Made by a program: the position numbers and the translations under genes. Under the pieces are notes generated by a model. The model saw only the letters and a program-made list of their open reading frames with translations. It was not told the DNA's origin and ran no database searches. Below, piece after piece: positions 1 to 64,000 of a stretch of DNA of 64,000 nucleotides. The stretch's first letter is position 1. Every line of letters starts with the position of its first letter. The stretch comes from Acidimicrobiales bacterium (lineage in GTDB: Bacteria > Actinomycetota > Acidimicrobiia > Acidimicrobiales > Iamiaceae), in NCBI GenBank assembly GCA_020439505.1, contig JAGQSO010000016.1, forward strand, positions 1-64,000, in the 5' to 3' direction.

Positions 1-573
1 CCGGCGGTGCTGGCCACCTGGGAACGCCCCTGGTCGGCCGACATGGTCGCCGGTGACCACCACGCCTTCACCTGGTGGCCGGAGCGGGACCTGGCCATGT
101 GGGGCGTGGTCGACACCAACTGGAACGGCGGCGACTACCGGATCAACCATGCGGTGGTGCTCAGCGCCTCGGGCGGGTTGAACGAGGTGGCGGCCCCGGC
201 GGCCAGCCAGCCCCCCGAGGCACCGGCCCCGTGCGCGACCGTGCCGGTCACCGACCCCGAGATCATCTCGATGGTGGGCCCGGACAACGTGGTGCTCCGC
301 TGCGGCCGGGCCGAGCGGGAGGTCGAGTGGCCCCGCTACCAGTGCTACCGGCTCGACGACGAGACGGTGGCCATGTACGCCCCTGACCAGGCCGGTACCG
401 GGTCGTTCTTCATGTGCACCAAGGCGTCGATGCCCACCGTCTCGCGGGTGCTGGTGGTGAAGGGCACACCGATCCTGCTCACCGATCAGACCCTGGAAGC
501 TCTCGACCCCCAGACCTTCGTCTCGACCCGGGTGGTGTTCCACCCGTCGTCGTCGATGGGCTACTACGGCTGA
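1..573 (+). CDS. C-terminal part of a secreted beta-propeller domain protein (partial)
   Basis: The reading frame is open from the first base of the window and ends in TGA, so only the last ~190 residues are present and the true start lies upstream. The visible part carries a blade with DHHAFTWWPE, followed by an Ala/Pro-rich stretch, and closes with a segment of the kind VSRVLVVKGTPILLTDQTLEALD. Both patterns match the C-terminal end of the actinobacterial and archaeal secreted propeller family distantly related to WD-40 repeats (Beta_propel, PF09826), where the last blade normally reads as a serine/arginine-led strand, a 'was it set' strand and an LDP-like turn. Four cysteines in the tail could form disulfides outside the cell, which fits an exported protein. 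Function within the family is unknown. The family assignment rests on motif memory only; the missing N-terminus would show a signal peptide if it is right. Confidence 0.6.
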   Translation, partial: PAVLATWERPWSADMVAGDHHAFTWWPERDLAMWGVVDTNWNGGDYRINHAVVLSASGGLNEVAAPAASQPPEAPAPCATVPVTDPEIISMVGPDNVVLRCGRAEREVEWPRYQCYRLDDETVAMYAPDQAGTGSFFMCTKASMPTVSRVLVVKGTPILLTDQTLEALDPQTFVSTRVVFHPSSSMGYYG

Positions 574-624
574 GCCGAGGGCGGGCGACGGGCAACGATC
601 GGCCCGGTCGACCAACATGGTCCG

Positions 625-966
625 ATGACCGAGAACGACCTGGTTGGTACCTGGACCGTCACCGCGGCGGGCGGGGTCCCGACCCCGGCGGGCGTGGAGT
701 CCCACCTGACCTTCGGTGACGACGGGCGGATGCACGGCCGCGGCGGCGTCAACAACATCGGAGGCGCCTTCCACGTGGAGCCCGGTGACCCCGCCACCTT
801 GGTGATCGGGCCGTGCATGTCGACGCTGATGGCCGGCCCCGACGACGCCATGGCCCATGAGTGCCGGGTCACCTCCAGCCTGGACGGACGCCTCCGCCTG
901 GTGATCGAGGGCGACCGCGCCTCGCTCGGCGACGGCATCATCGAGTTGGAGCGCTCCAACCCCTGA
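625..966 (+). CDS. META-domain protein (HslJ-like)
   Basis: A 113-residue protein that is essentially one META domain. It starts with LVGTWTVTAAGG, then LTFGDDGRMHGRGGVNNIGGAFHVE, then a strand ending IGPCMSTLMAGPDDAMAHE; this order (glycine-rich N-rich turn, then a Cys/Met-containing 'TRMACPD'-like segment) is the META signature seen in HslJ and many secreted stress-related proteins. Unlike most family members there is no signal peptide or lipobox, so it is predicted cytosolic unless the start is upstream. It follows the propeller gene by 51 bases on the same strand and converges on the peptide-binding lipoprotein gene, leaving only 6 bases between stops. Role unknown; META domains are linked to novobiocin resistance and heat-shock proteins in other bacteria but no activity is established. 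Confidence 0.6.
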   Translation: MTENDLVGTWTVTAAGGVPTPAGVESHLTFGDDGRMHGRGGVNNIGGAFHVEPGDPATLVIGPCMSTLMAGPDDAMAHECRVTSSLDGRLRLVIEGDRASLGDGIIELERSNP

Positions 967-972
967 TCTCAG

Positions 973-2739
973 CTACTGGCTGATCCACATGCCCAGGAGG
1001 GGGTGGGCGGTGGCCAGGCCGGTCGAGGGCTGGCGGGCCGGGTCGTCGGTGGTGCCGTCGCCCGGCTTGGACGGGTCGGGTCCAGGGAGGGGCGGGCCCA
1101 GCACGTTGTGGACGTCGGGGCCCAGGGCGATGGCCCACAGGGCGTAGGTGTTCCACAAGCCGTAGACCTTGGTGGCCATGATCCGGTTCACGTCCTGGTA
1201 GATCTTCTTGCGGGCCGCGGGGTCGGCGGTCTGGCGGCCCTGGTCGAGCAGGGCGTTCAGTTCGGCGTCGTCCCACTTTCCGAAGTTCACCAGGTTCCCG
1301 TCGCCGTACCACCAGACGTAGTTCTCGTCGGGGTCTCCGCCGGGGAAGTTGCGGAACACCATGCCCTGGTACTCCCCGGCGATGGCCCGGTCGATCAGCG
1401 CCGATTGGTCGACAGATTGCACCGTCACCTTCAGCCCCACCGCTTCGGCCTGACGTTGGATCTGCTCGGCGTTGCGCTTGTCGGAGGGCGACGGACCCGA
1501 GGTGACGATGAACGACCCGTCATCGCCGGTATCGGCCTTGTACTGCTCGATCAGCTTGCGGGCGGCAGCCGGGTCGTAGGCGGGCATGCCAGGGTCGGTG
1601 AGATAGCCCATAGAGCCGGGCCCCATCGGGCCTGACGCCACTTGGAGGAGGCCGGCGTTGAGCCGTCGGTTGCTGTCCTCGCGGTCGACGGCGTGGGCCA
1701 GGGCTTGGCGCATGCGCAGATCGTCGAACGGCGGGATCGAGGTGTTGAGCTGGAGGAAGTTGACCTCGGCCTGGTCGTCGGAGACGAACAGGTTGATCTT
1801 CCCCTCGTCGCGCATCGGGGCCAGGGAGTTCTTGATCGGATCGCCTTCGTCGGTGTGGATCAGGCTCACGTCACCCGCCTCGACCGCGTTGACCCGGACG
1901 CTGTCGTCGGGGATGGGGCGGAAGGCGATGGTGTCCACGTAGGGGTAGGGCTTGCCGTCGGGTGCGATCTGCCAGTAGTCGGGGTTCGCCTCGCCCTTGA
2001 GCTCCTGGTTCTTGGTCCAGCTCACGAAACTGAAGGGTCCGGTACCGATCGGGTGATTGGCGCAGTCGGTGGCCGAGGCGTCGAGTTGGGCCTGGGCCAT
2101 GATCCCGAGACGGGCCGAGGAGAACAGGTAGGCGGGGAAGCTGACCCACGGGCGTTTGGTGGTGACTTCGACGGTGAGCGGGTCGACGACGCGGGTGTCG
2201 GCCACGTCGGTGAGGATGAAGGTGAACAGCAACGAGGAGCGCCCCGGGTATGTGCCCCGGTAGGCGTCGAGGTTGTTCTTGACCACGGTCGCATCGAGTT
2301 TGCTGCCGTCGTGGAAGGTGACGTCGGGGCGCAGCTTGATGGTCCACGCGGTGTAGTCGGCGTTGGGGGTGACCGACTTGGCCAGGTAGGGGGTGTAGCC
2401 GCCTTCGGCGTTGGGGACGGTGAGGGTGTCGTAGAAGGCTCGGGCCACCGTCATCCCGGAGATGGCGAGGTTGGCCTCCGACAGGCAGAACCCGGCGGTC
2501 GACTCGGACTCCAGCCCGTAGATGAGGTCTCCGCCCCGCTGGGGTTTGCCCGCCTCGGCCAGACCGGACTCGCCCGCCGCCGCGTTTAGGGCCAGGCTCT
2601 GACGGGACTTGCCTCCGTCCTGGTCGGGCTTGGCCGAGTCCGACGAGGCACCGCCACAGGCGGTCAACACGGCCATGGAAGCGGCGAGGAGGCCGGCGGT
2701 CAGCCGGACCCGGCCATGCACTCGGGTGGGTGGGGTCAT
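973..2739 (-). CDS. ABC transporter substrate-binding lipoprotein, family 5 (peptide/nickel type)
   Basis: The ~588-residue protein has a lipoprotein signal (basic start, LTAGLLAASMAVLTACGG with the lipid-modified Cys) and then the family 5 solute-binding fold: an early ESTAGFCLSEANLAISGMTVARAFYDTL region, KPDVTFHDGSKLDATVVKNNL-type segment (here LRPDVTFHDGSKLDA), and MRQALAHAVDRE, all hallmarks of OppA/DppA-like proteins that bind peptides, nickel or sugars outside the membrane. GTG at 2748 is possible, but ATG at 2739 sits 8 nt after a GAGG and is preferred. No permease or ATPase of the Opp/Dpp type is next to it; the adjacent exporter genes are a different ABC class, so its transporter must be elsewhere. 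Ligand cannot be told from sequence. Ends 6 bases from the META gene, convergent. Confidence 0.85.
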   Translation of the reverse strand: MTPPTRVHGRVRLTAGLLAASMAVLTACGGASSDSAKPDQDGGKSRQSLALNAAAGESGLAEAGKPQRGGDLIYGLESESTAGFCLSEANLAISGMTVARAFYDTLTVPNAEGGYTPYLAKSVTPNADYTAWTIKLRPDVTFHDGSKLDATVVKNNLDAYRGTYPGRSSLLFTFILTDVADTRVVDPLTVEVTTKRPWVSFPAYLFSSARLGIMAQAQLDASATDCANHPIGTGPFSFVSWTKNQELKGEANPDYWQIAPDGKPYPYVDTIAFRPIPDDSVRVNAVEAGDVSLIHTDEGDPIKNSLAPMRDEGKINLFVSDDQAEVNFLQLNTSIPPFDDLRMRQALAHAVDREDSNRRLNAGLLQVASGPMGPGSMGYLTDPGMPAYDPAAARKLIEQYKADTGDDGSFIVTSGPSPSDKRNAEQIQRQAEAVGLKVTVQSVDQSALIDRAIAGEYQGMVFRNFPGGDPDENYVWWYGDGNLVNFGKWDDAELNALLDQGRQTADPAARKKIYQDVNRIMATKVYGLWNTYALWAIALGPDVHNVLGPPLPGPDPSKPGDGTTDDPARQPSTGLATAHPLLGMWISQ

Positions 2740-2841
2740 GGGTTTCACCTCGATGTGGTACTCCCGGTGGGCGTTCGAACACCCAGCGCGCCTGACGGTA
2801 GTGGAGTGGCGAGCGACCGCCGGACTCGGGTCCGGTTCGAA

Positions 2842-4449
2842 TCAGTGAACCTCGATGTCTCGACGCATGAAGCCCCGGGCCCCGCCTGCCGTGAGGCAGC
2901 AGGCCAGGAGCGACAGCCCGAACAACGGTGGCCATCTGACCGGTTCGGCCGGCACCATCGGGAGGTGGGCGAAGGGCGAGAGCTGACGCATCCACTCGGG
3001 GATTCCGAGCACCTCGGCCAGGATCGCCAGCACCGTGACCCCGGCGAGCAGCCCCCATGAAGCGGACACCGCCCTTGGCCAGAACCCGTAGACCATCACC
3101 GTCAACCCTCCGATGACTGCGGTGGCGGGAAGGGTCACGAGTCCCGCCGCCGTCAGACGGCCGACCTGATTCCAGTCGCCGGTGGTGGCGGCGGCCGAGA
3201 GACCGGTCCCCAACCCCGACGCGACGGTGGTGAGTACGGCTCCGAGCGCGGCCAACGCCAGATAGGACCCGAGCCAACGTCCTCGCCCGACGGCTGTGGC
3301 GAGCACCACCTCGACTCGCGAAGCTGACTCCTCGTGATGGGGGACGAGGACCGCTGAGATCACGAAACCGGTCACCATCAAAGCCTGGATGACCATCACC
3401 GTCGCCAGGTAGGAGTCCACCGGACCGGCTCCGCCCGCCTGTCCCAACAGGTCGACGTAGATGGGGTTGTCTTTCATCATCTGAGCGATGTCGTCGGCCA
3501 CCGAGCCGTACACAGCGCCCAGGACGAACATGCCCGCCGTCCACGAGGCGACCGTCCATCGGTGGAGATGGAGAGCGAAACCGAAGGGATGGCGGAGGGT
3601 CGGCCCGGCCCGGTCGGGACCCCGTCCGGGTACCAGTCGCCCCGATCCGAGGTCCCGCCGGGTGGACAGCCACAACCCGGCGCCCACCAGGGCGGCACCG
3701 AACATCCCCGCCAGTCCGAGTACCCACCACTGCTCTCCGGCGAAGGCCCGCACGCTCGCGGGCCAGGCGAGGGGCGAAAGCCAGCGGACAGGACTTCCGG
3801 TGGTGTCGCCGACCGCCCGAACCACGAACGCCAGACCCAGGGTGGACGAGGCCAGACCCAGTGACCCTCGCCCGGTCCCGGCGAGCTGGGCCGCCACCAA
3901 CGCCACGCCTGCGAACATCCAACCGGTGAACAGGTAGGACAGGGCCAGGGCGATCGATCCGCGCCCTGGGTACCCGACGAGCACGAACCCGACAGCGCAT
4001 GCCGTGGCGAGGACCACGTGGGCTCCCGTCACCACGGCGACGGTGGCTACCGAGACCGTGTGGTGCCCCACGACGGCCGAGCGCAACAGGTCGGCCCGCC
4101 CGGCGTCTTCTTCGGCCCGGGTATGGCGGTTGACGAGGAACACCGACATGAGTCCGACCGTGACCAGGCCCCAGAGCTGGACCTCGTTGACCAGGATCAC
4201 TCCGATGTTGGGGGAGTCCAGGCCGTAACCCGGCCCGGCGAAGGCCGCCAACGCGGGGTTGCTCCCCATCATGAGCGCGTAGGCGTCGATCGCGGCCTGG
4301 TCGGGGTAGGCGGCAGGAAGTGAAGCGGCCGAGCCGATGATCACCGCCGCGGTGACACCGACCCATACGGCCAGGCGTGCCCGGTCCAGCCGGAGGATCA
4401 GCCCGACCATCCGGGCAAGGCCGGTGAGCGATCCACCGGGGCGTTTCAC
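2842..4449 (-). CDS. ABC exporter permease, tetronasin/polyketide-export type
   Basis: A 535-residue integral membrane protein with about 12 hydrophobic segments in two similar halves, each beginning with a conserved Arg/Trp-rich leader ([30 protein letters not shown]) and containing [15 protein letters not shown]-like and [14 protein letters not shown] segments. This two-half layout with 'RxEExxGRxxLL' loops is typical of the permease paired with TnrB2-like ATPases ('putative exporter of polyketide antibiotics'). Its start overlaps the stop of the ATPase gene by 4 bases (ATGA), so the two are translated together as one exporter. What is exported is unknown; homologues give resistance to ionophores such as tetronasin. 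The downstream gene is the peptide-binding lipoprotein, 102 bases away, which may or may not be cotranscribed. Confidence 0.75.
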
Positions 4450-5372
4450 GGTTTCGAGGTCGGGACCCCGGCGTAGTCGAGCTCGTCGCCGTAGTGCCGT
4501 AGGAAGAGTTCTTCGAGGGTCGGGGGCTGACTCACCATCGCCGTCACCCCCAAGCTGGCCAGACGGGCCACCACCGGTTCGATCGCATCGCTGTCCACGC
4601 TCATGGTGGTTCTGGTGCCGTCGATCACCAGGTCGTGCACGCCCTCGATCGCGGCCAACGTCCCAGCCGGTTCCCTCGTCTCGACGGTCATGGAGGTTCG
4701 GGTGAGGTGGCGCAGCTCGCTCAGGTTGCCGCTCTGGACGGTGCGTCCGGCTCGGATGATCGTTACCCGGTCACACAGGCTCTCGACCTCGGCGAGGATG
4801 TGGCTCGACAACAACACGGTTCGCCCATCGGCCTTGAGCTCGACGATCAGCTCCTGGAACAACGCCTCCATCAGCGGGTCGAGGCCGGAGGTGGGCTCGT
4901 CGAGCACCAGCAACTCGGCATCGGAGGCCAGCGCGGCGATGAGGGCCACCTTCTGGCGGTTGCCCTTGGAATAGGTCCTCGCCCGCTTGGTCGGATCGAG
5001 AGAAAAACGCTCGATCAGCTCATTGCGTCGGTTCTGGTCGACGCCGCCGCGCAGATCGCTGAGGACGTCGATGATCTCGCCGCCGGTGAGGTTGGGCCAC
5101 AGGTTGGTCTCGCCCGGGACGTAGGCCAATCGCCGGTGGAGTTCGACGGCGTTGCGCCACGGGTCGGCGCCGAACAGACGAACCGTCCCCGCGTCGGCGC
5201 GCAACAGGCCCAACAAGATGCGCAACGTCACTGACTTCCCGGCACCGTTCGGGCCCAGAAACCCGTGTACCTCACCGCGCTCAACGTGGAGGTCGAGGTC
5301 GGTCAAGGCTTGGGTGGGGCCGAACGCCTTGCACAATCCCGTGCACGTCACCACGGTGTCGGTCGCTCCCAC
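4446..5372 (-). CDS. ABC exporter ATP-binding protein
   Basis: A 308-residue ATPase: Walker A GPNGAGKS near residue 40, signature region [20 protein letters not shown], Walker [14 protein letters not shown] and the switch [11 protein letters not shown]. The unusual signature SKGNRQ in place of LSGGQ and the C-terminal [21 protein letters not shown] tail match the ATPases that pair with tetronasin-type permeases. It powers the membrane partner encoded immediately downstream (4-base overlap). The GTG start is supported by a TATCGT hexamer ending 6 nt before it and absence of a Shine-Dalgarno sequence, so the message is probably leaderless. Divergent from the small Cys-rich protein gene, 40 bases away. 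Confidence 0.9.
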
Positions 5373-5384
5373 GAGCGCACGATA
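5373..5384 (-). promoter_or_regulatory. Leaderless promoter -10 (TATCGT) of the ABC exporter operon
   Basis: TATCGT on the minus strand is followed by 6 nt and then the GTG start; there is no Shine-Dalgarno sequence. This places the transcript start at or next to the start codon. Confidence 0.5.
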
Positions 5385-5412
5385 ACGGCACCCCGCGTGG
5401 GAAGCTGGGGGT

Positions 5413-5601
5413 ATGGGTGTGCGCCAGGACTGCCGTCACTACTCGACCCGTACCGTGGCGGGTGGAGCCGCCGGAGAACAGGTGCAGCGGTGCCGGGTCG
5501 ATGCCAACGAGAAGGCCCCCTTCGCCTGCCCGGAACATTGCATCTTCTTCGAGCCTCGCTCGATCACCGACGCTGGCTGGCGTCGGTTCGACGAAGGCTG
5601 A
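5413..5601 (+). CDS. Small four-cysteine protein, unknown function
   Basis: A 62-residue protein with cysteines at C-R-H-Y-S near the start, Q-R-C, F-A-C-P and H-C-I-F-F-E. I recall similar short proteins scattered in actinobacteria with the pattern Cys-x-H-Y ... RC ... FxCPxxCxFFE, usually without a name. The four cysteines plus His suggest metal or iron-sulfur binding, which is inference. It is followed 4 bases later by an Rrf2-type regulator and then a NuoF-like iron-sulfur flavoprotein, a redox-flavoured context. ATG at 5413 is preceded by a G run (GGGGG) that may serve as ribosome-binding site but is very close to the start. Confidence 0.55.
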
Positions 5602-5605
5602 CCCG

Positions 5606-6079
5606 GTGCGGACGACGGCCAAGGTCGACTACGCCATGCGGGCGGCCATCGAGCTGGCCAGGGCCTACCCCGACGGTGGCGGCCGTCCGGGTCCGATCAC
5701 CCGTCAGGCGATCGCCGATGCCCAAGACATCCCGGCCAAGTTCCTCGAGCACATCCTCAGCGACCTCAAGCGCAGTCGGCTGGTAGCCAGCGTTCGTGGC
5801 GCGGAGGGGGGCTACTGGCTGAGCCGGGACCCAACCGAGATCACGATGGCCGACGTGATCAGGGCGGTGGAGGGCCCGCTGGCCGATGTCCGTGGCGTCA
5901 GACCCGACTCGCTCGACTACCCCGACGACCTGGCGGTCCTGCAACGGGCCTGGATCGCGGTGAGGGCCAACCTGCGCAGCGTGCTCGAACGGGTCACGAT
6001 CGCCGACCTCCGTGACGGGCGGCTGGCCCCCGAGGTGGACATCCTCGCCGACGCCGAGGACGCCTGGGCCCACCGCTAA
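5606..6079 (+). CDS. Rrf2-family transcriptional regulator without cluster cysteines
   Basis: Starting from GTG 5606 gives a 157-residue protein beginning RTTAKVDYAMRAAIELARAY, the usual Rrf2 opening. The winged helix follows: ITRQAIADAQDIPAKFLEHILSDLKRSRLVASVRGAEGGYWLSRDP, then ITMADVIRAVEGPLADVRG. Iron-sulfur Rrf2 proteins (IscR, NsrR, RsrR) need cysteines between the wing and the long C-terminal helix; this protein has none, so it is likely a cluster-free member (CymR-like type) that senses through protein or small-molecule binding. The open frame extends further upstream over the Cys-rich gene in another frame, but no homology exists there, so the GTG is chosen. Next gene downstream is the NuoF-like flavoprotein, with an imperfect palindrome over its -10, a plausible target. 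Confidence 0.85.
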   Translation: MRTTAKVDYAMRAAIELARAYPDGGGRPGPITRQAIADAQDIPAKFLEHILSDLKRSRLVASVRGAEGGYWLSRDPTEITMADVIRAVEGPLADVRGVRPDSLDYPDDLAVLQRAWIAVRANLRSVLERVTIADLRDGRLAPEVDILADAEDAWAHR

Positions 6080-6095
6080 GGCTGAGGGACTACTA

Positions 6096-6115
6096 CTTCA
6101 CCTCTATGGTGGAAG
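6096..6115 (+). promoter_or_regulatory. Putative promoter with imperfect palindrome upstream of the NuoF-like gene
   Basis: CTTCACC and GGTGGAAG form an inverted repeat with one unpaired base around TATGGT (6105-6110), a candidate -10. The position just after the Rrf2 gene makes it a candidate operator for that regulator. Proposal only. Confidence 0.3.
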
Positions 6116-6143
6116 AAATCTGACGAGACGAAGGGGTGTCCCC

Positions 6144-7541
6144 ATGGCCGGGCCAGCATCAGAAGCCGTCGACCTCATACCCGAGACCGCGATCGTCTCC
6201 TTGGACGCCTACCGGGCGGCGGGCGGCGGGGCCGGCTTGGCCGAGGCCCACCGCCTCGGGCCGGCCGCGATCATCGACGTGATCGCCCGGTCGGGCTTGC
6301 GGGGCCGGGGTGGCGGAGGGTTCCCCACCGGCCGCAAATGGTCGGGAATCGCCGCTCAGACCGGCCTTCGTCGGTATCTGGTGGTCAACGGGGCCGAAGG
6401 CGAGCCCGGCACGTTCAAGGACCGGGCCCTGTTGCGGGCCAACCCGTACCAGGTGGTCGAGGGGATGATCATCGCTGCCGCCGCGGTAGGGGCCGAGGCG
6501 GTGTTCGTAGGGGTGAAGGGTTCCTTCCAGCGCGAGATCGAGGCCTTGACCCGGGCGATCCAGGAGATGCAGGAGGCCGGACTCTGCCACGACTGCACGG
6601 TCACCGTGGTCGGTGGGCCCGACGAGTACCTGTTCGGCGAAGAGAAGGCCATGCTCGAGGTGATCGAGGGCAAACCCCCGCTGCCGCGGTGGTTCCCGCC
6701 CTACGAGCACGGCCTGTTCGCCTCATCGCCTCAGGAGGGCTGGGAGGCGGGTCCCCACGGTTCGGGTCGACGCACCGACGAGCCCAACCCGACGCTGGTC
6801 AACAACATCGAGACGCTCGCCAACGTCCCCCACATCCTGGCCCGAGGTCCCGAATGGTTCCGTTCGCGCGGTACCGAGGCCTCCCCGGGGACGGTTATCG
6901 CCACCGTGGTCGGTGACGTGGTCGCCCCCGATGTGGGCGAGGTCGAGATGGGGACCCCGCTGCGGGCCGTGATCGACGCGGTGGGGAGCGGGATGGCGCC
7001 GGGTCGGACGGTGAAAGCGGTGTTCTCGGGGGTCGCCAACCCGGTGGTCACCGCCGCCGACCTCGACGTGTCGGTCAGCTACGAGGGGTTCGAGTCGGTG
7101 GGCAGCGGCATGGGATCGGCCGGGTTCATCGTCTATGACGACACCGCCTGCATGGTCGACGCTGCCTACCGGTTCTCCCGGTTCCTGTCGATCGAATCCT
7201 GCGGCCAGTGCCCACCCTGCAAGATCGGATCGGGCGAGATCACCAAGCTGTTGGACAAGGTCCGTTCCGGTGAGGGCACCGATCACGACCTGGCCGCGAT
7301 GGGGGGATGGCTGGCCCGGGTCACCGACGGCAACCGGTGCTTCCTGGCGGTGGAGGAGCAGCGGGTGGTGAGCAGCGTGCTGCGGGCGTTCCCCGAGGAG
7401 TTCGCCGCCCACGTCGAACATCAGGGCTGCCCGCTGCCGGGTGACCGGCCCATGCCCAAGCTGGTCGATCTGGCCGGGGGGCAGGCCTCCTACGACGAGA
7501 ACTACTGGCGCAAGCGCCCCGACTGGACCTACGAGGACTGA
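6144..7541 (+). CDS. NuoF-like NADH-binding iron-sulfur flavoprotein
   Basis: A 465-residue protein homologous to the 51-kDa NADH dehydrogenase subunit and the beta subunits of NAD-linked hydrogenases and formate dehydrogenases. Visible: NADH/FMN loop GLRGRGGGGFPTGRKW, NGAEGEPGTFKDR, the SLBB-like middle region (VVGDVVAPDVGEVEMG), and the 4Fe-4S site ESCGQCPPCKIGSGE with a fourth Cys in GNRCFL. FMN takes a hydride from NADH and passes electrons to the cluster. NuoE and other complex I subunits are not adjacent, so it either partners with a distant protein or works as a stand-alone diaphorase. ATG 6144 is chosen because AAGGGG lies 6 nt before it and homologues start near this point; the frame is open further upstream. 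It follows the Rrf2 regulator, which may control it. Confidence 0.8.
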   Translation: MAGPASEAVDLIPETAIVSLDAYRAAGGGAGLAEAHRLGPAAIIDVIARSGLRGRGGGGFPTGRKWSGIAAQTGLRRYLVVNGAEGEPGTFKDRALLRANPYQVVEGMIIAAAAVGAEAVFVGVKGSFQREIEALTRAIQEMQEAGLCHDCTVTVVGGPDEYLFGEEKAMLEVIEGKPPLPRWFPPYEHGLFASSPQEGWEAGPHGSGRRTDEPNPTLVNNIETLANVPHILARGPEWFRSRGTEASPGTVIATVVGDVVAPDVGEVEMGTPLRAVIDAVGSGMAPGRTVKAVFSGVANPVVTAADLDVSVSYEGFESVGSGMGSAGFIVYDDTACMVDAAYRFSRFLSIESCGQCPPCKIGSGEITKLLDKVRSGEGTDHDLAAMGGWLARVTDGNRCFLAVEEQRVVSSVLRAFPEEFAAHVEHQGCPLPGDRPMPKLVDLAGGQASYDENYWRKRPDWTYED

Positions 7542-7570
7542 TCGCACCGGGCTGAGTTGGGTGAGAGCCC

Positions 7571-7610
7571 GTTCACAGTCCTGAAACAGCCGTTCACGGG
7601 AACGAAACAG
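7571..7610 (+). promoter_or_regulatory. Two GlnR-like boxes upstream of amt-glnK-glnD
   Basis: Two direct repeats, GTTCAC-6 nt-GAAACAG, at 7571-7589 and 7592-7610 with a 21-base period. This resembles the actinobacterial GlnR consensus gTnAC-n6-GaAAC repeated about every 22 bases. The ammonium channel gene starts 80 bases further on. GlnR would activate it under nitrogen limitation. Confidence 0.5.
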
Positions 7611-7690
7611 ATCGGGAACGACCGGGTAACGGCGGGTGAGCAGAGTGCTCCTCGTCAGTCCCGACCCGTACGTCCCGAAAGGCACACCCA

Positions 7691-9302
<1,612 letters not shown>

Positions 9303-9339
9303 TCCGACCACCCAAGACCGCCACCGAAGGAACCGGACC

Positions 9340-11637
9340 GTGAGCCTGGCCGACACCCGCACCCGTCTCCTCGAGGACACGACCCTGACCGGTCGAGCGT
9401 TCTCCGAGGCCTGGACCAAAGCGGTTGACGACTGGCTCACGGACCGGTTCGTGGCGGCAACCGAAAGTCCCGACCGGGCCGGTATGGCGCTGGTGGCGGT
9501 CGGGGGCTACGGAAGAGGAGACATGGCGCCAGGCTCGGACCTGGACCTGCTCCTCCTCCACCGGGCCAAGCTGCCGCCGGGCGAAGTGGCCCAGCGAATC
9601 TGGTACCCGATCTGGGACGAAGGACTCAAGCTGGGCCACTCGGTGCGAACCGAATCCGAAGCACTGACCCTGGCGGCCGAAGACCTCGACACCGCCACGT
9701 CGCTCCTGACCGTGAGGCACCTGGCCGGGGACCCCGACCTGACCTCGTCGTTGGCGGCGGCGGCGGTCGAGAAGTGGAGGAAGCGGGCCAAGAAGAACCT
9801 CGCCACCCTCCGGGAGTCGGTGGCGGCCCGTCAGGCCCGCAAGGGCGAGGTGGCCTACCTGCTCGAACCCGACCTGAAGGAAGGACGGGGCGGCCTGCGT
9901 GACATCCACGCCCTGCGTTGGGCCGAGATCGGTCGGCCGGTTCTCGACGCCGGTGACCACACCGCGCTGAGCGAGGCCGAGGAGGTCCTGTTCAACGCCC
10001 GGGTGGAGCTCCACCGAATCACGGGGCGCAACGGGGACCGCTTGACCCTCGACCAACAAGATGCGGTGGGCGAGGCACTGGGCATGGACGCCGACGCTCT
10101 CATGGCCGCGCTCTCCTCCGCGGCCAGCACCGTGGCCTGGATCGCGGACGAGACCTGGGACCGGGTCGGCGTCGCCACCTCCAGCGGCCCCAGCCTGCTC
10201 GGGTGGAGGAGTCGCGAGCGCGCCCCCGGGTTGGTGGTGCGGTCCGGGCAGGTTCACCTCGAAGCCAGCGTCGACCCTACGGTCAACCCGGACCTGGTGT
10301 TGGAGACCGCCAACCTGGCAGCGGCAAAGCGTTCCCGAATCGCCCGCGACTCACTTCTCCGCCTGGCCGAACGCGGCGTCACCCCTGAAGTCGGCCAAGG
10401 GTGGAGCCCCAAGACCCGTCAGCTCATGGTCGAGCTGTTGGGCCACGGCCATGACGCCGTGGCCGTCATCGAGGCTCTCGACCACGTAGGGCTGTGGGAG
10501 CGGTTCATTCCCGAGTGGGCGGGGGTTCGCAACCGGCCCCAGCGGAACGCCTACCACCGCTTCACCGTAGATCGTCACCTGCTGGAGACCGCCGCCAACG
10601 CCGTCGCCTTCACCGACAAGGTGGCCCGGCCCGACCTGTTGTTGTTCGGAGCGCTCTTCCACGACATCGGCAAGGGCGTGCCCGGCGATCACACCGTCGA
10701 AGGGATGGCGCTCATCGACGAGATCGGGCCCCGCCTCGGCTACGACGCCGAGGACACCGCGGTCCTGCGCGACATGGTCCGCCACCACCTGCTGCTGCCC
10801 GACGTGGCGGTACGCCGAGACCTGTCCGACGCCGCGACGATCACCGCGGTGGCCGACGCGGTGGGCGACCGCGGCCGGCTCGAGCTGCTGGCGGCGCTGA
10901 CCGAAGCGGACTCGCTGGCCACCGGCCCGGCGGCCTGGGGACGATGGAAGGCGGATCTGGTCGGCGAGCTCGTCCGGCGGGTCGACCACCACCTGGCGGG
11001 CGGCGACCTCTCGGTCCTGGTCACCGAGGAGTTCCCCGATCAACGACAGCGGGAACTGCTGGCCGCCGGCAAGGTGGCGGTGCGGGCCGAGGGTGACGAG
11101 CTCGAGCTGGTGGCCCCCGACCGTCCAGGTCTGTTCGCCCGGGTGGCCGGGGTTCTCGCCCTGCACGGCCTCGACGTCCTCACCGCCGACGCCACCGCCG
11201 AGGACGCCATGGCCCTCGAACGGTTCCGGGTGACCTCCAAGTTCTCATCGATGGTGGCCTGGGATCGTGTCGAGACCGACCTCATGCTCGCGCTCGACAG
11301 CCGCCTGGCCATCGAGGCTCGTCTCGCGGCTCGCGTCGCCACCTACTCCCAGGGGGCGACGCCGGTGGGCCTGGCTCCGGCGTCCATCCGTTTCGATGAC
11401 GGAGCATCCCGGGTGGCAACGGTGGTCGAGATCAGCGCGCCGGACCGGATCGGGCTCCTCTACCGGGTGCTGCGGGCGTTCACCGAACTCGACCTCGACG
11501 TCCGGGTGGCCAAGGTCCAGACCCTGGGCGAGACGGTCATCGATACCTTCTACGTGACCCACCGGGACGGATCGCTGGTCGACGGACCTGCGTTTCGGGC
11601 CGAACTGGAGCGAGCCTTGGAGCACGCCGTCAGCTGA
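9340..11637 (+). CDS. glnD: PII nucleotidyltransferase/nucleotidyl-removing enzyme GlnD
   Basis: A 765-residue bifunctional enzyme. The nucleotidyltransferase site is VAVGGYGRGDMAPGSDLDLLLL at about residues 50-70; the GlnD linker includes LEPDLKEGRGGLRDIHAL; the HD hydrolase site is LLFGALFHDIGKGVPGDHTVEG; two ACT domains follow (VAPDRPGLFARVAGVLALHG and SAPDRIGLLYRVLRAF). It modifies and demodifies Tyr51 of PII in response to glutamine sensed by the ACT domains; in actinobacteria the group added is AMP. GTG 9340 is chosen because GAAGGA lies 8 nt before it and homology begins there, although the frame stays open through glnK. Its stop sits in a hairpin shared with the convergent PAC2 gene. 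Confidence 0.93.
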   Translation: MSLADTRTRLLEDTTLTGRAFSEAWTKAVDDWLTDRFVAATESPDRAGMALVAVGGYGRGDMAPGSDLDLLLLHRAKLPPGEVAQRIWYPIWDEGLKLGHSVRTESEALTLAAEDLDTATSLLTVRHLAGDPDLTSSLAAAAVEKWRKRAKKNLATLRESVAARQARKGEVAYLLEPDLKEGRGGLRDIHALRWAEIGRPVLDAGDHTALSEAEEVLFNARVELHRITGRNGDRLTLDQQDAVGEALGMDADALMAALSSAASTVAWIADETWDRVGVATSSGPSLLGWRSRERAPGLVVRSGQVHLEASVDPTVNPDLVLETANLAAAKRSRIARDSLLRLAERGVTPEVGQGWSPKTRQLMVELLGHGHDAVAVIEALDHVGLWERFIPEWAGVRNRPQRNAYHRFTVDRHLLETAANAVAFTDKVARPDLLLFGALFHDIGKGVPGDHTVEGMALIDEIGPRLGYDAEDTAVLRDMVRHHLLLPDVAVRRDLSDAATITAVADAVGDRGRLELLAALTEADSLATGPAAWGRWKADLVGELVRRVDHHLAGGDLSVLVTEEFPDQRQRELLAAGKVAVRAEGDELELVAPDRPGLFARVAGVLALHGLDVLTADATAEDAMALERFRVTSKFSSMVAWDRVETDLMLALDSRLAIEARLAARVATYSQGATPVGLAPASIRFDDGASRVATVVEISAPDRIGLLYRVLRAFTELDLDVRVAKVQTLGETVIDTFYVTHRDGSLVDGPAFRAELERALEHAVS

Positions 11638-11659
11638 GGCCGCCGGGCCTCGCCCTCAG
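11634..11659. terminator. Hairpin over the facing stop codons of glnD and the PAC2 gene
   Basis: CTGAGG (11634-11639) pairs with CCTCAG (11654-11659), and both arms contain a stop codon. An inner alternative stem of 6 bp (GAGGCC with GGCCTC, 4-nt loop) starts within the glnD stop. No T-tract; a bidirectional terminator is inferred. Confidence 0.45.
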
Positions 11660-12528
11660 TTGCCCCGTAAGAAGCGTTCAACCTCTTCGACCAGATCTCC
11701 CGGGTCGGAGTCCTCGTCGTCGATGTCGTCGCCATCGATGTCGTCGGTGGTGGGCTGGTCGTCGGCGGCGGCTTCCAGATCCGACACGTAGGCCGCGGTG
11801 TCTTCGTCGGAGTCCACCAGCTCGTCGATCTGGCGCAGATAGGCGGCGCTGGCGATCTCGAGGTCGGTGGTCGGCAGTGGAACGCCGATGATGCGGGTCG
11901 CCCTCTCCACCAGGGCCAGGGTGGCCTTGGGGGAAGGGGCGCTCGACACGTAGGTCGGTACCGACGCCCACAGCGAGACGGTGGGGATGGCAGCCTGGCG
12001 CAAAGCCGTCCCCAGCACTCCGACGATCCCGGTCGGACCCTCATATGTGGAGCGCACCAGTCCGAGCCTGGCCGCCACCCTGGGATCATCGGCGGTGCCG
12101 GTGACCACCGTGGGGCGGGTGTGGGGGATGTCGGACAGAAGGGCGCCGAGGGTGATGACCGAGGACACCCCGAGCGTCTCGGCCAGTTCCAGGATCGCCG
12201 CACTCCAAGTTCGCCACCGCAGGTGGGGCTCCTGGCCGACCATGAACAACAGGTCGTGATCGGTGTCGGTCACCGCTGCCCAGATCTCGGTGTCGGGCCA
12301 GGTGATCTGGCGTTCACCGGTCTCGGACTGGGTGACCAGGGGCCGGGTCGACGTGAAGTCGAAGAAGTCCTCGCAATCGATGGTGGCGACCTCTTCGGCC
12401 CCGACCCGGTGGATCAGCCATCGCAGCGCTCCCGACGCGGCATCACCGGCGTCGTTCCAACCCTCGAACGCGGTGACCAGCACCGGCTGCCGCAGCTCGG
12501 GGTGATGGCGCCAACGGATCGGGCTCAC
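11656..12528 (-). CDS. PAC2-family protein
   Basis: A 290-residue protein with the PAC2 opening RQPVLVTAFEGWNDAGDAASGALRWL, the central QITWPDTEIW and LFMVGQEPHLRWRTW segments, and LGALLSDIPHTRPTVVTGTADD. PAC2 proteins are related to proteasome assembly chaperones; most actinobacteria carry one, and its task there is not settled. The C-terminal 45 residues are very acidic (Asp/Glu-rich). An upstream in-frame start exists at 12627, but GTG 12528 is preceded by TAGCGT with a 7-nt gap and no Shine-Dalgarno, and the longer version would overlap the divergent GNAT promoter, so 12528 is preferred. Convergent with glnD. Confidence 0.85.
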   Translation of the reverse strand: MSPIRWRHHPELRQPVLVTAFEGWNDAGDAASGALRWLIHRVGAEEVATIDCEDFFDFTSTRPLVTQSETGERQITWPDTEIWAAVTDTDHDLLFMVGQEPHLRWRTWSAAILELAETLGVSSVITLGALLSDIPHTRPTVVTGTADDPRVAARLGLVRSTYEGPTGIVGVLGTALRQAAIPTVSLWASVPTYVSSAPSPKATLALVERATRIIGVPLPTTDLEIASAAYLRQIDELVDSDEDTAAYVSDLEAAADDQPTTDDIDGDDIDDEDSDPGDLVEEVERFLRGN

Positions 12529-12541
12529 CCGATGAACGCTA
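12529..12541 (-). promoter_or_regulatory. Leaderless promoter -10 (TAGCGT) of the PAC2 gene
   Basis: Minus-strand TAGCGT, 7 nt, then GTG 12528. It decides the start of the PAC2 gene. Confidence 0.5.
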
Positions 12542-12576
12542 CCGGCCTGACCATCGCCTGGGACGCCGAGCCCAAT

Positions 12577-12588
12577 TAGCTTGGGCCG
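12577..12588 (+). promoter_or_regulatory. Leaderless promoter -10 (TAGCTT) of the GNAT gene
   Basis: TAGCTT followed by 6 nt and GTG 12589; no Shine-Dalgarno. Back to back with the PAC2 promoter 36 bases away. Confidence 0.5.
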
Positions 12589-13023
12589 GTGACCGTGACC
12601 GTGGAGATCGCCGAACAACCGACACAAGAGCTGGTGGAGGCCTTCGCCCGGTTGACCCCCCAGTTGTCGAGGTCAGCGCCGGCCCCCGGGCTCGCCGAGC
12701 TGACCGAGATAGTGGAGTCGCCGGCCTGTCACCTGCTGATCGCTCGTGACGAGGACGGCGGCATCGTCGGGTCGCTGACCCTCGTCCTGTTCAGGATCCC
12801 GACCGGCATGCGGGCCTGGATCGAGGACGTGGTGGTCGACGGCGAAGCCCGGGGCAAGGGCGTGGGGGAAGCCCTGAACCGCTTTGCCATCGATCTGGCC
12901 GCCGAGCACGGGGCGCGGTCGGTCGACCTGACGTCACGACCCAGCCGGGAGGCGGCCAACCGGCTCTACCGACGCCTGGGTTTCGAACCCCGCGAGACCA
13001 ACGTCTACCGCTACCAGGGCTGA
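12589..13023 (+). CDS. GNAT-family N-acetyltransferase
   Basis: A 144-residue GNAT fold: motif D/A with LVLFRIPTGMRAWIEDVVVDGEARGKGVGEALN, in which RGKGVG is the Q/RxxGxG/A acetyl-CoA pyrophosphate loop, then LAAEHGARSVDLTSRPSREAANRLYRRLGFEPRETNVYRY, the usual C-terminal 'ANRLYRRLGF' end. It transfers an acetyl group from acetyl-CoA to an unknown amine. The TSRPSREAANRLYRRLGF pattern is like the small single-domain acetyltransferases common in actinobacteria. Leaderless GTG start. Converges on the glucose dehydrogenase-like gene. Confidence 0.85.
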   Translation: MTVTVEIAEQPTQELVEAFARLTPQLSRSAPAPGLAELTEIVESPACHLLIARDEDGGIVGSLTLVLFRIPTGMRAWIEDVVVDGEARGKGVGEALNRFAIDLAAEHGARSVDLTSRPSREAANRLYRRLGFEPRETNVYRYQG

Positions 13024-13043
13024 CGGCGACGGTCAGATCTCAG
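13020..13043. terminator. Small hairpin over the stops of the GNAT and dehydrogenase genes
   Basis: CTGAC (13020-13024, holding the GNAT stop) pairs with GTCAG (13032-13036), 7-nt loop; a further TCAG at 13040-13043 contains the facing stop. Short, so only suggestive. Confidence 0.3.
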
Positions 13044-14263
13044 GCCGGATCGATCCGGACCACCGGACCTTCCAGCGATAGCACGTACACCCGGCCGTCG
13101 GCGTCGGAGGCGAACGAAGCGGCCCCCGGTACCTCGATGCCCAGGTCGACGGCCTTCACCGTCCCGTCCTCGGCGGCCAGCAGGGCCTGCACCCAACCGG
13201 CGCAGAAGTCAGCGATCAGGTAGGCACCGTCGAGCCCGGCCAGCTCGGCCCCCCGGTAGACCACGCCGCCGGTCACCGAACAGCCACCGGGTTGCCCTTC
13301 GTGGGTGTAGGTGTAGACCGGCATCACGGGGTCCTCGGGGCGTCGGCCGTCACCGTCGAGGTAGGGCTCGTTCCCCTCGTAGCCGCTCCAACCGAAGTTG
13401 GCACCGGGCAGGTCATCGAGGGCGATCCGGTTGACCTCCTCGATGGCGTTCTGGCCGACATCGGCGATCCACATGACCCGTTCTTGGGGGTCGATGGCGA
13501 ACCGCCACGGGTTGCGCAGGCCGAGCGACACGATCTCGTGCTCCTCGTCACCGCTCAGGTCGACCTTGATCAGCTTGCCCAGCAAGGTGTCGGGATCCTG
13601 GGCGTTGTTCTCGGGGTCGTCGCCCGATCCACCGTCGCCGAGGCCCAGCCAAAGCTGGCCCGACCCATCGACCAGGAGGTGGCCACCGTTGTGGTTCTCG
13701 TAGGGCTGGGTCTGGGTCAACAGGACCTTCGCCTCGTCGGCGTCGACGGTTGGGCCGGAGTCGTCCTCGGTGATCTCGTAGGCGGCGATGACGGTGTTGC
13801 CGTCGACGTCGGTGTAGCTCAGGTACAGGGTGCCGCCGTCGTTGGAGAACGCCAGGCCCAGGATGCCGCGTTCCATGTCGGTGGTGGTCTCGGCGGTCAG
13901 GTCGAGCACCGGATCGCCGTCGGCTTCCAGGTTCCCGTCATCGTCCATGGTCAGACGGAGGATCTTGCCGGTCCGCTCGACCGCCCACAGGTCGTCGTCG
14001 CCGGGCCTGACCGCCATGGCGACCGGTTGGTCGAGGGTGGCCACCTTCACCGTCTTGAAGGTGCCGACCGACCCTTCGGGGTCGCCCGAACCGGACGTGG
14101 ATCCGCCGTCTCGGGTCGTCGACGATCCCCGGGTGCCCGGATCGGGCGTCGAGTTGTCGGAGCCGTCTCCGCCGCACGCCGCCAGGGTGAGAACCACCGA
14201 AAAGGCGGCCAGGGCGGTGACGAGGCGGCGGGGCCGTCGCAGGTTCGAGGACGGTGTTGGCAC
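13040..14263 (-). CDS. PQQ-type glucose/sorbosone dehydrogenase-like lipoprotein
   Basis: A 407-residue exported protein: lipoprotein signal ALAAFSVVLTLAACGG, a Gly/Ser/Thr/Asp-rich linker to about residue 65, then the six-bladed GSDH propeller. Family marks are LGLAFSNDGGTLYLSYTD, NHNGGHLLVDGSGQLWLGLGDGG, LGLRNPWRFAIDP, IADVGQNAIEEVNRI, ANFGWSGYEGN and GGVVYRGAELAGLDGAYLIADFC. In characterised members the propeller binds PQQ and Ca2+ and oxidises sugars in the periplasm or at the cell surface; many relatives have no known substrate. GTG start follows AGGAG by 5 nt. Monocistronic by position, divergent from the GtrA-like gene. Confidence 0.85.
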   Translation of the reverse strand: MPTPSSNLRRPRRLVTALAAFSVVLTLAACGGDGSDNSTPDPGTRGSSTTRDGGSTSGSGDPEGSVGTFKTVKVATLDQPVAMAVRPGDDDLWAVERTGKILRLTMDDDGNLEADGDPVLDLTAETTTDMERGILGLAFSNDGGTLYLSYTDVDGNTVIAAYEITEDDSGPTVDADEAKVLLTQTQPYENHNGGHLLVDGSGQLWLGLGDGGSGDDPENNAQDPDTLLGKLIKVDLSGDEEHEIVSLGLRNPWRFAIDPQERVMWIADVGQNAIEEVNRIALDDLPGANFGWSGYEGNEPYLDGDGRRPEDPVMPVYTYTHEGQPGGCSVTGGVVYRGAELAGLDGAYLIADFCAGWVQALLAAEDGTVKAVDLGIEVPGAASFASDADGRVYVLSLEGPVVRIDPA

Positions 14264-14374
14264 AGAGGCTCCTAGCGGATAGGTCCAGTCGTCGGTGCTG
14301 CGAGGGTAATCAGACCGAGGCTTGACCGACGGGGATTCGGTGCCGATGACTCTTTGGTGACCGCCGTCTCAGCC

Positions 14375-14389
14375 TACGATCGGTTCCTT
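14375..14389 (+). promoter_or_regulatory. Leaderless promoter -10 (TACGAT) of the GtrA-like gene
   Basis: TACGAT, 9 nt, then GTG 14390. It favours this start over TTG 14354 or GTG 14357. Confidence 0.45.
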
Positions 14390-14926
14390 GTGAATTTGAG
14401 TCCGTCTGCTCTCTACGCCCACGCCCGCAGTGAACCGGGTCGCCGCGCCATCCGCTACATGGCCACGTCCGGGATCGGGGTGGTGCTCACCCAGCTCATG
14501 CTGGCCTTCCTGCTCCACGTCTTGGAGTGGCGGTCGGGGGTGTCGAACGTCGTGGCGGTGTCGGTGGTGTCGATCCCGGCCTTCCTTCTCAACAAGTACT
14601 GGGTGTGGGGCAAGCGGGGACGGGCGCACATGCGTCGAGAGGTGCTGCCGTTCTGGCTGTTCACGGTGGCCGGATTGGCGTTGTCCACCCTGTTCGTGGT
14701 GGCGGCGGCCAAGGCGACTACCAGCACGGCGAACCCGCACGGCAACCCCCTGGCGGTACAGGCTGCCAACATCGCCGGTTTCGGTGTCCTGTGGGTCCTC
14801 AAGTATCTGTTCCTCGACAAGATCATGTTCGGTGCCCACCACCACACGCCCTACGACGAGGACATCGAGGCCGAGGAAGCCCTCGAAGAGCAGGCTAAAG
14901 GCGTCCCGGCGCCGGCCGATCACTGA
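14390..14926 (+). CDS. GtrA-family membrane protein
   Basis: A 178-residue protein with four hydrophobic segments: RRAIRYMATSGIGVVLTQLMLAFLLHVL, NVVAVSVVSIPAFLLNKYWVWG, VLPFWLFTVAGLALSTLFVVAAA and ANIAGFGVLWVLKYLFLDKIMF. The 'FLLNKYWVWG' and 'ANIAGFGVLWVLKYLFLDK' pieces are GtrA signatures. GtrA-like proteins move or help move polyprenyl-phosphate-linked sugars across the membrane for cell-surface glycans. The next gene is a GT-C glycosyltransferase that would use such lipid-linked sugars on the outer face, and a methyltransferase follows, so the three may decorate one surface polymer. Earlier starts (TTG 14354, GTG 14357) are possible; the -10 supports 14390. Confidence 0.8.
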   Translation: MNLSPSALYAHARSEPGRRAIRYMATSGIGVVLTQLMLAFLLHVLEWRSGVSNVVAVSVVSIPAFLLNKYWVWGKRGRAHMRREVLPFWLFTVAGLALSTLFVVAAAKATTSTANPHGNPLAVQAANIAGFGVLWVLKYLFLDKIMFGAHHHTPYDEDIEAEEALEEQAKGVPAPADH

Positions 14927-14968
14927 ACCCAGACATCGACCCGCGTCCCTAGGGGGGGCCTCGCGCCG

Positions 14969-16738
14969 GTGACCATCACCAGCCCAACCGATCGGCTCGA
15001 CCCGACCGAGCCCGAACCGGCCCCGCCGGACGCTCGAGCGCGCCCGAAACCCAGGCGTGGGAACGACGGCGACGTCCTCGACAGCTCCTTTGCCGGTCTG
15101 GGACGGGCGGCCGGCTACCCGGGTGAACGACGCCGTCGCGAGGTCGCCCCGCCCCCGAGTCTGGTCGAGGTCGCGGTGCTCGGACTCGCCTTCGTGGTCG
15201 GTGTGATCCAACGCTGGAACCTGCTGGCCGGGCCCCTGGGCTACGTGGACCTCGACGAGGCCACCGCCGGAATCGCCGCCCGCGGGTTCTTCGGCTCCCC
15301 GTCGGTGTTCTTCCCCGGCCAGCCCTACGGAGGTACCCCCGAAACCGCGTTGGTGGCGGTGATCCACGAACTGTTCGGAAGCGGAACGCTCCAACTCAAG
15401 GTCGTTCCCATCGTGTGCCACCTCGTGGCATGCCTCCTGGTCTGGGGTGCCGCCCGACGGGTCGTCCCGACGCGGGCCGGGCAGTTGGCGGCGCCGGTAC
15501 TCCTGTGGCTCGGCCCGGCGGCAGGGGTGTGGCAGTCCACGAAGGAACGTGGCTTCTACGGTGCGGCGCTGGTGGCGGCGGCGTTGATCGTGTGGCTGGT
15601 GGCCCGACTCGACCATCACCTGGCCCGGTCGGGACGGCCCGACCCCCGCCATGAGGCGTTGGCTCGGCGCGAGCTCTACTCACTTGGTCTGGCCATGGGT
15701 GTGGGGTGGTGGATAAGCCCCCTGCTGGTCCTGGTCGCCCTGCCGGCGTTGGCCTGGCTCTTGTTCCGAGATGCCGGACGGCTCGACCACTGGTCGAAGG
15801 TGGCGATCGGAGCGGTCGTGGGGGCGGTTCCGTGGCTGGCGTGGAACTTGACCCACGCCTTCATGTCCCTGCGCCAACCGGCCAGCCTCGGCAGCGACGC
15901 CGCCGGACGCTTCGGTGACGGCGTGGCCAAGGCGGCGGTCCTGCTGGGTCTGGAGACCCCGTGGGACCCCGACCGCACCCTCGTGCCCATGGCCCGGTTC
16001 GTGACGGTGGCGATCCTGCTGGTGGCGGTGGTGGTGGCGATCAGTCGGCACCCCTCCACCGGGGCCAGCTTCCCCGCCGCCGTGGTGGTGGGGTATCTGG
16101 TCCTGTACCCGCTGGCCAACAACACCGGCACGGTCGGAGCCGATCCCCGGTACCTGTACCCGATGCTGCCCGCCCTCGCATTGCTGTTGGCCGGACTGGT
16201 GCCGTCGCCCCGCTCGATTCCGTCGGTGGTGCCGGTGTTGGTGGTGACGGCGCTGGCCGCGGCCTCCACCTCATGGGGTCTGGCCGGCCTCGACGATGCC
16301 CGCTCCACCGACGTTCGCTTCCTCGAGGCCCCCGGCACCGGTCGGGTCATCGATCTGCTGGAAGAGCGCGGTGTCGGGTTCGCGATCACCGACCTGGCCG
16401 GGACCCAGATCACCTACGAGACGAACGGGCGGGTGAAGGCGTCGTCGTTCGCGGTTCCCCGCTTCGAGGACCTCGAATGCCTGATGTTGGTCGAACAACC
16501 CACGACCTACGTGTTGGACAACGGGCTGGCCAACAACGTCGCCAACCTGGAGTGGTACCTGGCGACCAACGACATCGAGTACGAGAAGCAGCGAATCGGG
16601 GCATGGACGGTGGTGTTCATCGACCGGTGGGTGCCGCCGTGGCAGGCCGGTCTGGGCATGATGCTGGGCACGACTCCCGTCCCCGACTGCCCGCAGCCGA
16701 CTGGGCCGGGTGGCCAATCCGAGACAGCCGGTCGTTAG
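14969..16738 (+). CDS. GT-C family membrane glycosyltransferase
   Basis: A 589-residue protein: a ~70-residue Pro/Arg-rich cytosolic tail, then about ten membrane helices beginning VEVAVLGLAFVVGVIQRW. The first outer loop has YVDLDEATAGIAARG, with the Asp-Glu pair that marks the catalytic loop of GT-C enzymes of the ArnT/PMT/RgtA type, and a hydrophilic C-terminal domain (from about residue 440) faces outside. Such enzymes take sugars from polyprenyl phosphate and attach them to lipids, proteins or glycans outside the cytoplasm. The acceptor is unknown. GTG start has a G-rich AGGGGGG site before it. Its stop overlaps the next gene's likely GTG by one base. Confidence 0.75.
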   Translation: MTITSPTDRLDPTEPEPAPPDARARPKPRRGNDGDVLDSSFAGLGRAAGYPGERRRREVAPPPSLVEVAVLGLAFVVGVIQRWNLLAGPLGYVDLDEATAGIAARGFFGSPSVFFPGQPYGGTPETALVAVIHELFGSGTLQLKVVPIVCHLVACLLVWGAARRVVPTRAGQLAAPVLLWLGPAAGVWQSTKERGFYGAALVAAALIVWLVARLDHHLARSGRPDPRHEALARRELYSLGLAMGVGWWISPLLVLVALPALAWLLFRDAGRLDHWSKVAIGAVVGAVPWLAWNLTHAFMSLRQPASLGSDAAGRFGDGVAKAAVLLGLETPWDPDRTLVPMARFVTVAILLVAVVVAISRHPSTGASFPAAVVVGYLVLYPLANNTGTVGADPRYLYPMLPALALLLAGLVPSPRSIPSVVPVLVVTALAAASTSWGLAGLDDARSTDVRFLEAPGTGRVIDLLEERGVGFAITDLAGTQITYETNGRVKASSFAVPRFEDLECLMLVEQPTTYVLDNGLANNVANLEWYLATNDIEYEKQRIGAWTVVFIDRWVPPWQAGLGMMLGTTPVPDCPQPTGPGGQSETAGR

Positions 16739-17412
16739 TGTGCGGGCCCGTGAACTCCGCCAGCGGACCTGACCCGACCCCGGCCATGCCCGACGGCCTC
16801 CGCGCCGCCGCGGTGGCGGCCCGGGGGTTCATGCCCACCGAGGAGGGTGACGCCCTGTGGGTGGCGGCGCTGGAGGCCACCGCGGCGGTTCCCGGGTCAC
16901 CCCTGTTGGAGATCGGCTCCTATTGCGGCAAGTCGTCGATCTGGTTGGGGGCTGCAGCCCGCCACGCCGGGGTGGTGTTGTTCGCGCTCGACCACCACCG
17001 GGGCTCCGAGGAGAACCAGGCCGGTTGGGAGTGGCACGAGCCCGACCTGGTGGACCCCGAGATCGGACGGATGGACACCTTGCCCCGCTTCAGGAGGACG
17101 GTGTTCGACGCCGGTCTCGAAGGATCGGTGGTCGCCCTGGTCGGGGACTCACCCACGGTCGGGCCGTTCTGGGGAACTTCCTTGGCGCTGTTGTTCATCG
17201 ACGGTGGGCACGGGTCCGAACCAGCCCACCGGGACTACGAACTGTGGACCCCCAAGGTGGCATCGGGCGGGACGTTGTGCATCCACGACGTGTTCCCCGA
17301 CCCGGCCGACGGCGGACGCCCTCCCTTCGAGATCTACCAGCGGGCGCTCGCCGATGGCTTCGAGGAACGCCGGGCGGTCGGGTCTCTGCGGGTACTGACC
17401 GCAGCGCGCTGA
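16738..17412 (+). CDS. Class I SAM-dependent methyltransferase (Methyltransf_24 type)
   Basis: A ~224-residue protein with motif I LLEIGSYCGKSSIWLGAAA, an acidic ribose-binding strand VVLFALDHHRGSEENQ, LLFIDGGHGSEPAHRDYELW and GGTLCIHDVFPDP. This set is typical of the Methyltransf_24 group found in sugar and secondary-metabolite clusters. It moves a methyl group from S-adenosylmethionine to an unknown acceptor. Start: GTG 16738 overlaps the previous stop (TAGTG), GTG 16750 is the alternative; neither has a clear ribosome site. Sits in the GtrA/GT-C run, so the acceptor may be a glycan, which is inference. Convergent with the crotonase gene. Confidence 0.75.
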   Translation: MCGPVNSASGPDPTPAMPDGLRAAAVAARGFMPTEEGDALWVAALEATAAVPGSPLLEIGSYCGKSSIWLGAAARHAGVVLFALDHHRGSEENQAGWEWHEPDLVDPEIGRMDTLPRFRRTVFDAGLEGSVVALVGDSPTVGPFWGTSLALLFIDGGHGSEPAHRDYELWTPKVASGGTLCIHDVFPDPADGGRPPFEIYQRALADGFEERRAVGSLRVLTAAR

Positions 17413-17450
17413 TCTGAGCGGAACGGGAGCGGGGCGGCCGGTTCTCAGAT
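17412..17450. terminator. Inverted repeat between methyltransferase and crotonase genes
   Basis: ATCTGAG (17412-17418) and CTCAGAT (17444-17450) pair perfectly over 7 bp with a 25-nt loop; the right arm holds the crotonase stop codon. Possible bidirectional terminator. Confidence 0.4.
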
Positions 17451-18164
17451 GTTGGGCATGCCGACGGTCTCCATGTCGGCCTCGACGGTCGCGAGCTGCT
17501 GGTCGATCATCGCCCCGCGGAGGTTGAGCTTGGTCAGCCCGTACGCACCGGTTCGCAACGCCCCCAGGCGTTCCGCTTCGGTCACCGCCTCCTCGAGCAG
17601 GTCCGCCTCGGGGACGACGCGGTCCAGGTAACCGGCGGCGACCGCCCCCGCCGGGTCGTACACCCGCGCCCCGAGGGTGGCCTCCCCGAGTTCGTGGGCG
17701 GGGACCCGCTCCCGGGCGAGTTCAACCGCGAACTTCGGTAGAGCCATGCCGATGGCCACCTCGTTCAGTCCGATCTTGGCCGGTACGTCGGCGCCGATCC
17801 GGCGATCGCAGCTCAAGAGGGTGAGCGCGCCGGCGGCCAGGGCGTGGCCCGAACAGGCGGCCACGGTGGGAACGCCGAACCCGTACAGGCGCATGAGCCA
17901 GCGTGCTCCGTGGACCACCAGTGCCCGCATCGACTCGACCCCGGCGGTCATCTCGGACAGGTCGAAGCCGGCGCTGAACTTCCCCGGGCGTCCCATCAAC
18001 ACCAGGGCCCGCGCTCCGTCCGACTCGACCTGGTCGAGGTGAGCGTGAAGGGTGTCGACCACCGCGGTGGACATCACGTTGGCCTTGCCGTCGTCGAGGG
18101 TGATGATCCCGACGTCGCCCTGGCGGCGGTAGGTCGGCAGCGAAGGGGCGGTGGGTGCGGACAT
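17445..18164 (-). CDS. Enoyl-CoA hydratase/isomerase (crotonase) family protein
   Basis: A 239-residue crotonase fold. The oxyanion segment reads GRPGKFSAGFDLSEM, and the second is ACSGHALAAGALTLLSCDRRIGA, with GLNEVAIGMALPKFAVELARERV after it. The usual catalytic Glu positions of enoyl-CoA hydratase are not obvious (A-A-G-A-L in the second oxyanion loop, then L-N-E-V), so it may act on a different acyl-CoA, as isomerase or hydrolase. It is shorter than typical hydratases (~260). The ATG is preceded by TAGCTT and 8 nt, a leaderless start. Single gene between convergent and tandem neighbours; substrate unknown. Confidence 0.85.
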   Translation of the reverse strand: MSAPTAPSLPTYRRQGDVGIITLDDGKANVMSTAVVDTLHAHLDQVESDGARALVLMGRPGKFSAGFDLSEMTAGVESMRALVVHGARWLMRLYGFGVPTVAACSGHALAAGALTLLSCDRRIGADVPAKIGLNEVAIGMALPKFAVELARERVPAHELGEATLGARVYDPAGAVAAGYLDRVVPEADLLEEAVTEAERLGALRTGAYGLTKLNLRGAMIDQQLATVEADMETVGMPNI

Positions 18165-18178
18165 GGACCCGAAAGCTA
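18165..18178 (-). promoter_or_regulatory. Leaderless promoter -10 (TAGCTT) of the crotonase gene
   Basis: Minus-strand TAGCTT, 8 nt, ATG 18164; no Shine-Dalgarno. Confidence 0.5.
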
Positions 18179-18192
18179 GTTCCGTCTTCAGC

Positions 18193-19311
18193 TCAGCTGC
18201 GGCGGGCGTCGGCCAGGTCGCGGAGGGCTCGGGCGTCCACGGTTCCTACCGTCCGTCCTCCGGGGTCGACTACCAGGCCGGTACGGACGTCGCCGCCGTC
18301 GATCCGCTGGATGGCGTTCAGCAGCGGTTCATCGGTTCGAACGACGGTGATCCGCTCCATGGGGAAGGCCAGCTCGACGGTGCGAAGTGCCTCCCACTGG
18401 CTGCTGGGGACAGCCCGGATGGCATTGGCGGTGAGGACTCCGGTGACCCGTCCGTGGTCACCGATAACCGGGTAGGACTGGTGGTGGGTGTCGCGGGGCA
18501 GGGACCGTAGGAAGTCGGCCACGGTGTCGCTGGCCCGGGCGGTCGGTGGATCGGCGTACATGGCGTCGGCCACCCGGACCCCCTCGACCAGGGCGAACAG
18601 CGGCGCTGCCCGCAAGGACTGCCAGGCGTTCATGGCGATGAAGGCGCCGACCATGAGGATCCACAGGCCGATCCCGTCGTTGGTGCCCATGTCCTTCAGG
18701 CCCCACCACACCATGGCGAGACCCACCGCCACGCCGCTGCGGGCGGCCCAGATCTTCCCGGTCGACTGGCGTCCCGACCGTGACCAGATCAGGGCGGCCA
18801 GCACTGAGCCACCGTCGAGGGGAGCGGCGGGCAGGAGGTTGAACCCGGCCAGGATCAGGTTGATCACCCCCAGCCATTCCGCCGCCGTTCCCGCCAGGTG
18901 CCATCTGCCGTAGTCGGGCAGGACGTAGGCCGCTGACACCAGGGCCACTCCGCAGGCCGCGCTGGCCAAGGGTCCAACCACCGCGATGCGGAACTCGGCC
19001 CCCGGGGTTCGGGGGGATGACTCGAGGCGGGCCACCCCGCCCAGGAGCCACAGGCTGATACCGCTCACCCCGATGCCCTCGTGGCGGGCCACCAGGGCGT
19101 GGCCCATCTCGTGGACGAGCAGCGACGCGAAGAACGCCAGCGCGGCGGTCACCCCGGCCACCCAGTAGTCGACCGGCGTAAGGCCCGGCACCTGGATGGG
19201 GAAGTTGTTGTCGGCCAGGACCCAGGCGTTGAACCCCGCGATCAGCAGGACGCTCACGTTCATGCCGATCTTGATCCCGGCCAGGCGCCCCAGGGGAATG
19301 TCGCGACCCAT
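18193..19311 (-). CDS. Site-2 protease (M50) with two CBS domains, Rip3-like
   Basis: A 372-residue membrane metalloprotease. Zinc site HEMGHALVARHEG lies in the second helix, and the third ligand is the Asp of FNLLPAAPLDGGSVLAALIW; both are intact. Six hydrophobic segments are followed by a cytosolic region from about residue 240 with two CBS repeats (RVADAMYADPPTARASDTVADFL; MERITVVRTDEPLLNAIQRI). This is the layout of Rip3/SpoIVFB-type proteases that cut membrane-bound regulators, CBS domains sensing adenylates. The GGVARLESSPRTPGAEF loop after HEMGH is typical. Substrate unknown; the membrane-anchored sigma factor in this window (49.6-51.2 kb) is a possible one but nothing links them directly. 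Confidence 0.9.
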   Translation of the reverse strand: MGRDIPLGRLAGIKIGMNVSVLLIAGFNAWVLADNNFPIQVPGLTPVDYWVAGVTAALAFFASLLVHEMGHALVARHEGIGVSGISLWLLGGVARLESSPRTPGAEFRIAVVGPLASAACGVALVSAAYVLPDYGRWHLAGTAAEWLGVINLILAGFNLLPAAPLDGGSVLAALIWSRSGRQSTGKIWAARSGVAVGLAMVWWGLKDMGTNDGIGLWILMVGAFIAMNAWQSLRAAPLFALVEGVRVADAMYADPPTARASDTVADFLRSLPRDTHHQSYPVIGDHGRVTGVLTANAIRAVPSSQWEALRTVELAFPMERITVVRTDEPLLNAIQRIDGGDVRTGLVVDPGGRTVGTVDARALRDLADARRS

Positions 19312-19323
19312 CGCCTCAAGCTA
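19312..19323 (-). promoter_or_regulatory. Leaderless promoter -10 (TAGCTT) of the site-2 protease gene
   Basis: Minus-strand TAGCTT, 6 nt, ATG 19311. Confidence 0.5.
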
Positions 19324-19356
19324 CCGGCGCACCCGACGCGCCCACCGGCGCCAGGG

Positions 19357-22300
19357 TCACACGTTGCGGCGGTAACGGCCTCCGACGTCGAAGAGCGTGT
19401 GGGTGATCTCGCCCAGGCTGCAGCAGCGGACCGCGTCCATCAACACCTCGAACAGGTTCCCGCCCGCCAGCGCAGTGTCGCGGAGCCGGGCCAGGGCGGC
19501 AGCCCCGTCGGAGGAATGGGCCAGGTGGAATCCAGCCAGTCGCTCCAACTGCGAAAGCTTCTCCCCCTCAGTAGACCGCGCCAACACCACAGTGGGCGCA
19601 GCACCCTGTGGTAGTTGGTTTGGTTTGGTTTCGGTTTCGGAGTTGAGGTTGGTTTCGGGGTTGGGTTGTGGGTTTGGGGTTTGGGTTGTGGGTTGGGGGG
19701 GGTCCACGGGGGGCGCAGCCCCCCGTGTGAAGGTGTTGACCCCGATTATGGGGAGGGTGCCCTCGTGCTTGCGCACCTCGTACTCGTGGGACTCGTCTTG
19801 GATGCGGCCCCGCTGGTAGCCGGTCTCCATCGCTCCGAGCACGCCGCCCCGCTCGGCCAGTCGGTCGAACTCGGCCAGCACCGCGGTCTCCACTAGGTCG
19901 GTCAACTCCTCGATCACGAAGGACCCCTGGTTGGGGTTCTCGTTGAGGGCGAGGCCCCACTCTTCGTTGATGATCAACTGGATGGCCAGTGCCCGTCGGA
20001 CCGACTCGTCGGTGGGGGTGGTGACGGCTTCGTCATAGGCGTTGGTGTGCAGGCTGTTGCAGTTGTCGTAGATGGCGATGAGGGCTTGGAGCGTGGTGCG
20101 GATGTCGTTGAAGTCCATCTCCTGGGCGTGGAGCGAGCGGCCCGAGGTCTGGACGTGGTACTTGAGCTTCTGGCTGCGTTCGTTGGCCCCGTAGCGGTCC
20201 CGCATGGCGACGGCCCAGATTCGCCGGGCCACTCGTCCTAGCACCGTGTACTCGGGGTCCATCCCGTTGGAGAAGAAGAACGAGAAGTTGGGGGCGAAAT
20301 CGTCCACGTTCATGCCCCGGGCCAGGTACGCCTCGACGTAGGTGAAGCCGTTGGCGAGGGTGAAGGCCAACTGGGTGATGGGGTTCGCGCCGGCCTCGGC
20401 GATGTGGTAGCCCGAGATCGACACCGAGTAGAAGTTGCGGACCTGGTGGTCGATGAACCACTCCTGCATGTCGGCCATCATCCCGAGGGCGAACTCGGTG
20501 GAGAAGATGCAGGTGTTCTGGCCCTGGTCCTCCTTGAGGATGTCGGCCTGGACGGTGCCCCGCACGTTGGCCAGCACCCAGGCCCGGATCTCGGCTGCTT
20601 CCTCGTCGGTGGGTTGACGGCCTTCGGCTGCGGCGTAGGCGTCGAGACGTTGGTCGATCGCGGTGTTGAGGAACATCGCCAGGACGGTGGGGGCGGGACC
20701 GTTGATGGTCATCGACACCGAGGTGGTGGGGTCACAGAGGTCGAACCCGTCGAAGAGGACCTTCATGTCGTCGAGGGTGGCGATCGAGACTCCGGCGTTG
20801 CCGACCTTGCCGTAGATGTCGGGCCGTTCGTCGGGGTCGAACCCGTAGAGGGTCACCGAGTCGAAGGCGGTGGACAGGCGGGTGGCGGGTTGGCCTTGGG
20901 AGAGGAGGTGGAACCGGCGGTTGGTTCGGAATGCGTCGCCCTCCCCGGCGAACATGCGGGCGGGGCGCTCGTTGTCGCGTTTGAAGGCGAAGACCCCGGC
21001 GGTGAACGGGAACCTTCCCGGGAGGTTCTCCTCCCACAGGAACCGCAGAAGGTCTCCGCGGTCGTGGTAGCGGGGGAGTGAGACCCGCGCGATCGCGGTG
21101 CCCGACAGCGAGGTCCGGTACAGCTCGGTGCTCCCAGAGGTCTCGGAGTGGTAGGTCTCCACGGTTTGGTCCCAGCCCGCCAGCAGGGCTCGGGCTTCGG
21201 CGTCGATTTCGGCGTCGAGTTGTCGGGCGAGCTCGGCCATCGCCGTGTCGGCGGCGGAATCGTCGAGCATTTCCCGTACCGACTCGACGTGTTGGGCCCG
21301 CCTCGCCACATCGGCCTGGTGTTGGCCGCGCTGGTGGTGGGCCCGGAGGGTGTCGGAGACCTCGGCCAGGTAGCGGCTGCGGCTGGCCGGAACCACGGCG
21401 GTGTCGGCCGAGGAGGTGGTCACCGCGACCGACGGCAGAGCCCCGGCTCCGGTGGGGTCGAGACCGGCGGTGGCCAGTTCGGAGCGAAGGGCCTGGTAGA
21501 GCGCGGTCACCCCGTCGTCGTTGAAGCGCGAGGCCACCGTCCCGTACGCCGGCATGTCGTCGGGCGAACGTGAGAAGTCCTCGCGGTTGCGTACCAGTTG
21601 GCGACGAACGTCGCGTAGGGCATCGGCGCCGCCCCGTCGGTCGAACTTGTTGATGGCGACCAGGTCGGCATGATCGAGCATGTCGATCTTCTCGAGCTGG
21701 CTGGCGGCACCGAACTCGGGGGTCATCACGTACAGGGAACGGTCGACGTGGTCGACGACCGCGGCGTCCCCTTGCCCGATGCCGGGGGTCTCCAAGATCA
21801 CCAGGTCGAAGCCGGCGGCCTTGACCGAGGCGACGATGTCGGAGATCGACGGAGGGACGGTGGTGGCGGTCCGGGTGGCCAGGGACCGGAAGTACACCCG
21901 TCCGCCGTCGATGTTGTTCATCCTGATCCGGTCGCCGAGGAGGGCGCCCCCACCCCGACGCCGGGTGGGATCGATGGCGATTACCGCGATGGTCAGCTTG
22001 TCCTCGAAATCCAGTCGGAACCGACCTATCAGCTCGTCGGTCAGCGACGATTTTCCCGAACCACCGGTACCGGTGATGCCCAGCACCGGGATGGGGCGGG
22101 AGGCGGCCGCGGCTCGAATCGACTCGAGGTGAGCCTCGGGCAGGCGGCCTTCCTCGATGGCGGTGATCACCCGGGCCACAACGGTGTGGTCGCCGCCGTA
22201 CAGGCCGTCGAGGTCCTGGGGGAGGTCGGCGGCGAGGTCGAAGTCACAGGCCGCCACCAGCTGGTTGACCATGGCCGGGAGGCCGAGGGCCTGGCCGTCG

Positions 22301-22716
22301 GCAGGGGAGAAGATGCGGGTCACCCCGTAGTCCTCCAGCGCCGCGATCTCGGCCGGGATGATCACGCCGCCGCCACCTCCGAACACCTTGACCTGGCTGG
22401 CACCCCGGACCCGTAGGCGGTCCAGGAGGTACCTGAAGTACTCGTTGTGGCCACCCTGGTAGGAGCTGACGGCAATCCCGTGGACGTCTTCTTGAACTGC
22501 GGCGTCGACGACCTCGTCCACCGAGCGGTTGTGGCCGAGGTGGATCACCTCCACCCCCTGGCTCTGGAGGATCCGCCGCATGATGTTTATCGAGGCGTCG
22601 TGCCCGTCGAAGAGGCTGGCGGCGGTGATGAACCGCACCGGGTTGACGGGTCGGTGCAACTCGGTCTGGTGGGTGGTCGGCTGGGGCTCGGTCGAGGAGG
22701 TGGTGTCGGGACGCAC
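19357..22716 (-). CDS. icmF: Fused isobutyryl-CoA mutase IcmF
   Basis: A ~1119-residue fusion that interconverts isobutyryl-CoA and n-butyryl-CoA with adenosylcobalamin. Order: B12-binding domain (SLFDGHDASINIMRRIL, with the Asp-x-His cobalt ligand), MeaI-type GTPase chaperone (Walker A GITGTGGSGKSS, LETPGIGQGD, NKFDRRGG), linker, then the mutase barrel (YHSETSGSTELYRTSL, FAGEGDAFRTNRRFHLLS, KVGNAGVSIATLDDMK, NTCIFSTEFALGMMADMQ, VQTSGRSLHAQEMDFNDIRTT) and the C-terminal tail. Near the C-terminus an in-frame insert of about 40 residues rich in Pro, Thr, Asn and Gln separates GVNTF from ARSTEGEK, two segments nearly adjacent in relatives. GTG 22716 is chosen over the open frame to 22890: it has a -35/-10 pair ending 6 nt upstream and avoids overlapping the divergent MarR gene. 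Confidence 0.9.
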   Translation of the reverse strand: MRPDTTSSTEPQPTTHQTELHRPVNPVRFITAASLFDGHDASINIMRRILQSQGVEVIHLGHNRSVDEVVDAAVQEDVHGIAVSSYQGGHNEYFRYLLDRLRVRGASQVKVFGGGGGVIIPAEIAALEDYGVTRIFSPADGQALGLPAMVNQLVAACDFDLAADLPQDLDGLYGGDHTVVARVITAIEEGRLPEAHLESIRAAAASRPIPVLGITGTGGSGKSSLTDELIGRFRLDFEDKLTIAVIAIDPTRRRGGGALLGDRIRMNNIDGGRVYFRSLATRTATTVPPSISDIVASVKAAGFDLVILETPGIGQGDAAVVDHVDRSLYVMTPEFGAASQLEKIDMLDHADLVAINKFDRRGGADALRDVRRQLVRNREDFSRSPDDMPAYGTVASRFNDDGVTALYQALRSELATAGLDPTGAGALPSVAVTTSSADTAVVPASRSRYLAEVSDTLRAHHQRGQHQADVARRAQHVESVREMLDDSAADTAMAELARQLDAEIDAEARALLAGWDQTVETYHSETSGSTELYRTSLSGTAIARVSLPRYHDRGDLLRFLWEENLPGRFPFTAGVFAFKRDNERPARMFAGEGDAFRTNRRFHLLSQGQPATRLSTAFDSVTLYGFDPDERPDIYGKVGNAGVSIATLDDMKVLFDGFDLCDPTTSVSMTINGPAPTVLAMFLNTAIDQRLDAYAAAEGRQPTDEEAAEIRAWVLANVRGTVQADILKEDQGQNTCIFSTEFALGMMADMQEWFIDHQVRNFYSVSISGYHIAEAGANPITQLAFTLANGFTYVEAYLARGMNVDDFAPNFSFFFSNGMDPEYTVLGRVARRIWAVAMRDRYGANERSQKLKYHVQTSGRSLHAQEMDFNDIRTTLQALIAIYDNCNSLHTNAYDEAVTTPTDESVRRALAIQLIINEEWGLALNENPNQGSFVIEELTDLVETAVLAEFDRLAERGGVLGAMETGYQRGRIQDESHEYEVRKHEGTLPIIGVNTFTRGAAPPVDPPQPTTQTPNPQPNPETNLNSETETKPNQLPQGAAPTVVLARSTEGEKLSQLERLAGFHLAHSSDGAAALARLRDTALAGGNLFEVLMDAVRCCSLGEITHTLFDVGGRYRRNV
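19594..19727 (-). repeat. GT-rich in-frame insert in icmF with flanking direct repeats and hairpin
   Basis: Plus-strand GGGCGCAGCACCCTGTG (19594-19610) and GGGCGCAGCCCCCCGTG (19711-19727) are direct repeats, 15 of 17 identical. Between them lies about 95 bases made almost only of G and T on the plus strand, with seven or more G3-G8 runs at 19656-19702 (G-quadruplex-prone). The right flank also forms a perfect hairpin with 10-bp arms and a 3-nt loop (19705-19727). Codons here (AAA, GAA, CTA, ACC/ACA mixes) differ from the GC-ending codons of the rest of the gene. Confidence 0.7.
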
Positions 22717-22752
22717 CGTCCCAGAATACTTGGAAGTCAAACTATCTGTCGA
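22717..22752 (-). promoter_or_regulatory. icmF promoter (TCGACA-18-TATTCT), leaderless
   Basis: Minus strand TCGACA (22747-22752), 18-nt spacer, TATTCT (22723-22728), then 6 nt to GTG 22716. ACTT/AAGT arms inside the spacer could be a MarR-type operator for the divergent regulator. Confidence 0.5.
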
Positions 22753-22775
22753 CCGACCATCTCGGGCGGGGGCGG

Positions 22776-22789
22776 TAGCCTGCTGAACC
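22776..22789 (+). promoter_or_regulatory. Leaderless promoter -10 (TAGCCT) of the marR-like operon
   Basis: TAGCCT, 8 nt, ATG 22790; no Shine-Dalgarno. Confidence 0.45.
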
Positions 22790-23308
22790 ATGCGCCGACC
22801 CCTGTCCTTCGACCCCATCGAGGAGGCCGGGCGACAGTGGAGCCTTCGCTGGGACGAGGTCGAGGCGATGCAGGCGGCGACGTCGATCATGCGGGTCCAA
22901 CAGATCGTGTTGTCCAGGGTGGACGAGGCCCTGCGACCCTGGGACCTCAGCTTCGCCCGCTACGAAGTCCTGGTCCTGCTCTACTTCAGCCGTGAGGGAC
23001 GACTTCCCCTGGGCAAGATGGGAGAACGCCTGATGTTGCATCAGGCGAGTGTCACCAACCTCGTCGACCGACTCGAACGGCAGGGCTACCTCGAGCGCCG
23101 ACCCCACCCCACCGACCGCAGGACCACGCTCGCCGCACTCACCGACGCCGGTAGGTCAGTCGTCGAACCCGCCACCAAGGCGGTGGTCCGGGCCCGGGTC
23201 GGCCTGGCCGAGCTTTCCGAGGTCGACGCATCCCGCCTCAACCGGAGTCTCCGCAAGGTCCGATCCGGGGCCGGTGACTTCGACGCCGGGAGCGCCGGTG
23301 GCCGCTGA
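22790..23308 (+). CDS. MarR-family transcriptional regulator
   Basis: A 172-residue MarR protein: dimerisation helices at both ends, winged helix GRLPLGKMGERLMLHQASVTNLVDRLERQGYLERRPHPTDRRTTLAALTDAG, in which the DRR wing Asp-Arg contacts the minor groove. It is somewhat longer than typical (~150) with a basic tail. It lies back to back with icmF (73 bases between starts) and upstream of a membrane protein and an MFS exporter in the same direction, so both are candidate targets. MarR relatives next to acyl-CoA genes often respond to aromatic or acyl-CoA ligands; ligand here unknown. Confidence 0.9.
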   Translation: MRRPLSFDPIEEAGRQWSLRWDEVEAMQAATSIMRVQQIVLSRVDEALRPWDLSFARYEVLVLLYFSREGRLPLGKMGERLMLHQASVTNLVDRLERQGYLERRPHPTDRRTTLAALTDAGRSVVEPATKAVVRARVGLAELSEVDASRLNRSLRKVRSGAGDFDAGSAGGR

Positions 23309-23357
23309 CCGGGTAGCTCCCGACCCCGGGGACCGATCGACATGGTCCCCGAGGATC

Positions 23358-24482
23358 GTGACCAGACGCCCTGGCGGTTCCCAGATGATCCTGGCCGTAC
23401 TGATGGCCTGCGCCCTGATCCTCATCTACTGGGTCCAGAATCGTCCCGGGGCGACCCGCTCGGACTGGGACGGGGGGGCGCCGGTCCTGGTGGTGGTCAC
23501 CGCCCATCTGGATGCCGACATGGCCGAAGCGTCCGAATACCAGAGCCCGCGCACCTGGACAATCTCGCGCCGAGCCCTCGAACAGGTCGGCGCCGAGGCC
23601 ATCGGTAGCCGGGTACAGGCCCGGCTGGTGGGGGAGTGTCGTTGCCAGCTGATGTTGCGACCACCCGCCACCGTGCCGCCGGTGCTGATCGGACTGGTCC
23701 TGGTCGGCTTGGCCAGCACCGTTCCCGGCCTGGTGGCCCGACGCCGGTGGCGCTACCGCGGCGAGCTCATGGCCCGGCCCTCGCGCCCGGTGACGGTCGC
23801 GCCGACCTGGCTGACCAGACCTTTGCGACCGGCGGTCTGGGGACTGCGGCTCACCGGTGGGCAGCGGGGCGACGTCGTCTTGGCCATGGTGGGTACCCCG
23901 CTCACGTGGCTGCCCGACGGTGAGACCGTTCAGCTTCATGGCCCCGATCCGCGCAACGGTCTTTGCGTCCTGGCCGCCCCCGGCGGAGTTGCCGTGGCGT
24001 CGACTGCTCCGCGACGCCCTTCGTCCCCGGGACTTGTGGCCCCGTGGTCGGACTCGCTGAACCTGGCGGCCGGCCTGGTGGCACCACCAGCGGAGAGGTC
24101 GGTCTCCATCGGTGGCCCCGGCGTCAGCCGGATCAGCGTCAGCGGACAGGGCCCCCCGATGCACCACCCGCCCACCGAGAAGGAAACCGTTCTCGCCTAC
24201 GGGCCCACACGGTTGGCGCTGGCCCAGAACGTGGCGGTGGGTCTGGCCTACCTGGTGAGCATCGTCACCGCCCTCGTCACCACCTCGGACCTGCGCGGCC
24301 TGGCTACCGTCGTCGTCGTTGGCGGCATGGGCTCGGCGACCGTGGCCCGCAAACTCGTCGCCCATTCGGCCGCCTTCAAGGCGCCGTTGAGGACCTGGTC
24401 GGACCGTCGGGCGGCGTGGGCGGCGGCCGCCGCAGCCCACGGGGCCGGTTTGACACCGCTGGCCCGGGAATCCACCCGGTGA
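23358..24482 (+). CDS. Unrecognised membrane protein in the MarR operon
   Basis: I do not recognise this ~374-residue protein. Visible: N-terminal helix MILAVLMACALILIYWV, a second helix VPPVLIGLVLVGLASTVPGLV at about residue 115, a hydrophilic middle with many Pro and Gly, and two helices near the C-terminus (LALAQNVAVGLAYLVSIVTALV; GLATVVVVGGMGSATVARKLV). The middle reads GDVVLAMVGTPLTWLPDGETVQLHGPDPRNG. Starts at 23298 (overlapping the regulator by 11 bases), 23358 and 23382 are all possible; 23358 has AGGATC just before it. Its stop overlaps the MFS start (GTGA), so it is cotranslated with the exporter, and may help it. Confidence 0.55.
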   Translation: MTRRPGGSQMILAVLMACALILIYWVQNRPGATRSDWDGGAPVLVVVTAHLDADMAEASEYQSPRTWTISRRALEQVGAEAIGSRVQARLVGECRCQLMLRPPATVPPVLIGLVLVGLASTVPGLVARRRWRYRGELMARPSRPVTVAPTWLTRPLRPAVWGLRLTGGQRGDVVLAMVGTPLTWLPDGETVQLHGPDPRNGLCVLAAPGGVAVASTAPRRPSSPGLVAPWSDSLNLAAGLVAPPAERSVSIGGPGVSRISVSGQGPPMHHPPTEKETVLAYGPTRLALAQNVAVGLAYLVSIVTALVTTSDLRGLATVVVVGGMGSATVARKLVAHSAAFKAPLRTWSDRRAAWAAAAAAHGAGLTPLARESTR

Positions 24483-25756
24483 GCCGGCGTCGGCCGGTGA
24501 CCGAAGACGCCCCGTCGGCGAAGCGGGGTTGGCGGACCTCGTTGGCACCGCTCGGTCACCGCAATTACGCCCTGGTGTGGTGGGCCGGCCTGATCTCCAA
24601 CGTCGGAACCTGGATGGAAACCGTGGCGGTGGGTGACCTGGTCGCGCTGCGCACCGACCAGGCCGGCTGGACCGCCCTGGTGGCGGCGGCCGGGTTCCTG
24701 CCCATGGGGCTCCTGGGCCCGATCGGGGGAGCGTTGGCCGACCGGCTCGACCGACGCCGTCTGCTGCTGGCCATGACCGCGGTCCAGATGGTGGCGGCAG
24801 CAGTCCTGGCCGCCCTGGCCGCCGCCGATGAGATCTCACCGGGGCTGCTGGCGGTGGTGGTGTTCGTGGCCGGGTGTGTGGCGGGTCTCGGCTTTCCCGC
24901 CTACTCGGCCATGTTGCCCGACCTGGTTCCCCCCGAAGATCTGCTGGCGGCGATGTCGTTGAGTCAGGCCCAGTGGAACATGGGGCGGGTGGTCGGTCCG
25001 GCGCTGGCCGGGATCGCCATCGGCCTCGGTTCCTACGCCACCGCCTTCGCCGTCAACGCGGCGTCGTTCGCGGTGATGCTCGTGGCCCTGCGGGCACTGC
25101 GCCTCCGGCCCTCGCCCCCGCCCGCTGACGACGACCCGCTGTGGACCCGCATCCGGGTCGGAGCGGTGACGGCGTGGTCGGTGCCGGGCGTGCGGTCGGC
25201 CATCGTGTTCATCTCGATCGTGGCCCTCACCGCATCACCGTTCATCGCCCTGGTGCCGGCGATGGCCCGTGTCCACTTCGACGGAGACGCTTCTCTCACC
25301 GCCCGGTTGGTGACCGCCCAGGGGATCGGGGCGGTCCTGGGGGCGTTGGCCCTGCCGGTGTTGGCCGAGCGTTTCGGCCGTTACCGCATGCTCATGGTCG
25401 GGCTGGGCGCCCTGGCCCTGTTCCTGGCCGGATACGGAATGGCTCCGTCCCCGCTGGTGGCCACTGTGGCCATCGTCGCGGTGGGTGCCGCCTACATGTC
25501 GGTGCTGTCGGGCATCGGCACCGTGGTGCAGATGCGGGCACCGGTGGCCATGCGGGCCCGGGTGCTCAGCTTCTACTTCCTGGCCCTCGGCGTCCTGTAT
25601 CCGATCGGTGCCACCCTCCAGGGACCGCTGGCCGACCGGGTGGGGATGGGTGTGGTCACCGCCCTCTCGGGCGTGGTGATGGTCGTCGTCCTGGGGGTGG
25701 TGCGGGTGGTCAGCCCGGGCCGTTTCTCGGCCCTGGACGACCCGATCGAAGCGTGA
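24479..25756 (+). CDS. MFS exporter (MFS_3/EntS-like)
   Basis: A ~425-residue major facilitator protein with 12 expected helices. It opens SLAPLGHRNYALVWWAGLISNVGTWMETVAVGDLV, typical of MFS_3 family exporters, and carries GGALADRLDRRRLLLAMT (loop 2-3 motif) and a mid-protein PALAGIAIGLGSYATAFAVNA. Members export siderophores, macrolides or other small molecules by proton antiport. Starts at GTG 24479 or 24497. Third gene of the MarR operon, so its substrate may be the MarR ligand. Ends immediately against the DUF3097 stop, with no intergenic base and no visible terminator. Confidence 0.85.
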   Translation: MSRRRPVTEDAPSAKRGWRTSLAPLGHRNYALVWWAGLISNVGTWMETVAVGDLVALRTDQAGWTALVAAAGFLPMGLLGPIGGALADRLDRRRLLLAMTAVQMVAAAVLAALAAADEISPGLLAVVVFVAGCVAGLGFPAYSAMLPDLVPPEDLLAAMSLSQAQWNMGRVVGPALAGIAIGLGSYATAFAVNAASFAVMLVALRALRLRPSPPPADDDPLWTRIRVGAVTAWSVPGVRSAIVFISIVALTASPFIALVPAMARVHFDGDASLTARLVTAQGIGAVLGALALPVLAERFGRYRMLMVGLGALALFLAGYGMAPSPLVATVAIVAVGAAYMSVLSGIGTVVQMRAPVAMRARVLSFYFLALGVLYPIGATLQGPLADRVGMGVVTALSGVVMVVVLGVVRVVSPGRFSALDDPIEA

Positions 25757-26617
25757 TCACCCAGGCCCGGGCTCGGTCACGAAGTCGATGAGCTGCTCCA
25801 CCGACCCGATCAGGGCAGGTTCCAGGTCGGTCCAGGAGGTGACCCGACCCAGCAGGTCCTTCCAAAACTGCCACGCCTCACCCCGGTAGCCGAGCCGAGC
25901 CATGGTCCCTTCCTTCCAGGGTTCACCCCGAGGGACCTCGGGCCAGGTGGCGATGCCCAGGACCGAGGGCTTCACCGCCTGCCATACGTCGACGTAGGGA
26001 TGACCGGTGACCAACACGTCGGGGCTGGCCACCGCGGCGGCCAGGCGGGCCTCCTTGGATCCCTCGACCATGTGGTCCAACAAGATTCCCAGCCGCCGAC
26101 CCGGTCGAGGCCCGAACGATCGGATCACCTCGTCCAGGTGGTCCGCCCCGTCGAGGCGCTCCACCACCACCCCTTCGATTCGGAGGTCGTCACCCCACAC
26201 CTTCTCCACCAGTTCGGCGTCGTGCACCCCTTCCACCAGGATCCGCGACGCCCGAGCGGTACGGGCCCGAGTCCCGGGAACCGCCACCGATCCCGAGGCG
26301 GTGCGGGTGGCTGTGGCCGTCGGGGCACTGCCCGGTGCGGGACCGCGTGGTTCGACGAGGGTCACCACCTTCCCGTCGACCTCGAAGCCACCGGTGGTAA
26401 GGCGCATCCGGTGCTCGAAACCGCGGTGGTCGCGCACCTGGAGGACGCCGTTCACGACGCCGAGCACGATCCCGCTTATCGGAGTGCCACGTTGCTTGAT
26501 CTCCAGACCGGGACGGGCCGCCACGGTCGGGAACTGCCGTCGCGGTCGGGCCGGACCGTCGAGGTCGATCGGTTCGGAGAGGATCCCAGGGTCCCGACGC
26601 CGGGGCGGCACAGCCAT
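25757..26617 (-). CDS. DUF3097 family protein
   Basis: A 286-residue protein of a family I know only from actinobacteria. Marks: LEIKQRGTPISGIVLGVVNGVLQVRDHRGFEHRMRL at the N-terminal half, then ASRILVEGVHDAELVEKVWGDDLRIEGVVVERLDGADHL and LLDHMVEGSKEARLA, then TGHPYVDVWQAVKPSVLGIATWPEVPRGEPWKEG. The VEGVHDAELVEKVWGDDL stretch, followed about 60 residues on by LGILLDH, recalls the Glu ... Asp-x-Asp layout of TOPRIM folds, but this is my reading and not established. Function unknown. Leaderless ATG. Convergent and abutting the MFS gene. Confidence 0.8.
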   Translation of the reverse strand: MAVPPRRRDPGILSEPIDLDGPARPRRQFPTVAARPGLEIKQRGTPISGIVLGVVNGVLQVRDHRGFEHRMRLTTGGFEVDGKVVTLVEPRGPAPGSAPTATATRTASGSVAVPGTRARTARASRILVEGVHDAELVEKVWGDDLRIEGVVVERLDGADHLDEVIRSFGPRPGRRLGILLDHMVEGSKEARLAAAVASPDVLVTGHPYVDVWQAVKPSVLGIATWPEVPRGEPWKEGTMARLGYRGEAWQFWKDLLGRVTSWTDLEPALIGSVEQLIDFVTEPGPG

Positions 26618-26630
26618 GGAGCCGAGGCTA
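26618..26630 (-). promoter_or_regulatory. Leaderless promoter -10 (TAGCCT) of the DUF3097 gene
   Basis: Minus-strand TAGCCT, 7 nt, ATG 26617. Confidence 0.5.
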
Positions 26631-26674
26631 GGAGGTCGTGGGGCGAGCCGTGGCGGGGAGCGGACCGGCCTTCG

Positions 26675-27319
26675 TCAGCTGACGGGTAGTCCGGTGATGC
26701 GAGAGGCGGCCAGGGCTAGGACCAAGCCGGCGGCGCTCACCGAGATCAGCTTGACCGTCGTGCCCCGAAAGACGTTGGTCACGCCAGCGAAGAACAGCGT
26801 CATGGCCAACAGGACCGTGGCCATCAGGTAGTCGATGGCGTTGCGCCCGTCCTGGACCCCCGAGCGGGCCAACTTGTCGGCTCGGGTGTCAGCTTCGCGA
26901 TAGGGGCCGAACAGGCCGTCGATGTAGTCCTGGTCCTCGATCAGGTTGGTGGGCGTTTCGCCCCGGGCCAGATCGACCTTCCAGCGGTTGAGGATCGGGC
27001 GGAACTCGGGACGTACCAGCACGTCGTTGTAGAGCTCGGCCAGCTCGGGTTGGTCCGAGGCCACCGCGTCGGCGTAGGCGGTGATCACGTTGGTGTCATA
27101 GGCGACCGAGGTGGTGGCGAGGTTGTAGAGGCGGGTTCCCTCGGTCCGGGCATCGGCCGAGGCCTGTGAGTCGGCCGACGCTCGTTGGTTCCACTGGGCC
27201 GACTGGTAGGCGCACCAGCCGGTTCCCACCGTGGCCAACCCGAGAATGAAGGCCGACAGCATCTCGATGGCCCGGTGTTGTAGGAGGTCACGGGTGCCGG
27301 GGCGGTGCCGGGCGGTCAC
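26675..27319 (-). CDS. Unrecognised membrane protein, partner of SPFH protein
   Basis: A 214-residue protein with one helix near the start (IEMLSAFILGLATVGTGWCAYQSAQW) and two near the end (AIDYLMATVLLAMTLFFAGVTNVF; LISVSAAGLVLALAASRIT). Between is a ~110-residue helical, acidic outer or inner domain beginning NQRASADSQASADARTEGTRLYN. It resembles uncharacterised actinobacterial proteins with the WNQRAS-type motif after the first helix, but I cannot name the family. Its start overlaps the SPFH gene's stop by 4 bases, so the two are cotranslated and probably act together in the membrane. Confidence 0.6.
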   Translation of the reverse strand: MTARHRPGTRDLLQHRAIEMLSAFILGLATVGTGWCAYQSAQWNQRASADSQASADARTEGTRLYNLATTSVAYDTNVITAYADAVASDQPELAELYNDVLVRPEFRPILNRWKVDLARGETPTNLIEDQDYIDGLFGPYREADTRADKLARSGVQDGRNAIDYLMATVLLAMTLFFAGVTNVFRGTTVKLISVSAAGLVLALAASRITGLPVS

Positions 27320-28209
27320 AGCGCCGCCGGATCTTCGTGGTCCACCGTCGTCGGCTCGGAGGCGGTGCCCGACGGTCCGGGGGTTCGGCGAAGCCCGGGA
27401 GGGGCCAAGGTTCCGGTCCGCTGGGCGTAGGCCTGGGCCAGCTCGCGCCAGGCGTCGGCCTCGCGATACCGCAACGCCAGGTCGTGGGCCGGGGTCTCGA
27501 TCAGCGCCGACAGCTCGGCATCGGTGCGGGCCCTCTCCCGGCGCATGTCGCCCTCGGCCCGTTCGCGTTCGAGATCCCAGCGGGCCCGTACCGCGGCCTG
27601 CACCGATTCGCCGGTCCGGCCGAGGTCGAGGTCGTTGATAGCGACGAAGGTCGCCTCGAACCCGTCGGTCTTCAGACGCTCCGACATCGCCTCGGCCAGT
27701 CGGGCCTGGAGCTCGTCGCGGCCCGGTCCGTAGGTGTCACCGACACCCACCTCGGGTCGGTTCAGAACCGAGCGCACTACCTCGGTGGAGGCGTCCCTGA
27801 CCACCGAGAAAAGGCCGAGAGGCCCGAAGCGCTGGTGTACCTGGCGCAGCTGAGCGGGATCGATCCGGAACCGGACCGTGTAGTCCACCGTCACCGCGGC
27901 GCGGTCCCCCAGGGTGGCCGAGACCGCGGGCCCGTGCTGCTCCAGCCCGTCGACCTCGGCGGTCTCGTCGGGCGGCGAACCGGCCCGGTAGGCCAGCTCG
28001 AAGGACGGATACACCTGTACCGCCATTCTCCTGACCGTCGGCACGAGTCGCAGCCCGGGGCGCAGCGACCGGTCGGTCGGAGTTCCGTTGACGAGGACCA
28101 GACCCAGCTCGCCCGGCATGATCCGCACGATCGAGTTGTCGAACAACACCCACAGGACCAGCACCACGATCGGCGCTGCCATGAGGGCGAACACCACCCA
28201 TCCGCTCAC
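27316..28209 (-). CDS. SPFH/Band 7 domain membrane protein
   Basis: A 297-residue protein: one N-terminal helix (WVVFALMAAPIVVLVLWVLF), then the SPFH domain from MPGELGLVLVNGTPTDRSLRPGLRLVPTVRRMAVQVY through DRAAVTVDYTVRFRIDPAQL and EVVRSVL, then a charged helix rich in Arg/Glu (RARWDLERERAEGDMRRERARTD). This is the stomatin/prohibitin pattern of proteins that assemble into membrane cages and organise lipid microdomains or protect membrane proteases. GTG 28209 has GGGAGG 5 nt before it; the frame is open much further upstream, but only as antisense to murA. Paired with the 3-helix gene downstream. Confidence 0.8.
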   Translation of the reverse strand: MSGWVVFALMAAPIVVLVLWVLFDNSIVRIMPGELGLVLVNGTPTDRSLRPGLRLVPTVRRMAVQVYPSFELAYRAGSPPDETAEVDGLEQHGPAVSATLGDRAAVTVDYTVRFRIDPAQLRQVHQRFGPLGLFSVVRDASTEVVRSVLNRPEVGVGDTYGPGRDELQARLAEAMSERLKTDGFEATFVAINDLDLGRTGESVQAAVRARWDLERERAEGDMRRERARTDAELSALIETPAHDLALRYREADAWRELAQAYAQRTGTLAPPGLRRTPGPSGTASEPTTVDHEDPAAL

Positions 28210-28316
28210 GCTGCCTCCCCGGAACCGGCCACAAAGTCCTTCGATGCCACGTCGGGATGGTAGGGGTTGGTAGTGCCCGCCTGGGTTCGACCGGGGTGGT
28301 CGCCGGGTGGGCCGCG

Positions 28317-28329
28317 TAGCCTTGCGGTC
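28317..28329 (+). promoter_or_regulatory. Leaderless promoter -10 (TAGCCT) of murA
   Basis: TAGCCT, 7 nt, ATG 28330, no Shine-Dalgarno; it fixes the start. Confidence 0.5.
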
Positions 28330-29640
28330 ATGGCAGCATCCGCGTGGACGGTCACCCCATCTGGTCCCCTGCGGGGTGACGTGTTCGTGCGCGGCTCCAA
28401 GAACGCGGTGACCAAGCACATGGTGGCGGCGGTCCTGGGCGAAGGGCCCAGCACCCTCAAGCGGGTGCCCGAGGTGGGCGACGTCGCCATCACCACCGAG
28501 ATCCTCCGCTCCCTGGGCGTCGGAGTGGAACACGATCTCGCATCGGGAACGATCACCGTCGAACCCCACGAGGGCGTCACCACCGAGGTTCCGACTTCGT
28601 TCAGCGGCCTCAACCGGATCCCGATCCTGCTGCTGGGCCCGTTGCTGCACCGCAACGGCGAGGCGTTCGTTCCGTTCGTGGGCGGAGACCAGATCGGTCG
28701 CCGCCCCGTCGATTTCCACGTCGACGCTCTGCGTGCCCTCGGCGCCGAGATCGAGGTGACCGACGAGGGAATCAAGGCCAAGGCCGCTCGACTCAAGGGC
28801 GCCAAGATCGAACTGCCCTATCCCAGTGTGGGGGCGACCGAGACCGTGCTGCTCAGCGCGGTGCTGGCCGAGGGACGCACCGTGCTGCGGGGCGCCGCGA
28901 CCGAGCCCGAGGTGATCGAGCTGGCCCTGTTCCTCCAACGGATGGGGGCGCGCATCGAGATGTCCCCCGGCCGCAAGTTCACCGTCGACGGCGTGGACTC
29001 GCTGCGAGGGGCTGAGACGTCCCTCGACGGCGATCGCAACGAGGCCTTCAGCTATCTGGTGGCGGGCCTGGTGACCGGCGGCGAGGTTCGGGTCCACGGT
29101 TGCGCGCAGGACCGGGTGGTCACCGCCATCACCACCCTCAACCGGATGGGGGCGCAGTTCACCATCACCGACGACTTCATCCAGGCGTCGGCTCGAAACG
29201 GACTGCGCCCCGCCGCGGTGCAGACCGAGACCCATCCGGGGTTCATGACCGACTGGCAGACCCCGTTGGTGGTGCTGTTCACCCAGGCCGACGGCATGTC
29301 GGTGCTGCACGAAACGGTGTACGAGGACCGCCTGGTCTACGTCGACGCCCTCAAACAGATGGGGGCCGAGATCGAGCTGTTCAACACCTGCCTGGGGGGT
29401 GAGTCGTGCCGGTTCCACGACACCAACGCCACCCACTCCGCGGTGGTCAAAGGCGTGACCCCGCTGCGCGGTGCGGCGGTCGACGTGCCCGACGTGCGGG
29501 CCGGGTTCTCGTCGGTGATCGCGGCGGCCATCGCCGATGGCCCCTCCACCATTTCGGGCATCCACCACCTCGAGCGCGGCTACCACCGCCCACTGAGCCA
29601 GTTCGCCGAACTAGGCCTCTCCATAGCACCCGTCGCCTGA
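28330..29640 (+). CDS. murA: UDP-N-acetylglucosamine 1-carboxyvinyltransferase (MurA type), Asp at the Cys115 position
   Basis: A 436-residue enolpyruvyl transferase; it adds enolpyruvate from PEP to UDP-GlcNAc, the first committed step of peptidoglycan. Visible: GSKNAVTKHM (Lys-Asn of the active site, about residue 24), GGDQIGRRPVDFHVDAL, where typical enzymes read GGCTIGARPVDLH, THPGFMTDWQTP with the catalytic Asp, and the closing IHHLERGYHRPLSQF with the conserved Arg. Residue 120 is Asp instead of the catalytic/fosfomycin-binding Cys. The same change is natural in Mycobacterium and Chlamydia MurA, which remain active but fosfomycin-resistant. The protein is fairly divergent, so a MurA paralogue is possible. 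Confidence 0.85.
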   Translation: MAASAWTVTPSGPLRGDVFVRGSKNAVTKHMVAAVLGEGPSTLKRVPEVGDVAITTEILRSLGVGVEHDLASGTITVEPHEGVTTEVPTSFSGLNRIPILLLGPLLHRNGEAFVPFVGGDQIGRRPVDFHVDALRALGAEIEVTDEGIKAKAARLKGAKIELPYPSVGATETVLLSAVLAEGRTVLRGAATEPEVIELALFLQRMGARIEMSPGRKFTVDGVDSLRGAETSLDGDRNEAFSYLVAGLVTGGEVRVHGCAQDRVVTAITTLNRMGAQFTITDDFIQASARNGLRPAAVQTETHPGFMTDWQTPLVVLFTQADGMSVLHETVYEDRLVYVDALKQMGAEIELFNTCLGGESCRFHDTNATHSAVVKGVTPLRGAAVDVPDVRAGFSSVIAAAIADGPSTISGIHHLERGYHRPLSQFAELGLSIAPVA

Positions 29641-29680
29641 CTCCCGCGGTCCCGCCGGGTCCTGCTGCTGCAGCACACAA

Positions 29681-29720
29681 CGTTTGCGCTGTGGCGAGCT
29701 TGCGAGCCACTGGGCAAACG
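29681..29720. repeat. 40-bp imperfect palindrome downstream of murA
   Basis: CGTTTGC (29681-29687) mirrors GCAAACG (29714-29720), and inner GTGGC (29691-29695) mirrors GCCAC (29706-29710). A further CCGCC-GAA-GGCGG hairpin lies about 50 bases on. It may end the murA transcript or be a REP-like repeat; the 231-base gap holds no other gene I can see. Confidence 0.5.
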
Positions 29721-29855
29721 CCGTCGAGCCCCCGCAACGAAGTGAGGACCGGGCTTGACGGAACCAGGAATCGTCCGCCGAAGGCGGTCCACGAGAACCG
29801 GACCGCGTGCAGCGCAGATGACGGCCACGGCCTGGGACTGCGCCGGTCACGGCGT

Positions 29856-29871
29856 TAGCGTGACCGGCGCC
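29856..29871 (+). promoter_or_regulatory. Leaderless promoter -10 (TAGCGT) of the ABC-F gene
   Basis: TAGCGT, 10 nt, ATG 29872. Confidence 0.4.
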
Positions 29872-31680
29872 ATGATCCTGCTCCAGGCTTCTGACCTTGC
29901 CGCGTCGAGGCCTGGTCGCCAACTGTTCCACGACGTCTCGGTCACCGTCTCCAGCGGTGACCGTCTCGGGCTGGTGGGCATCAACGGCACCGGCAAGTCG
30001 ACCCTGCTGCGGGTGCTGGCCGGGCGGAGCGAGCCCGAGGCCGGGGCGGTGCGCCAGGGTCGTGGCTCCCGGGTGGTGATGCTCGACCAGGCCGACGATC
30101 TGCCCGCCGGAACCGTCCGGGCCGCGGTGGCTCCCGGCGGGCATCCCGAACGGGAGTGGGAGGTGGACGCCATCCTCCACCGTCTCGGTATCGACGACCT
30201 GGCCGAGGTGGACACGTCCCGGCTGTCGGGAGGTCAGACCAAGCGGGTGGCCCTGGCCCGGGCCCTGGTCGAGGTTGGTCCCGGGGGAGGGCCCGACGAC
30301 GACTCGGTGCTGTTGATCCTCGACGAACCGACCAACCACCTCGACATCGACGCCATCGCCTGGTTGGAGGAGCGTCTCGCCGCCCACCGGGGAGGACTGA
30401 TCCTCGTCACCCACGACCGCCACGTGCTCGACCGGCTGACCACCAGGATCCTGGAGCTGGACCGGGGCGGTGCCTACGTCCACGACGGCGGGTACGCCGG
30501 TTACCTGGAGGGCCGCCAGGAACGTGAGACCAGGGCCGCCACCGCGGAATCGGTGCGCCGGAACCTGGCCCGCAAGGAGCTGGCCTGGCTGAGGCGGGGT
30601 GCGCCGGCCCGGACGTCCAAGCCCAAGGCCCGCATCGCCACCGCCACCGCCCTGGTCACCGGCAAGGCCCAGGCGGCGGCCCGCACCGGGGAGCTTCCCC
30701 TGCACGCCGAAACTCCCCGTCTGGGGGACCGGGTGGTCGAACTGCACGGTGTCGGCCACCGCTACGGGACCGACACCCCGTGGCTGTTCCGGGGGGTGGA
30801 TCTGATGCTCGACCCCCGCGAGCGGCTCGGCATCGTCGGTCCCAACGGGGCGGGCAAGTCGACCTTCCTGCGGGTGTTGGCGGGGACCATCAGCCCCGAG
30901 GAGGGGAGCGTGGTCACCGGGGCGACGGTGTCGCTTGCCCTGTGGGACCAGTTGGGGGCCGATCTGGACCCGAACCAGCGGGTGCGTGACGCGGTGGCCG
31001 GGCCCACCCGGACCGCCGACTGGTCAGACTCAGCCCTGCTGGAGCGGTTCTGGTTTGACGGCGACGCCCAGTGGGCGCCGATCGGGTCGCTGTCGGGCGG
31101 TGAACGACGTCGACTCCAGTTGTTGTTGACCCTGGCGCAGCGGCCGAACGTGCTGCTGCTCGACGAACCCACCAACGACTTGGACCTCGACACCTTGCGG
31201 TCGCTCGAGGACTTCTTGGAGGAGTGGCCGGGGGCGCTGGTGGTGGTCAGCCACGATCGGGCGTTCCTGGAACGCACCGTGGCCGACGTGTTGGTGATCG
31301 ACGAGGCCCACGACGCCGAGCGGGTTCCCGGCGGCTACGCCGCATGGGAGGCCGCCCGACGCTCGACCGGTTCCACCCGCTCCGCCTCGGCCTCGGTGCG
31401 CCCGGCTTCGGCACCCAAGAAGAAGGCGGCGAATCCACCGCCGAAGGCCGCAGCGCCAGGCCGCAGCGCCAGCACTCTGCGCTTCCTGACCAAAGACGTC
31501 GAGAAGCGGATGCGCTCGTTGGAACGTCGACGCGAGACCCTCACCGTCGAGCTGGCGGCCGCCGATCCTTCCGATCACCTGGCCTTGGCCGAGGCGGGGC
31601 GACAGCTGGCCGAGGTGGACGCCGAGTTGGCCGCCGCCGAGGACGAGTGGCTGGCCCTGGCCGAAGAAGCAGAAGGCTGA
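29872..31680 (+). CDS. ABC-F family ATPase
   Basis: A 602-residue soluble protein with two ABC domains and no membrane part. First: Walker A GINGTGKSTLL, signature LSGGQTKRVALARAL, Walker B LLILDEPTNHLDIDAIAWLE. Second: [45 protein letters not shown]. The EPTNHLD/EPTNDLD pair and the linker between domains define ABC-F. A C-terminal coiled coil (KDVEKRMRSLERRRETLTVELAAADPSDHLALAEAGRQLAEVDAELAAAEDEW) matches the Uup-type C-terminal domain. Family members bind the ribosome E-site to rescue stalling or protect from antibiotics; Uup types also affect DNA transposition. Starts upstream in frame (29755) have no support. Confidence 0.9.
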   Translation: MILLQASDLAASRPGRQLFHDVSVTVSSGDRLGLVGINGTGKSTLLRVLAGRSEPEAGAVRQGRGSRVVMLDQADDLPAGTVRAAVAPGGHPEREWEVDAILHRLGIDDLAEVDTSRLSGGQTKRVALARALVEVGPGGGPDDDSVLLILDEPTNHLDIDAIAWLEERLAAHRGGLILVTHDRHVLDRLTTRILELDRGGAYVHDGGYAGYLEGRQERETRAATAESVRRNLARKELAWLRRGAPARTSKPKARIATATALVTGKAQAAARTGELPLHAETPRLGDRVVELHGVGHRYGTDTPWLFRGVDLMLDPRERLGIVGPNGAGKSTFLRVLAGTISPEEGSVVTGATVSLALWDQLGADLDPNQRVRDAVAGPTRTADWSDSALLERFWFDGDAQWAPIGSLSGGERRRLQLLLTLAQRPNVLLLDEPTNDLDLDTLRSLEDFLEEWPGALVVVSHDRAFLERTVADVLVIDEAHDAERVPGGYAAWEAARRSTGSTRSASASVRPASAPKKKAANPPPKAAAPGRSASTLRFLTKDVEKRMRSLERRRETLTVELAAADPSDHLALAEAGRQLAEVDAELAAAEDEWLALAEEAEG

Positions 31681-31683
31681 CCC

Positions 31684-31694
31684 GACCGACGGTC
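31684..31694. terminator. Short palindrome between convergent ABC-F and MFS genes
   Basis: GACCG-A-CGGTC palindrome directly after the ABC-F stop; CTGA (31677-31680) and TCAG (31701-31704) outside it hold the two stop codons. Weak terminator candidate. Confidence 0.25.
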
Positions 31695-31700
31695 CCGTTC

Positions 31701-32903
31701 TCAGGTCTCGGTGCTCCAGGCCAGCGGGATGACCCCGATAACCAGGGCCAGGGGTATCAGCAGAGCGGTGTGGAGGGTGGTGGCATGGGCCAGGCCACCG
31801 ATCACCGCCGGCGCGGCCAGGTAGGCGCCATAGCCGGTGGTGGTGACCACGGCGATGCCGTGCTCTCCCCACCGGTTCCCGGCCGCGGCGAAGGCCAGGG
31901 GTACGGCGGGTGACAATCCGGCGCCGACGCCGACCAGTAGCAGCGGCACCAGAGCAGCCACCGGACTGATCAGCACCCCGGCCATGCTCACCGCCGCCAG
32001 TGCCGAACCCCGGCGCACCAGCGGTGCCGGTCCCCATCGTGAGGTGAGCCGATCGCCCACCAACCGGCCGGCCAGACCACCCGCCGACAGTCCGGTGACG
32101 GCCAGGGCGCCCATCACCGCCCCACCGTCGAGCACATCCCTCACCAGCACGCCGGCCCAGTCGAGCAGGGAACCATCGCAGAGGAACACAAAGCCGCCGA
32201 TGGCGGCCAGGGCGGCGAGCTGGCCGGAGCGGACCGTGGCGTCCGCCGTCGCCGTGGGTGCCGGGCTGGTGGTCAGGTCGCTCAGCTCGTCGAAGGGTTC
32301 GGGGGAGTCGGCCAGTCCCGGAGCGGCCAGGCGGCCGTCGGGCAGGCGAGGTCGGTTGAGGAGGGCCGCGGCCACCAGCACCAGCCCGATCGCCCCGAGG
32401 TGAGGACCGACTCCAACTCCGGCCGCCACCGCCACCGACCCGACCCCAGCCCCGAGGAGCACCCCGGCACTCCAGCGGGCGTGGAGGCCGTTGAGCAGGG
32501 GCTGGGCCGCCTTCTGTTCCAACTGCACCCCGGCCCCGTTCATGGCGACGTCGAGGACCCCTACCGCCAGCCCGACCGCCAGGGCCCCGGCGGCGAGAAC
32601 GGCCCAGGACCCGGCCAGGCCCGGGGCGAACAGCAAGACGCCGACCGCGACCCACGACCACGCCATGACCTCGCGACCACCGTGGCGACGGACCAGGGCA
32701 CCTCCGAACCAGGCCCCGGCGACCGCTCCGACCGACAGCCCCAGCAGGGCGCTGCCCAGTGCGCCCTCGGACAGACCGAGGTTGTCCTTGACGTCGGGGA
32801 TTCGTGCCCCCCAGCTTCCGACCGTGGCACCCAGGGCCCAGAAGGCGGCCCGAACTCCCTTCTCCTCGGGGCTGACCGCTCGGGAATCCTCGGCTCCTCC
32901 CAC
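31701..32903 (-). CDS. MFS transporter
   Basis: A ~400-residue major facilitator. N-terminal part VRAAFWALGATVGSWGARIPDVKDNLGLSEGALGSALLGLSVGAVAG is characteristic of the YbjJ-like group (small MFS proteins whose first helix has the WGARIPD/ WGxxxPx pattern), with GGALVRRHGGREVMAWSW as the loop 2-3 motif and DVAMNGAGVQLEQKAAQPLLNGLHARWSAG, another YbjJ-type segment. Substrate unknown. The frame is open to 33116, but GTG 32903 has TAGCGT and 7 nt before it and avoids overlap with the divergent DUF2804 gene. Its 3' end converges on the ABC-F gene. Confidence 0.8.
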   Translation of the reverse strand: MGGAEDSRAVSPEEKGVRAAFWALGATVGSWGARIPDVKDNLGLSEGALGSALLGLSVGAVAGAWFGGALVRRHGGREVMAWSWVAVGVLLFAPGLAGSWAVLAAGALAVGLAVGVLDVAMNGAGVQLEQKAAQPLLNGLHARWSAGVLLGAGVGSVAVAAGVGVGPHLGAIGLVLVAAALLNRPRLPDGRLAAPGLADSPEPFDELSDLTTSPAPTATADATVRSGQLAALAAIGGFVFLCDGSLLDWAGVLVRDVLDGGAVMGALAVTGLSAGGLAGRLVGDRLTSRWGPAPLVRRGSALAAVSMAGVLISPVAALVPLLLVGVGAGLSPAVPLAFAAAGNRWGEHGIAVVTTTGYGAYLAAPAVIGGLAHATTLHTALLIPLALVIGVIPLAWSTET

Positions 32904-32916
32904 CCGAGCGACGCTA
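32904..32916 (-). promoter_or_regulatory. Leaderless promoter -10 (TAGCGT) of the MFS gene
   Basis: Minus-strand TAGCGT, 7 nt, GTG 32903; it decides the start. Confidence 0.5.
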
Positions 32917-32964
32917 CCGAAGGTGCCGTCCGCCGAAGTAGCCGGCGTCTGGTTGACTTCGGGG

Positions 32965-34029
32965 ATGTCCCCGTCGGCCAGCACGCATGAACGTGAGATC
33001 ACCGAGGCGGTCGACCTGTGCATGCCCGACGGGCAGCACCTGAACCCCGCGGCAAAGGGCTGGTCCCGCCGGCCCCTGCACAACGCCAACCTCCGGGGCC
33101 GATGGGGCCGGACCAAACGCTGGGACTACTGGGCGGTCCTGGCCGGGGACCTGGTGGTCTCGGTCACCTACGCCGATGTCGACTACCTGGCCCTGGCCGA
33201 CATCTGGTGGGTAGATCTGGCCACCGGAGAAGCCGGGGGGAACCCGATGCCGGTCCCGTTGGCCAGAGGGGTGTTCCTTCCCGCCCGACCCGGTACCTGG
33301 CCGTTGCGCTACCACCGCCCCGGTCACCGGGTGGACATCGTCGACGAGCCGGCCGACGATCACCGGCCGGCGGCGACCGTCATCCGGGCCGAGTGGGTCG
33401 AGAACGGTGAACCCGCTCGACTGGAGGTTCGGGTCGACCAGCCCGCCGGCCACGAGTCGCTCAACGTCGTCATCCCGTGGTCGTCGACCACCTTCCAGTA
33501 CACCTCCAAGCACCAGGCCCGGCCGGCCCACGGGACCTTCTCGGTGGGGGACCGCACCTGGGACATCGGCAGCCCCGACGCCGCCGAAGCCTGGGGGGTG
33601 TTGGACGTGGGCCGGGGCCGCTGGCCCTATCGGACCCGGTGGAACTGGGGAGGCGGCGCGGGCCGGGCGGTGGACGGGGAGACCGTGGTGGGGATCCAGA
33701 TCGGCGCCAAGTGGACCGAGGGGACCGGCTACACCGAGAACGGCGTGATCGTCGATGGTCGGCTCCACAAGATCGGCCAGGAACTGACCTGGGACTACTC
33801 CTGGGAGGACCCGATGGCCCCGTGGCGGGTGTCGCTACCCGACGGTTCGATCGACATCACCCTCACCCCCCGCTACGACAAGCACTCGGCTATCGATGCC
33901 GTGGTCGCGGCCACCGAGGTGCACCAGGTGTTCGGGACCTGGACCGGTCACGTCACCACCGACGACGCCCGGAGGGTGGAGGTCGAGGGCATCGACGGCT
34001 TCGCCGAGGAATCCCGCTCCCGCTGGTGA
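32965..34029 (+). CDS. DUF2804 family protein
   Basis: A 354-residue protein. Recognised by AKGWSRRPLHNANLRGRWGRTKRWDYWAVL, then YADVDYLALADIWWVDLATGE, WSSTTFQYTSKHQARPAHGTF, and RTRWNWGGGAGRAVDGETVVGIQIGAKWTEGTGYTENGVIVDGRLHKIG. These match the DUF2804 domain, found in actinobacteria, some gammaproteobacteria and fungi; its fold resembles AttH/hydroxyneurosporene synthase-like beta proteins and its substrate is not known. No signal peptide. ATG 32965 is chosen because family homology starts within 25 residues and the longer frame is antisense to the MFS gene. Confidence 0.8.
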   Translation: MSPSASTHEREITEAVDLCMPDGQHLNPAAKGWSRRPLHNANLRGRWGRTKRWDYWAVLAGDLVVSVTYADVDYLALADIWWVDLATGEAGGNPMPVPLARGVFLPARPGTWPLRYHRPGHRVDIVDEPADDHRPAATVIRAEWVENGEPARLEVRVDQPAGHESLNVVIPWSSTTFQYTSKHQARPAHGTFSVGDRTWDIGSPDAAEAWGVLDVGRGRWPYRTRWNWGGGAGRAVDGETVVGIQIGAKWTEGTGYTENGVIVDGRLHKIGQELTWDYSWEDPMAPWRVSLPDGSIDITLTPRYDKHSAIDAVVAATEVHQVFGTWTGHVTTDDARRVEVEGIDGFAEESRSRW

Positions 34030-34146
34030 CGACCGACGGGCGCGTCCCATCAACCTGCCCGAATCGATCGCTCGGCACTAGCGTCGTTCACCGGTCGCGC
34101 CCTTCAGCGGACGCTGCCTCACCTACTCCCATGACCGGAGCGCTCC

Positions 34147-35460
34147 GTGCCCAACGCCCAATCCGTCGACGTCGCCCCCGCCACCGGCAAGCTCGGTGTG
34201 CTCCTGCCCGGGATGGGGGCGGTCGGCACCACGTTCATCGCCGGGTGCCTGGCCATCCGCAAGGGCCTGGCCCAACCCATCGGCTCGCTCACCCAGATGG
34301 GTCACATCCGCATCGGTGACCGGGCCGACGCCAACTCTCCCCGCATCGCCGACTACGCGCCGTTGGCCGGGCTGGACGACCTGGTGTTCGGCGGGTGGGA
34401 TGTGTTCGAGGACGACGCCTACGTGGCGGCCAGCCGGGCCGGTGTCCTCGACGGCCACCTGCTGGAGCAGCTCGGCGACGAACTGCGGGCCATCAAGCCC
34501 ATGACCGCGGTGTTCGAGCAGGCCTACGTCAAGAACCTCCACGGCAACCACATCAAGGAGGGCACCTCCAAGTGGGATCTGGCCAACCAGCTCGTCGACG
34601 ACATCAACGCCTTCAGCGAGCGCAACGGCTGTGACCGCTTGGTGGCGGTGTGGTGCGGGTCGACCGAGGTGTACCGGGAGCCCACCGCGGTCCACCAGAC
34701 GTTGGCCGCCTTCGAGCAGGGCCTGAAGGACTCCGATGCCGACATCGCCCCGAGCCAGATCTACGCCTACGCCCTGTTGAAGCTGGGCATCCCGGTGGCC
34801 AACGGTGCCCCCAACCTGAACCTCGACACCCCGGCCCTGCTGGAGCTGGCGGCGCTCAACCACGTCCCGGTGACCGGCAAGGACTTCAAGACCGGTCAGA
34901 CCCTGATGAAGACCATCCTGGCCCCCGGTCTCAAGGCCCGGATGTTGGGTGTCCAGGGCTGGTACTCCACCAACATCTTGGGCAACCGTGACGGAGAGGT
35001 CCTCGACGATCCCGAGTCGTTCAAGGCCAAGGAGGTGTCCAAGCTGGGAGTGCTCGACACCATCTTCGAGCCCGCCCGCTATCCCGACCTCTACGGCGAC
35101 ATCCATCACGTCGTCCGCATCAACTACTACCCGCCCCGGGGCGACAACAAGGAGGGGTGGGACAACATCGACATCTTCGGGTGGCTGGGCTACCCGATGC
35201 AGATCAAGATCGACTTCTTGTGCCGGGACTCGATCCTGGCGGCACCGCTGGTGCTCGACCTGGCCCTGTTCTTGGACCTGGCCAAGCGGGCCGGTCTGGA
35301 AGGCGTGCAGGACTGGCTGAGCTTCTACTGGAAGAGCCCCCAGCCGGCCGCCGCCGGCCTCTACCCCGAGCACGACATCTTCATCCAGTTGTTGAAGCTC
35401 AAGAACACCCTCCGCCAGTTGATGGGAGACGATCCCATCACCCACCTCGACGAGGAGTGA
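34147..35460 (+). CDS. ino1: Inositol-3-phosphate synthase
   Basis: A 437-residue enzyme converting glucose 6-phosphate to inositol 3-phosphate with bound NAD. The N-terminal Rossmann loop is GVLLPGMGAVGTTFIAG; later segments are VWCGSTEVYREP, NGAPNLNLDTPALLELA, VPVTGKDFKTGQTLMKTILAPGLKARMLGVQGWYSTNILGNRDGEVLDDP and KIDFLCRDSILAAPLVLDLALF with the catalytic lysines. Inositol feeds phosphatidylinositol lipids and, in many actinobacteria, mycothiol. GTG 34147 follows GGAG by 7 nt. A TAGCGT sits about 65 bases upstream (34072-34090 region), so the transcript likely has a short leader. Neighbours are unrelated; a PAP2_3 inositol-lipid-type enzyme lies 8 kb on. Confidence 0.92.
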   Translation: MPNAQSVDVAPATGKLGVLLPGMGAVGTTFIAGCLAIRKGLAQPIGSLTQMGHIRIGDRADANSPRIADYAPLAGLDDLVFGGWDVFEDDAYVAASRAGVLDGHLLEQLGDELRAIKPMTAVFEQAYVKNLHGNHIKEGTSKWDLANQLVDDINAFSERNGCDRLVAVWCGSTEVYREPTAVHQTLAAFEQGLKDSDADIAPSQIYAYALLKLGIPVANGAPNLNLDTPALLELAALNHVPVTGKDFKTGQTLMKTILAPGLKARMLGVQGWYSTNILGNRDGEVLDDPESFKAKEVSKLGVLDTIFEPARYPDLYGDIHHVVRINYYPPRGDNKEGWDNIDIFGWLGYPMQIKIDFLCRDSILAAPLVLDLALFLDLAKRAGLEGVQDWLSFYWKSPQPAAAGLYPEHDIFIQLLKLKNTLRQLMGDDPITHLDEE

Positions 35461-35472
35461 CGCTCGTCGGGC

Positions 35473-36462
35473 CTACCAGGTGACGTCGTCGCAGCCCTTG
35501 TGGTCCTCGGGTTCCACCTGGAGGGTGGCGTGGGCGATGCCGTAGCGCTCCTGGAGGAGCGTGCGGGCACCGTCGAGCACGGCGTGGGCGTCCTGCCCGT
35601 TGGAGATCATCAGGTGGGCTGAGGCCACGTCCATCTCCGATGTGAGTGTCCAAACGTGCAGGTCGTGGACGTCGACCACCCCACCGATTCCGCCCAGGTC
35701 TCGGGCCAGCGCATCCAGGTCCAGATCCTGGGGGGCGGCCTGGATGAGTATCCGCAGGGCCTGACCGGCCAGCCGCCAGGTGCGGGGAACCACCCACAAC
35801 CCGATCGCCACACCCACGGCGGGGTCGACCCAGGTCCATCCGGTCGCCCTCATGACCAGGGCTCCCACGATCACCCCGACCGAGCCGACGGTGTCGGCCA
35901 ACACCTCGAGGTAGGCGCCCTCGACGTTGATCGACTCCTTGGAGCCGTCGCGCAGGAGGGCGAAGGCCACCAGGTTGGCCACCAGGCCGAACACCGCCGC
36001 CACCAGCATCGGACCGCTGTTGATCTCCGGAGCATCGCCGAAGCGGCGGACCGCCTCCACCATCACGTACCCGGCCACCCCGAACAGCAGCACCGCGTTG
36101 GCCAGCGCGGCGAGGATCTCCAGTCGGTACAGGCCGAAGGTACGGCCCGGCCGAGCGGCAGCCTCGCCCGCAGCGTGGCGGTCGGCCAGCCCGATGGCGG
36201 CCAGGGCCATGCCCAGGCCGGCCACGTCGGTCACCATGTGCCCGGCGTCGGAGAGCAGGGCCAACGATCCCGTGGCCAAGCCGACCACCAGTTCGACCAC
36301 CATGAACACGAACAAGATGGCGAACGCCGCCGCCAACCGGCCTCGGTGTCGTGCCCCCGCCCGTGCCAGTCCGTGGGTGTGGGAGTGCCCGTGTGAATGC
36401 CCGCCGGAGTGGTGCGATTGGTGCGAGTGACCGGAGTCCGGCGACTGGCAGCGGTCGTTCAT
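35473..36462 (-). CDS. Cation diffusion facilitator (zinc exporter type)
   Basis: A 329-residue CDF exporter. A His-rich tail opens it (HSHQSHHSGGHSHGHSHTHG), then six helices with the transport site pairs in helix 2 (LALLSDAGHMVTDVAGLG) and helix 5 (VEGAYLEVLADTVGSVGVIVGA), each with the His-x-x-x-Asp/Asp-x-x-x-Asp pattern (HMVTD and LEVLAD). That His/Asp set is the zinc-type site of CzcD/ZitB/ZnT proteins. A cytosolic ferredoxin-like domain closes (VVDVHDLHVWTLTSEMDVASAHLMI). It pumps zinc or cobalt out by proton exchange. Leaderless ATG. Convergent with ino1, 12 bases apart. Confidence 0.92.
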   Translation of the reverse strand: MNDRCQSPDSGHSHQSHHSGGHSHGHSHTHGLARAGARHRGRLAAAFAILFVFMVVELVVGLATGSLALLSDAGHMVTDVAGLGMALAAIGLADRHAAGEAAARPGRTFGLYRLEILAALANAVLLFGVAGYVMVEAVRRFGDAPEINSGPMLVAAVFGLVANLVAFALLRDGSKESINVEGAYLEVLADTVGSVGVIVGALVMRATGWTWVDPAVGVAIGLWVVPRTWRLAGQALRILIQAAPQDLDLDALARDLGGIGGVVDVHDLHVWTLTSEMDVASAHLMISNGQDAHAVLDGARTLLQERYGIAHATLQVEPEDHKGCDDVTW

Positions 36463-36474
36463 GAGCGAAGGTTA
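36463..36474 (-). promoter_or_regulatory. Leaderless promoter -10 (TAACCT) of the CDF gene
   Basis: Minus-strand TAACCT, 6 nt, ATG 36462; no zinc-regulator palindrome seen in the 27 bases to the next gene. Confidence 0.45.
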
Positions 36475-36501
36475 GGAGACGAGCGGTTAGTCAGCGGTTA
36501 G

Positions 36502-37140
36502 TCAGGCGGGGTGGCCCGGGTCGGGGTCGGGTTCGCGTTCGGACACCACGCTGGTGACGATTCCGGTGACGTGGGCGGGGGTCAGGCCCAGCCCACGTCC
36601 CACATGTTCGATCACCCGTCGTTGGTCGGCGGTCACCGTGTCGTCGGACAGCGCGACCCGGACCAACGAACTCACCAGCCGCTCTTTGCCCGCCACCTCT
36701 AGGCCGTCGGCAAGGGGAGTCACGTACCTTTCGGCAAGTGCAGGGTCCAGGGCCACGATGTCGCCGGTGAGTACCGAGTCGTCGTAGCCGGCCATCACCC
36801 GGGCGACCTCGGTCACCGCCGCCGATCGCAGGGCCGGGCTCGTAATGTTGCCGGTGCGCACGATCATGGCGGTGAGGACTCGCACCGCGTCATCGAGGAC
36901 GGCGGCGAGATCCGCGGTGGTGGGCTGGTCGGCGACCGACGAGTCGAAGCGGGTCTTGCAGGTCTCGCACTCGACGATCTCGCCCAGCCGTTTCATCGGG
37001 ATCAGCGGAATCCAGAACAGGGTGAACCACCGTCGAGCCGCCCGACGGGCGCCGGTCCGGTCTCCACCACAGCGAGGGCAGAAGAACTGCAGTTGGGCGA
37101 GCGTTGTGAACCTCACGGTGAACCCGAACACCAGCAACAT
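36502..37140 (-). CDS. Zinc-ribbon and TerB-like domain protein
   Basis: A 212-residue protein: N-terminal strand LLVFGFTVRFTTLAQLQFFCPRCGGDRTGARRAARRWFTLFWIPLIPMKRLGEIVECETCKTRF, a zinc ribbon with two CxxC pairs split by a membrane-interfacial WFTLFWIPLIP loop. Then a helical TerB-like domain with ALRSAAVTEVARVMAGYDDS, LVSSLVRVALSDDTVTADQRRVIEHVGRGLGLTPAHVTGIV; the 'DGxVxxxExxxI' helix pattern (ALSDDTVTADQRRVIEHV) is the TerB mark. Role unknown; TerB relatives are linked to tellurite and phage defence responses. ATG 37140 has GGAGGGG just before it. A perfect 9-bp palindrome overlaps its -10. Confidence 0.7.
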   Translation of the reverse strand: MLLVFGFTVRFTTLAQLQFFCPRCGGDRTGARRAARRWFTLFWIPLIPMKRLGEIVECETCKTRFDSSVADQPTTADLAAVLDDAVRVLTAMIVRTGNITSPALRSAAVTEVARVMAGYDDSVLTGDIVALDPALAERYVTPLADGLEVAGKERLVSSLVRVALSDDTVTADQRRVIEHVGRGLGLTPAHVTGIVTSVVSEREPDPDPGHPA

Positions 37141-37156
37141 CGCCCCTCCGGGGTGT

Positions 37157-37190
37157 GTGTCTCGAACGGCCGAACGTCGTCGAGACACTA
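37157..37190 (-). promoter_or_regulatory. Palindromic operator overlapping the -10 of the TerB-like gene
   Basis: GTGTCTCGA (37157-37165) and TCGAGACAC (37180-37188) are perfect inverted repeats, 14-nt spacer. The right arm overlaps minus-strand TAGTGT (37185-37190), a candidate -10. A dimeric repressor site is the likely reading; an RNA hairpin in the leader is the alternative. Confidence 0.45.
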
Positions 37191-37243
37191 GATCCGGGCC
37201 GGTCAGCCCTGTCGTCGGCATCTGGTTCGCGCCCCTCGCCCGG

Positions 37244-37258
37244 TAGCCTCGAAGGTGC
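37244..37258 (+). promoter_or_regulatory. Leaderless promoter -10 (TAGCCT) of nfuA
   Basis: TAGCCT, 9 nt, ATG 37259. Confidence 0.45.
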
Positions 37259-37918
37259 ATGGAAGACGCCCTGACCGAAGTCGCCACCGCTACCGGGACG
37301 GCCACCGATCCGAATCCGGTGCCCCTGCGCATCACGCCTGACGCGTTGAGCCAGGTGATGAGCATCCTGGCCGGAGAGGAGAACCCCGACACCTTGGGCC
37401 TGCGGGTGGCGGTGAGCGGGATCCAGGGCGTCGAGTACGCGTATGACCTTTCCTTCGAGGATCGGACCGAAGCGGGTGAGGACGACCTCGTCTACAACCA
37501 GGGCGACCTGGTGGTGATGATCCCCCGGGACTCGGTGGATTCCCTGTGGGGTGCAACCCTGGACCTCCCCGCCGCGGCGGGACAGGGGGGTCTGGTCATC
37601 CGCAACCCCAACCGACCCGACCCCCTTGCCGGGTTGGACATCGAGCTGTCGGGGACGGTCGAGGAACGCATCGACCAGCTCCTGACCCATCAGATCAACC
37701 CGGCTCTCGCCTCCCACGGTGGTTGGGCGTCGTTGCTGGAGGTGGTCGACGGCAACCGGGCGGTGGTGACCATGGGGGGCGGCTGCCAGGGGTGTGCCGT
37801 CAGTGCCATCACCCTGCGGGAGGGGATCCAGAAGGCCATCATCGAGCGGATCCCCGAGATCACCGAGGTGGTGGACGCCACCGACCACGACTCGGGCGAC
37901 AACCCCTACTACACCTGA
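37259..37918 (+). CDS. nfuA: Fe-S cluster carrier NfuA
   Basis: A 219-residue two-domain protein. Residues ~22-110 are an A-type (HesB/IscA-like) scaffold fold (PLRITPDALSQVMSILAGEEN, DLVYNQGDLVVMIPRDSVDSLWGATLD) without the ligand cysteines, as in E. coli NfuA. Residues ~125-205 are the NifU C-terminal domain with GGGCQGCAVSAITLREGIQKAI, whose CxxC holds a 4Fe-4S cluster shared by a dimer, then the usual end IPEITEVVDATDH ... NPYYT. It delivers clusters to apo-enzymes and helps under oxidative stress. Leaderless ATG. A long inverted repeat begins inside its last codons. Confidence 0.92.
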   Translation: MEDALTEVATATGTATDPNPVPLRITPDALSQVMSILAGEENPDTLGLRVAVSGIQGVEYAYDLSFEDRTEAGEDDLVYNQGDLVVMIPRDSVDSLWGATLDLPAAAGQGGLVIRNPNRPDPLAGLDIELSGTVEERIDQLLTHQINPALASHGGWASLLEVVDGNRAVVTMGGGCQGCAVSAITLREGIQKAIIERIPEITEVVDATDHDSGDNPYYT

Positions 37919-37959
37919 GGCCAGCCGACGTCTCGTCGGCGCAGCCTCAGGTGTAGTAG
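37906..37959. terminator. Long perfect inverted repeat spanning the nfuA stop
   Basis: 16-bp perfect arms 37906-37921 and 37944-37959 enclose a second hairpin CCGACG-TCT-CGTCGG (37925-37939). The left arm holds the last codons and TGA of nfuA; the lipase stop is 5 bases past the right arm. Strong bidirectional terminator candidate without T-tract. Confidence 0.7.
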
Positions 37960-37963
37960 ATGG

Positions 37964-39208
37964 TCAGGGCAGGAGGCAGTTGCCTACGGCTGGGATTCCG
38001 GCGAAGCGGGCCGACAGCCAGTCCATGGACGGGATGATCCCCTCGACCATGCCGGTGACGTGCTCGCCCGGCAGGGGCGCCCAGGTGACGGTGGCGCCCT
38101 TGTCGCACCAGGTGCGACGGAGGTCAGAAGCCTGACCGTAGGGGACCATCTCGTCGACCAGGCCGTGGTACTGGTAGATCGGTGCGTTCGGCTTGACCGA
38201 ACCCAGCTTGTTCTCGGCCAGGCGGGCCTGCCACGCCGGTGAGGTCAGCGGATCGGGGCTGGCGTAGTCGTTGCGGCTGGAGAAGGCGGTCGAGAACATG
38301 GTCTTGGCCCCGTCGATGCTGGTGAGGCAGAGGGTGTTGGCCTCGTCCACCAGGCTCTCGCCCTTGGCGTTGAGGTAGCTGTCCAGGTTCAGCTCGGGGT
38401 AGGCGGCATCGAGACCGAGGGAGGCCAGCAGAGCCAGGGAGACCACGGGGCCACCCTCGACGAAGTTGGCTACCGCGGTCAGGTCACCGGGGATGCCACC
38501 GGCGGCGGTGCCCTTGATCTTCAGTTCGGGGGCGTAGGTGCCGGCCATCTCGGCGGCCCAGCCTGCCGCTCCACCACCCTGGGAGTAGCCGATGAGGCCG
38601 ACCGGCGTGTTGGCCGAGAGACCGGTGCCGGGGGTGCGGATGGCGGCGCGAGCCATGTCGAGCAGGGCCCGACCCTCCGAACGACCCACCACGTAGGTGT
38701 GGGTTCCGGGGGTGCCCAGGCCCTCGTAGTCGCTCACCGCCACGGCCCAGCCGCGGTCGAGGGCGGCCTTGACGAACAGCATCTCGTAGTCGGCGCCCTG
38801 GCTGAGGGTGTAGGAGGGTGCGCAGGCGTCACCGATGCCGCGGGTTCCGACACCCCACGAGACCAGCGGGCGTTGGCCGATGCCGAGCCAGGGCGTGGTC
38901 GGTACCAGGACGGTGCCCGACACGGCGTTGGCCTGGCCGAGTGCGTTGGTGGAGCGGTACAGCACTTGGGTCGACTTCACGCCGGGCACCGGGGTCTGGG
39001 CGACGGGGTCGAGGGTGAACACCGCGTTGCGGGACCGGATCACATCGCCGGGTTGCCCGGCGGGGAGCGGTGACGGAGGCGTGTAGAAGGCGTCCTGATC
39101 CGGGGTCGGGGGCTTGCAGGCGGCCAGGCTGAAGGCGCCGATAACGGTCGCCGCCAAGATGCCCATTCGGGCCAGCGGGTTGCTACGACGTCGGGGGGTT
39201 GACGACAC
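37964..39208 (-). CDS. Secreted lipase-type lipoprotein (LIP family)
   Basis: A 414-residue exported protein: lipoprotein signal ILAATVIGAFSLAACKPP, then an alpha/beta hydrolase. The nucleophile elbow is GLIGYSQGGGAAGW (G-Y-S-Q-G), Asp in YQYHGLVDEMVPYGQ and His in PGEHVTGMVEG complete the triad. Strand VLYRSTNALGQANAVSGTVLVP and VSWGVGTRGIGDACAPS are typical of the secretory LIP family (Candida lipases, actinobacterial triacylglycerol lipases). Acts outside the cell on acyl esters. GTG 39208 follows GGAGG by 4 nt. The upstream 124 bases hold a run of nine Gs in the leader but no gene. Confidence 0.85.
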   Translation of the reverse strand: MSSTPRRRSNPLARMGILAATVIGAFSLAACKPPTPDQDAFYTPPSPLPAGQPGDVIRSRNAVFTLDPVAQTPVPGVKSTQVLYRSTNALGQANAVSGTVLVPTTPWLGIGQRPLVSWGVGTRGIGDACAPSYTLSQGADYEMLFVKAALDRGWAVAVSDYEGLGTPGTHTYVVGRSEGRALLDMARAAIRTPGTGLSANTPVGLIGYSQGGGAAGWAAEMAGTYAPELKIKGTAAGGIPGDLTAVANFVEGGPVVSLALLASLGLDAAYPELNLDSYLNAKGESLVDEANTLCLTSIDGAKTMFSTAFSSRNDYASPDPLTSPAWQARLAENKLGSVKPNAPIYQYHGLVDEMVPYGQASDLRRTWCDKGATVTWAPLPGEHVTGMVEGIIPSMDWLSARFAGIPAVGNCLLP

Positions 39209-39332
39209 GGGTCCTCCGGAGTGGGGGGGGGAAGGGTTGGGGACCAGCCACTGCTGCAGGCCGATGCCGTATCCTCACTCTCCGCTAGGTTACCGTCAAG
39301 TAGTTTCACTCACAGTGGTCAACCTGGGACCC

Positions 39333-41237
39333 TCAGTGAGCGAGCACCTGCCTGGTGGTTTCCGCCACCCCAGCGGCGTCCAACCCGAGACCGGCCAGGA
39401 TCGCGTCGGGTTTGCCCTGGGCGATGAACTCCGAGGGGATCCCGAGCACCGTCACCCGTGGCTCTGAGGCCCGATCGCGGCACAACACGTTCAGCTCGCG
39501 GGCGATGGCCGAGCCGATCCCGCCGTCGCGCAGACCGTCCTCCACCGTGACGACGTGGCCGAAGCCAGCGGCGGCCTCGATCATGGTGGCGTCGAGCGGC
39601 TTGACCACCCGCGGATCCCAGACCGCGGCGTCGATCCCGTCCGAAGCCAGGAGCTCGGCGGCCTCCAGGCAGGGCCCGAGCATCTTGCCCACGCCGATCA
39701 GGCACACGTCGGTGCCGGGTCGGGCCAGCCGGGCCGACAGGCCGTGGCCGACCTCGGCGGTGGGCACCTCCCGGGCCGCGGTCTTGGGCCAGCGGAGAGC
39801 GACCGGTCCCGAACAGAGGTCCAGGGCGTCGCCCAGCATCACGCCGAGCTCCTGGTAGGACGACGGGGCGAAGATGGTCATCCCGGGGACCTTGGACAAC
39901 AGGACCATGTCCAGCACCCCGTGGTGTGACGGCCCGTCGTCCCCGGTGATCCCGGCCCGGTCGAGGCAGAACACGACGGGTAGCTCGTGCAAGCCGACGT
40001 CGAGGTTCGCCTGGTCGAAGGCCCGGGTGAGGAAGGTCGAGTAGACGGCGACAACCGGTCGCAGACCACCCATGGCCATCCCGGCCGCGGCGGTGACCGC
40101 GTGCTGTTCGGCGATCCCGACGTCGACGAAACGCTCGGGGAAACGCTCCTCGAAGGGGAGCAGGCCGGTGGAGCCGGGCATGGCGGCGGTGATGGCCACC
40201 AGTTCGGGGCGGGCCTCGCCCTCCTTGAGCATGGCCTCGGTGAAGGCGGCGGTGTAGGTGGGCGATCCGCCCGTCGCGGGCTGGGGGCCGATCTCGGGGT
40301 TGAAGGCCCCCGTGTCGTGCAGGCACTTCTCCTCGTCCTGCTCGGCTGGGGGATAGCCCTTGCCCTTGGTGGTCAGGACGTGGACGACCACGGGACCATC
40401 GAAGGCGGCGGCGTTGCGCAGCGCCTCCTCGAGCAGTTCGATGTCGTGGCCGTCGAAGGGGCCGCTGTAGCGGACACCGAGGGTCTCGAAGAAGATCGGC
40501 GGTTCCAGCATCTCGCGCAGACCGGCCCGGGCTCCCGACAGGCCCCAGGCCAGGTGCTGGCCGATCCCGGGGACCTGGCGCACCATCTCCTCGGCCCGAC
40601 GCCGCTGGCGTACGTAGCGGGGGTCGAGGCGCAGGCGCGACACCGAGGCGGTGAGGCGGCCGACCGTCGGGGCGTAGGAACGCCCGTTGTCGTTGAGGAT
40701 GATGATGGCCTTGCGGCCGGTGTGGCCCAGGTTGTTCAGCGCCTCGTAGGCCATGCCGCCGGTCAGGGCTCCGTCACCGATGACCGCCACCACCTCGCGT
40801 CGGTCGGGAGCCGGTTCCCCCCGGCGCAGGGCGGCGTCGCGTCGCAGGTCCTCGGCCATGGCCAAGCCGTGGGCGTAGGACAACACGGTGGAGGCGTGGC
40901 TGTTCTCGATCCAGTCGTGCTCGGACTCCGAGCGGCTGGGATAGCCCGACAGGCCGCCGGGGCGCCGGATCTCCTCGAAGCGGTCCCGGCGGCCGGTGAC
41001 CAGCTTGTGGACGTAGGCCTGGTGGCCGGTGTCCCACAGGATCCGGTCGTGGGGGGACTGGAACACCCGGTGCAACGCGAGCGTCAGTTCGACCACGCCG
41101 AGGTTGGAACCCAGGTGGCCGGCGTTGCGGGCCACGGTGTCCACTATCACGCCGCGGATCTCCTCGGCCAGGACCGCGAGCTGACCGGTCGACAGCGGCC
41201 TCAGGTCGGCGGGAGTGGTGATCGAGTCGAGGAGCAT
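39333..41237 (-). CDS. dxs: 1-deoxy-D-xylulose-5-phosphate synthase
   Basis: A ~634-residue thiamine diphosphate enzyme joining pyruvate and glyceraldehyde 3-phosphate, the first step of the MEP isoprenoid route. Marks: RNAGHLGSNLGVVELTLALHRVF, LWDTGHQAYVHKLVTGRRD, the ThDP site GDGALTGGMAYEALNNLG ... NDNGRSYAPTVG, DGHDIELLEEALR, KGKGYPPAE, and in the transketolase part DVGIAEQHAVTAAAGMA, with HHGVLDMVLLSKVPGM. Start: family members begin MLLDSI-xxPADLR, so ATG 41237 is taken although the frame is open to GTG 41342 and neither start has a clear ribosome site. It supplies isoprenoid precursors for undecaprenyl phosphate and quinones. Confidence 0.93.
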   Translation of the reverse strand: MLLDSITTPADLRPLSTGQLAVLAEEIRGVIVDTVARNAGHLGSNLGVVELTLALHRVFQSPHDRILWDTGHQAYVHKLVTGRRDRFEEIRRPGGLSGYPSRSESEHDWIENSHASTVLSYAHGLAMAEDLRRDAALRRGEPAPDRREVVAVIGDGALTGGMAYEALNNLGHTGRKAIIILNDNGRSYAPTVGRLTASVSRLRLDPRYVRQRRRAEEMVRQVPGIGQHLAWGLSGARAGLREMLEPPIFFETLGVRYSGPFDGHDIELLEEALRNAAAFDGPVVVHVLTTKGKGYPPAEQDEEKCLHDTGAFNPEIGPQPATGGSPTYTAAFTEAMLKEGEARPELVAITAAMPGSTGLLPFEERFPERFVDVGIAEQHAVTAAAGMAMGGLRPVVAVYSTFLTRAFDQANLDVGLHELPVVFCLDRAGITGDDGPSHHGVLDMVLLSKVPGMTIFAPSSYQELGVMLGDALDLCSGPVALRWPKTAAREVPTAEVGHGLSARLARPGTDVCLIGVGKMLGPCLEAAELLASDGIDAAVWDPRVVKPLDATMIEAAAGFGHVVTVEDGLRDGGIGSAIARELNVLCRDRASEPRVTVLGIPSEFIAQGKPDAILAGLGLDAAGVAETTRQVLAH

Positions 41238-41378
41238 CGAAGGTGGAAGTGGCCGCGGCCGTCGGTGGACCAGGGGCGGTCCCAGGTCCACAACGCTACC
41301 GCCATCGGTGGCGGGCACCAGATCGGTCGGCGGGTGTGGCACCTGCCACCAGGCCTCGTACGAGGAGGTTCCGCTCTC

Positions 41379-41390
41379 TACGATGGTCCC
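41379..41390 (+). promoter_or_regulatory. Leaderless promoter -10 (TACGAT) of the cyclase gene
   Basis: TACGAT, 6 nt, GTG 41391; it fixes the start inside a much longer open frame. Confidence 0.5.
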
Positions 41391-42227
41391 GTGGAACCCG
41401 TGGAGCGGGCCCGATCAGCGGGGCAGCAGGCCCGGGTGGTCGGTCAGAGCGCAGTGGCGTCGATCCGGCGGTCGGTCTCAGAGAGGCTGGCCGACCTCAT
41501 CCGCAGCGACCCCGAATGGGCGGCGCAGGCGGCCGAGTTCGGTCTCATCGACCGGACCTGGCTCGATGACCCCAGCGGGCGTCCGTTTCGGACTGCGCCC
41601 CCGGCCGAAGTGGTGGAGCGGTTCCTGGCTCGTACCTCCGAGCGGCGCCCCTCGGTCCTGGCCTCCATGGGGCTGAACGCGTTGCAGGCCTTCTCGTTGG
41701 TCGGGGCGCCGGCCGACGAGGACGCGTCACCGGTCGAGGTGACGGTGATGTTCACCGATCTGGAGGGGTTCACCCGGTACACCGCCGACTACGGCGACGA
41801 GGCGGCGGTGGCGGTGGTGGCCGAGCACCAACGCCAGGTCGGGCCCATCGTGCGCAGCCGCGGCGGTCGGATCGTCAAGCGGATGGGCGACGGCCTGATG
41901 ATGTGCTTCCCGACCCCGGAATCAGCGGTGCTCGCCGCTCTGGAACTGGTCGAGGACGTGGAGGTGCCGCTGAGGATGAGGGCGGGGATCCACATCGGCG
42001 AAGCGGTCGTCACCCATGACGACATCCTCGGTCACGCCGTGAACGTCGCCGCCCGGATCACCGAGGAGGCGCCGGCCGGGGTGGTCCTGGTCTCGGTGGA
42101 GGTACGAGAGGCGGTCAGATCCGAGATCGACGGCGTCCTCCAGGGGGCTCGGTTCAGTCGGGCGCGACGCCACCGTCTCAAGGGCCTCGACCCCATGAGC
42201 CTCTGCCGCGTCGAGCGCGGCGCGTGA
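41391..42227 (+). CDS. Class III adenylate/guanylate cyclase
   Basis: A ~278-residue protein. The N-terminal ~100 residues are helical and unknown (VSERLADLIRSDPEWAAQAAEFGLIDRTWLDDPS). The cyclase domain follows: VMFTDLEGFTRYTADYGDEAA with the first metal Asp, RGGRIVKRMGDGLMMCFPTPESA with the second metal Asp and the Lys that usually reads adenine, and DILGHAVNVAARITEEAPAGVVLVS with the transition-state Asn-x-x-x-Arg. All metal and catalytic residues are present, so cAMP formation is likely. N-terminal region could be a pH or membrane sensing helix set as in Rv1264-type cyclases. The end overlaps the DUF2332 start by 4 bases (GTGA). Confidence 0.85.
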   Translation: MEPVERARSAGQQARVVGQSAVASIRRSVSERLADLIRSDPEWAAQAAEFGLIDRTWLDDPSGRPFRTAPPAEVVERFLARTSERRPSVLASMGLNALQAFSLVGAPADEDASPVEVTVMFTDLEGFTRYTADYGDEAAVAVVAEHQRQVGPIVRSRGGRIVKRMGDGLMMCFPTPESAVLAALELVEDVEVPLRMRAGIHIGEAVVTHDDILGHAVNVAARITEEAPAGVVLVSVEVREAVRSEIDGVLQGARFSRARRHRLKGLDPMSLCRVERGA

Positions 42228-43261
42228 GGGACCAGCACCTCCAACTGCTCCGGACCATCGAGCTCCAGCGCGATGGCTGCGCTCAGGCCGGGTCGCCGCT
42301 CTACGTTCGGCTGCTGAACGCCCTCGAGCGCGATCTGGTCGACGGCGGGGTGAGCGTCGACCTGCTGGGTCCCTATGGCGCCGCTCCCGTCGGTGACGCC
42401 GTGTTGCTACGGCTGTTGGCCGGAGTTCACCGGTTGGTGCTCGAGGACCGGGTACCGGAGTTGGCGGCGCATTTCCCCTCGGTCGGGGGGATGCCGGGGC
42501 CCGGTCTCGAACGGTCGTTCCTCGCTGCGGTGAACGACCATGCCGGGACCCTCGGGGGCGACCTACGGGGCGGGGTCCAGACCAACGAGCCAGGTCGTGC
42601 GGCGGCGCTCCTGGCCGGTTTCTGGGAGATCGGCCGGGCTGGGCTCCCCCTGCGGGTCCTAGAGGTGGGGGCCAGCGCCGGACTCAACTTGTGGTTCGAC
42701 CGGTTCGGTTTCCGTCAAGACGACTGGCGATGGGGTCCTCAGGACAGCCCGCTGGTCATGGAGTCGGCGTTCCTCGGCTCGCCGCCCCGCGATTCCTCGA
42801 TCCCGGTGATCGCCGAGCGACGGGGCTGCGACCTCGACCCGATCGACCCGGCGACCGAGACGGGCAGGAACCGGCTCCGCTCCTTCGTCTGGCCCGACCA
42901 GGCCGCCCGATTGCGACGTCTCGAGGGAGCTGTGGCGGTGGCAGCACAAGGTAGGGCGCGAGTCGACCGCCAAGACGGCGTCTCGTGGTTGACGGACCGG
43001 TTGAGCGAGCAGGTCACCGGGGTGGCGACCGTCGTCACCCACTCGATCGTCTTCCAGTACCTGTCGCCCGAGGACCAGCGCAGCTTCCTCGCGGTGCTCG
43101 ATGCGGCTGGTGCCGCGGCCACTCCGGCCGCCCCGCTGGCCTGGTTAAGGATGGAACCCGTGGGCGACCGCGCCGAGGTCAGGCTCACCCGGTGGCCGGG
43201 CGGACAGACCCGGCTCATGGCCGTCAGTGGTTTCCACGGACCCCCCGTCGCCCTGCGGTGA
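42224..43261 (+). CDS. DUF2332 family protein
   Basis: A 345-residue protein. Recognised by LYVRLLNALERDLVDGGVSVDLL, a middle section PLRVLEVGASAGLNLWFDRFGFRQDDWRWGP and SIPVIAERRGCDLDPIDPATETGRNRLRSFVWPDQAARLRRLEGAVAVA, and VVTHSIVFQYLSPEDQRSFLAVL. These are DUF2332 hallmarks, common in actinobacteria and rhizobia. LRVLEVGASAGLNL looks like motif I of a SAM-methyltransferase fold and the Arg/Asp-rich segments agree, but no activity is known. It is cotranslated with the cyclase (GTGA). Its last 117 bases overlap antisense to the PAP2 gene. Confidence 0.8.
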   Translation: MRDQHLQLLRTIELQRDGCAQAGSPLYVRLLNALERDLVDGGVSVDLLGPYGAAPVGDAVLLRLLAGVHRLVLEDRVPELAAHFPSVGGMPGPGLERSFLAAVNDHAGTLGGDLRGGVQTNEPGRAAALLAGFWEIGRAGLPLRVLEVGASAGLNLWFDRFGFRQDDWRWGPQDSPLVMESAFLGSPPRDSSIPVIAERRGCDLDPIDPATETGRNRLRSFVWPDQAARLRRLEGAVAVAAQGRARVDRQDGVSWLTDRLSEQVTGVATVVTHSIVFQYLSPEDQRSFLAVLDAAGAAATPAAPLAWLRMEPVGDRAEVRLTRWPGGQTRLMAVSGFHGPPVALR

Positions 43262-44113
43262 TCGACCGTCGGTCCAGGCCTGGACCCGCCCGGCGATCCA
43301 AAGCCCGGCCAACATGACCAAACCACCGAAGAAGGCGTCGAGCCAGTAGTGGTTTCCGGTGACGAGGATGCAGAACAACGTCGCCGCCGGATACAGCGCC
43401 ACCCACCACACCCGACGGGGGAGCGGGGCGGGTGAGCCAGAGGTTCCCACCGCCGGTGTCGAGGCCCGGGCTCGCATGATGAGCACCACCGTCACCGCAC
43501 ACCAGCTCGACCAGCCGAAGTGGAGGCTGGGCATGGCGGCGTACTGGTTGGAGACCACCGCCATGCCACCTTCTCCGAACTTCCAGATGCCGCCCCACAC
43601 GTCGATGGTGTCGACGATCCCGTAGCCGTGGCAGCCGGCCTCCAACCCCTTGCATCCGCCGTAGATCGAGTTGGAGTCCAGGAGTCGCGGAGGCATGAGG
43701 GTGTAGGCGGCAAATCCACCCAGGGCGAGGAGGGTCGTGGCCGCCAGCGCGGTGCGGGCGAACAGGTAGACCCGCGGGGCCATGAAGAAGGCGGCGAGGA
43801 GGACGCCCATCGTGACCGCGAAGTGGGCGGTGCCATAGAAGATGTTCCATCCCCGGATGTAGCCATGGCCGGGGAGGTCGAGGTACCAGCGCTGCAGCGA
43901 AGGCTCGAACCACAGGCCCAGAGCGTCCTCGACCTTGATGATGCCTCGGGCGTGGCGGAAGGCGATGGTGCGTGACTCGACCCCCGCCCCGAAGGTGCTT
44001 CGGACCAACGAGTAGATGAAGTAGAAGGTGCCGGCGATCAGCACCTCCTTCCACCATCGGAGTTGCGGTTTGGTCGCCACGGATTCGGGGGCGGGGCCGC
44101 TGCTCGCGGTCAT
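43145..44113 (-). CDS. PAP2_3-type membrane phosphatase/inositol-lipid synthase-like protein
   Basis: A 322-residue membrane protein with about six helices. The phosphatase motifs are MPSLHFGWSSWCAVTVVLIMRAR (first His) and FCILVTGNHYWLDAFFGGLVMLAGLW (second His with the Asp three residues later), and WYLDLPGHGYIRGWNIFYGTAHFAV marks the N-terminal part. This set fits the PAP2_3 group that includes inositol-phosphorylceramide synthases and mycobacterial lipid transferases. Probable job: transfer or removal of a phosphate head group on lipids at the membrane; the exact reaction is open. The hydrophilic C-terminal 65 residues extend antisense over the DUF2332 gene. Start overlaps the flippase-like gene's stop (ATGA). 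Confidence 0.75.
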   Translation of the reverse strand: MTASSGPAPESVATKPQLRWWKEVLIAGTFYFIYSLVRSTFGAGVESRTIAFRHARGIIKVEDALGLWFEPSLQRWYLDLPGHGYIRGWNIFYGTAHFAVTMGVLLAAFFMAPRVYLFARTALAATTLLALGGFAAYTLMPPRLLDSNSIYGGCKGLEAGCHGYGIVDTIDVWGGIWKFGEGGMAVVSNQYAAMPSLHFGWSSWCAVTVVLIMRARASTPAVGTSGSPAPLPRRVWWVALYPAATLFCILVTGNHYWLDAFFGGLVMLAGLWIAGRVQAWTDGRSPQGDGGSVETTDGHEPGLSARPPGEPDLGAVAHGFHP

Positions 44114-45081
44114 GTGACCGGCGAGGCCCGGTGGCCGACGGCGAACGCCGGGGCACCCAGCAGACTCACCACCAGGTTGAGCAGGTACAACAGCAACCCC
44201 AGGGCGACCGCCTGGGACCGGGGGACGCCCAGGGGGTGCAGGAACAGCGCGAACAGACCCTCCCGTACCCCCAGGCCCGAGATGGAGATGGGGATGACCT
44301 GGGCGATCAGGACGGCGGGGACGAAGGCCAACAGGGCGGTCGGGCCGACTCCGGCGGGCAGGCCGAGAGCCCGGGCGGCCATCAGGGCGGCGGCGATGAG
44401 GACCAACTGGTACGCGAAGGCGGTGGCCAGGATCCGGGCGGTCGCGGCCGGTTGACGGGTCAGATGCTGGATTCCGAACCGGGTCGCGCTGGTGAAGCGA
44501 CGCCAGCCCTCGTTGTGCTCCAAGCGGGCCTCGATCCCCCTGCCTGAAGTGGCGGTCAACCCCAGCACGGCTGCCAGTAGTACCAGCGTCCCCGCCGCGG
44601 TTGCGAAAGCGATGGTGGAAGCCCGTCCCAGTTCCCTCAGCCCGGGGTTGAGCGCCAGACCGGTGAGGGTGATCAGGGGAAGTACCACCCACCCGGTCAA
44701 CCGTTCGAGTACCACCGAGGCGAACGTGGTGGGGGCTTCACCGTTCTCCCGGCTGAGTCGGGCCACCCGCAAGGCGTCGCCACCGATGGTGCTGGGGAGA
44801 ACGTTGCCCATGAACTGCCCGGCCAGGTAGAGCGAGAGGAGCCGCCTCAACGGGGGGTGTTGGCCGAGGGCGTTGAGCACCGCACCCCAGCGAACGGCCG
44901 ACAGCACCACGCCACCGAAGGTGAGTATGAGCGCACCGCTCAGCCAGGCCAACGTCTTGGTGGTGGGATCGGGGATGGCTTGGGGCCAGTTCGCACCGAT
45001 CTTGGTGACCAGCAACCAGAGCAGGAGCGCGCTGACCACAAGGCGCGCCGCGAGCACGAACTGTGGTCTGGTGAAGTGCAA
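44110..45081 (-). CDS. LPG-synthase-type flippase-like membrane protein
   Basis: A 323-residue protein with about eight helices of the lysylphosphatidylglycerol synthase transmembrane family (UPF0104/PF03706). Marks: GGVVLSAVRWGAVLNALGQHPPLRRLLSLYLAGQFMGNVLPSTIGGDALRVARLSRENGE, the classical 'N-x-L-P-x-x-x-G-G-D-x-x-R' stretch, then SVVLERLTGWVVLPLI, and IAQVIPISISGLGVREGLFALFL. Free-standing members without the transferase domain are thought to flip lipids or polyprenyl glycolipids. Start TTG 45081 follows AGGGG by about 6 nt. Cotranslated with the PAP2_3 gene, suggesting a lipid head-group pathway with it. Confidence 0.8.
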   Translation of the reverse strand: MHFTRPQFVLAARLVVSALLLWLLVTKIGANWPQAIPDPTTKTLAWLSGALILTFGGVVLSAVRWGAVLNALGQHPPLRRLLSLYLAGQFMGNVLPSTIGGDALRVARLSRENGEAPTTFASVVLERLTGWVVLPLITLTGLALNPGLRELGRASTIAFATAAGTLVLLAAVLGLTATSGRGIEARLEHNEGWRRFTSATRFGIQHLTRQPAATARILATAFAYQLVLIAAALMAARALGLPAGVGPTALLAFVPAVLIAQVIPISISGLGVREGLFALFLHPLGVPRSQAVALGLLLYLLNLVVSLLGAPAFAVGHRASPVT

Positions 45082-45223
45082 GTTCTGCGCCCCTGGAACC
45101 GGTACGGGTTACCCCTGCACGTTACCCGCGGCCCCTTCGAGACCGGGATAGGCGTAACCTGTTCGGAGATGAGATGCGCCCCACCCTACGGGGCGGGCGC
45201 GGACGACTTTGGAGGGACGAACC

Positions 45224-46288
45224 ATGAATGTTCCACGGAACAGCACTACCCGCGGTCGGCGCGCCACGGTCAGTGTGTCCGCGGCGGTCGTGAGTGCCAG
45301 CTTGCTGCTCGGCGCTTGTGGGGTCTCGAACAAGTCGGACACCGAATCGGTCTCGGCCCGTTCGGCCGGGACCGAAAGCCCCGAGCGGGAGCGTTCCAAC
45401 ACCACCGTCGCCCCCACCACCGAGGCCACCACCGCGACCGCCCCGGAGGGCGCCTCCTCGGGTGCGACGATGCTGAAGGACGCCATCAGGGCGACGGCCG
45501 AGGCCACCTCCTTCCAGGCCAAGGCATCGCTGGCACTCAACGGTCTCCCCGATGGTGACGCCACGATCCTGAGCGTGGACGGCGGCTACGACACCCAGGC
45601 CAAGCGCGGCCAGTTCCTCATCGAAGTCGGTCAGCTGCCGGCCATGAGCGGAACCGTCGCCGAGATCCCGACCCCCTCGGGGCCGGTCGAGGTGGTGGTC
45701 GACGGCTCCACCGTCTATGTCCGCGCCGATGAGCTCGCCGCCCTCAACAATGGCAAGCCGTGGACCTCGATCGACCTCTCCGATCTCGGGGGTCTTGCCG
45801 GCGCCACCCCGCCCCCGGCCGGTGCCGACATCCCCGACCAGGTCCTCGGCGCGTTGGAGGGTGCCTTCGGGAACGTCGAAACCGTGGGTCGTGAGGACGT
45901 GGACGGGGCGTCGACCACCCACCTGCGAGTCGCCCTCGATCTGAACGCGATCGTCGAGGAGATGCTCTCCGCGGTCGAGAGCGAGATGCCTCAGATGGAT
46001 ATGAACATCACCCTTCCCGAGCTTCCGGTCGACGTCTGGGTAGGCGATGACGGAATGGTCCACCGGGTTCGGGTCGAGTTCGCCCTCGGCGAGATGCTGA
46101 GCGGTTTCGAAGGGATGACGTTCAACGGTCCCGAAGGAGCCGAGAACGCGGTCCTGGTGTTCGATCTGGTCCTGTCGGGCCTCGGGGAGCCGGTGGCGAT
46201 CACCGTGCCCGACCCCGCCCAGGTCGCGCCGCTGTCCCTCGACGCCCTCGGAGGCCTGGGTCTCGAAGGATTCATGCCCGAGGGCTAG
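45224..46288 (+). CDS. LppX/LprG-like lipoprotein
   Basis: A 354-residue lipoprotein: signal VSVSAAVVSASLLLGACGVSN with lipobox LLGAC, a Thr/Ala/Ser-rich linker to about residue 75, then a fold like LppX/LprG/DUF1396 (AIRATAEATSFQAKASLALNG, GGYDTQAKRGQFLIEVGQ, EVVVDGSTVYVRADELAALNNGKPWTSIDLSDLGG, GREDVDGASTTHLRVALDL, PVDVWVGDDGMVHRVRVEF). The 'phrase' IVxDGxxVYVR ... KPWxxIDL is typical of this group, which binds triacylated lipids in a pocket and carries them across the envelope. Ligand unknown. ATG 45224 follows GGAGGG by 7 nt; a TAACCT -10 lies at 45155-45160, giving a 5' leader of about 55 bases. Confidence 0.8.
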   Translation: MNVPRNSTTRGRRATVSVSAAVVSASLLLGACGVSNKSDTESVSARSAGTESPERERSNTTVAPTTEATTATAPEGASSGATMLKDAIRATAEATSFQAKASLALNGLPDGDATILSVDGGYDTQAKRGQFLIEVGQLPAMSGTVAEIPTPSGPVEVVVDGSTVYVRADELAALNNGKPWTSIDLSDLGGLAGATPPPAGADIPDQVLGALEGAFGNVETVGREDVDGASTTHLRVALDLNAIVEEMLSAVESEMPQMDMNITLPELPVDVWVGDDGMVHRVRVEFALGEMLSGFEGMTFNGPEGAENAVLVFDLVLSGLGEPVAITVPDPAQVAPLSLDALGGLGLEGFMPEG

Positions 46289-46331
46289 TCGCGCTCCACA
46301 AGCACCTTGTAGAGGGTGCCGGTCACGGCAC

Positions 46332-46709
46332 TCAGTTGGTTTTGTCCATGAAGCGCGCTCGCTCTACCACGACGCGTTGGACCTTGCCGGCGGCCACCAG
46401 GCCACGGTCGTCGTTCACCGAGACCGTGAACAACAGGCGGCGACCCTGGATCTTGTCCAGCCGGGCGTCGACGGTCACTCGACCGCCCACCGCGATGGGC
46501 GCGAGGTGGTCGAGTTGGATGCGCATGCCGACGGTCGTCTCACCCTGCTCCAACTGTCCGGTCACGGCCGCGACCGCCGCCTCTTCGCACAGGGCGACGA
46601 TGCGAGGGGTGGAAAGAACCGGAACGTCACCGGAGCGGACGGCGATGGCGGTGTCGTCGTCGGTGACGGTTAACTCGACGTGGCCGGCAAGTCCGGAGCG
46701 GAGGGGCAC
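46332..46709 (-). CDS. FlK-like hotdog acyl-CoA thioesterase
   Basis: A ~125-residue hotdog protein. LRSGLAGHVELTVTDDDTAIAVRSGDVPVLSTPRIVALCEEAAVAAVTGQL, then TTVGMRIQLDHLAPIAVGGRVTVDARLDKIQGRRLLFTVSVND matches the fluoroacetyl-CoA thioesterase/YbgC-like FlK group: VLSTPR holds the catalytic Thr position, ALCEE the Glu and LDHLAP the His. It hydrolyses an acyl-CoA; substrate unknown. Longer start TTG 46745 is possible, but homology begins at GTG 46709, which is preferred. Divergent from tldD by 50 bases. Confidence 0.8.
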   Translation of the reverse strand: MPLRSGLAGHVELTVTDDDTAIAVRSGDVPVLSTPRIVALCEEAAVAAVTGQLEQGETTVGMRIQLDHLAPIAVGGRVTVDARLDKIQGRRLLFTVSVNDDRGLVAAGKVQRVVVERARFMDKTN

Positions 46710-46759
46710 CTCGGTACGATTACCGCTCCCGACCCGATCGGTCAATCCGCTCGGCGCCC

Positions 46760-48163
46760 ATGGAGGTTTCCCCCTTGATCGATCAGGAAGTCGTCGCCCG
46801 GACCCTGGGTGTGGCCTTGAGCACCGGTGCGGATTTCGCCGAGGTGTTCGTGGAGGACAAGCGGTCCTCGTCGGCCCACTTCGACGACGGTCGGGTCGAG
46901 GAACTGGGTTCGGGTCGTGACCGGGGTGCGGGCATCCGGGTGGTGGCGGGCGAGACCACCGGATTCGCCCACACCGCGGACCTATCCGAGCGGGGACTGG
47001 CGGCAGCGGCCGAGGCGGCTGCCGCCGCGGCCAGAGCGGGTGGAGCGACGGTTCGCACCGTGGTGGTCGACCCGGTGGAGACGCGACCCCAGCCGGTTGA
47101 GATCCGCCCCGAGTCCGTGGCCAAGGGCGACAAGGTCGAGCTCTTGCGCCGGGCCGAGGCCGCGGCTCGCAGCCGGGGCGGTGCGATCACCCAGGTCTCG
47201 GCCACCTACGGGGACAGCCGCCGTCGGATCCTGGTCGCCAACAGCGACGGGCTGTGGGCCACCGACGACCAGACCCGAACCCTGTTCGTGGTGGGCGTGG
47301 TGGCCTCGGGAGACTCCGGAATGCAGACCGGCCGGCGGGCCATCGGCCACACCATGGGCTTCGAGTTGTTCGATCACCACCAGGTGGAGGACCTCGCCGT
47401 CGAGGCGGCGGATCAGGCCCTGACCAAACTGCGGGCTCGGCCTGCTCCCAGCGGGCAGCTTCCGGTCGTGATCGGCCGGGGAGGCGGTGGAGTTCTGTTC
47501 CACGAGGCCTGTGGACACGGCCTGGAGGCCGACCATGTCCACAAGGACGTGTCGGTGTTCGCCCGACGGGTGGGCGAACAGGTGGCCTCGCCCCTAGTCA
47601 CGTTGGTGGACGACTCCACCGTGGCCCACGAGTGGGGCAGCTTCGCCATCGACGACGAGGGCACGGCGGCTCAGCGCAACGTGTTGATCGAGGACGGCGT
47701 GCTGACCGACTACATCTGGGACCGCCTGCGTGCCGACGCCGTCGGTCACCGCCTCAGCGGCAACGGTCGCCGGCAGAGCTACCGGGACCTGCCCATGGTG
47801 AGGATGACGAACACCTACCTGGTCAACGGGACCGGATCGGCCGACGACATCGTGGCCGACACCCCCGAAGGCGTGTACGTGGCCCAGCTCGGCGGCGGGC
47901 AGGTGAACACCGCCACCGGTGACTTCGTGTTCGGGATGACCGAGGCCTACCTGATCGAGGACGGCAAGATCACCGAGCCTCTGCGCCAGGGCAACCTGAT
48001 CGGCAACGGACCCAAAGTGTTGGAGCTGATCGACGCGGTGGCCGACGACTTCGAATTCGGTCCGCCGGGGACCTGTGGCAAGGACGGCCAGGGGGTCCCC
48101 GTCGGCGACGGGGTTCCGACCCTGCGGGTGTCGAGCCTCACCGTCGGCGGTACGGCGGCCTGA
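46760..48163 (+). CDS. tldD: TldD-family metalloprotease subunit
   Basis: A 467-residue protein. N-terminal TldD/PmbA fold (LSTGADFAEVFVEDKRSSSAHFDDGRVEELGSGRDRGAGIRVVAGE), then the C-terminal domain with the zinc site VLFHEACGHGLEADHVHKD, where H-E-x-x-x-H and the later Cys bind zinc, and DIVADTPEGVYVAQLGGGQVNTATGDFVFGMTEAYLIEDGKIT. With TldE it forms a heterodimeric protease that degrades unfolded or modified peptides such as the leader peptides of microcin B17-type RiPPs. A TTG at 46775, 7 nt after GGAGGT, is an alternative start. tldE follows 11 bases on. Confidence 0.92.
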   Translation: MEVSPLIDQEVVARTLGVALSTGADFAEVFVEDKRSSSAHFDDGRVEELGSGRDRGAGIRVVAGETTGFAHTADLSERGLAAAAEAAAAAARAGGATVRTVVVDPVETRPQPVEIRPESVAKGDKVELLRRAEAAARSRGGAITQVSATYGDSRRRILVANSDGLWATDDQTRTLFVVGVVASGDSGMQTGRRAIGHTMGFELFDHHQVEDLAVEAADQALTKLRARPAPSGQLPVVIGRGGGGVLFHEACGHGLEADHVHKDVSVFARRVGEQVASPLVTLVDDSTVAHEWGSFAIDDEGTAAQRNVLIEDGVLTDYIWDRLRADAVGHRLSGNGRRQSYRDLPMVRMTNTYLVNGTGSADDIVADTPEGVYVAQLGGGQVNTATGDFVFGMTEAYLIEDGKITEPLRQGNLIGNGPKVLELIDAVADDFEFGPPGTCGKDGQGVPVGDGVPTLRVSSLTVGGTAA

Positions 48164-48174
48164 GGAGGCACACG

Positions 48175-49530
48175 ATGAGCGAGCTGTTGGACATGGCGGA
48201 ACGGATCGTGGCCCAGGCCCGTCCGGGAGAGCAGATAGAGGTGGTGGTCGGGCGGTCCCAGTCCACCGAGGTCCGGGCCTATCGGGGAGAGGTCGAGCAG
48301 TTCGCCTCGGCGACCTCGGCCGGACTCGGGGTCCGGGTGGTGGCCGATGGTCGGCAGGGCTTCGCCTACGCCGGAACCCTCGATGAGGACGTTACGGCCG
48401 AGACGCTGGCCGAGGCCCGCGACAACGCGACCTTCGCATCGGAAGATGAGTGGCTGGGCCTGGCCGAGCCCGACGGGGTCGAGGCGCCGGTGCTCGACGT
48501 GTACCGGGACTCGCTGGCCTCGGTGTCCACCGCCGAGCGGATCGAGCGGGCACTGGAGTTGGAGCGGATGGTCCGCGCCGCCGACACCCGAATCAGCGCG
48601 GTGGAGTCGGCCGACTACGCCGACGGGGTGTCGGAGGGAGCGGTGGTCTCCAGCACCGGGATCAGGGCCTACAGCCGTGAGACGTCGTGCTACGTGTCGG
48701 TCCACTGCGTGGCCACCGACGGCGACGACACCCAGACCGGATACGGCTTCTCGGTGGGACGCAGCCTCGACGAGCTGGACCTGGACCGGGCGGCGGCCGA
48801 CGCCGCCCGGCGGGCCACCCGGCTCCTGGGGGCGACCAAGCCGGCCAGCGGTCGGGTGACGGTGGTGCTCGATCCCTACGTCACCGCTCAGTTCCTGTCC
48901 ATCATCGGCTCCACCCTCTCGGGTGAGGCGGTGATCAAGGGGCGGTCACTGTTCGTGGACCGCCTGGGCGAGGAGGTCGCCGACGGCGGGTTCACCCTCG
49001 TCGACGATGCCACCAACCCACTGGCCTACAGCGCGAGCGAGACCGACGGCGAGGGGCTGGCGTCCCGGCGCAACGTGCTGATCGAGGACGGCGTCCTCCG
49101 CCGGTTCGTCCACAACGCCTACACCGCCCGCCGCACGGGTACCTCCTCCACCGCCAACGCGGTGCGGGGCTTCTCGTCGACCCCCGGCGTGGGCTGTCGG
49201 GCGCTGTCGTTGGCGCCCGGTACCCGGCTCCAGCCCGAACTGCTGGCCGCGGTCGGTGACGGGGTTCTGATCAGTTCGGTATCGGGCCTGCACTCAGGGG
49301 TGAACCCGGTCTCGGGCGACTTCTCCGCTGGGGCCGAGGGCCTGCGCATCGCCGGAGGGGAACTGGCCGAACCGTTGCGGGAGTTCACCATCGCTTCCAC
49401 CCTTCAGCGGATGATGGCCGAAGCCGGTGAGGTTGGTGCCGACGTCGAATGGCTGCCGATGAGGGCGGCCGGGGTGAGCCTGGTCGTGGGCGACGTGACG
49501 GTGTCGGGCCTGTCGGGCCTGTCGGGCTGA
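48175..49530 (+). CDS. tldE: TldE/PmbA-family protease partner
   Basis: A 451-residue inactive partner of TldD: same fold (EIEVVVGRSQSTEVRAYRGEVEQFASATSAGLGVRVVADGRQGFAYAGTLDED), but the C-terminal half lacks the HExxxH site (VVLDPYVTAQFLSIIGSTLSGEAVIKGRSLF in its place), as in PmbA. Later LIEDGVLRRFVHNAYTARRTGTSSTANAVRG and GVNPVSGDFSAGAEGLRIAGGELAEPLREFTIAST complete the family pattern. Together they form the TldD/E protease chamber. ATG follows GAGGAGG by 6 nt. The C-terminus ends in a short GLSGLSG repeat. No RiPP precursor or cyclase genes are nearby. Confidence 0.9.
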   Translation: MSELLDMAERIVAQARPGEQIEVVVGRSQSTEVRAYRGEVEQFASATSAGLGVRVVADGRQGFAYAGTLDEDVTAETLAEARDNATFASEDEWLGLAEPDGVEAPVLDVYRDSLASVSTAERIERALELERMVRAADTRISAVESADYADGVSEGAVVSSTGIRAYSRETSCYVSVHCVATDGDDTQTGYGFSVGRSLDELDLDRAAADAARRATRLLGATKPASGRVTVVLDPYVTAQFLSIIGSTLSGEAVIKGRSLFVDRLGEEVADGGFTLVDDATNPLAYSASETDGEGLASRRNVLIEDGVLRRFVHNAYTARRTGTSSTANAVRGFSSTPGVGCRALSLAPGTRLQPELLAAVGDGVLISSVSGLHSGVNPVSGDFSAGAEGLRIAGGELAEPLREFTIASTLQRMMAEAGEVGADVEWLPMRAAGVSLVVGDVTVSGLSGLSG

Positions 49531-49533
49531 CGG

Positions 49534-49566
49534 CCTGAGTTCGACCGTCGGCAGGGGCTCCTCAGG
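49534..49566. terminator. Inverted repeat between tldE and sigma-factor genes
   Basis: CCTGAG (49534-49539) and CTCAGG (49561-49566) pair perfectly; the right arm contains the sigma gene's stop codon. 21-nt loop, no T-tract. Confidence 0.35.
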
Positions 49567-51241
49567 GGATCCGATAGCCGCCGGTGACGATCTGTTGGAC
49601 CTTGCCGCCGGGGCCTTCGGCCACCAGCACGAACCGAGGGGGCGTGTAGTTGCCGCCGGTGCTGAGGTGGCAGATCGATGCCTTTCCCACCGACTTGCCG
49701 ATCGCCGCGGGGGCTCCCTCTAGGCCGTAGTACACCTGGGTGGTCTGGGTAGTGTCCCAGACCAGCTCGTAGAGAACCCCACCCCGGCACTGGTCGGTGG
49801 CGGTGGCGGTGAAGTCCAGGATCACCGGTGGGGCGGCGGGCGGCACGGTGTCCGTCGTCGTCTGGGTCGTGGAAGGCGAGGTGGGTCGTGGCGGAGTGGT
49901 CACGGTGGTCGCGGGCGGGTCGGTGACGGTCGTACCGGGCTGGGTGGGCGGGGGCGGGGTAGGGCGGCCCTCCGGGGTGGTCTGAGGTGGGCTGGTTCCA
50001 CCGCCGGGGACGGTGTCGGATCCGTCGATCACGAACCCGCCCTCGGCGGTGGTCGGCACTCCACTGGTCTCCGATGTCGCCGACGTCGAGTCCGTGCTCG
50101 AGGACGTGACCGGACCGTCGTCGGCAGGCTCGGTCGTGTCGGTAGAGATCGCGGCGAGGTGCGTCGAGTTGCCCCGAGCCGACAGGGAACCGCTGAGCCA
50201 GACCGCCCCGCCGACGAGCATCAACGCCACCGCCGCGACGGCGACCACCCGGACCCGCTTAGCGGTGGATCTGTCGTCGGCGTCGGGGGTCGGGTCGGAA
50301 TCCGACGGATCGGACGGGACGGCGACCGGCGACGCGACCGGTGACGCGACCGGTGATGCCGGGGTGGCGGTCCCGATGCCGGCTGGGGTGCCCAGGGCGG
50401 TGGATCCACCCATCGGGACCCCGGCGGCTTCGAGAGCCGATGCCGCCTGGGTCTTGAACACGAACGGTGCGGCGAGGACCGGGGCGGCACCGAACAGGGC
50501 GGCGGGGTTGAGGCGGTCCTCACGCTCTTGGCTGCACTGGTCGCAGACCTGGGCGTGGCGGTCGATGGCCTTGACCGCCTGCTTGTCGAAGGTGTGGATC
50601 CCAGCGTTGGCGAGGGTGCGGCGAAGGTTCTCACACGCCGGCCGGCCCGCCCGCCACAGCACCAGGGCCCGCACGTTGGTGCCCAGCCGTTTGCGGAGGG
50701 TGAAGAGCATCTGGTGGGCGTTGTTGGCGGTGGTGCCGAGCTCCTCGGCCAGCTCACCGGCGCCGAGGCCGTGGCGCAGGTGGAGGTCGAGGATGCTCAT
50801 GTCCCGCTCGCCCAGGGCGGCGGCGGCGTCCCACACCAGGGCCACTCGGCCCGCCTGGTCGAGGTGGGCGAGCGGGTCGTGGTCCGCAGCGTCCATGTCG
50901 GTGAGGGTGGTCATGGTCTCGTCATCCAGTGCGACGCTCCGGCGGTCCTTCTCCAGCCGGTTGAGCGACTTGTTGCGGGCGATCCGTAGGACCCATCCCC
51001 CGAAGGCGTCGGGGTCTTCGAGGTTGGCGAGACCGGTCCAGGCCGCCAGGAAGGTGTCCTGGGCGACCTCTCCCGCCGTGCCCGGATCCCGGACGATCCG
51101 GCGGGAGACGTCGTGCACCCGGTCGAACCAGGTGTCGAACAGCTTGCCGAAGGCCTGGTTGTCCCCGGCCCGAGCTGCTTCGACGAGGTTTCCCTCAGGT
51201 GTTCCGGCCATCTTCTTTCCCGCATCGTCGTGGACCTTCAT
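49562..51241 (-). CDS. Membrane-anchored ECF-type sigma factor with built-in zinc finger and extracellular domain
   Basis: A 559-residue fusion. Residues 17-100: sigma region 2 (DNQAFGKLFDTWFDRVHDVSRRIVRDPGTAGEVAQDTFLAAW, LRIARNKSLNRL). Residues ~130-190: region 4 helix-turn-helix (ALGERDMSILDLHLRHGLGAGELAEELGTTANNAHQMLFTLRKRLG). Residues 203-236: Cys203 and the anti-sigma-like His229-x3-Cys233-x2-Cys236. Residues 330-350: one transmembrane helix. Residues 370-470: Thr/Pro/Ser-rich linker. Residues 470-559: an Ig/FnIII-like outer domain with two Cys (485, 524). The layout recalls ECF groups with a fused zinc-finger anti-sigma. Cytosolic sigma, outer sensor. Likely released by proteolysis or conformational change; inference. 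ATG 51211 (after GGAAAGAAG) is an alternative start. Cotranscribed with the L,D-transpeptidase gene, 10 bases upstream. Confidence 0.85.
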   Translation of the reverse strand: MKVHDDAGKKMAGTPEGNLVEAARAGDNQAFGKLFDTWFDRVHDVSRRIVRDPGTAGEVAQDTFLAAWTGLANLEDPDAFGGWVLRIARNKSLNRLEKDRRSVALDDETMTTLTDMDAADHDPLAHLDQAGRVALVWDAAAALGERDMSILDLHLRHGLGAGELAEELGTTANNAHQMLFTLRKRLGTNVRALVLWRAGRPACENLRRTLANAGIHTFDKQAVKAIDRHAQVCDQCSQEREDRLNPAALFGAAPVLAAPFVFKTQAASALEAAGVPMGGSTALGTPAGIGTATPASPVASPVASPVAVPSDPSDSDPTPDADDRSTAKRVRVVAVAAVALMLVGGAVWLSGSLSARGNSTHLAAISTDTTEPADDGPVTSSSTDSTSATSETSGVPTTAEGGFVIDGSDTVPGGGTSPPQTTPEGRPTPPPPTQPGTTVTDPPATTVTTPPRPTSPSTTQTTTDTVPPAAPPVILDFTATATDQCRGGVLYELVWDTTQTTQVYYGLEGAPAAIGKSVGKASICHLSTGGNYTPPRFVLVAEGPGGKVQQIVTGGYRIP

Positions 51242-51251
51242 CTTTGCCGCT

Positions 51252-52064
51252 CTAGCGAACCACGACCGGGGTGCCGAGGGGAAGCAGCTCGTTGAGCTGG
51301 GTGATCACCTCGTTGGGGACCCGGATGCAACCGTGGGAGACCGCCTGGCCGATGCTGGAGGGGTCGTTGGTGCCGTGGATGCCGATCTGCCCGTCGCCGC
51401 CGGCGAAATCGGTGAGTACCTCGGAACGTCCCGACAGGCCGAGGGCGTAGGGCCCGTAGGCGCCGTCGGGGTTGGGGTCCTGGAGCTTGTCGGTGACCGA
51501 GAACATGCCGGTGGGGGTGGGGTACTCGGCCGAGCCGATGGCGACCGGGGTGGACAGGACCGCCTGGCCGTTGTCGAACAGGGTCAGGGTACGGGCCTCG
51601 AGGTCGACCTGGATGTGGGTCGAGACGCTGCGGAGCTCGACGTCAGCGTTCTGAGCGGAGTCGAGCCAGGCCTTGGTCCCGGTGGGGCGCCCGGGAACCA
51701 GGACCTCGAGCCAGCCGCCCTGTTGGTTGGTCACCAGCAGGGCCAGCTTGCTGCCGAAGGAGTTGGTGGCAGCCACGGTGCGGGTGGGTGAGCTGTTGTC
51801 GGGCTGTTCGTGGAGGACCAGGTCGTGTTCGGAGCGGACCACGTACACCTGGGTGGCGGGGGCCTGGGCCTGGGCGGTGGTGGTCTCGGTGACCTCGTCG
51901 GGTGATGTGGAGGTGGAGCCGTCGGCCTTCTGGGCGGTGGTCACCGGGGGCCGGTCGAGGGCCTCGGGTCCGTTGCCCGACGACGAGCAGGCGGACCCGA
52001 GGAGCCCGACGGTGAGAGCCAGGGTGGCGAGGGCGGCGGAGCGGAGGCGGCGGTTGGTGTTCAT
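51252..52064 (-). CDS. L,D-transpeptidase lipoprotein (YkuD)
   Basis: A 270-residue exported protein: signal ALATLALTVGLLGSACSSSG (lipid Cys about residue 26), Thr-rich linker, an SH3-like part (QVYVVRSEHDLVLHEQPDNSS ... WLEVLVPGRPTGTKAWLDS, residues 72-135), then the YkuD catalytic domain (STHIQVDLEARTLTLFDNGQAVLSTPVAIG, PTPTGMFSVTDKL, QIGIHGTNDPSSIGQAVSHGCIRVPNEVITQL). Catalytic His230 and Cys246 in SHGCIR are intact. It cross-links peptidoglycan 3-3 or attaches proteins to it outside the membrane. It starts the operon with the membrane-anchored sigma factor and has the same upstream module as the repeat-protein gene, so it is probably a target of that sigma. Confidence 0.92.
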   Translation of the reverse strand: MNTNRRLRSAALATLALTVGLLGSACSSSGNGPEALDRPPVTTAQKADGSTSTSPDEVTETTTAQAQAPATQVYVVRSEHDLVLHEQPDNSSPTRTVAATNSFGSKLALLVTNQQGGWLEVLVPGRPTGTKAWLDSAQNADVELRSVSTHIQVDLEARTLTLFDNGQAVLSTPVAIGSAEYPTPTGMFSVTDKLQDPNPDGAYGPYALGLSGRSEVLTDFAGGDGQIGIHGTNDPSSIGQAVSHGCIRVPNEVITQLNELLPLGTPVVVR

Positions 52065-52096
52065 GGCAGGGGTTCCCTTCCGGGTTGGTGGGTGAT

Positions 52097-52133
52097 GTAC
52101 CCGTCCTGACCGTCGAGTGGATCGGTCCTTAGG
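52097..52133 (-). promoter_or_regulatory. ECF-type promoter of the L,D-transpeptidase-sigma operon
   Basis: Minus strand CCTAAG (52128-52133), 15 nt, CGGTC (52108-52112) within a 14-nt block CGGTCAGGACGGGT identical to one upstream of the repeat-protein gene; a GAAAAGAATCC lies just further upstream. About 44 nt from the ATG. Confidence 0.6.
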
Positions 52134-52192
52134 GGTTTTCGGGGATTCTTTTCAGCGGGTGGGCCGGGCCGGGCGCGCCAAGACGCCAGAAG

Positions 52193-52221
52193 CCGGCGGG
52201 AGTCGCTGGGACTCCCGCCGG
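52193..52221. terminator. Strong hairpin (12-bp arms) after the repeat-protein gene
   Basis: CCGGCGGGAGTC (52193-52204) and GACTCCCGCCGG (52210-52221) pair perfectly with a 5-nt loop, 60 bases past the repeat-protein stop and ahead of the transpeptidase promoter. It separates the two transcription units. Confidence 0.65.
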
Positions 52222-52280
52222 TTCCGGCCCGCCTCGGCTTCGACCCCCTGCCGGTCGTCACCGAGAACTGCTGAGGGTTG

Positions 52281-52841
52281 TCAGCCGGTGAAGGTGGGAC
52301 GAGCCATCACCGGGCGGTCCACCGTGCTGTGGTCCACGGTGGGCCGGTCCTGGGGCCGGTCGGGGGTGGTGTCGTGGGGCTGGTCGGGGGTGGTGTCCTC
52401 CGGGGTGTCCGGCGTGGTGTCGTGGGGCTGGTCGGGGGTGGTGTCCTCGGGGACATCGGGGGTGGTGTCCTCGGGCACGTCGGGGGTGGTGTCCTCGGGC
52501 ACGTCATCGGGGCAGTCGATGAACAGGCAGGGGTCCAGCGGGGGGAGCTCGGGGACCTCCTCCACCTCGGGCGGGCCGCAGTCGACGAACAGGCAGGGGT
52601 CGATCGGGGGGAGCTCGGGCAGGGTGAAGTCCGGGGGGAGCTCCACGACCGGGGGAACCTCGAGCACCGGTGGGATCGAGATCACCGGGGCGTCGGGGAA
52701 GATCGGCAGGGCCGAGGCCGGCGACGCCAGTCCCACCCCGACCGCCACCGGCAGGGCGGCAGCCAGGGCGAGGCGGCTGATCGAGCGGCGGGTGTTGCGG
52801 CGGGCACTGCGGTTGGTGTTGGAGTTGGAGTTGGTGTTCAT
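52281..52841 (-). CDS. Secreted Pro/Thr/Asp repeat protein, unknown function
   Basis: A 186-residue protein I cannot assign to a family. Signal peptide: Asn/Ser/Thr/Arg-rich start, RLALAAALPVAVGVGLASPASA, cleavage likely near residue 44. Then a Pro-rich stretch with a 14-residue duplication ELPP(I/L)DPCLF(V/I)DC at residues 75-88 and 97-110, giving two Cys pairs. Residues 113-165 are seven or so copies of an 8-residue unit of the form DTTPD(V/Q/T)P(E/H), acidic and extended, like a cell-wall spacer. No transmembrane or LPXTG anchor. Shares its upstream module with the L,D-transpeptidase-sigma operon, so it may be a wall-associated protein cross-linked or placed by that enzyme; inference. Confidence 0.6.
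   Translation of the reverse strand: MNTNSNSNTNRSARRNTRRSISRLALAAALPVAVGVGLASPASALPIFPDAPVISIPPVLEVPPVVELPPDFTLPELPPIDPCLFVDCGPPEVEEVPELPPLDPCLFIDCPDDVPEDTTPDVPEDTTPDVPEDTTPDQPHDTTPDTPEDTTPDQPHDTTPDRPQDRPTVDHSTVDRPVMARPTFTG
52360..52505 (-). repeat. Coding tandem repeats (about 24-bp unit) in the secreted protein gene
   Basis: Plus-strand copies of a unit like GGGGGTGGTGTCCTCGGGCAC repeat with small changes, encoding the DTTPD-type 8-residue units. Uneven copies suggest expansion by slippage. Confidence 0.7.
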
Positions 52842-52877
52842 GGCGGGAGTCCTCCTCGGACTGTTCTTGGTGGGTAC

Positions 52878-52912
52878 ACCCGTCCTGACCGGCCACCGGA
52901 ACGCCTCTTAGG
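52878..52912 (-). promoter_or_regulatory. ECF-type promoter of the secreted repeat-protein gene
   Basis: Minus strand CCTAAG (52907-52912), 15 nt, CGGTC (52887-52891) in the block CGGTCAGGACGGGT, identical to the block of the transpeptidase promoter with the same spacing, and about 46 nt from the ATG. Confidence 0.6.
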
Positions 52913-52996
52913 GATTTCGCGGATCTTTTCTGGATTCTTTTCCGGATCCCGTCCGGACCGGTCCTGAGCCGTTGCGGCGGTAAGGATCACGCCGCC

Positions 52997-53009
52997 TACG
53001 GTTTCGGGC
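52997..53009 (+). promoter_or_regulatory. Leaderless promoter -10 (TACGGT) of uppP
   Basis: TACGGT, 7 nt, GTG 53010. Confidence 0.45.
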
Positions 53010-53831
53010 GTGTCGACGCTGGAAGCCATCATCTTGGGGCTGGTGCAAGGCCTCACCGAGTTCCTGCCCGTCTCCTCCAGCGGTCATCTGCGGATCGTTC
53101 CTGCCGTGCTCGGTTGGGACGACCCGGGAGCGGCGTTCACCGCCGTCATCCAGTTGGGAACCATGGCCGCGGTGGTCATCTACTTCTGGAAGGACCTGTG
53201 GTCCATCGCCGGAGCATGGTTGGCGTCGTTGCGGGATCCGTCCCGCCGGGGCGACCTGGAGGCCCGCCTCGGTTGGTACCTGATAGTGGCCACCGTGCCG
53301 ATCGGCCTGTTCGGGCTGGCCTTCAAGGACCAGATCGAGTCCGGGGCGCGGGACCTGCGCCTCATCGCCGGCACCCTCATAGTCATGGGCCTGGTGTTGT
53401 TGGTGGCCGAGAAGGTGGGGACCCGCACCCGCGAGCTCGAGGACCTGACCACACCCCACGGGGTGGCGGTCGGTCTGGCCCAGAGCATGGCCCTGGTACC
53501 TGGGGTGTCCCGGTCGGGATCAACGATCACCGCCGGGTTGTTCTTGGGTTACTCCAGGGAGGCGGCCGCCCGGTTCTCGTTCCTGTTGTCGGTGCCGGCG
53601 GTGGTGCTGTCGGGGTTGTTCCAGCTCAAAGATGTCGGAGCCGGAGACGGGCCCGGTCTCGGCCCGACGGTCGTCGCCGCCGTTGTCTCCTTCGTGGTGG
53701 GCTATGCCGCGATCGCATGGTTGCTGCGGTACCTGACCACCCACTCCACGGTGGTGTTCGTGGTCTACCGGGTTGCCCTGGGCCTGGTGCTGGTGGGGCT
53801 GCTCCTGGGTGGGCAGGTCGAGCCCCGTTGA
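53010..53831 (+). CDS. uppP: Undecaprenyl-diphosphatase
   Basis: A 273-residue BacA-type membrane enzyme with 8 helices. First motif LGLVQGLTEFLPVSSSGHLRI (Glu and Ser/His of the active site) and second PGVSRSGSTITAGLFLGYSREAAARFSFLLSVP (Arg of the PGxSRSGxT site) are both intact. It dephosphorylates undecaprenyl diphosphate so the lipid carrier can be reused for peptidoglycan and other glycans; overproduction gives bacitracin resistance. Its place next to the transpeptidase and repeat-protein genes makes an envelope-themed block. The GTG start is leaderless. Confidence 0.95.
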   Translation: MSTLEAIILGLVQGLTEFLPVSSSGHLRIVPAVLGWDDPGAAFTAVIQLGTMAAVVIYFWKDLWSIAGAWLASLRDPSRRGDLEARLGWYLIVATVPIGLFGLAFKDQIESGARDLRLIAGTLIVMGLVLLVAEKVGTRTRELEDLTTPHGVAVGLAQSMALVPGVSRSGSTITAGLFLGYSREAAARFSFLLSVPAVVLSGLFQLKDVGAGDGPGLGPTVVAAVVSFVVGYAAIAWLLRYLTTHSTVVFVVYRVALGLVLVGLLLGGQVEPR

Positions 53832-53843
53832 CGCCCCGCTTGG

Positions 53844-54452
53844 TCAGTCCGACTCGATCAGGCTGACCACCAGCGATCCGGCGCCTACCGCTCCCGCCGT
53901 GGCCCGTTGTTCGGCCATGGTGACGGCGACGGCCACGGCTCCGCCGCGGTGACGGGCGACCAGAGCATCGGAGGCAACCAGCCGGGCTGGTACCCCCGAG
54001 GTGTCCCACAGGTCGACCCGGTCCCCCGCTTCGAGTGGTGGACTCACGACGTCGGACGGCAGAGCGAGCACCACCCGCCCCCGGGTACCACTGTCGGTGG
54101 TGACCAGCTCGGCGGTCAGAGGGGTGCCCTGGGCCAGGTCGATCCTGGCCCGAGCCCGGGCCGGGATCTCCGCCAGGGCCCCACGGGGGGCCAGGGCGGC
54201 GGGCCAGCGTTCCAGCGCGGTCACATCGGCGAGGTCATTTCCGGCGGAGATCTGATGGGTGGTGACCATTACGTCCACCGTCGGCTTCCACTCCGCCCGG
54301 GCCCGTGAGGCGTCGCTGAGCAGGCCCGAGGTGGTCAGAGCCGTTGCGGCGGCAACAGCCACCGCCGTCATCCACCGAAGGACGGCTCGGCGGTCAGAGC
54401 GGATACGTCGATGGAGCGGTAGCCGACTGGTCGGGCGCGACTGGCGGGCCAT
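53844..54452 (-). CDS. SAF-domain exported protein (CpaB/FlgA-like)
   Basis: A 202-residue protein: basic start, helix VLRWMTAVAVAAATALTTSGLL, then a SAF domain (VDVMVTTHQISAGNDLADVTALERWPAALAPRGALAEIPARARARIDLAQGTPLTAELV) with the 'x-I-xAGxxLxxxDL' opening, followed by a beta region LPSDVVSPPLEAGDRVDLWDTSG and DALVARHRGGAVAVAVTMAEQ. It looks like CpaB/RcpC proteins of Flp pili or FlgA-like SAF proteins, but no pilus genes are in the window, so it is an orphan here. Probably secreted or anchored by the N-terminal helix. Part of its upstream sequence (CTGACCGTCGAG) matches the transpeptidase promoter, without the -35 block. Confidence 0.7.
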   Translation of the reverse strand: MARQSRPTSRLPLHRRIRSDRRAVLRWMTAVAVAAATALTTSGLLSDASRARAEWKPTVDVMVTTHQISAGNDLADVTALERWPAALAPRGALAEIPARARARIDLAQGTPLTAELVTTDSGTRGRVVLALPSDVVSPPLEAGDRVDLWDTSGVPARLVASDALVARHRGGAVAVAVTMAEQRATAGAVGAGSLVVSLIESD

Positions 54453-54536
54453 GGAACCGATCTCTCTGTGAGAGCTGCACCCGGGGAGGTCGAGCCGTCC
54501 TACCCCTGACCGTCGAGCTGAAACCCTGGCGGTGGA

Positions 54537-57500
54537 TCAGTGGCTGACCCGGGAGCTGGGCAGGTCGATCACGTGGGCCGGTATCTCGTCGGTGAGCATC
54601 TTCACCACCCACGGATGACACGTGAACATGAACACCTGCTGACGTTCGGCGACGTGGCCGATGGCTCGTGCCATACGAGGGCCACGGCCGGGATCGCTGT
54701 TGACCAGGATGTCATCGAGGAGCAGCGGCAACGGTGAGGTGGTCGCCAACTGCTCGGCCAGAGCGAAACGAAGGCTCAGGTAGAGCTGTTCGACCGTGCC
54801 CCGGCTGAGCGAGGCGGCGTCGACCTGCCGTCCGGCGGTGTCGACGACGAAGATGGTCGAGCCGTCGACCACCAACCGGTCGTAGCGTCCGTCGGTGATC
54901 TCACCGAACAGGGCGGCGGCCCGCTTGACCACCATCGGCTGACGCTCGCGCTTGTACCGCTCCCGGGTCGCCTCGATGATGCGGTGGGCGCTGGCCAGCA
55001 CCGCCCATTGCCGTGCCGTCTGTTGGAGTTGGGCGGTCAGCGATGCCACCCGGAGCTGCAGATCGGCGACGTCGGACGAGGTGAGGGTCGCGGCTAGGGC
55101 GTCCTCGGCCCGGGTGAGCTCTGCCGCGGCCTCGTGGTGGTCGGAGTCGGCCTCGACGATGCGTTGCTCGACCTCGAGGCCCTCGGCCTGCCAGCCCAGG
55201 GGATCACGGGTGCCGAGAAGCTCCAGGGATTCGTCGCGACGGTTTCCGGCGCGGAGGTCGAGTGCCTTTTCGGCTTCGGCGATGATGGCGTTGAGGTGCT
55301 GGCGGTCCTTCAGGCGGTGGACCACAGACTCTGCTCCGGCCACGTCGACGGCACCGGACTCGGCCACCACCACGTCGAGCGCGGTCGATGCAGAAGCGGT
55401 GTCAGAGGCTCGGGCGGCGAGGGTCTTGCGGGCATTGCCGGCCAGGTCCGACAGGCGCTCGCGGTCGCGGTCGGTTTCGCGCGCTGCTGCGGTGCGTGAC
55501 ACCAGCCGGTCCAGGAGGCGGATCACGTCGTCGTCCGCCTCGCCCATCAGCTCGGCCACCGCGCCGACCGCGGCGGCGAAGGACTTGCTCTCGGCCATCT
55601 CGTTGGCCCGGTCGGCGGTGTAGGTGGCGAGGGAATGGCTGGTCTGGCGAGCCAGGTTCAGCTGGGCCAGGAACTCGCCCACACCGTCGGGGTCGAGGCC
55701 GCTGGGAAGGTCATGGTCGGCGAGCCAGCCGTCCCACGTCTCGCTCGCCCGGGCCAGTTCTGTGTCGGCATCTCCCACCGACTGACGGTCGACGGTGCGG
55801 ATGTCGGAGGAATAGGCCTCGTGATCGGTCTCGGTCTGGAGGGCCTCCTGGTGGGTCTGGAGGGCGCCAGCGGCCGACGCGTGGGCCTCGGCCGCCTCCT
55901 GGCGCAGGTTCATGAGCTCGACGGTGGAGGGCCGTGATCCGACGCCGAGGGCGTGGGCGCGGTTGGCGACCTCCTCGGCGAGTCGTGCCACATCCTCGCT
56001 GGCGGGGAGGATCGGGCGGGATGATTCGTCCACCTCGATGGCGGCGGGACGGTGGCGGGCCAGCATCACCGCGACGACGGCCAACCCGATGCCGACCACC
56101 AACGAGCCGGCGCCGATGGCGGCGGAGCCGGTGGCGAGGCCGCCGGCGCCGGCGAGGACGGCCAGGAGGGCAAGTCCTCCAACGGCGGGAACCAGCCACG
56201 TCGGGAGTCCGCTGCCCGCGGTCCGGTTGGCGGCATCGAGCGCGATCCGTTGGGTCTGCTCGTCCCGCTCGGTCTGCTCCAGCTTGGCGACCAGGTCATA
56301 GAGGGCGGCCACCTCCTGGACTCGGCGACGGGCGGCCTCGGGATCGCCGGCCGCGGCCCGCTCGGCCTTGGCCTTGTCCAGGCGCTCGGTGGTGAGGTTG
56401 AGGGCGCGGTCGCGCTCACGAGACGTCTGGATGGCCCGGTCCAGGGCGGTCCGGGCCCGCTGCACCTCGCCTCCGATGCGGCGCATCTCCGCCTCGGACT
56501 CGATCGACTGGGGGCGGGCTGCCAGCCAGGCGTCGTCGCAGTCGGGGCCCAACCGGTTGAGCTGCTGGTCGAGCTCGGCCCGGTAATGGGCGAGGTGGCC
56601 GTCGAGTTCGACGAGGCGCTTGCGTCGGGCGAGCTCGGTACCTCGTTGCTGGTCCAGACGTCCTACGGCGTCGGCGTTCTCCAGCGCCGGGGTGTCGAGG
56701 GTGATCAGGGCGAGCTGCTCCTCGGCCCGAGCAACCTCGGCCTCCGCGTCGCGGGTGGCACCGGCCTGGGTCTCCACCGCTCGGCGCGCCTCTACCAGCC
56801 GGGACTCGTAGTCCTCTCCCAGCGTCGGCAGCGGTGTCTTGTCGTCTTCGTCGAGGTGGGCGCGGGCGTCCAGGGCGGCCGACCAGGCGGGCCAGATGTC
56901 GTCCACCGCGTGGATCAGCTCGAGACGACGTTGCAACGATCGTCCGTGGCGGCGGAACTCCGTGACGCGATCACGGATCTCGTCGAGGTCGCGCCGCTGA
57001 GCGGTGATACCGGCCGCCACCTGCTGCGCGGCCCTCAGCTCCTCGGTGGCCTCGGCGAGCTCGGTGCGCAACACCCGCAGCTGGTAGGCATCTCCCCGTC
57101 CCCGAGGCTTGAACAGCTCGTTGCGACTGGCCTCGAGGGTGGCCAGGGCCAGCTCGGCCGACCGGCCGGCGCCCACCACACCGGCCGAGAAGATGCGCTC
57201 GCGCACCGCGTCCTCATCGAGGCTGCGAAGGCCCTGGAGCGCGTCGAGGTCGACGCCGAACACGTTGTCGAACAGCTCGGGGGTGACGTGGCCGAGCAGG
57301 TCCGCCAGCGCGGTGGCGCTTCTCTCGCCGTGGTCGTCGATGACCTGGAGCGACTTGATCGACGCGCCCCGCTCGATGGTGACCGGGATGCCGACCTGAT
57401 CGAGCACGTACAGACGGCCCCCGAGGCTGCCCCCGTTCACCGGCTCGTGGCGGCGCTTGGTGCTGCGCCGGTCGGGGAAGCCGAAGAGCATCCCGGTGAC

Positions 57501-57629
57501 GAAGTCCATGAGGGTGGTCTTGCCGGACTCGTTGGGGCCGTGGACCACGATCAGGCCGGGCGGGAGGTCGGTGACCTCGTTCTTGTGGAACTGGCCGAAG
57601 CCGTCGATGGACCAGCCGGTGATCCTCAT
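54537..57629 (-). CDS. YhaN/SbcC-like AAA ATPase
   Basis: A 1030-residue SMC-like ATPase: Walker A VVHGPNESGKTTLMDFVTGML (residues 28-48), start MRITGWSIDGFGQF typical of YhaN, FGVDLDALQGLRSLDEDAVRERIFSAGVVGAGR (a YhaN mark), two long coiled-coil arms, and, unusually, a hydrophobic hairpin in the middle (PTWLVPAVGGLALLAVLAGAGG ... VVGIGLAVVAVMLA, residues 476-524), as seen in Bacillus YhaN. C-terminal ABC part: SLSRGTVEQLYLSLRFALAEQ (signature) and PLPLLLDDILVNSD (Walker B). YhaN/YhaO pairs resemble SbcC/SbcD nuclease complexes. ATG 57629 overlaps the partner's stop (ATGA). The partner's nuclease site is degenerate. Confidence 0.8.
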   Translation of the reverse strand: MRITGWSIDGFGQFHKNEVTDLPPGLIVVHGPNESGKTTLMDFVTGMLFGFPDRRSTKRRHEPVNGGSLGGRLYVLDQVGIPVTIERGASIKSLQVIDDHGERSATALADLLGHVTPELFDNVFGVDLDALQGLRSLDEDAVRERIFSAGVVGAGRSAELALATLEASRNELFKPRGRGDAYQLRVLRTELAEATEELRAAQQVAAGITAQRRDLDEIRDRVTEFRRHGRSLQRRLELIHAVDDIWPAWSAALDARAHLDEDDKTPLPTLGEDYESRLVEARRAVETQAGATRDAEAEVARAEEQLALITLDTPALENADAVGRLDQQRGTELARRKRLVELDGHLAHYRAELDQQLNRLGPDCDDAWLAARPQSIESEAEMRRIGGEVQRARTALDRAIQTSRERDRALNLTTERLDKAKAERAAAGDPEAARRRVQEVAALYDLVAKLEQTERDEQTQRIALDAANRTAGSGLPTWLVPAVGGLALLAVLAGAGGLATGSAAIGAGSLVVGIGLAVVAVMLARHRPAAIEVDESSRPILPASEDVARLAEEVANRAHALGVGSRPSTVELMNLRQEAAEAHASAAGALQTHQEALQTETDHEAYSSDIRTVDRQSVGDADTELARASETWDGWLADHDLPSGLDPDGVGEFLAQLNLARQTSHSLATYTADRANEMAESKSFAAAVGAVAELMGEADDDVIRLLDRLVSRTAAARETDRDRERLSDLAGNARKTLAARASDTASASTALDVVVAESGAVDVAGAESVVHRLKDRQHLNAIIAEAEKALDLRAGNRRDESLELLGTRDPLGWQAEGLEVEQRIVEADSDHHEAAAELTRAEDALAATLTSSDVADLQLRVASLTAQLQQTARQWAVLASAHRIIEATRERYKRERQPMVVKRAAALFGEITDGRYDRLVVDGSTIFVVDTAGRQVDAASLSRGTVEQLYLSLRFALAEQLATTSPLPLLLDDILVNSDPGRGPRMARAIGHVAERQQVFMFTCHPWVVKMLTDEIPAHVIDLPSSRVSH

Positions 57630-58861
57630 GCCTGTCCTCCGGCGAACTCGTTGAGGGCCAGGTCGAGGGCCCGGGCGGTGATCTCGCTTCCGGCGAGATC
57701 TATCGGTGCGGTCAGGTAGCGGGTGACGTCGGCCGGCAACGACGGAAGGGCGGACCTCCAGTCGTCGGCGCCGGGGGCCCCTTCCGCCGTGGCGAGCAGG
57801 TCGCTCAGGAAGTCGGTTCCCTGGCGAACCTCGTCCAGGTCGATCACCGGGCGGGTGCGCCAGTCGATCCAGTCGACCCAGGTGAACGGGCTGGAGTTCG
57901 CTCCTGCGTTGAGCACCTTCAGGACCTTGGCCGCGGTGGCGGGGTCGACCAGCTCGTCGTGAAGCGGGCTGCTTCCGGTCACCACCAGGTTCGCGACGAC
58001 GGAGCGACCGTCGTGGGTCCCGGTGTCGGTCGCCGCCTGGCTTCGGTCGATCAGTTCGGTGACGGTGTGGAGGTCGGTGATGTCGACGGTGGCGGTGGTG
58101 AAACGAACGAGATCCACCGCCACCGGCTGAGGTTCGGCGACCTTGCCGCCGTCCACGGTGACCAGGAACGCCCCCGAGCCGACACGATCTGATGCGTCGG
58201 TGTTGCGGGCCTGGACGGTGCCGGGCTCGACCGTCCACGGGTCGCGGGAGTGGATGGTCGGTGTGTGGGCTCCACCCAGCGCCCAGTAGCCGATCGAGCG
58301 GCTGGCGAGCTCTCCCAAGGGAAGTCGGCCACTGCCGTGGCCCACGTGGAGCACCCCGACGTGAAACCCCTTGGACGCCTTGGATGGGAAGCGCGACACG
58401 ATGTCGTCGGGGAGGCTGCGCGCCGGGTTGCTGACGCCGTGCACGGTGACGGTCTCCCCGCCGACCTCGAAGGTCACCGACTCGACTGGACTGCCGCTCG
58501 GCGGTGAACCGCCGAACACGTGGACTCCGTCGGGCCAGCCGTCGATTGCCGTCCAGCCGGTGGGGGCGGCGTCGTCGTGGCCCAGGACCACGAACGAACG
58601 GATACCGGCGGCCGCGAGGCGCGTCATCCCGTCGCGTAGGCAGAGCTGGGCCCGCAGCCCGTGGTCGGGCCCGGCGTAGAGACCACCGGAGAGCACCACG
58701 AAGTCCACCCCGTGGGCGATGGCCGAGTCGACGAGGGAGTCCCAGGCAAGGATCGACGCGTCCCGCAGTACCTCGGCTGCTCCCGCTGGCAGGTCCCGAG
58801 CCATGACCGACGCGACCGGCGCATCCAGGTGTAGGTCGGCAGCGTGCAGAAACGTAAACAT
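57626..58861 (-). CDS. YhaO/SbcD-like metallophosphoesterase with lost metal ligands
   Basis: A ~411-residue protein aligned with YhaO/Mre11-type exonucleases. Kept: LHAADLHLDAPV (Asp9, His11), VGVLHVGHGSG. Lost: the GD of VVLSGDLYD reads LSGGLYAGPD (Gly60); the GNHD loop reads VVLGHDDAAP (His95-Asp96 for Asn-His); the GHxH loop reads WALGGAHTPTIH (Gly197 for His). These residues bind the two metals in active nucleases, so activity is doubtful; it may be a structural partner of the YhaN-like ATPase. Later YhaO-like segment WTVEPGTVQARNTDA remains. ATG 58861 follows GGGGAG by 6 nt; ATG 58867 is too close to it. Confidence 0.75.
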   Translation of the reverse strand: MFTFLHAADLHLDAPVASVMARDLPAGAAEVLRDASILAWDSLVDSAIAHGVDFVVLSGGLYAGPDHGLRAQLCLRDGMTRLAAAGIRSFVVLGHDDAAPTGWTAIDGWPDGVHVFGGSPPSGSPVESVTFEVGGETVTVHGVSNPARSLPDDIVSRFPSKASKGFHVGVLHVGHGSGRLPLGELASRSIGYWALGGAHTPTIHSRDPWTVEPGTVQARNTDASDRVGSGAFLVTVDGGKVAEPQPVAVDLVRFTTATVDITDLHTVTELIDRSQAATDTGTHDGRSVVANLVVTGSSPLHDELVDPATAAKVLKVLNAGANSSPFTWVDWIDWRTRPVIDLDEVRQGTDFLSDLLATAEGAPGADDWRSALPSLPADVTRYLTAPIDLAGSEITARALDLALNEFAGGQA

Positions 58862-58995
58862 CAACATCTCCCCGAGAGCGGCACTCGCGACGGCTTGGCG
58901 CCGGAGGTTACACCGGTCGGTCCCGTCGATCTCAGGGCGTCACCCCAGGTGGTTGGACCGACTCACAACGCGCGCGAAGTGGTCCGGCGTGATGG

Positions 58996-59361
58996 TCAGT
59001 TCGACGACGTATCGCTCTTCGACGACCCCGAAGATTGAGATCCGGACCCCGACGAGGTGGAGGTAGGAGTACCTGAGCCCGAGGTGGAGGACGAGCTGGT
59101 CGAGTCGGTCGTGGTCGACGAGGACGCCTTCTTCGAACCGGTGTCGGAGCGGTCGGCGTCCTTTGTGGACCCGAACGTCCCCGCCGAGCGGCTGTCGGTC
59201 TTGTAGAAGCCGGAGCCCTTGAAGGTGATCCCCACGTTGCCGAAGACCTTTTTGAGCGGCCCCTCACACTCGGGACAGGCGGTCAGCGCGTCGTCGGAGA
59301 AGGCCTGAACGACCTCGAACTCGTGGTCGCAGGCCTTGCAGCGGTACTCATAGGTGGGCAT
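58996..59361 (-). CDS. FmdB-family zinc-ribbon protein
   Basis: A 121-residue protein: zinc ribbon MPTYEYRCKACDHEFEVVQAFSDDALTACPECEGPLKKVF with two CxxC pairs, then GITFKGSGFYKTDSRS, the normal FmdB body, followed by a Ser/Thr/Gly-rich tail of about 55 residues (KASSSTTTDSTSSSSTSGSG). FmdB-type proteins are small regulators first seen by formamidase/formate dehydrogenase genes and are common in actinobacteria. Long Ser/Thr-rich tails are usual here. GAGG lies 4 nt before the start. Divergent from galU. Confidence 0.85.
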   Translation of the reverse strand: MPTYEYRCKACDHEFEVVQAFSDDALTACPECEGPLKKVFGNVGITFKGSGFYKTDSRSAGTFGSTKDADRSDTGSKKASSSTTTDSTSSSSTSGSGTPTSTSSGSGSQSSGSSKSDTSSN

Positions 59362-59472
59362 GGATCCTCGCGGGCGAGCGTGGGTGTGTGCGGCCCGGGC
59401 GGCGTTAGCAGTCTCGGGTGGTGAGTGCCAGTGTAGGGACGCCAGGACCGTTGTTCACAGACGACGGTGCGC

Positions 59473-59484
59473 GACAATCGCCCG
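59473..59484 (+). promoter_or_regulatory. Leaderless promoter -10 (GACAAT) of galU
   Basis: TTGTTC (59451-59456), 16 nt, GACAAT, 6 nt, GTG 59485; favours this start over GTG 59467. Confidence 0.4.
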
Positions 59485-60378
59485 GTGACACCAGCAACCT
59501 CATCGGTCCGCAAGGCCGTGATCACCGCGGCGGGCCTGGGTACCCGTTTCCTTCCCGCCACCAAGGCCCAACCAAAAGAGATGCTGCCGGTGGTGGACAA
59601 GCCCGCCATCCAGTACGTGGTGGAGGAGGCGGTGGCGGCGGGTATCGACGACATCCTGATCATCACCAGCCGCTCCAAACGCTCGATCGAGGACCACTTC
59701 GACCGTCAGTTCGAGCTCGAACACCACCTCTCCAACGCCGGTAAGCAGGACCTGCACGATGCGGTGGTGGACCTGGCGTCACTCGCCGACATCCACTTCG
59801 TGCGCCAGTCGTCACCCCTCGGCCTCGGCCACGCCGTCTCGGTGGCGCGCAAGCACGTGGGGGACAACCCCTTCGTCTTGTTGCTCGGCGACGAGTTCAT
59901 GGACACCTCGTCGACCCTGCTCCCCGACATGATGCGCATCCACGACCAGTACGGCAGGTCGGTGCTGTCGCTCCAAGAGGTGCCCAGCGAGGAGATCGGC
60001 CGCTACGGAAGCGTCAAGCCCGAACCGATGTCGGACAACCTGGTCCAGATCCTCGACCTAGTGGAGAAGGCGCCGGCGGCCACCGCCCCCTCCAACCTGG
60101 CGGTGATGGGTCGCTACATCTTCACCCCCGAGATCTTCGACAAGATCGACAAGGTCGAGCCCGGGGTGGGAGGCGAGATCCAGCTCACCGACGCGATCGC
60201 CATGCTCATCGCCGATCAGGCGGTGTACGGCGTGGTGTTCGAAGGGGGGCGACACGACACCGGCACCGTCCCCGCCTACCTGGAGACGATCGTCGAGCTG
60301 GCGCTGTCCCGTGACGACATCGGCCCCGATTTCGGTCGATTCCTGGCTGAAACGTGCCGGCGGCGCGGCCTGATCTGA
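59485..60378 (+). CDS. galU: UTP-glucose-1-phosphate uridylyltransferase
   Basis: A ~297-residue nucleotidyltransferase forming UDP-glucose. Family marks: VRKAVITAAGLGTRFLPATKAQPKEMLPVVDKPAIQYVVEEAVAAGI (nucleotide-binding loop with Lys), QSSPLGLGHAVSVARKHVGDNPFVLLLGDE, IGRYGSVKPEP, NLAVMGRYIFTPEIFDKI and GVGGEIQLTDAIAML, then FEGGRHDTGTVPAYLETIVELAL. UDP-glucose feeds cell-wall and storage glycans. GTG 59485 is chosen from the -10; GTG 59467 adds six residues. moeA starts 6 bases after its stop. Confidence 0.95.
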   Translation: MTPATSSVRKAVITAAGLGTRFLPATKAQPKEMLPVVDKPAIQYVVEEAVAAGIDDILIITSRSKRSIEDHFDRQFELEHHLSNAGKQDLHDAVVDLASLADIHFVRQSSPLGLGHAVSVARKHVGDNPFVLLLGDEFMDTSSTLLPDMMRIHDQYGRSVLSLQEVPSEEIGRYGSVKPEPMSDNLVQILDLVEKAPAATAPSNLAVMGRYIFTPEIFDKIDKVEPGVGGEIQLTDAIAMLIADQAVYGVVFEGGRHDTGTVPAYLETIVELALSRDDIGPDFGRFLAETCRRRGLI

Positions 60379-60384
60379 GCCTCG

Positions 60385-61608
60385 ATGCCGATGATCTCCT
60401 ACGCCGACGCCAGGGCCCATGTGCTGGCCCGGTGCACTCGGCTGTCACCCCGCACCGTCGATCTCGACGACGCAGCGGGCTCCGTTCTGGCCACCGACGT
60501 GGTCGCGGCCGAGGCGGTTCCACCGTTCGCCAACTCGGCCATGGACGGTTACGCGATAAGGGCGGACGACGTCGAGGGCGCCTCTCCGGCCTCTCCGGTC
60601 CGGCTCCGGGTGGTGGGGACCGTGCTGGCCGGACAGGCCGGTGACCTCGACGTAGGGACCGGGTGTGCGGCGCGGATCATGACCGGGGCACCGATGCCGC
60701 GGGGAGCGGACGCGGTGGTGGTGGTCGAACGGTCCGAGATGGTCGGTCCCGATGAGGTGCTGCTGTCCGAAGGCGCTCATCTCGGCCGCCACGTACGCCC
60801 AGCCGGAGACGACGTCGCACCGGGTGACCTGGTGCTGGAGGCGGGAACGGTGCTCGCTCCCGCGCACCTAGGCGTGCTGGCATCGGTGGGATGTCGTCGG
60901 CCGGTGGTCGTTCCCCGTCCGTCGGTGGCGGTGGTGTCGACGGGAGACGAGCTCGTAGACGACGACCGACCGCTCGGCCCCGGCCAGATACGCGAGACCA
61001 ACCGGCCCACGCTGATGGCGGCGGTCACCGCCTTCGGGATGCGGGCGGTCGACTTCGGCACGGTCCCCGACGACGCGGGTCAGATCCGCGCCGCGCTGAT
61101 CGCCGCGGCGAGCGCCCATGACGCGGTCATCACCACCGGTGGCGTGTCGATGGGAGACGTCGACCTCGTCAAGGTGGTGCTCGGCGAAGTGGCCGACATG
61201 ACCTGGATGCAGGTTGCCATCCGGCCGGCCAAGCCCTTCGCCTTCGGAGTCCTCGACGGGACCCCGGTGTTCGGGCTCCCCGGCAACCCGGTGTCATCGT
61301 TGGTGTCACTGGCCATGTTGGCGCTACCCGGGCTGCGGGCCATGGCGGGGCGCGGTGACCTGGATTTGCCCCGCGTTCGGGTGCGCGTCGCGGAAGGGCT
61401 GGACACCAGGACCGACGGGCGAACCGCCTTCGTGAGGGCCCGGGTCGGGTGGGTCGACGGCCGGTTCGAGGCCGTGCCGGTCAGTCGACAGGGGTCTCAC
61501 CAGTTGGCGGCCTCGGCCGACGCCAACGCGCTGCTCGTCGTCGACGGAGCGGTGCAGCCGGGCGAAACGGCCGACGCCGTGCTGTTGCGCGATCCCTTCG
61601 GTCCCTGA
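60385..61608 (+). CDS. moeA: Molybdopterin molybdenumtransferase
   Basis: A 407-residue enzyme inserting molybdate into adenylated molybdopterin. Marks: PPFANSAMDGYAIRADD, RIMTGAPMPRGADAVVVVERSE, GSHLGRHVRPAGDDVAPG-like ride (here GAHLGRHVRPAGDDVAPGDLVL), the MoCF-binding VVSTGDELVDDDRPLGPGQIRETNRPTLMAAV and TTGGVSMGDVDLVKVVL, and the substrate-binding GLPGNPVSSLVSLAML. Complete and full length. It follows galU by 6 bases, so a joint transcript is likely. moaA and moaC sit on the other strand, convergent. Confidence 0.95.
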   Translation: MPMISYADARAHVLARCTRLSPRTVDLDDAAGSVLATDVVAAEAVPPFANSAMDGYAIRADDVEGASPASPVRLRVVGTVLAGQAGDLDVGTGCAARIMTGAPMPRGADAVVVVERSEMVGPDEVLLSEGAHLGRHVRPAGDDVAPGDLVLEAGTVLAPAHLGVLASVGCRRPVVVPRPSVAVVSTGDELVDDDRPLGPGQIRETNRPTLMAAVTAFGMRAVDFGTVPDDAGQIRAALIAAASAHDAVITTGGVSMGDVDLVKVVLGEVADMTWMQVAIRPAKPFAFGVLDGTPVFGLPGNPVSSLVSLAMLALPGLRAMAGRGDLDLPRVRVRVAEGLDTRTDGRTAFVRARVGWVDGRFEAVPVSRQGSHQLAASADANALLVVDGAVQPGETADAVLLRDPFGP

Positions 61609-61620
61609 CCCGTCGGTCAG
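61605..61620. terminator. Hairpin formed by the facing stop codons of moeA and moaA
   Basis: CTGACC (61605-61610) and GGTCAG (61615-61620), 4-nt loop. moeA TGA is in the left arm and the moaA stop in the right arm. Bidirectional terminator candidate. Confidence 0.5.
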
Positions 61621-62669
61621 CCGCCGATCTGGGACATGGAGCGGGTGGGTCGGGTGAAGGACACCTCGGAGATGCCGTGCCCGGCCCATTTACCCGCGAT
61701 CGTCTTGCGGATCGCGGTGTCCAGGGCCGCTTCGAGATCGGTACGAGGATCGCGGAGGATGGCGCGGAGGTCGGTTTCAGCGGTGGCGAAAAGGCAGGAC
61801 CGGAGCTGGCCGTCGGAGGTGAGCCGGACCCTGTCGCAACTCGAGCAGAACGGCTCGGTGACGCTGCCGATCACGCCGACCTCTCCGATTCCGTCGGCGA
61901 AGCGCAACACCCTGGCCGGGCTCGACGAACGGGCCGACGTGACGAGCGGGAACACGGTGTCGATCCGTTCGACGATCTCATGAGCCGGTACCACCGAGCG
62001 GCGGGCCCAACGCCGGTCCGCGTCGAGAGGCATGAACTCGATGAAGCGGACGGTCACGCCTTCTTCCCGCCCGAACCGGGCGAAGTCGACCACCTCGTCG
62101 TCGTTGAAGCCCCGCGTCACCACCACGTTCACCTTGACCGGGGCGAGACCGGCAGCCACCGCGGCCCGGATGCCATCTAGCACCGCCGGCAGGGCGTCCC
62201 GGCGGGTGGCGGTCTGGAACCGATCGGGCCGCAAGGAGTCCAGCGACACGTTGACCCGGCGCAGCCCGGCATCGGCCAGGGCCGGTGCGAGTCGGGTCAG
62301 GCGGGAGCCATTGGTGGTCAGGGCGAGGTCGACCGGCAGCGAGGCAAGCCTGGTCACCACGTCGACGAGGTCGGCCCTCACCGTCGGCTCACCGCCGGTC
62401 AGGCGGATGCTGGTGAAGCCGAAGCTCTCCACGAACCGTCGGGCGACGCGCCCCAACTCCTCGGCGGTGAGCTGGGATTCAGGCGGCTGCCAGCTCAGGC
62501 CATCCTCGGGCATGCAGTACGTGCACCGGAAGTTGCAGCGGTCCGTCACCGAGATACGCAGGTCGCGGTGCACCCGCCCGAACCCGTCCACCAGCGGGGT
62601 GGTGGTCCCCGACGCGACGGCCGGGGGGGACGGGGGCCAGGCGGTCGAGGTTCCGGCGGGAGCGACCAT
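61617..62669 (-). CDS. moaA: GTP 3',8-cyclase MoaA
   Basis: A 350-residue radical-SAM enzyme making the molybdopterin precursor from GTP. N-terminal cluster ISVTDRCNFRCTYCMPEDG (CxxxCxxC), GGEPTVRADLVDVVTRL, then NVSLDSLRPDRFQTATRRDALPAVLDGI; C-terminal cluster FCSSCDRVRLTSDGQLRSCLFA (Cys pair plus a third Cys), ending TRSMSQIGG with the required Gly-Gly tail. All metal sites and the GG end are present. The first 35 residues are an extra Pro/Thr-rich segment. Starts 9 bases after moaC on the same strand. Confidence 0.95.
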   Translation of the reverse strand: MVAPAGTSTAWPPSPPAVASGTTTPLVDGFGRVHRDLRISVTDRCNFRCTYCMPEDGLSWQPPESQLTAEELGRVARRFVESFGFTSIRLTGGEPTVRADLVDVVTRLASLPVDLALTTNGSRLTRLAPALADAGLRRVNVSLDSLRPDRFQTATRRDALPAVLDGIRAAVAAGLAPVKVNVVVTRGFNDDEVVDFARFGREEGVTVRFIEFMPLDADRRWARRSVVPAHEIVERIDTVFPLVTSARSSSPARVLRFADGIGEVGVIGSVTEPFCSSCDRVRLTSDGQLRSCLFATAETDLRAILRDPRTDLEAALDTAIRKTIAGKWAGHGISEVSFTRPTRSMSQIGG

Positions 62670-62678
62670 GGTGTTCGG

Positions 62679-63182
62679 CTACAACCCGAGGTCCAGTTCG
62701 GGGTCGCTGGATTCGCGGCGGTAGACGCCTGAGCGTCCCCCCGTCTTCTCCCACAGGGTGACGTCTCCGATGGTCATCGCCCGGTCCGCCGACTTGCACA
62801 TGTCGTAGATGGTCAGCGCCGCCACCGTCACCGCGGTCAGGGCTTCCATCTCGACGCCGGTCCTGTCGACGGTGTCGACATGAGCCTCAATCTCGATGTA
62901 GGCGTCGTCGATGTGGAAGTTGACGAGTACGGCCCCGACCAGGAGGGGGTGGCACAACGGGATCAGGTCGGCGGTGCGTTTGGCCGCCTGGATCCCGGCC
63001 ACCCGGGCCACGTTGAGCACGTCTCCCTTGCCGACCGCGCCCCGGGCAACCAGGGCCGTGGTCTCGGGTTGCATGTACACCCGGCCCCTGGCCACGGCCC
63101 GGCGGTGAGAGGGGTCCTTGGGGGTGACATCGACCATGCGGGCCCTGCCCAACGGATCGAGGTGGGTCAATCGTTCGGGCAT
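62679..63182 (-). CDS. moaC: Cyclic pyranopterin monophosphate synthase MoaC
   Basis: A 167-residue enzyme that rearranges the MoaA product into cPMP. Marks: ARMVDVTPKDPSHRRAVARGRVYM, GKGDVLNVARVAGIQAAKRTADLIPLCHPLLV, EIEAHVDTVDRTGVEMEALTAVTVAALTIYDMCKSADRAMTIGDVTLWEKTGGRSG. The Lys and His residues of the active site (KGD, CHP, DMCKS) are intact. Leaderless ATG (TAGACT, 6 nt). moaC-moaA form one transcript; mobA, moaD and moaE are not in the window. Confidence 0.95.
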   Translation of the reverse strand: MPERLTHLDPLGRARMVDVTPKDPSHRRAVARGRVYMQPETTALVARGAVGKGDVLNVARVAGIQAAKRTADLIPLCHPLLVGAVLVNFHIDDAYIEIEAHVDTVDRTGVEMEALTAVTVAALTIYDMCKSADRAMTIGDVTLWEKTGGRSGVYRRESSDPELDLGL

Positions 63183-63194
63183 GGTGGGAGTCTA
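63183..63194 (-). promoter_or_regulatory. Leaderless promoter -10 (TAGACT) of moaC-moaA
   Basis: Minus-strand TAGACT, 6 nt, ATG 63182. Upstream the 263-base gap to the next gene holds an 11-base direct repeat (63282-63303) but no riboswitch-like structure I can recognise. Confidence 0.5.
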
Positions 63195-63281
63195 TGAGAC
63201 CCTCCGCCCTGATAGCGCAGGCAAGGCCCTGTTCCGTCGGCCTGATGCGACCCTTGTCACCGGTGCTGGCGGCCGTTCGCG

Positions 63282-63303
63282 TTTCGTAGTAATTTCGTAA
63301 CAA
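63282..63303. repeat. 11-base direct repeat in the moaC upstream region
   Basis: TTTCGTAGTAA and TTTCGTAACAA in tandem, period 11, in an AT-richer patch about 90 bases upstream of the moaC -10. Possibly a regulator site with helical-turn spacing. Confidence 0.45.
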
Positions 63304-63445
63304 CCGCAGTATCCCGTCATACGTCTCCGGGCGTGGGCGTGGATCTGGAATCCCTCCCGGGTTCTGGCTCAGTGCACCATCCACCATTCGGTCGGTGTCT
63401 GGGGTTACGGTCCCGACTAGACGAAGGCAGGCCTGGAGCGTGACG

Positions 63446-63901
63446 ATGCTTTTCCTGGTGATCCTGGCGAGTGTGTGGGCCGCGGTTCTGGTACCCAAGT
63501 TCCTCGAGGCCCGCCGTGAGGGTCGTCCCGGTAGCTCGATCTCGTCGTTCCGCTCCCAGCTCTCGACGCTGGGTCGCGCCACACCCGGAAGCCATCTGCA
63601 CCCGATGCCGGTCTACGCCGCTCCGTCGATCCGCCTGGCACCGCTCGATGCCCGTCGTCGTCGCCGTGACGTCCTGGTCTCCCTGCTCGGTGCGTCGGCC
63701 TTCACCCTGCTGCTGGCGGTGCTGCTGGGCGGGTTCTTCATCATGTTGTTCCTGCTGACCGCCGGAGCATGCGGCGCCTACATCTACGCCCTGCGCCAGA
63801 TCCACCTGCGCTCGATCGAGCGCGCTGCCAAGGTCCGCCCCCTACGGGTAGCAGCTCCAGCCCCCCACCCAATGATCGCCCTCCGCCGCTCAGCCAACTG
63901 A
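63446..63901 (+). CDS. Unrecognised small membrane protein
   Basis: A ~151-residue protein: a short N-terminal helix (MLFLVILASVWAAVLVPKFLEARREG), a hydrophilic Ser/Pro region to about residue 72 with four consecutive Arg at its end, two helices in a hairpin (DVLVSLLGASAFTLLLAVLLGGFFIMLFLLTAGACGAYIYAL) and a basic tail. I recall similar small proteins beginning with the 'VWAAVLVPKFLEARREGRP' pattern in actinobacteria, without a name. ATG 63446 is 8 nt after GGAG; GTG 63440 is the alternative. Function unknown. Direct repeats follow its stop. Confidence 0.65.
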   Translation: MLFLVILASVWAAVLVPKFLEARREGRPGSSISSFRSQLSTLGRATPGSHLHPMPVYAAPSIRLAPLDARRRRRDVLVSLLGASAFTLLLAVLLGGFFIMLFLLTAGACGAYIYALRQIHLRSIERAAKVRPLRVAAPAPHPMIALRRSAN

Positions 63902-63903
63902 CC

Positions 63904-63973
63904 CCGGGCCTCCGGCCCCGGCTAGCCCGAAGATCAACTCCGGGCCTCCGGCCCCCGGCTAGCCCGAAGATCA
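63904..63973. repeat. Tandem repeat of a 33/34-bp palindromic unit
   Basis: Two copies, 63904-63936 and 63940-63973, differ only by one extra C in the second. Each holds GGGCC-TCC-GGCCC and the palindrome GGCTAGCC. Directly after the small membrane gene's stop; may act as a terminator or be a mobile repeat. The rest to the window end (27 bases) shows nothing clear. Confidence 0.6.
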
Positions 63974-64000
63974 TCGACCCCAGGCAATCCAGCTCAGCCG

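Follow-up and report, generated by a model that had tools for sequence, protein, structure and literature searches.

Organization of the locus

The window analyzed here is a stretch of 64,000 nucleotides from an Acidimicrobiales bacterium (contig JAGQSO010000016.1). Its minus strand carries the gene of a small secreted protein, followed by an operon for an L,D-transpeptidase with both the YkuD domain and the catalytic HGC motif (SHGCIR with Cys246) and for a membrane-anchored sigma factor (Table 1). The strong hairpin between the secreted gene and the operon is probably a terminator and has an equivalent in a congener (G002; z -6.7); such a separation would explain why the operon possesses a promoter module of its own. 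A second wall gene, uppP/BacA (undecaprenyl-pyrophosphate phosphatase; 53010-53831), lies on the same intergenic region as the secreted gene and is divergent to it, as is also the case in the congeners G002 and G003. Directly past the sigma gene, and in the opposite direction, two adjacent plus-strand genes (46760-49530; 467 and 451 aa) resemble the TldD/TldE (PmbA) metalloprotease pair.

Table 1. Features of the locus in the order in which the minus strand is read; promoter and terminator assignments are predictions.
Feature	Position	Strand	Basis
Promoter module P1 of the secreted gene, CCTAAG-N15-CGGTCAGG	52884..52912	-	ATG of the gene at 52841
Secreted small protein, 186 aa: signal peptide, Pro/Asp/Thr-rich repeats, MARPTFTG-stop	52281..52841	-	Tail conserved in orthologues
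PTFTG-stop codons, conserved C-terminal tail	52281..52298	-	Orthologue ends
Strong hairpin, probable terminator, between secreted gene and operon	52187..52226	-	-32.4 kcal/mol, z -4.4
Promoter module P2 of the transpeptidase-sigma operon, same CCTAAG-N15-CGGTCAGG pattern	52105..52133	-	ATG at 52064
YkuD L,D-transpeptidase, lipoprotein-like signal (GSAC), HGT...SHGCIR, Cys246	51252..52064	-	Pfam YkuD 4.5e-24
Membrane ECF sigma factor with fused regulatory part, 559 aa	49562..51241	-	Pfam, TIGR02937
Sigma regions 2 and 4, aa 19-190	50672..51187	-	Pfam Sigma70_r2, TIGR02937, solved relatives
Codon of Asn94, covarying with the -10 base	50960..50962	-	Column scan, alignment with solved sigma factors
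HxxxCxxC, aa 229-236, putative zinc-binding anti-sigma domain	50534..50557	-	H229, C233, C236 invariant
Transmembrane helix, aa 330-351	50189..50254	-	Hydropathy maximum at aa 332
Extracytoplasmic C-terminal Ig/FN3-like beta-sandwich, aa 465-559	49565..49849	-	Structure prediction, pLDDT 92

In agreement with the original prediction that the operon encodes a membrane-anchored sigma factor, sigma regions and a membrane helix were found in a single chain. The sigma part belongs with the ECF (group IV) factors by similarity (Pfam Sigma70_r2, 2e-11; TIGR02937, 62.5 bits with a cut-off of 42.9), and its solved relatives are sigma-E, SigW, and sigma-H. Region 4 scores below the Pfam cut-off in the window protein and above it in two homologues (L088 and L087). 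H229, C233, and C236 of the putative zinc motif are invariant in close sigma homologues; Pfam zf-HC2 gave no significant match to this region of the window protein. Beyond the membrane helix, a Thr/Pro-rich stalk leads to the 95-residue outer domain, which belongs to no Pfam or NCBIfam family. Its likeness is to the widespread Ig/FN3/PKD fold and goes no further (Foldseek best E 0.007; VIA-align Z ~9), and we therefore assign it neither a name nor a function. In genome G092, the homologue has a PASTA domain (Pfam 3e-11) in place of the Ig-like one (L083 1463-2929). PASTA domains bind cell-wall fragments in PknB-type kinases, and their presence in this position is suggestive of cell-wall fragment sensing.

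Two copies of one probable promoter module

The same module stands before both minus-strand genes at the places originally described, each copy reading CCTAAG-N15-CGGTCAGGACGGGT on the minus strand (52912-52884 and 52133-52105). A motif search of the whole genome (3.4 Mb), proposed earlier as a check, returned exactly two matches to CCTAAG-N15-CGGTCAGG, namely P1 and P2, with approximately 0.04 expected from base composition and none for the reversed pattern. A slightly longer pattern with one mismatch tolerated again recovered only P1 and P2. Measured from the end of CGGTC, the ATG is 45 nt away at P1 and 43 nt away at P2; the 46 and 44 nt reported before reflect a one-nucleotide shift in the reference point.

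To place the module in its family, loci around homologues of the sigma gene were compared. A sigma-alignment search of named genomes yielded 40 loci (Acidimicrobiia, Nitriliruptorales, Haloechinothrix, and others), and the spacer scan took in these together with earlier loci. TAAG-Nn-GTCAGG occurred 42 times at n = 17 and four times at n = 18 around sigma homologues, never at n = 10-16 or 19-22, and the reversed control gave three matches in all. After copies had been removed, 44 distinct modules of the form STAAG-N15-SGTCAGGA were left around sigma homologues of other Actinomycetota, with more distant homologues showing GTAAG where the window has CTAAG. Their logo, STAAG(G/S)-N-SGTCAGGAC, has rigid spacing of the -35 and -10 blocks, with a pyrimidine at -1 and a purine at +1, 10 nt past the C of GTC. 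From this position, transcription is predicted to start at 52877 (G) for P1 and at 52098 (A) for P2, just outside the range of 5-9 nt after CGGTC that had been foreseen.

The family comparison also narrows the extent of the module. The 14-mer noted originally is identical in the two window copies, and the part conserved across the family is the core STAAG-N15-SGTCAGGA(C), not the full 14-mer. Similarly, the GAAAAGA(A)TCC-like stretch upstream (GAAAAGAATCC) is a real similarity within the window and is not conserved: only six of the 44 homologous modules have GAAAA within 30 nt upstream, and for this reason the A-rich stretch was rejected as part of the module. Two module-like matches are probably due to chance, one with no gene behind it (G092:C14) and one followed by an ATPase-like gene (G003:4415833). 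In two near-identical genomes (L101 5357 and L102 4934, minus strand), a well-matching module lies ~3.35 kb downstream of the sigma start.

Genes behind the module

Every target identified for the module either is the sigma gene or encodes an exported protein; the exported proteins include the PxFTG protein and the transpeptidase, the latter being among the most constant targets. The module precedes both the secreted gene and the transpeptidase-sigma operon in the congeners G002 and G003, and in G017 and G092 the secreted gene, the transpeptidase, and the sigma factor form one operon behind a single module. Loci with two modules have the same -10 type in both (14 of 14). Modules unlinked to the sigma gene were found before a PxFTG-transpeptidase (G004), before lipoproteins with the sigma factor's own outer-domain type (G003; a target at L114 is of the same type), before a Calx-beta protein (G338), and before a homologue of the secreted family to which the G004 target belongs (G020). 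Since the module also occurs at such loci, tandem duplication does not explain why it is shared. The G003 lipoprotein genes are a tandem pair (L085 2304-3998), each with its own module and a domain like the sigma factor's outer domain; their products are possibly decoys or co-sensors. Cultured carriers of the system include Aquihabitans sp. G128 and Haloechinothrix alba DSM 45207. The match to the transpeptidase of Aquihabitans sp. G128 (L010 2424-3027; L091 5397-6018) is split over two reading frames, and its complete genome thus has an apparent frameshift there.

The linked sigma factor as probable reader of the module

The distribution of the module follows that of the sigma gene. Of the first 61 relatives, nine have the sigma factor, in one case known only from a fragment at the end of a contig, and seven of these nine carry the strict module; none of the 52 genomes lacking the sigma factor does (Fisher p 8e-8). 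In a maximum-likelihood tree of the sigma proteins, the strict module accompanied 22 of the 31 members of one supported clade and none of the nine sequences outside. Several of the nine remaining clade members lie on truncated contigs and others have variants; L115, L121, and L104, inside the clade, show weaker or near matches.

The strongest evidence comes from covariation between the promoter and the protein. Across 27 loci, GTC is preceded by G 17 times and by C 10 times, and residue 94 of the sigma factor is Asn (16) or Thr (1) at the GGTC loci and Asp at all 10 CGTC loci. The mutual information of this pairing, 0.95 bits, is the maximum and is reached by no other column (the next has 0.65). 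Residue 94 was picked from approximately 280 columns of related, hence not independent, sequences, a concern that the perfect partition and the repeated switches limit and do not remove: the tree forces at least three switches between the GGTC and CGTC types, and one clade contains both. Loci outside the scan (L121, L104, L100, and L115) agree with the pairing. Asn94 aligns with Asn in Escherichia coli sigma-E and with Asp in SigW, and by its offset from a conserved Trp and Asn it corresponds to N92 of Mycobacterium tuberculosis sigma-H, a residue that forms a hydrogen bond with the template base in the first -10 pair (PMC6411747). That pair adjoins the covarying base. These comparisons point to the linked membrane sigma factor as the reader of the module.

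Each genome encodes several further ECF sigma factors, and one of them could in principle read a genuine ECF promoter of which the linked sigma gene is only a target. Such an arrangement is very improbable given that the presence of the module tracks this particular sigma gene over genomes and clades and that the -10 base covaries, through several independent switches, with a residue by which this same protein contacts DNA. We give still less credence to the idea that the module is no promoter at all, being instead a transcription-factor site, a leader RNA element, or the remnant of an upstream duplication. The two window genes do have their start region (MNTN) and the A-rich upstream stretch in common; yet the element is asymmetric and oriented to the downstream start, the median GTC-to-ATG distance being 56 nt ahead of PxFTG and transpeptidase genes, its -35 and -10 blocks keep a fixed distance with an initiator YR at the expected place, and, at unlinked loci, it stands before unrelated genes as well. 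Covariation with a sigma factor is likewise at odds with a non-promoter element, and a search of the locus against Rfam gave no match at E 1.

The two window modules are thus very probably real promoters. The original reading of them as ECF promoters gains support from the conserved rigid spacing, the co-occurrence with the sigma gene, and the residue-base covariation. Autoregulation by the operon's own sigma factor, of the kind associated with ECF factors through a two-block promoter with a rigid spacer, is backed by the same comparative sequence evidence, as is the predicted co-control of the transpeptidase and the secreted gene, for which the unlinked targets of the same kind add weight.

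A conserved PxFTG tail on exported proteins

The small protein had been described as a secreted, spacer-like repeat protein. It does have a secretion signal and repeats; the repeats are unconserved, and the family is defined by its C-terminal tail, orthologues ending in PTFTG, PNFTG, PSFTG, PKFTG, or PDFTG. Over 296 genomes, [AG]xPxFTG-stop gave 55 matches, up to ten per genome, as opposed to six for the reversed pattern. The tail recurs in Acidimicrobiia on unrelated exported proteins whose linkers are rich in Thr or Gly (L062-L082, L137-L166), and a second example in the window's own genome ends in RSGRPSFTG (G000:C250:6780). At G332, G076, and G036, genes with the tail lie beside the same transpeptidase subfamily, with no sigma factor of the family seen there. 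The subfamily is present in 11 of 12 genomes with tails and in 4 of 12 without (p 0.005, not corrected for relatedness).

A literature search for the PTFTG tail produced no relevant match, and the conserved tail may point to a novel mode of surface-protein handling. As a tentative and rather doubtful proposal, [AG]xPxFTG-stop could serve as a signal, not described before, for sorting or attaching secreted actinobacterial proteins; the L,D-transpeptidase encoded alongside, or a partner, would act on this signal, and the sigma factor would control the attachment system. The cell might even sense free PxFTG tails, in analogy to DegS, which senses the C-termini of outer-membrane proteins.

Proposed mechanism

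Our best explanation, held with high confidence, is that a self-controlled membrane sigma factor reads both modules and drives the transpeptidase operon and the secreted PTFTG gene. P1 and P2 would be ECF promoters with CTAAG as -35 and GGTCAGGA as -10 element, recognized by the sigma factor of the downstream operon. This single chain would combine cytoplasmic sigma-2 and sigma-4 regions, a built-in HxxxCxxC anti-sigma domain, the membrane helix, the Thr/Pro stalk, and a wall-facing Ig-like domain. At rest the sigma factor would be kept at the membrane. A signal from the wall or envelope, received by the outer domain, would set the sigma part free, with regulated proteolysis as the likeliest route. 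Once free, it would transcribe its own operon, giving positive feedback and, through the L,D-transpeptidase, 3-3 cross-linking of the wall, and would also switch on the small secreted protein with its PTFTG end.

Envelope stress as the signal, a function of the fused part as anti-sigma factor, release by proteolysis, and consequences for the wall are inferred from sigma-D/RsdA, IutY, and SCO4117; the direction in which regulation would run in vivo and the function proposed for the secreted protein are of the same conjectural kind. The same sigma factor and promoters could instead serve a developmental or constitutive program of surface building, which differs from our explanation solely in the input signal. 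The fused sigma factor SCO4117 (ECF52) controls development in Streptomyces (PMC5826349), and the targets in some genomes include adhesion-like Calx-beta and FN3-like secreted proteins. We regard this alternative as possible, if unlikely: the constancy of the transpeptidase as a target and the PASTA domain of one homologue tell against it, as does corynebacterial sigma-D, whose -35 element and spacing are related and which responds to envelope defects and has an L,D-transpeptidase under its control (PMC5508688, PMC11175481). Our preferred explanation would tie a membrane-anchored transcription factor to 3-3 cross-linking of the wall. The sequence comparisons by themselves delimit the promoter and the core regulon for a family of fused sigma/anti-sigma factors in the poorly studied Acidimicrobiia and their relatives, and the residue-base covariation can be tested by a single swap.

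Comparison with known systems

The plan of a fused sigma and anti-sigma factor is known from ECF48, ECF52, and ECF53, for which proteolytic release is thought to occur (PMC8999054, PMC5826349). SCO4117 of Streptomyces coelicolor (ECF52) consists of a sigma part with zinc finger, a membrane helix, a Pro-rich extension, and an outer domain, and autoregulation has been proposed for it (PMC5826349). The window sigma factor shares the fused zinc-finger-type region, its zinc binding being putative, as well as the helix and the Pro-rich extension; its outer domain, however, is Ig-like (PASTA in G092) and not an NPCBM-type carbohydrate-binding module. ECF52 proteins have a C-terminal carbohydrate-binding module of the smart00776 type. 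As searches of Pfam and NCBIfam found no carbohydrate-binding family in the window protein, we did not file it under ECF52 on this domain evidence. The gene neighborhood of the window sigma factor is unlike that of SCO4117, and its module, STAAG-N15-SGTCAGGA, differs from the putative SCO4117 motif CSGY-N17-SRHA, itself unproven (PMC5826349).

IutY of Pseudomonas putida is a fused sigma/anti-sigma factor released by proteolysis (PMC8999054), and the window protein resembles it as a one-protein sigma factor with a putative C-terminal membrane anti-sigma part, for which proteolysis would be expected by analogy; iron-starvation signaling via an outer-membrane receptor is particular to IutY. Sigma-D of Corynebacterium glutamicum and Mycobacterium recognizes a -35 GTAAC and, after N17-18, a -10 GAT, is held by the membrane anti-sigma factor RsdA, and governs a wall-related regulon including the L,D-transpeptidase lppS (PMC11588781, PMC5508688, PMC11175481). 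The -35 element (STAAG), a similar spacer, and a wall-related ECF regulon with an L,D-transpeptidase are common to both systems, whereas in the window the putative anti-sigma part is fused to the sigma factor and not a separate RsdA, the -10 element is SGTCAGGA and not GAT, and the remaining targets are surface proteins of the Ig-like kind or with a PxFTG tail. Finally, the window transpeptidase has the catalytic domain and the HGT...SHGCxR motif of YkuD L,D-transpeptidases, and what sets its subfamily apart is that its genes repeatedly neighbor those of secreted proteins with the PxFTG tail, whether the sigma gene is close by or not.
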